Made by a program: the position numbers and the translations under genes
The notes under the pieces: model-generated
Databases searched by the model: none
What the model saw: only the letters and a program-made list of their open reading frames with translations
What the model was told of the DNA's origin: nothing
Shown here: positions 1 to 13,556 of the stretch, in pieces
How the letters are laid out: each line of letters opens with the position of its first letter
How positions within the stretch are numbered: the first letter of the stretch is position 1
From: Chitinophagaceae bacterium
GTDB lineage: Bacteria > Bacteroidota > Bacteroidia > Chitinophagales > Chitinophagaceae
Length of the DNA: 13,556 nt
NCBI GenBank assembly: GCA_947378615.1
Contig: CANCKV010000024.1
Span: 1-13,556 of the forward strand
Reading direction: 5' to 3'

Positions 1-218
1 AACAATTCAAAACCATTGATTCTTGGAGTGTTCAAATCCGTAATAATAATATCCACAACATGTCCCTCATGTAAATAAGCCATAGCTTCGAAACCGTCTG
101 GGAAAATGGTCACCTGAAATCTAGTTTTGAGATGATGACTAAGCACTAATTGCATAGGCTTACTATCCTCTATAACCATTACTTTTATTGATGGGAACGC
201 TTCTTGTGTGTTGTTCAT
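1..218 (-). CDS. Response regulator receiver domain protein, 5' end only
   Basis: Only the first 72 codons lie in the window; the rest is beyond base 1. The translated start is a CheY-like receiver domain. A beta strand at residues 12-16 (KVMVI) is followed by the acidic pair E17-D18, and a second hydrophobic strand leads to the likely phospho-acceptor D61 in IIITDLNTPRINGFEL. The usual Met after the acceptor (DxxMPxxDG) is replaced, giving DLNTPRING, which is atypical but compatible with a working receiver. The output domain is not visible, so the target and any partner kinase are unknown. In Bacteroidota such N-terminal receivers may stand alone or be fused to DNA-binding or enzymatic domains. 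The ATG at 216-218 is the natural start because it lies just before the first receiver strand. The gene diverges from mgsA across a 260-bp AT-rich spacer. Confidence 0.85.
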   Translation of the reverse strand, partial: MNNTQEAFPSIKVMVIEDSKPMQLVLSHHLKTRFQVTIFPDGFEAMAYLHEGHVVDIIITDLNTPRINGFEL

Positions 219-284
219 TTGTAAGTAAACTTTTTAAGGTTATTTCGAGTGCCAATTTGATATGCAAATAATTTCATTATTCTC

Positions 285-292
285 CAAAAATA
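285..292 (-). promoter_or_regulatory. Candidate -7 element for the response-regulator gene
   Basis: Read on the minus strand this is TATTTTTG, a full match to the Bacteroidota -7 consensus TAnnTTTG. It lies about 67 bp upstream of the ATG at 218. No clear TTTG -33 element is seen 19-21 bp further upstream, so this is a weak call in AT-rich DNA. Confidence 0.3.
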
Positions 293-372
293 ATGACTTT
301 TTTATGAATGTGTATAATGTTCATTAATAAAAAATAATTCTTTAATGATGAACTATGTATTATTTACACAGT

Positions 373-380
373 TAGGTTTG
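373..380 (+). promoter_or_regulatory. Candidate -7 element for mgsA
   Basis: TAGGTTTG matches the Bacteroidota -7 consensus TAnnTTTG. It would give a leader of about 90 nt before the mgsA ATG at 479. A convincing -33 TTTG is not seen, so the call rests on the -7 box alone. Confidence 0.3.
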
Positions 381-478
381 CAAATATTGAGGAATTTTTG
401 TAATTCATTGTAAAAAATAGTCACAAAGTTGAAAATAATCTTTTTTTAAAATTAATCATTTAAGAAAAATAAATTAAA

Positions 479-937
479 ATGTTTATAACAAAGAAACTTT
501 CTGAAAGAAAATGTATCGCTTTGATTGCGCATGACCATAAAAAAGTAGATATGGTGGAATGGGCATTACATAATCGTCAAACGTTGTCTAAGCACGAGTT
601 GATGGCTACAGGGACAACAGGTAAATTAGTAGAAGAAGCCTTAGACAGGCCTGTAAAGAAGTTTTTAAGTGGTCCACTTGGAGGTGATCAACAGATAGGA
701 AGCCTCATCGCAACAGGAAATATCGATATTGTTATTTTCTTTTGGGATCCTATGGAAGCACAGCCACATGATACGGACGTAAAAGCATTACTTCGTTTAT
801 GTGCAGTATGGAATATTCCGATGGCTGCGGATAGGTCAACAGCAGATTTCATCATCACTTCACCCTTTATGAACGAAGCTTATGATGCAATTATCCCTGA
901 CTATGATGGCTATCTGAAAAGGGATATTAGCAAATAG
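479..937 (+). CDS. mgsA: Methylglyoxal synthase
   Basis: This cytoplasmic enzyme converts dihydroxyacetone phosphate to methylglyoxal and phosphate, a bypass of lower glycolysis that relieves sugar-phosphate build-up. The 152 residues equal the length of the E. coli enzyme and align with it almost without gaps. Landmarks are IALIAHDH (H18, D19), ATGTTG (43-48, phosphate loop), SGPLGGDQQIG with catalytic base D70 (E. coli D71), FFWDPMEAQPHDTD with H97 and D100 (E. coli H98, D101), VKALLRL, WNIP and the C-terminal IIPDY. All active-site residues are present, so it should be functional. The ATG is preceded by an A-rich tract with no Shine-Dalgarno sequence, which is normal for this phylum. The gene stands alone on the plus strand and converges on the nucleotidyltransferase gene. 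Nothing nearby encodes methylglyoxal detoxification. Confidence 0.97.
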   Translation: MFITKKLSERKCIALIAHDHKKVDMVEWALHNRQTLSKHELMATGTTGKLVEEALDRPVKKFLSGPLGGDQQIGSLIATGNIDIVIFFWDPMEAQPHDTDVKALLRLCAVWNIPMAADRSTADFIITSPFMNEAYDAIIPDYDGYLKRDISK

Positions 938-1013
938 TTAGGAAGCAAGATTACAGTTATTAGTTACAGGTTACTGGTTTCAGGTTACATATATCTAATC
1001 CTGAATCCTATAA

Positions 1014-1748
1014 CTATCTAAACATCATTTCTGCCTTTAAAATACTTTCAGGCTTTCCTACATCTAATAATAGACTTGTAGAATGGTCGAAGCATTCGAT
1101 AATATTCTGACCGCAAAGACTCATATAGACATCTATTAAGGAAAACTTTCCCCGTTGTTCTATTTTATTAAAAATAGCGGAGTTGATAACATGAATACCA
1201 CTAAAAGCCATTTGATGTAATGAAAGTTTTTCATCAGTGGAATAGTTAATTACAGGTCCTTTTTCTTCACCCGTCGTTACATTTCTCCATCCTGACAAAT
1301 GATTTCTGTTATCAAAAAGAAGGTATCTGCTGCTATTTCTTTCTGTTACTGCAAGAGTGGCAATAGGATTATTTAATCTATGTTGCATTATCATTTTATG
1401 AAGGGGCATATCAGTTAGCATATCGACATTCATAACCACGAAGTCTTCTTCATTTTCAAAATACCAGCTTGCCTTCAGCAATCCCCCACCTGTTTCCAAT
1501 ACAGCGTCTGTTTCATCAGAGATACTGATATTACTTCCCCATCCTTTATTTGATTCGATGGCATCAATTATTTGTGCTGCAAAATGATGCACATTTACCA
1601 ATACTTCTCTTATACCTTGTGTTTGTAGGAATTCTACATTTCTTTGTAGTAAACTTTTTCCATTTACAGGTGCCAATGCTTTTGGATGTTCCAATGTAAA
1701 AGGTTGAAGCCTTGTTCCTAATCCTGCTGCCAATAATAATGCTTTCAA
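1014..1748 (-). CDS. MurU-like sugar-1-phosphate nucleotidyltransferase
   Basis: A 244-residue nucleotidyltransferase of the NDP-sugar pyrophosphorylase superfamily, which couples a sugar 1-phosphate to an NTP. The signature loop is at residues 4-14 (LLLAAGLGTRL), with the PKALAPVNGK lysine motif at 22-31, LETGGGL at 84-90 (typical of MurU-type enzymes), the metal-binding NVD with D109, and a closing LLLDVGKPES with D229. The length fits MurU (MurNAc-1-phosphate uridylyltransferase) and is too short for enzymes carrying a C-terminal left-handed beta helix. It follows the kinase-RapZ fusion by 107 bp in the same direction, repeating the kinase/uridylyltransferase logic of AmgK-MurU peptidoglycan recycling. 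Other hexose or heptose 1-phosphates remain possible substrates. The start must be TTG at 1746-1748: an in-frame TAA lies 15 nt upstream with no ATG between, and the family begins exactly at MKALLLAAG. An AAGAAG lies just upstream. Confidence 0.88.
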   Translation of the reverse strand: MKALLLAAGLGTRLQPFTLEHPKALAPVNGKSLLQRNVEFLQTQGIREVLVNVHHFAAQIIDAIESNKGWGSNISISDETDAVLETGGGLLKASWYFENEEDFVVMNVDMLTDMPLHKMIMQHRLNNPIATLAVTERNSSRYLLFDNRNHLSGWRNVTTGEEKGPVINYSTDEKLSLHQMAFSGIHVINSAIFNKIEQRGKFSLIDVYMSLCGQNIIECFDHSTSLLLDVGKPESILKAEMMFR

Positions 1749-1855
1749 GTACTTCTTATTTGATTATAAAATGACCTATTATTTACTATTCCATTACTTA
1801 TAAAGCTAAAAAACAAACGTATAGCTTAATACTTACAACTTAAAACCTATTACTT

Positions 1856-3307
1856 TTACTTTACCCACTTATCCCTATTCGTATGCGACAATTCAACCTT
1901 AACCTTATACTTTTCTTGAAGGTGCTTCGCCGTTTGTTCAGCAGCAAATACACTACGATGTTGCCCCCCCGTACATCCAAAATTGACAGAAAGATGTTCA
2001 AATCCTCTCTCCAAATAATTTTCAACTGATATGTCAATTACTTCCCAAACACTATTTAGAAACGAACCCATTTTAGTCCGTTCCTTCAAAAAGTCTTGAA
2101 CAGGCTTATCCAAGCCACTTAGCTTTTTATAATCATCAAACCTTCCAGGATTTAATATTCCCCGCATGTCAAATACATATCCTCCTCCCGATTCATTGTT
2201 GCATTCAGGTATACCATTGCGATAACTAAAGCTGTTGATGACAACCACAAGAGGCGTATGTTCATCTGCTTGCTGTACTGAGAATCTATCAATAATTTCT
2301 TGACTTGAAACCTTTAATAGCAACTCGTGAAAAACGGGCAGGGAAAGACCAATTGTTTTGTTTGCCACAAAGAATTGTATGTTTTTCAATGCTAATGGAA
2401 TACTAGAAACAAAATGTGATTTTCTTTCGAATAATCCCCTAAATCCATACGCACCAAGTACTTGAAGTAATCTAATTAATACATAACCATTGTAATGATG
2501 GATAAAAGCTGTTTTGTCGATTGGTTTGCCGAGGATTTTCTCTACTTCAATGATATAAAATGCCAAAAGACTGTTCTTCCATTCTTCACTCAAATTCGCC
2601 TTTGCTTGCCATAGAAGACTAGCCACATCATATTGCAATGCCCCTTTCATGCCTCCTTGAAAATCAATAAAAGCAACTTCATCCTCTCTGACCAATATAT
2701 TACGACTTTGAAAATCCCTGAACATAAAATACTGATGTTCAGTTTCCGCAAGAAATGTACTCAATGTTTCCATTTCCTCTTGCAGTATTATTTTGTTGTA
2801 AGGGATGGAAAGGGTGTCAAGAAAATAATATTTAAAATAGAGAAGGTCATTTAATATGGCTTGTTTACCAAAAGACTTTGCCGCAAAGCATTTGTTGTAA
2901 TCTAAATCCTTATCTCCTTCAATTTGAATGCGTGCCAATTGAGAAAGACTCTTTTGATAGAGTGAAAATACTTTTTCATCCTTACCAAACTGTTCTATTT
3001 TGTCCAATAAATTCTCTTTACCCATGTCTTCCTGTATGTAAATAGTCTGTTCATTATTCACATAAAGAACATTTGGCACGGGTATTCCTTTAGATTTAAA
3101 ATGTTTCGAGAAATAAAAGAAGGTTTCATTCTCTTTTATATGGGTGTTATAGGCAGCAATAAAAGAAGATATTTCTGTGATAATCCTAAAATAAACCCTA
3201 TCACTACCGCTCTGTGGCAGCATCTCTAGATTAGTAATTAGTTCTTTATTATTTGCGACGAATAAGCATTTTATCTCGTTTGTAATCTGTTCTAAACTTA
3301 AATTCAT
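1856..3307 (-). CDS. AmgK-like sugar kinase fused to a RapZ C-terminal domain
   Basis: A 483-residue two-domain protein. Residues ~1-335 are an APH/choline-kinase-like small-molecule kinase: the catalytic loop is FRDFQSRN (D198, N203) and the metal motif IDFQGGMKGALQYDVASLL has D215. These match AmgK-type anomeric amino-sugar kinases (RDxHxxN, then DFQD...YDLVSLL) better than antibiotic kinases. Residues ~352-483 match the C-terminal domain of RapZ: INSFSYRNGIP, VFDMRGILNP (378-387), GLDKPVQDFL (398-407), NFGCTGGQHRSV (442-453) and a closing SHTNRDK. In E. coli this half of RapZ binds GlcN6P and the sRNAs GlmY/GlmZ; the P-loop half of RapZ is absent here. The MurU-like gene follows directly. 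The inferred role is phosphorylation of MurNAc, GlcNAc or a related sugar, possibly adjusted by GlcN6P. The ATG at 3305-3307 is clear. Aminoglycoside resistance is unlikely. Confidence 0.9.
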   Translation of the reverse strand: MNLSLEQITNEIKCLFVANNKELITNLEMLPQSGSDRVYFRIITEISSFIAAYNTHIKENETFFYFSKHFKSKGIPVPNVLYVNNEQTIYIQEDMGKENLLDKIEQFGKDEKVFSLYQKSLSQLARIQIEGDKDLDYNKCFAAKSFGKQAILNDLLYFKYYFLDTLSIPYNKIILQEEMETLSTFLAETEHQYFMFRDFQSRNILVREDEVAFIDFQGGMKGALQYDVASLLWQAKANLSEEWKNSLLAFYIIEVEKILGKPIDKTAFIHHYNGYVLIRLLQVLGAYGFRGLFERKSHFVSSIPLALKNIQFFVANKTIGLSLPVFHELLLKVSSQEIIDRFSVQQADEHTPLVVVINSFSYRNGIPECNNESGGGYVFDMRGILNPGRFDDYKKLSGLDKPVQDFLKERTKMGSFLNSVWEVIDISVENYLERGFEHLSVNFGCTGGQHRSVFAAEQTAKHLQEKYKVKVELSHTNRDKWVK

Positions 3308-3370
3308 AGGGGACGAAAATAAAGGGTTCTGATATTTTTTCTAATAATTATTTGAATAGGTCATTCAGTA

Positions 3371-3395
3371 GGTGTAAATCAATTTTTTGTACACC
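3371..3395. promoter_or_regulatory. Possible operator upstream of the kinase gene
   Basis: A short inverted repeat, GGTGTA at 3371-3376 and TACACC at 3390-3395 with a 13-nt spacer, lies 64-88 bp upstream of the kinase-RapZ start. This is a plausible position for a dimeric regulator. A single 6-bp dyad in AT-rich DNA can arise by chance. Confidence 0.2.
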
Positions 3396-3503
3396 ATAAA
3401 TTTGAACTAGATTAAAGCATATCAATTGGTATTTTATATTGCAATATTGGATTCTTCCTCTAATCCTTTGGTGCTGATTAGACCTTCTTGCGAGGAGTTA
3501 TAA

Positions 3504-3549
3504 AATATGAGTGATGAGTCATTTTCACAAAGGAATCTTAACTCATATT
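3504..3549. repeat. Inverted repeat containing a 16-nt interspersed word
   Basis: AATATGAGT (3504-3512) is repeated inverted as ACTCATATT (3541-3549) around a 28-nt loop. The left arm continues as AATATGAGTGATGAGT, the same 16 nt found at 8278-8293 just after the 222-residue orphan gene. It lies 11 bp past the original stop of the nuclease-like gene, so it may act as a weak terminator or be a dispersed palindromic repeat. Confidence 0.5.
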
Positions 3550-3559
3550 ATTTCGTTTC

Positions 3560-4150
3560 TTAGTATGCTTTCAAATTGTCCGCCTCTATTTCTACTATAT
3601 CACCCTTTTGCCTTAGAATAGCAACTCCATTTTCTTTTGCATATTTTCAGCCCTTTTATCAAAAGAAAAACTTGCAATACCCAAATAATAACTGTGGGTT
3701 GCATAAAAAGGAAAAAGATGTCTGAAGTTGCTTACTTTTTTTTTCAATTAATTTGACCACATCCTCTTCCTTTGCATTGTATTTACACTCTATGATTGCC
3801 ACATTTTTTCCATTAAACATTGTAATGTCAAATTCATCTTCAAGATTAGGTATTTTGTAGTGGAGGTTTCTACTAATTTCATCAAATTTCAAGTTACCTA
3901 GTCTTTTATCCTCTTCTAATGAGTTAAAAAAGTATTCTTCTGTACCATATCCATGACTATTTGCCATTCCACCAACATGGATGCCCATACTTTTCAATTT
4001 CTCATCAGTTTTTCGCATTTGCGCTTCTATTCTTTCAAACTGTGCTTCTGTTTTTTCAAACTGTGCTTCTGTTTTTTCAAACTGTAATTCTGTTCTTGCT
4101 TGTGCAACCGCTAATTCTGCAAATATTTCCTTCAATTTGTTATCTGTCAT
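3560..4150 (-). pseudogene. Coiled-coil plus PD-(D/E)XK nuclease-like protein, broken by two frameshifts
   Basis: The open part (4150 down to 3659) encodes 163 residues. Residues ~18-55 are a heptad coiled coil built from FEKTEAQ repeats. A nuclease-like core follows, with EFDIT (D108) and VAIIECKYN (E121, K123), matching the D...ExK pattern of PD-(D/E)XK folds in small Bacteroidota and cyanobacterial proteins of unknown role. After residue ~138 the frame turns to nonsense (LCNPQLLFGYCKFFF, then stop). In a second frame the expected family ending appears: FRHLFPFYATHSYYLGIASF. A further shift gives GVAILRQKGDIVEIEADN and a stop at 3560-3562. The first shift lies in the T9 run at 3736-3744 (one base too many) and the second in the T-runs at 3630-3638 (one base too few). 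They cancel: 591 nt equals 197 codons. The gene is either a recent pseudogene or carries homopolymer sequencing errors. The substrate is unknown. Confidence 0.75.
4036..4098. repeat. In-gene 21-bp tandem repeat encoding heptads
   Basis: Two perfect 21-bp copies (4036-4056 and 4057-4077, beginning CAAACTGTGCTTCTG) are followed by a diverged copy (4078-4098) and preceded by another diverged one. On the minus strand each unit encodes the heptad FEKTEAQ. Copy number could vary by slippage and would change coiled-coil length without breaking the frame. Confidence 0.85.
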
Positions 4151-4165
4151 AACTTTCTATTTCAG

Positions 4166-4173
4166 CGAAAGTA
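4166..4173 (-). promoter_or_regulatory. Candidate -7 element of the nuclease-like gene
   Basis: The minus strand reads TACTTTCG inside GTACTTTCGC, a one-mismatch version of TAnnTTTG, 15 bp upstream of the ATG at 4150. The identical 10-mer stands upstream of the GH19 chitinase gene (12587-12596). The implied leader is very short, about 10 nt. Confidence 0.4.
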
Positions 4174-4209
4174 CCCTTTATCTATCGTAATTGAGATTAC
4201 AATAAAATG

Positions 4210-4249
4210 AAAGTGCAGCCACCACTTGAATGTAGTAACTGCACTTTTT
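4210..4249 (-). terminator. Candidate terminator after the LRR gene
   Basis: AAAGTGCAG (4210-4218) pairs with CTGCACTTT (4239-4247) over a 20-nt loop. On the minus strand it sits 27 bp past the LRR stop codon and is followed by a T-rich tract (CATTTTATT). On the plus strand the same stem is followed by TT and no gene ends there, so the LRR gene is the likely user. The large loop lowers confidence. Confidence 0.5.
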
Positions 4250-4273
4250 CAATTACAAATTGATGATTCGTAA

Positions 4274-6094
4274 TTATTCTTTTATAAACTCTACCGTGTT
4301 CACTCTTCCATCTGTAGATTGAACCCTTAAATGATAAAGACCCTTCCCAATACCGCCTACAGAAAGTGCTGGATTTGTAGCATCCTTTAAGGCAACTATT
4401 TTAACCACTTTACCCATATTATCATTTAACTGAACAGTATTAATATGACTACCCTTTAGAGTAATTGAAGTACTAGCAGGATTTGGAAAAACCGTAATAG
4501 GTAATTCGTAATTCGTAATTGAGGCGGACACTATTTTACTGTAAGAAACTGCCCCATCTTTATCGACACTCTCCAAACGATAATAGTTGATTCCATTGGC
4601 GGGATTGTTATCTGTGAAATTATAACTATTTGCCCCACTGCCTATAGCTTTAATAGTGCCTATTTCTGTAAAGGAACTGCCATCTGTACTGTGTTGTATA
4701 ATGAAGTTGTCGGCATTTAGTTCGGTGGATGTTTGCCAATTTAATATTGCCGAACCATCATTTTCTTTAGCAATAAAACTGCCTATACTTACTGGAAGTG
4801 GAAATGGACTTATTGCATTATCACTTGTAATGGATAAATTAAGCAAAGAATCATAAGCAACTACATAATAAGGTGCATTTGGATTAGTTGGCATATATGA
4901 AGAATCTCCCGTTTTGGATGTTATTGAATCCCATGAATTATTCACATACATGAACCATGAATAGGTAATTTTTTTTAGTGTTCCACCTAATGTTACGATC
5001 AGACTGTTCCCTGATTGATAAAGAGGAATATTTGCTTGATTGGAATAAGAAAAACTGACTTTTTTGTTTCCATTCAATTTTTGGGCTATTGGCTCCAAAT
5101 CACCAAATACAAAGCTATTATTAGAAACATTTAAATTTTTTAGATTTGGAAGTAAAGCTAATGATACTGGAATATTCCCTGTCATATGACCAGTTGATAC
5201 GTCTAAGGAAGTAAGTTTAGTTAAATTGCCCAATGAATTAGGAAGTTTGCCAGAAGGGTTAAAATAACTAAGTGTGATAGAAGTTACCCTGCCTGAAGTG
5301 TCTAACAAAACCCCGGGCCAAAAACATACAGGACCGCTTAGCCAATAATAAAATTCCGCACTCGAATATTGATTTACAGTTGAGTTATACAAATCAACCA
5401 ATGCCGATGAATCATTTGTATTAGTCTTGATTTGTACATCATAACTGTTACTACTAATACCTTGCCCTAGTATAGAGTCATAAGCGTCCACTGTATAAGT
5501 TCCACCTGTGTAAATAATAGAAGAGTCGCCAGAAATTGTATCAAATAGATATCCATTGACATACCAACTATAAGAAATCTTTCTCGGAGTACCGCCTGCA
5601 GATACATATAGCTTATTTCCAGATTGATAAATTGATAATATCGTATTTTGTGGTGAGTCAATAAATGTAACGTTATTGTTTCCTTCCAACTTTTTTAAAA
5701 TTGGTTCCAAGTCACCAAACAGAAACGAATTACTAGAGACATCCAAATATGTAAGATTTCTTAATAAGCCCAACGAAATAGGTACATTTTCACTCAATTG
5801 ATTATTTGACAGGTCTAATGTGTTGAGTTTGCTTAAATTACCCAATGAATTTGGAATACTACCTGATAGATTATTTGAGTTTAGAAGTAAAGAAGTTACC
5901 CTGCCACTTGCATCCAATGTAACCCCATTCCAATTACTCACGGTGTGATGTAGCCAACCTGTATTGTTGTTCCAATTTGCACCGTTTGTACTATTGTACA
6001 AATCTACTAAGGCAAGGCTGTCTTGTTTGTTTGATTGTCCAATTACATGGTAAAAGGAAAGAAATAAAAAAAAAGCAAGTGTAATCTGTTTCAT
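4274..6094 (-). CDS. Secreted leucine-rich-repeat protein with T9SS type A sorting domain
   Basis: This 606-residue protein begins with a clear signal peptide (residues 1-20, MKQITLAFFLFLSFYHVIGQ). Two related modules follow. Residues ~24-145 (DSLALVDLYNSTNGANW, then plant-type LRRs such as LSGSIPNSLGNLSKLNTLDL) are followed by an Ig-like stretch to ~222. Residues ~227-350 repeat the pattern (SSALVDLYNST, then SGKLPNSLGNLTKL), with another Ig-like stretch to ~426. Residues ~432-527 resemble the FnIII-like linker common in Bacteroidota surface proteins (LNWQTSTELNADNFIIQ, INYYRLESVDKDG). Residues ~534-606 are the type A T9SS sorting domain (VFPNPAS at its start, GLYHLRVQSTDG near its end). It should be exported by Sec, moved across the outer membrane by T9SS and anchored or released after tail cleavage. 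LRRs suggest protein or glycan binding; no ligand can be named. The gene appears monocistronic. Confidence 0.93.
   Translation of the reverse strand: MKQITLAFFLFLSFYHVIGQSNKQDSLALVDLYNSTNGANWNNNTGWLHHTVSNWNGVTLDASGRVTSLLLNSNNLSGSIPNSLGNLSKLNTLDLSNNQLSENVPISLGLLRNLTYLDVSSNSFLFGDLEPILKKLEGNNNVTFIDSPQNTILSIYQSGNKLYVSAGGTPRKISYSWYVNGYLFDTISGDSSIIYTGGTYTVDAYDSILGQGISSNSYDVQIKTNTNDSSALVDLYNSTVNQYSSAEFYYWLSGPVCFWPGVLLDTSGRVTSITLSYFNPSGKLPNSLGNLTKLTSLDVSTGHMTGNIPVSLALLPNLKNLNVSNNSFVFGDLEPIAQKLNGNKKVSFSYSNQANIPLYQSGNSLIVTLGGTLKKITYSWFMYVNNSWDSITSKTGDSSYMPTNPNAPYYVVAYDSLLNLSITSDNAISPFPLPVSIGSFIAKENDGSAILNWQTSTELNADNFIIQHSTDGSSFTEIGTIKAIGSGANSYNFTDNNPANGINYYRLESVDKDGAVSYSKIVSASITNYELPITVFPNPASTSITLKGSHINTVQLNDNMGKVVKIVALKDATNPALSVGGIGKGLYHLRVQSTDGRVNTVEFIKE
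4501..4520. repeat. AT-rich mini-repeat inside the LRR gene
   Basis: GTAATTC occurs in direct tandem (GTAATTCGTAATTCGTAATT) and encodes ITNYELPI at the junction of the FnIII-like linker and the sorting domain. The related word ATTCGTAATTATTC is found just beyond the stop codon of the same gene (from 4266). Confidence 0.5.
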
Positions 6095-6129
6095 AAAAGA
6101 ATAATTAAGTCTTTGAATAATATATTTTT

Positions 6130-6137
6130 CAAATATA
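6130..6137 (-). promoter_or_regulatory. -7 element for the LRR gene
   Basis: The minus strand reads TATATTTG, a perfect match to the Bacteroidota -7 consensus TAnnTTTG, 36 bp upstream of the ATG at 6094. The implied leader is about 30 nt. No good -33 TTTG is seen at the usual spacing. Confidence 0.5.
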
Positions 6138-6446
6138 GGATAAACGTATTGAAAGAGTCGCTGCTTTCGAATAAAATATTCTAAAATATTTATACCCTCA
6201 AAATACCTTTTTGAAAAGTTAGTTTAGCTATCATCCACTGATTATTATAATTTATCAGGATAGATTTCCTTGAACTATTTAATATGATAAATAGCAAAAG
6301 GGCTTTCTCCAAAAATCGAGCAGTGCTTTCACTTTGGTAACAATTACTTCATGTTGTGCCTGAAAGGCAAGCTCTTATAGGAATTTGTTTTGAATCAGTT
6401 CGTTTTAAATATTGTGGAGTACTTTTAATAAAGTAAGTGAATTGTC

Positions 6447-6620
6447 TTATTTATCCTCATTGTCCATATTGATAATTTCATCAAATATCAAGTTGATATT
6501 CAATCCAAGTTTAAGTTCGACTAATTTTTTGCCGATGCCAATATTGCACTTTTATTAATAAATTCAAGCAACCCAATAAAATTATTGATAACTTTATAAA
6601 TGGAAGAAAAACAGTTGTGA
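6447..6620 (-). pseudogene. Decayed fragment of an unidentified gene
   Basis: On the minus strand, a frame from about 6620 reads protein-like sequence ending IYKVINNFIGLLEFINKS, and a second frame then continues as NIGIGKKLVELKLGLNINL and IFDEIINMDNEDK to a TAA at 6447-6449. Adding one A near 6546 would join them (INKSANIGIG). The composition, with regular I/L spacing and a charged C-terminus, looks like a real protein tail rather than random AT-rich sequence. The upstream end runs into the degenerate repeat at 6623-6650, which may have interrupted the gene. The family is not recognised and the fragment is too short to assign. Confidence 0.35.
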
Positions 6621-6622
6621 AA

Positions 6623-6650
6623 GAGATTTCTCCGCTGTTACAATGACGAG
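6623..6650. repeat. Degenerate dispersed repeat ending in AATGACGAG
   Basis: The 28-nt stretch starts GAGATTTCTCCGCTG and ends CAATGACGAG. It resembles the widespread bacterial repeats in which a GAGATTTCTCC arm is followed by an AATGACG end. The same AATGACG word closes the element at 6863-6913. The repeat assignment rests on resemblance, since only this copy is in the window. Confidence 0.35.
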
Positions 6651-6763
6651 CTTATAAATAATTGATTTTGAATAGTAGTATTTTTATAAAAATCTACCTA
6701 CGTTTAATAAGAATCGATGATGAAGAGCTTTTAGTATCGTTACCATTCGTGCTGACCGACCAT

Positions 6764-6846
6764 GATTTGCCAACTTTTTAGAAGTTGGTTAATCTATAGT
6801 GGGACACTTAAAATAGATTTGGCAACTTTTTAAAAGTTACCAAATC
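6764..6846. repeat. Pair of near-identical 31-bp hairpins (REP-like)
   Basis: Copy 1 (6764-6794) has GATT...AATC ends and an inner stem CCAACTT/AAGTTGG. Copy 2 (6816-6846) has GATTTGG (6816-6822) pairing with CCAAATC (6840-6846) and an inner AACTT/AAGTT. Both share GATTTG, then CAACTTTTTA, and are spaced by 21 bp (start-to-start 52 bp). Compensated differences at the stem base suggest that structure rather than exact sequence is kept. There is no neighbouring gene they could terminate. Confidence 0.7.
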
Positions 6847-6862
6847 GTGGCCGCATACCACA

Positions 6863-6913
6863 CGTCATTCCCATTTATCTCTGCTTGACAGATGGGACAT
6901 TCGAAATGACGGG
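6863..6913. repeat. Short inverted-repeat element
   Basis: CGTCATT (6863-6869) and AATGACG (6905-6911) form terminal arms. Inside, CCCAT (6870-6874) pairs with ATGGG (6892-6896), and CTG/CAG form a small inner stem. The whole 51 bp can fold as a branched hairpin, as in small non-autonomous or REP-type elements. It lies 16 bp after the paired hairpins. Confidence 0.5.
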
Positions 6914-7292
6914 AAGGGCTGTTGCAAAGTGTGTCTGAATTAGGATTTGTAGGATTTGAGGATAGGGAGGATTAGCGTCTTCAAAAAATAAATAAAATAT
7001 ATTTTCATAAAATGATTGCCATTCCAATACAATCGCTAATATGTGCCCTGAAAAGCAGGTTAGTTGAGAAAAACATACCTCTTTTAGCTCTCAAAATACG
7101 ATTAGCACAATCATTTTTACCTACAGCTTAAAATATCAGGGCTGCGGTGACAAACTTTCTTCTTACTATTTATTGTTTCAAACAGCATCTTAGTGCTTTG
7201 GAAATTGTTTCCAGAGAAATCTCACTAATCAGTTTGCTTTTGTATCTAGAAATTTTATCATTACATCAAAATTTTATGTAATTATATCTAGA

Positions 7293-7502
7293 GTTGATGC
7301 TGTTGCATCCTTTGTTAATGTAAGTAACACTAGTGTTACTGTTGTTGCATCAATTGTTAAGACTCTTAGCAACAATGTCATTATAGTTAACATGGACGCT
7401 ACTGCTATTAGCACCTATGTTATGGTAAATAACATGGACGTCAATGCTCTTAGCAACTATGTTAGGGTAGTTAACATAGACGTTAATTCAAATAACATGA
7501 TT
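7293..7502. repeat. Array of ten degenerate 21-bp tandem repeats
   Basis: Cut every 21 bp from 7293, eight of the ten rows begin GTTA, GTCA or GCTA, one begins GTTG, and all have a T at position 12. Two alternating versions give a 42-bp super-unit. One type carries TTAGCAAC (rows at 7356 and 7440; TTAGCACC at 7398). The other carries TAACATGGAC or TAACATAGAC (rows at 7377, 7419, 7461). Many rows have GTTA...TAAC half-site dyads. The two best copies of the 42-bp unit start at 7392 and 7434. One frame is open from 7194 to the stop at 7506-7508 but has no ATG, GTG or TTG before 7392. An 18-bp perfect palindrome lies at 7323-7340. Confidence 0.8.
7323..7340. promoter_or_regulatory. Perfect 18-bp palindrome in the repeat array
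   Basis: AGTAACACTAGTGTTACT is its own reverse complement with no spacer. It spans the junction of the 7314 and 7335 repeat rows. It could be a binding site for a dimeric protein or a by-product of the GTTA/TAAC dyads of the array. Confidence 0.4.
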
Positions 7503-7561
7503 AGCTAAGTAAGAAAAAGATACATTTTTATAATTTAATCTAAAACATTTATTACAATACC

Positions 7562-7574
7562 GCTAATTATTAGC
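7562..7574. promoter_or_regulatory. Candidate operator before the 222-residue gene
   Basis: GCTAATTATTAGC is a 13-bp palindrome around a central T, 34 bp upstream of the ATG at 7608. Its TTAGC half-site is the same word found in the repeat array (TTAGCAAC) and at 7501-7508 (TTAGCTAA). TACATTTT at 7521-7528 is a one-mismatch -7 candidate between the array and this site. Confidence 0.3.
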
Positions 7575-7607
7575 AAAATATTTAATCATTATTAAAATAG
7601 AATACTC

Positions 7608-8276
7608 ATGGCAAAGAATAAAAGTTGGATTCCTCTTGGAATGTTGTTATTTTATAATTTCAGCAAAAATTTCGTTGATAAGGCCGTTGCAAATCAATTG
7701 GCTTGGAAATTAATTACAGGCAATGTAACTACACTATTGGCATTGCAAAAGATTTATCTAGATTTCTATAAGATTTCTGCAAACAAGAGAAATTGTACAC
7801 CTACGGACACTCAAAATACTAGAGATGCCCGTAAGATTTTTATTAAAGCTCTTCGGACAATGGGAATTTCGGAAATGAAGTTTAATGATAACATGTCCGA
7901 TGCAGAACGCACTTCTTGTGGAGTAGTCAACAATAGTGTTTTAAAAACTCCTGCAGTTGTGGCAAATGTGAGTCCTATTGTTGCAAAGAAGGGTTTGAGT
8001 GATTTGAATATGAAATTTTCTTTCACAGTCCCTCAGACTATACCTGCGGTTACTGGACAGAATGAAGTGATAATAAAGATTGGCTTTCATGCTGTAGCCG
8101 ACCCAATTCCTGCCGAGGCAGATTGTTTGTTGATTCTTGTGATGAATACAAAATCGGGAGTTATTACTTTCGACCCTTCGAAGAAAGGAATGCAATTTGT
8201 GGGATACGCTCGATTTATAAACACTCGCAAACAGGTTGGTACAGCTGCCACAACTTTTAGTGGAATCGTTTCATAG
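7608..8276 (+). CDS. Conserved Bacteroidota protein of unknown function (222 aa)
   Basis: The protein starts MAKNKSWIP and has no signal peptide or membrane segment. Residues ~8-115 look mainly helical (AVANQLAWKLITGNVTTLLALQKIYLDFYKIS, then ARKIFIKALRTMGISEMKFNDNMSDAERTSCGV). After a linker, residues ~135-222 look like a beta-sandwich (LNMKFSFTVPQT, NEVIIKIGFHAV, GMQFVGYARFINTRKQVGTA, FSGIVS). This layout, with a WIP start, an MSDADR-like motif before a G-V/I turn, and an FnIII-like end with an (A)R(F/Y)xNTR strand, recalls a recurrent but uncharacterised family of about 200-220 residues in Bacteroidota; that link is from memory. It stands alone on the plus strand behind an unusual repeat array and ends at a strong terminator. 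The C-terminal sandwich suggests a binding role, but no function can be assigned. Confidence 0.85.
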   Translation: MAKNKSWIPLGMLLFYNFSKNFVDKAVANQLAWKLITGNVTTLLALQKIYLDFYKISANKRNCTPTDTQNTRDARKIFIKALRTMGISEMKFNDNMSDAERTSCGVVNNSVLKTPAVVANVSPIVAKKGLSDLNMKFSFTVPQTIPAVTGQNEVIIKIGFHAVADPIPAEADCLLILVMNTKSGVITFDPSKKGMQFVGYARFINTRKQVGTAATTFSGIVS

Positions 8277-8277
8277 C

Positions 8278-8293
8278 AATATGAGTGATGAGT
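8278..8293. repeat. Second copy of a 16-nt interspersed word
   Basis: AATATGAGTGATGAGT is identical to 3504-3519. In both places it begins an inverted repeat just downstream of a gene end; here the inverted partner ATCACTCAT is at 8349-8357. Confidence 0.6.
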
Positions 8294-8304
8294 TTTGTCC
8301 TCTC

Positions 8305-8347
8305 AGCATAAGCCCTTGAAGTAAAGACTTCAGGGGCTTATGCTTTT
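8305..8347 (+). terminator. Strong 18-bp hairpin terminator between convergent genes
   Basis: Bases 8305-8322 pair with 8327-8344 in an 18-bp stem with one G-T wobble and a 4-nt AAAG loop, followed by a T tract. It ends the 222-residue gene 28 bp past its stop. Outer arms ATGAGTGAT (8281-8289) and ATCACTCAT (8349-8357) extend the dyad, so it may also stop transcripts arriving from the MBOAT gene, although the minus strand lacks a T tract. Confidence 0.88.
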
Positions 8348-8367
8348 AATCACTCATACTTCTGACA

Positions 8368-9855
8368 TTAAAACTGCAAATAAACAGGCTTAATCACATC
8401 CGCTTGTTTACATTGAATAGCGATGTAGATGAATACAATAAAATAAAGAATCTTCAAAGGCAATGGAATCTTTACCAATATGTGCTTGAACTTATTTTCG
8501 AAATTCAATGAGATGCCATGAAGTAGGAATGCAGCTGCTATCATCCAAATTACGGGCGAATAGCTCGTGTAGAGTGCTTTTAATAAATTGATATTGAAGT
8601 TAGTTCCAATTTGTCGGAGCATTATCCAACTATCATTGAAGGTATCACAACGAAAGAATATCCATCCCAAACAAATAAAATGAAATGTAATAATCGTAGC
8701 TAAAATATTCGTTGCCTTTTTCGAATAAGGTAATACAATCAGGTGTTTCCTTCCTAGTTTATAACGTAGTTTATCCACCGCAAGGGCAATACCATGTAAG
8801 GCTCCCCAAAAGATAAAGTTCCAACTTGCCCCGTGCCAAAAACCACCAATCAGCATTGTGATAATTAAATTCTTGTAGGTAGCAAACTTTCCTTTTCTAT
8901 TGCCTCCTAGAGGGATATAAACATAATCTTTCAGCCAACTCGATAAGGAGATATGCCAACGCCGCCAAAATTCAGTGACTGTAGCCGACTGATACGGTGA
9001 AAGAAAATTGATATTTATCTCGAAACCCATCCATTTTCCCATACCGATTGCCATATCGGAATAACCCGAGAAATCGCAATAAATTACCATTGCATACCCA
9101 TAAATCGCCAATAAGCATTCTATACCTGTATGAACGGAAGGATTTTCGAAGACATGAATGACGTAATTCGCATTGATGAAATCACTGATAATGACCTTCT
9201 TTATGATGCCGGCAGTAATGAGGTATAGACCCTCGCCCACCTGCTTGTTAGTTACAAATGGTTCCTTATTTATTTGTGGAATAAAATCAGCCGCCCTAAC
9301 AATTGGCCCCATCATCAACTTTGGAAAGAAGGATAGGAAAAACAAATAATCAATGAACCGAGTAACAGGTTTAAACTCTCCATTGTAAACATCTACCGTA
9401 TAGCTCAAATTTTCGAAGGTATAAAAGGAGATGCCTATCGGTAGGATGAGTTTGAGTGGATTTAATTGCTGATGTGCAATATCATTCAATATGCCAATAA
9501 AAAAGTTGGTGTATTTGAAATAAATCAATAACCCAAGATTGACAATGACGCTCAATACCAACCAAAACTTTTTCAATGGTTTCTTTTTACATCGATAGAT
9601 AGTATGCCCAATATGATAGTCGAATACTGCCGTTACAAGTATGAAACCCACATACCAACCACAGGTTTTATAGAAAAAATAGAGAGAGAAAAGGGTGAGT
9701 AGATAAACCCTCAGTGTATTGAAACGATAGGTGATTGTGTAAACCAATAGGAACACACCAAAAAAGAATAGAAAGAAGGCACTGTTGAACAGCAGTGGGT
9801 CTTTTTCGTGAAACAGAAGAACGTCCAATAATTTATTTAAGTCTATTCCCTCCAA
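8368..9855 (-). CDS. MBOAT-family membrane O-acetyltransferase (AlgI/PatA-like)
   Basis: A 495-residue polytopic membrane protein of the MBOAT family, which moves acetyl groups from a cytoplasmic donor across the membrane for O-acetylation of a surface glycan. Hydrophobic segments occur throughout. Family landmarks are LPIGISFYTFENLSY (138-152), FFPKLMMGPIVR (176-187), YCDFSGYSDMAIG (259-271), the EFWRRWHISLSSWLKDY block (H301) and GGFWHGASWNFIFWG with the catalytic-type H341. The length fits AlgI, PatA and DltB relatives, and the C-terminal VYLQF matches many Bacteroidota members. It lies 8 bp after the SGNH gene, giving the membrane/extracytoplasmic pair seen in alginate and peptidoglycan O-acetylation. 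The start is TTG at 9853-9855: no ATG exists between the upstream in-frame stop and this codon, and TAAAGGA lies 5 nt before it, overlapping the stop of the SGNH gene, which suggests translational coupling. The acceptor glycan is unknown. Confidence 0.93.
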   Translation of the reverse strand: MEGIDLNKLLDVLLFHEKDPLLFNSAFFLFFFGVFLLVYTITYRFNTLRVYLLTLFSLYFFYKTCGWYVGFILVTAVFDYHIGHTIYRCKKKPLKKFWLVLSVIVNLGLLIYFKYTNFFIGILNDIAHQQLNPLKLILPIGISFYTFENLSYTVDVYNGEFKPVTRFIDYLFFLSFFPKLMMGPIVRAADFIPQINKEPFVTNKQVGEGLYLITAGIIKKVIISDFINANYVIHVFENPSVHTGIECLLAIYGYAMVIYCDFSGYSDMAIGMGKWMGFEININFLSPYQSATVTEFWRRWHISLSSWLKDYVYIPLGGNRKGKFATYKNLIITMLIGGFWHGASWNFIFWGALHGIALAVDKLRYKLGRKHLIVLPYSKKATNILATIITFHFICLGWIFFRCDTFNDSWIMLRQIGTNFNINLLKALYTSYSPVIWMIAAAFLLHGISLNFENKFKHILVKIPLPLKILYFIVFIYIAIQCKQADVIKPVYLQF

Positions 9856-9863
9856 AGAGTCCT

Positions 9864-11231
9864 TTACTTTTTGGTCAATTTAGTACGTTGATAATATTCT
9901 TTAGACTGCATTAGTTTATTGAAAAACAAATCACCAATCCGTTTTGCTCCTCGTGAGTTGACATGTGTATAATCCTTATTTGCTAATACAGTATCCCCTT
10001 CCACCCAATTTGTAATGGTATTTTCACCACCCATCGACTGATAAAGATTCCAAAAGGCCACTTTGTGTCTCTTTGCAATAGCTCTTTGCGTTGCAACCAT
10101 AAATGGAACGCCATGTTCTGTGCTATATTTTCCATCATATTTATAGCCAATATCACTCGTACTCACAATCAATATCGGCACATTACCAAACCCCTTCTTC
10201 ATATTCTGAATTACTTTATGCATGCTACTTTCAAACCAATCAAATTCCTGTTTCTCATGTTCTACAGCATTGATGCCATAATGAACAATTATAAGGTCGT
10301 AATGCAAATAACCATTCAATTGTTGCATCACTTCTTGAGTAATCTGTTGTGTTAGAACACTCGTATTACCTCTAAAGGAATAATTATCGAGATACACGCC
10401 TTGCTTGTCTTCGAAACTGACCCCATAAATAGGCATATTTGTTTGCGAAGCAGCCAATGATATAGAATTTATAGATGTAGAATTACTGATAACAGTTTCA
10501 TTTATTAATTCGTTTCCAATTGTATTGAATACGTCAGCCTTTCCATTTTTAACTACCGTCAATGCTGCATTTGCAGGCATCTTTCCATAGTACAATTTCA
10601 CATCTGTTGTAGGAGATTTATATTTTGGAACGAAATCTACCGCTGAATTATTTGTTGAAAAAAACAAATGTCCCGACAAACCAAGTGGATATTTATTAGG
10701 ATTGTCCCTGAAATTATAATCTGTCCACCCATTTCCATTCAATCTTATTTGGGTATATAAACTTGATACAGCAGATTGTACAGGAACGAAGCCTATACCT
10801 GTACCTCCAAAATTCGATTGAAGCCGAAGTCTTATTTCATCAGTAATATCATCCCCTTCTATGAAAGAATCTCCAAAATAGGCAATCCTTATTTTAGCAT
10901 GGTTTTGTTTTATGCTATCTAGCTTTCGATATAAATTATTAAGTGAATAAGTCGAATCTGTGCCATAATCTGTAATCAAGGTTTCATCTTCAGGCGGGGG
11001 TGTATTTTTGAAGATGACAGGAGGGTCTTTTTTTGCAATAATTATTGGAGTGAATTTTGGTTTAGGTTTATCCATTCTTAATTCGGATAATAAATCCACC
11101 TGTTTTTGAGAAAACCACTTGGAATCGGTTATGGTTTTAGGAAGTTTAACAAAGGTCAATACAAAAAGAATGGCAATAGTAAAAGTTACTAATACAAGAG
11201 GTTGCCAAATTTTGTTATTCCTTTTTTCCAT
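9864..11231 (-). CDS. Membrane-anchored SGNH/GDSL hydrolase, likely acetyltransferase partner
   Basis: A 455-residue protein from the ATG at 11229-11231; a TTG two codons upstream is a possible alternative. An N-terminal membrane segment (residues ~9-28) anchors it, followed by a Pro/Lys-rich stalk to ~85. All SGNH blocks are visible: IAYFGDSFIEGD with nucleophile S122, the SFRGN oxyanion glycine (G288), VHYGIN with N321, and KDYTHVNSRG with D420 and H423. The region between blocks I and II (~150-285) is long and beta-rich, as in accessory-domain SGNH proteins, and may bind glycan. Paired with the downstream MBOAT it probably accepts the acetyl group outside the membrane and passes it to glycan, like PatB or AlgJ/AlgX; de-O-acetylation is the main alternative. 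It overlaps the 3' end of the glucosaminidase gene by 17 bp. The catalytic set is complete. Confidence 0.9.
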   Translation of the reverse strand: MEKRNNKIWQPLVLVTFTIAILFVLTFVKLPKTITDSKWFSQKQVDLLSELRMDKPKPKFTPIIIAKKDPPVIFKNTPPPEDETLITDYGTDSTYSLNNLYRKLDSIKQNHAKIRIAYFGDSFIEGDDITDEIRLRLQSNFGGTGIGFVPVQSAVSSLYTQIRLNGNGWTDYNFRDNPNKYPLGLSGHLFFSTNNSAVDFVPKYKSPTTDVKLYYGKMPANAALTVVKNGKADVFNTIGNELINETVISNSTSINSISLAASQTNMPIYGVSFEDKQGVYLDNYSFRGNTSVLTQQITQEVMQQLNGYLHYDLIIVHYGINAVEHEKQEFDWFESSMHKVIQNMKKGFGNVPILIVSTSDIGYKYDGKYSTEHGVPFMVATQRAIAKRHKVAFWNLYQSMGGENTITNWVEGDTVLANKDYTHVNSRGAKRIGDLFFNKLMQSKEYYQRTKLTKK

Positions 11232-11628
11232 CCACAATGCAGTTGAGAGTCGCCCTTATACGGGTTCTTTTTAATTGTATATCATAACGGAATTTCTTTT
11301 TTCCGCTGAAATTTTTCTTTTGTAAAAAATCATAATAATCTGTTTCATTATGTGTATAATTCTTGTCTTGCCATACTTTATAATAATCGACACATGCTTT
11401 CCAATCGTCGAATGCCATATATCTTTTGCGTCTGAAACCAAATAGGTTATTTTTCTTTTGATAAATATTCGACCGAAAGTGCCCTGTTTCATATATCGCC
11501 TGACGTAATACTACTTCGGGATATTTAATCTCCTTTTGTTTGATATAGCAATAAATATCATTTTCCGATTGAGCAGATAAATGTGTATTTATTACAAAAC
11601 AAAAAAGTATAATAATGGCAAATCGCAT
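11215..11628 (-). CDS. Secreted glucosaminidase-like protein (GH73-type fold)
   Basis: With the ATG at 11626-11628 the protein has 137 residues and a textbook signal peptide (MRFAIIILFCFVINTHLSAQ). The frame stays open to a TTG at 11674-11676, but that start would bury the signal peptide. The mature part resembles the mannosyl-glycoprotein endo-beta-N-acetylglucosaminidase domain: VVLRQAIYETGHFRSNIY with candidate catalytic E47, KKNNLFGFR (58-66), then a YMAFDDWKACVDYYKVWQ segment that normally packs the substrate groove. It is shorter than most full GH73 enzymes, and the second acid is not obvious, so activity is uncertain. The likely substrate is the GlcNAc-MurNAc backbone in the periplasm. 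The gene ends inside the start of the SGNH gene and heads the SGNH-MBOAT set, suggesting that this system acts on peptidoglycan or another GlcNAc-containing glycan. Confidence 0.8.
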   Translation of the reverse strand: MRFAIIILFCFVINTHLSAQSENDIYCYIKQKEIKYPEVVLRQAIYETGHFRSNIYQKKNNLFGFRRKRYMAFDDWKACVDYYKVWQDKNYTHNETDYYDFLQKKNFSGKKKFRYDIQLKRTRIRATLNCIVDGKKE

Positions 11629-11740
11629 AGCAAGCAGAGCATTAAATCGAAATAAATATACTGACAATAAATTCAAAAAACCATAATTTTTAACAGAAAA
11701 AAAGAAACATTTCTTCCGTGATTAACGCAATGATAAGCAA

Positions 11741-12568
11741 TTATCTATAATTCCCCATCACTTTACAGTCGCAATCGTTTTCTAAAGGTATTTTCATCTT
11801 CTTACAAAATGTTTGATAAAATCCAATTCGCTCATTTCTATTATCACTTACATCCTTTTTAGTTGTGTTGCATTCGAGCCCTCCGTTAATGATATTTATC
11901 GTCATTCCAAAGCCAGGAACACGGTTCAAATCCTTATCTTCTTTCGTCGGAATCCATTTCCCACACATCACTTCATGACAACTTGGCTTAGGCTTTTGAT
12001 GTTTCATCCAAAACCAAAGGGCACATTCAAAAGCAATCGAACCATTACTACTCACTAAATCTGGATTTTGAAGAAGGGGAAGGTTTAAATCATCTCCTGC
12101 CAATCCATAATTGTAGGCATAAGAAAGTTGTAGAGGACCACGACCATAATAATTTTTTCCAGGTACAGGTGCATAGGCACTCGTTCCTGCAGAGTTATAG
12201 ATAGGACAAGGTTTTTTGAGGCAGTCCTGTTCTTCTTTATAGACTAATCCCCACACATAAGCGCCTCCTTCTGCCTCAGGCCAGCCGTCTGTAGTTTCAT
12301 GTGCAATATTGGCAAAAAAGGCCATTAATTCACGTTTATTTTGTAATTCTGTTCCTTCAGTGGCAAACAATGGAAACTTCTCTGTCGCAGCTATAAATGA
12401 CTCATATTTATAAAGGGTATCCCTATGTGGGAATAAGGCCTCAAATTGTTTTTTAGAAATAAGCTTTGCCACTCGTTTCTCGTTCTTAATTATGACAGGT
12501 GTTTGTGCTATGGTAGCAAGGAAACAAAAAGTAAGAAAAACTATTAAAAAGTATTTAAAGTATTGCAT
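11741..12568 (-). CDS. Secreted GH19-family chitinase
   Basis: With the ATG at 12566-12568 the 275-residue protein has a signal peptide (residues 1-22, FLTFCFLATIAQ) and a nearly complete GH19 catalytic domain very close to plant class I/II chitinases. Motifs are FFANIAHETTDGW with catalytic acid E91, AYVWGLVYKEE with E113 (the second acid), KNYYGRGPLQLSYAYNYG (138-155), LLQNPDLV, ALWFWMKHQKPKPSCHEV, VPGFGMTINIINGGLECN (217-234) and NERIGFYQ. No chitin-binding domain is present. It should hydrolyse beta-1,4-GlcNAc polymers by inversion; some relatives act on peptidoglycan. Upstream codons run to a TTG at 12649, but a -7-like TACTTTCG at 12588-12595 supports the ATG. Several cysteines (C116, C121, C198, C202, C233, C266, C268) suggest disulfides in an exported protein. 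The glucosaminidase gene follows after 112 bp. Confidence 0.94.
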   Translation of the reverse strand: MQYFKYFLIVFLTFCFLATIAQTPVIIKNEKRVAKLISKKQFEALFPHRDTLYKYESFIAATEKFPLFATEGTELQNKRELMAFFANIAHETTDGWPEAEGGAYVWGLVYKEEQDCLKKPCPIYNSAGTSAYAPVPGKNYYGRGPLQLSYAYNYGLAGDDLNLPLLQNPDLVSSNGSIAFECALWFWMKHQKPKPSCHEVMCGKWIPTKEDKDLNRVPGFGMTINIINGGLECNTTKKDVSDNRNERIGFYQTFCKKMKIPLENDCDCKVMGNYR

Positions 12569-12587
12569 ATTATGCGATTGTATGTTG

Positions 12588-12595
12588 CGAAAGTA
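12588..12595 (-). promoter_or_regulatory. Candidate -7 element of the chitinase gene
   Basis: The minus strand reads TACTTTCG within GTACTTTCGC, identical to the 10-mer upstream of the nuclease-like gene (4165-4174). It lies 20 bp before the ATG at 12568 and downstream of the alternative TTG at 12649, so transcripts from it could only use the ATG. No clear -33 element is seen. Confidence 0.45.
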
Positions 12596-12922
12596 CACAT
12601 TCGCAATAATTAAGCCGCCGATAAGTAAATTCAAAACCTTTTTGCACAATTAAGTTATAAAGTCAGTTTTTTACAAATCTTTGTGACCAATATTTATCGT
12701 TGAATTGAGAAGATATTACCACAAAGTATGAAATGAAGAGGGGGCATGTTACTTATTTATATAACTTTTTAGAAAAGAGAAAAAGCTAAACATATAGTGA
12801 CATAGCCACATAGAAAGGATATAGATTTATCTATTTTTTATTAAAATGAAGGGCAAATAGGAATACTACTCCGTAGCATTAGGAACGCCTTTTTGAAAAG
12901 AAGTTATTTAGTCGTAAACAAG

Positions 12923-12991
12923 GGAAATCAAAGTACACAGAGTTTTCATTATAGAAAAATGATATTACAACCCTTTGATTTCCTTTTTTTT
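12923..12991 (+). terminator. Inverted repeat followed by T8, no obvious upstream gene
   Basis: GGAAATCAAAG (12923-12933) pairs perfectly with CTTTGATTTCC (12973-12983) over a 39-nt loop and is followed directly by eight T (12984-12991). On the plus strand it has the layout of an intrinsic terminator, but no plus-strand gene precedes it. It could end a small RNA, act as leader structure of the HEAT-like gene, or be a dispersed repeat. The AT-rich stem and long loop make it weak. Confidence 0.35.
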
Positions 12992-13046
12992 ACCCTTGTG
13001 CACCTTGTGGTAAAACCTTCTACATGGTCAATTAAAAAGTAGTTTT

Positions 13047-13556
13047 ATGAATATTAAAGAAGAATTATTTGCAGATCATTCCAAACAGCAGGCAATTAAT
13101 GTTGCTAAATATGCCTGCGAATCGGAAGTTAATATGCAACAATTGATTGATTGTCTATTGAGTACGGATACAATTATTGCACAAAGGGCAGCTTGGAGTA
13201 TCGGATGGTCTGCAAAGCTTGACATAAATTCCATCTTGCCATTTCTTCATCTACTTATTCCTTTGATAGAAAGAAAAGATGTACATGATGCAGTCATTCG
13301 AAATACAATGTTGGTATTAGAGTCTATCGACATTCCTGAAGTATATCATGGAATAGTAATGAATGGATGCTTTAATTTCATAGAGAATCCTGCTACTGCG
13401 CCTGCTATAAAAGCATACTCAATGACAACCGTTTATAACCTTTCTAAACACTATCCTGAGATTTTGCAAGAATTAAAAACTATCATTGAAAATAATTGGG
13501 ATAATGAAACGCCTGCATTTAAAAGCAGAGGTAAGAAAATATTGAAATCAATAAAG
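13047..13556 (+). CDS. HEAT-like helical repeat protein, 3' end cut by window edge
   Basis: An ATG at 13047 opens a frame of 170 codons with no stop before the window ends. The protein is wholly alpha-helical in pattern. Residues 26-41 and 42-58 (AQRAAWSIGWSAK at 45-57) look like HEAT helices, followed by helix pairs at ~61-76, 80-94, 96-112 and 116-135 (APAIKAYSMTTVYNLSKHYPEI). The ending AFKSRGKKILKSI (157-169) resembles the natural C-terminus of similar small proteins in Chitinophagaceae, so few residues are probably missing. There is no signal peptide, membrane segment or catalytic motif. HEAT-type proteins are scaffolds for protein contacts, and no partner can be named. The gene diverges from the chitinase gene. 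Confidence 0.8.
   Translation, partial: MNIKEELFADHSKQQAINVAKYACESEVNMQQLIDCLLSTDTIIAQRAAWSIGWSAKLDINSILPFLHLLIPLIERKDVHDAVIRNTMLVLESIDIPEVYHGIVMNGCFNFIENPATAPAIKAYSMTTVYNLSKHYPEILQELKTIIENNWDNETPAFKSRGKKILKSIK

Follow-up and report, generated by a model that had tools for sequence, protein, structure and literature searches.

The window, a stretch of 13,556 nucleotides from a Chitinophagaceae bacterium, carries on its minus strand a gene (1856..3307) encoding a 483-residue protein in which an AmgK-like kinase is joined to the C-terminal domain of RapZ (RapZ-C). The kinase domain occupies residues 35–252 (2552..3205, minus strand); it is identified by Pfam APH, by alignment A1 and by the first Foldseek match, 3csv, and its motifs RDFQSRN (197–203) and IDFQ (214–217) contain residues invariant across the 16 kinases of that alignment. 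RapZ-C follows at residues 354–475 (1883..2248, minus strand). It holds a phosphate loop, GCTGGQHRS (residues 444–452; 1952..1978, minus strand), whose residues are identical across 53 sequences save for Q449, which is Gln in 52, and which includes a CX5RS signature that runs from C445 to S452. In the predicted model the loop is flanked by a strand (438–445) and a helix (451–466).

A first-pass annotation of this DNA had described an AmgK-like kinase joined to a complete RapZ-C, with the P-loop half of RapZ missing and a MurU-type enzyme as partner, and the follow-up bears this description out. The domain search recovered APH and a complete RapZ-C (PapZ_C, PF22740, E 1.2e-30, above the cut-off), and a structure search with the model (mean pLDDT 90.1) matched the RapZ-C fold. 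The P-loop half, PF03668, is absent from the protein and unmatched in the window’s own genome; the equivalog model for full-length RapZ, NF003828, scores the fusion at 97.1 bits, below its cut-off of 244.

The partner lies 107 bases downstream of the fusion gene (1014..1748, minus strand) and encodes a MurU-like nucleotidyltransferase of 244 residues (NTP_transferase, 6.3e-19). It matches the MurU model NF045761 at E 2.4e-34, below that model’s cut-off; the two NCBIfam MurU equivalogs score it at 119.2 of 250 and 88 of 370 bits, and the two AmgK equivalogs score the kinase at 50.8 of 550 and 39.6 of 500 bits, all below cut-off. AmgK and MurU are nevertheless the best sugar-specific NCBIfam models for the gene pair. 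As is characteristic of AmgK, an APH-type kinase adjoins MurU here; phosphorylation of MurNAc and GlcNAc at the anomeric carbon remains predicted.

Elsewhere in the window, a methylglyoxal synthase gene (479–937, plus strand) exceeds its NCBIfam cut-off, and an open reading frame of 163 residues (3659–4150) contains repeated EKTEAQFE units and has no Pfam match. Genes for a DltB-like MBOAT acyltransferase, a GDSL-type protein, a glucosaminidase-domain protein and a GH19 chitinase-like protein stand in a row on the minus strand (8368–12649), perhaps forming an envelope-glycan set.

Distribution and gene arrangement

PF22740 was found in 24 of 198 Bacteroidota genomes, each match lying above the cut-off, and in 92 of 98 genomes of the window’s own family. 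The N-terminal domain of RapZ reached its cut-off in none of the 198, which gave a single weak match. The kinase and RapZ-C are fused in 20 of the 24 genomes, the window included (the neighbourhoods of the other 23 were inspected), and three more encode them as separate adjoining genes in the order kinase, RapZ-C, MurU (L033, L046 and L047). In the remaining genome (G180) RapZ-C stands alone, with the kinase, RapZ-C and MurU on three different contigs; the lone RapZ-C gene overlaps a gene for a predicted secreted endonuclease I (L043:5801-7836). MurU adjoins the fusion or the split pair in 18 of the 24 (with a small open reading frame intervening in L045), and a MurU relative is encoded elsewhere in the other six at E 6.1e-34 or better. 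Kinase model A1, itself built from sequences of 16 of these genomes, matches in all 24. The remaining neighbours of the RapZ-C loci are mostly variable. In two genomes of the window’s family (G226 and G279) the kinase and RapZ-C share a frame, yet RapZ-C has a short open reading frame of its own, so that the fusion there is split or broken.

A protein search scored at least 8000 candidates, all of them matches, and GCTGGQHRS is present in all 120 among the matches listed. A scan of GTDB representatives confirmed at least 588 stretches, the best 80 of which were used; its motifs included the loop, and the scan was therefore left out of the conservation counts. These best 80 include Chitinophagaceae and Bacteroidales (Phocaeicola plebeius, P. 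coprophilus, Bacteroides timonensis, Parabacteroides chinchillae and Alloprevotella rava) as well as metagenome-assembled genomes (MAGs) labelled Ignavibacteria, Calditrichia, Delongbacteria, Elusimicrobia and Acidobacteriaceae. By counts that are approximate owing to an ORF filter, 47 of the best 80 have the fusion with an adjoining MurU, four have MurU nearby (a triple fusion being counted here), 25 have the fusion with no MurU in the stretch (three of these had fewer than 600 bases left), and four show no single fusion frame (L148, L152, L153 and L171). Of the last group, L148 is split, and L153, from a Tannerella sp. MAG, carries an open fusion frame overlooked by the filter. The kinase–RapZ-C fusion is thus recurrent across many bacteria. 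In databases these proteins appear as ‘RapZ C-terminal domain-containing protein’, ‘phosphotransferase’ or ‘RNase adapter RapZ’, and no paper on the fusion was found in the open-access literature, a scope outside which most subscription papers fall.

The linkage extends to a triple fusion. In a Bacteroidaceae MAG (L161:5953-8235), APH, RapZ-C and NTP_transferase domains are encoded in a single frame of 760 residues, with RapZ-C between the kinase and the transferase. When residues 330–760 of this protein were used as a query, the three domains occurred together in 117 of 120 among the matches listed, in proteins of 673–812 residues, so that an assembly error in one MAG is excluded; the other three have RapZ-C and the transferase only.

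The phosphate loop and the RNA surface of RapZ-C

The window’s RapZ-C was aligned with those of 52 other PF22740 loci, and the 53 sequences were compared with E. coli RapZ; the alignment takes in all 24 loci of the phylum sample and, from the family sample, loci from the 30 best-scoring of 93 matches. The equivalents of C247, T248, G249, G250, H252, R253 and S254 are identical in all 53, so that the CX5RS loop, which answers to the C-x5-R-S/T pattern of phosphatases, is invariant. Four members of the ligand-pocket set (H190, T248, G249, H252 and R253) are likewise kept throughout. The fifth, H190, which is required in E. coli RapZ (PMC9841335), is replaced by Gly in 53 of 53, with Arg or Lys as the next residue in 52, suggesting that the ligand may differ from the GlcN6P of E. 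coli RapZ. Overall, RapZ-C is likely to bind an amino-sugar phosphate.

E. coli RapZ has seven basic residues that are said to guide RNA (PMC9841335), and positive charges abound in its tail (PMC7073468). Most of the 53 sequences still have a basic residue at the positions of K170, R184 and R196. At those of K194, R211, R238 and K251 the basic residue is mostly lost, K251 being replaced by Gln in 52 of 53 (Q449 in the window), and the final 15 residues carry a mean net charge of −0.26. As judged from the alignment, the phosphate site is retained, but the RNA surface is in large part not conserved.

The idea of a phosphatase-type loop in RapZ is not new. Khan and Gorke likened the pocket of E. 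coli RapZ to the phosphatase loop of Cys-dependent protein-tyrosine phosphatases; in 2020 they proposed, as a matter under investigation, that RapZ may hydrolyse GlcN6P (PMC7199280). The present analysis adds the connection with AmgK and MurU. According to Islam et al., C247A and C247S of E. coli RapZ are inactive, and the density that these authors describe probably represents a transformed product of GlcN6P; GlmZ did not co-elute with any of the variants that they tested in pull-downs (PMC9841335). The C247 variants are thus also implicated in loss of RNA binding, and the cysteine need not be catalytic. The passages of PMC13232886 that concern GlcN6P, phosphatases or hydrolysis make no mention of hydrolysis by RapZ.

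The fold offers no direct parallel among known phosphatases. None of the 50 structure matches listed has a protein-tyrosine phosphatase fold, a result which excludes nothing, and the nearest non-RapZ fold among them is phosphofructokinase. All 22 RapZ-C domains scanned match PapZ_C alone, and so differ from the HAD-like MupP. No general acid for phosphatase chemistry was found in the comparison of the 53 sequences. The equivalent of E. coli Asp176 was considered and rejected for this role: it is kept in 52 of 53, but is Cys in the window (residue 369; 2219–2221) and in 33 of 110 pattern-matched close relatives, out of 120 listed, suggesting that the Cys is a lineage trait.

Pathway context and the role of RapZ-C

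In Pseudomonas, the MurNAc-6-phosphate produced by AnmK is dephosphorylated by MupP and then converted to UDP-MurNAc by AmgK and MurU (PMC5371407). A phosphatase is wanted between the AnmK and AmgK steps. Among the 198 Bacteroidota genomes, eight have AnmK without MurQ (a best TIGR00274 match weaker than 1e-20), and all eight have RapZ-C; the window’s own genome, one of these, is 68% complete with a partial AnmK match, and the other seven, from five families, are 99–100% complete. RapZ-C is present in nine of the 128 genomes with both AnmK and MurQ, in six of the 50 with neither and in one of the 12 with MurQ only. Against a simple rule, seven of the 24 RapZ-C genomes have no AnmK and ten have MurQ. 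A BadF-type kinase is present in all seven of those without AnmK (E 7.7e-24 or better); it matches below 1e-15 in five of the 17 RapZ-C genomes with AnmK, and strongly in three of the 16 tested among 43 kinase genomes without RapZ-C. The MurK kinase of Tannerella forsythia belongs to the BadF family.

Across the 67 genomes with the kinase, AnmK occurs in 17 of 24 with RapZ-C versus none of 43 without, although the Fisher p of 1e-10 is far too small because 42 of the 43 belong to one family. The kinase of that family is nearer to the AmgK model (110.9 bits), suggesting another lineage and making the AnmK contrast weak. In the ten of its 42 genomes inspected, the kinase and MurU have as neighbours the exo-muramidase NamZ and a sodium symporter (in one, L083, the kinase is not shown by the ORF filter); the family has neither AnmK nor MurQ within the sample, and this gene set could bring in free MurNAc. 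At L081:1603-6210, for example, the kinase, MurU, NamZ and a sodium:solute symporter adjoin by Pfam, with no RapZ-C. NamZ was also considered as a separator of kinase genomes with and without RapZ-C, but is present in 38 of 40 and hence uninformative. Gph-type HAD proteins match in all 36 genomes searched, none above the model cut-off, so that a MupP is possible in any of them.

The module probably serves MurNAc salvage. A more specific reading, that the fusion and its MurU-like neighbour form an anabolic salvage module in which RapZ-C acts as a 6-phosphate phosphatase, is put forward tentatively, at rather less than an even chance. In the proposed order of steps, AnmK or a BadF-type kinase would produce MurNAc-6-phosphate; the CTGGxHRS loop of RapZ-C would hold the 6-phosphate, whose removal would rely on C445 as the nucleophile; the protein’s own AmgK-like kinase would then phosphorylate the anomeric carbon, and MurU would convert the product to UDP-MurNAc. 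With these predicted substrates and this putative phosphatase activity, RapZ-C would fill the role of the HAD phosphatase MupP of Pseudomonas. The range of forms counts in favour: RapZ-C occurs fused, split beside the kinase and MurU, alone and unlinked (G180), and within the triple fusion. The loss of H190, the absence of AnmK in seven of 24 genomes and the presence of MurQ in ten of 24 count against. The broader proposal, held more tentatively still, is that RapZ-C is a Cys-dependent amino-sugar 6-phosphate phosphatase replacing MupP as the MurNAc-6P phosphatase in Bacteroidota and scattered other phyla and welded to the kinase and uridylyltransferase of its route, in the extreme case as a single trifunctional protein, and that the RNA-regulating RapZ of E. 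coli may have been repurposed from this enzyme family.

The first-pass annotation had suggested that the kinase may sense GlcN6P, and it is a serious, if lesser, possibility that RapZ-C is a sensor, which would bind an amino-sugar 6-phosphate (GlcN6P or another) without turning it over and so adjust the fused kinase, and with it salvage, to precursor supply. Isolated E. coli RapZ-C binds GlcN6P (PMC7073468), the pocket loop is conserved, and fusion to the kinase would allow direct coupling. However, H190 is lost in 53 of 53, binding alone needs no invariant cysteine, and a stand-alone, unlinked RapZ-C such as that of G180 is less natural for an allosteric domain. The CX5RS loop, taken together with the pathway, makes catalysis no less probable than GlcN6P sensing. 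Turnover and pure sensing are near even, and we lean towards turnover on account of the cysteine’s invariance, the existence of stand-alone and unlinked genes, and the distribution across genomes.

A route for another sugar, such as GlcNAc, or heptose as in HddA/HddC, with RapZ-C serving that route, is improbable. Scores fall far short of the AmgK and MurU equivalog cut-offs, and a heptose-1-phosphate guanosyltransferase model also matches the transferase, at 67.6 bits versus 119.2 for MurU; set against this are the rank of AmgK and MurU as best sugar-specific models and the presence of RapZ-C in eight of eight genomes with AnmK and without MurQ. A purely structural role for RapZ-C, in dimerising the kinase or docking MurU, is more improbable again: E. 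coli RapZ-C can dimerise (PMC7073468) and the triple fusion places RapZ-C between the other two domains, but full retention of the phosphate loop would be left unexplained. The suggestion that the fusion, like E. coli RapZ, binds RNA has been weakened to the point of being most unlikely, since the shared fold and the three positions that are mostly basic are outweighed by the loss of four of the seven contact bases in most sequences and of H190 in all, a neutral tail and the absence of the RapZ N domain, and comparison with the E. coli RNA contacts gave no support for an RNA regulator.

If RapZ-C is indeed a phosphatase, MurNAc recycling in many Bacteroidota would be explained. The cysteine of E. 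coli RapZ-C is essential for reasons that are unsettled (PMC9841335), a question which the fusion makes testable, and the split genes provide a small natural RapZ-C with no expected RNA role and an obvious candidate substrate. The Pseudomonas MurNAc recycling route bypasses the target of fosfomycin (PMC5371407).

Comparison with known systems

Compared with E. coli RapZ, the window’s RapZ-C has no N-terminal P-loop domain, carries Gly in place of H190, belongs to a set in which four RNA-contact bases are mostly lost, and is fused to a kinase, its relatives being either fused to or beside one. The kinase shares its fold family and its MurU partner with Pseudomonas AmgK, but scores 50.8 bits against a cut-off of 550 and carries RapZ-C. 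Pseudomonas MurU provides the best named model for the transferase (119.2 bits), and its gene likewise adjoins the kinase gene; the window’s enzyme falls under the 250-bit cut-off, and its relatives are sometimes fused to the kinase and RapZ-C.

In Bacteroidota, a route to UDP-MurNAc by AmgK and MurU is likewise described for Tannerella forsythia (PMC7670621), whose two enzymes have been expressed in E. coli for labelling (PMC13041923). With Cys-dependent protein-tyrosine phosphatases, RapZ-C shares a C-x5-R-S loop between a strand and a helix, but their fold is absent among the 50 structure matches listed and no general acid was found in RapZ-C. Pseudomonas MupP would be the counterpart in function, with the same reaction and the same position in the route as those proposed for RapZ-C; MupP is HAD-like (PMC5371407), whereas RapZ-C is not.
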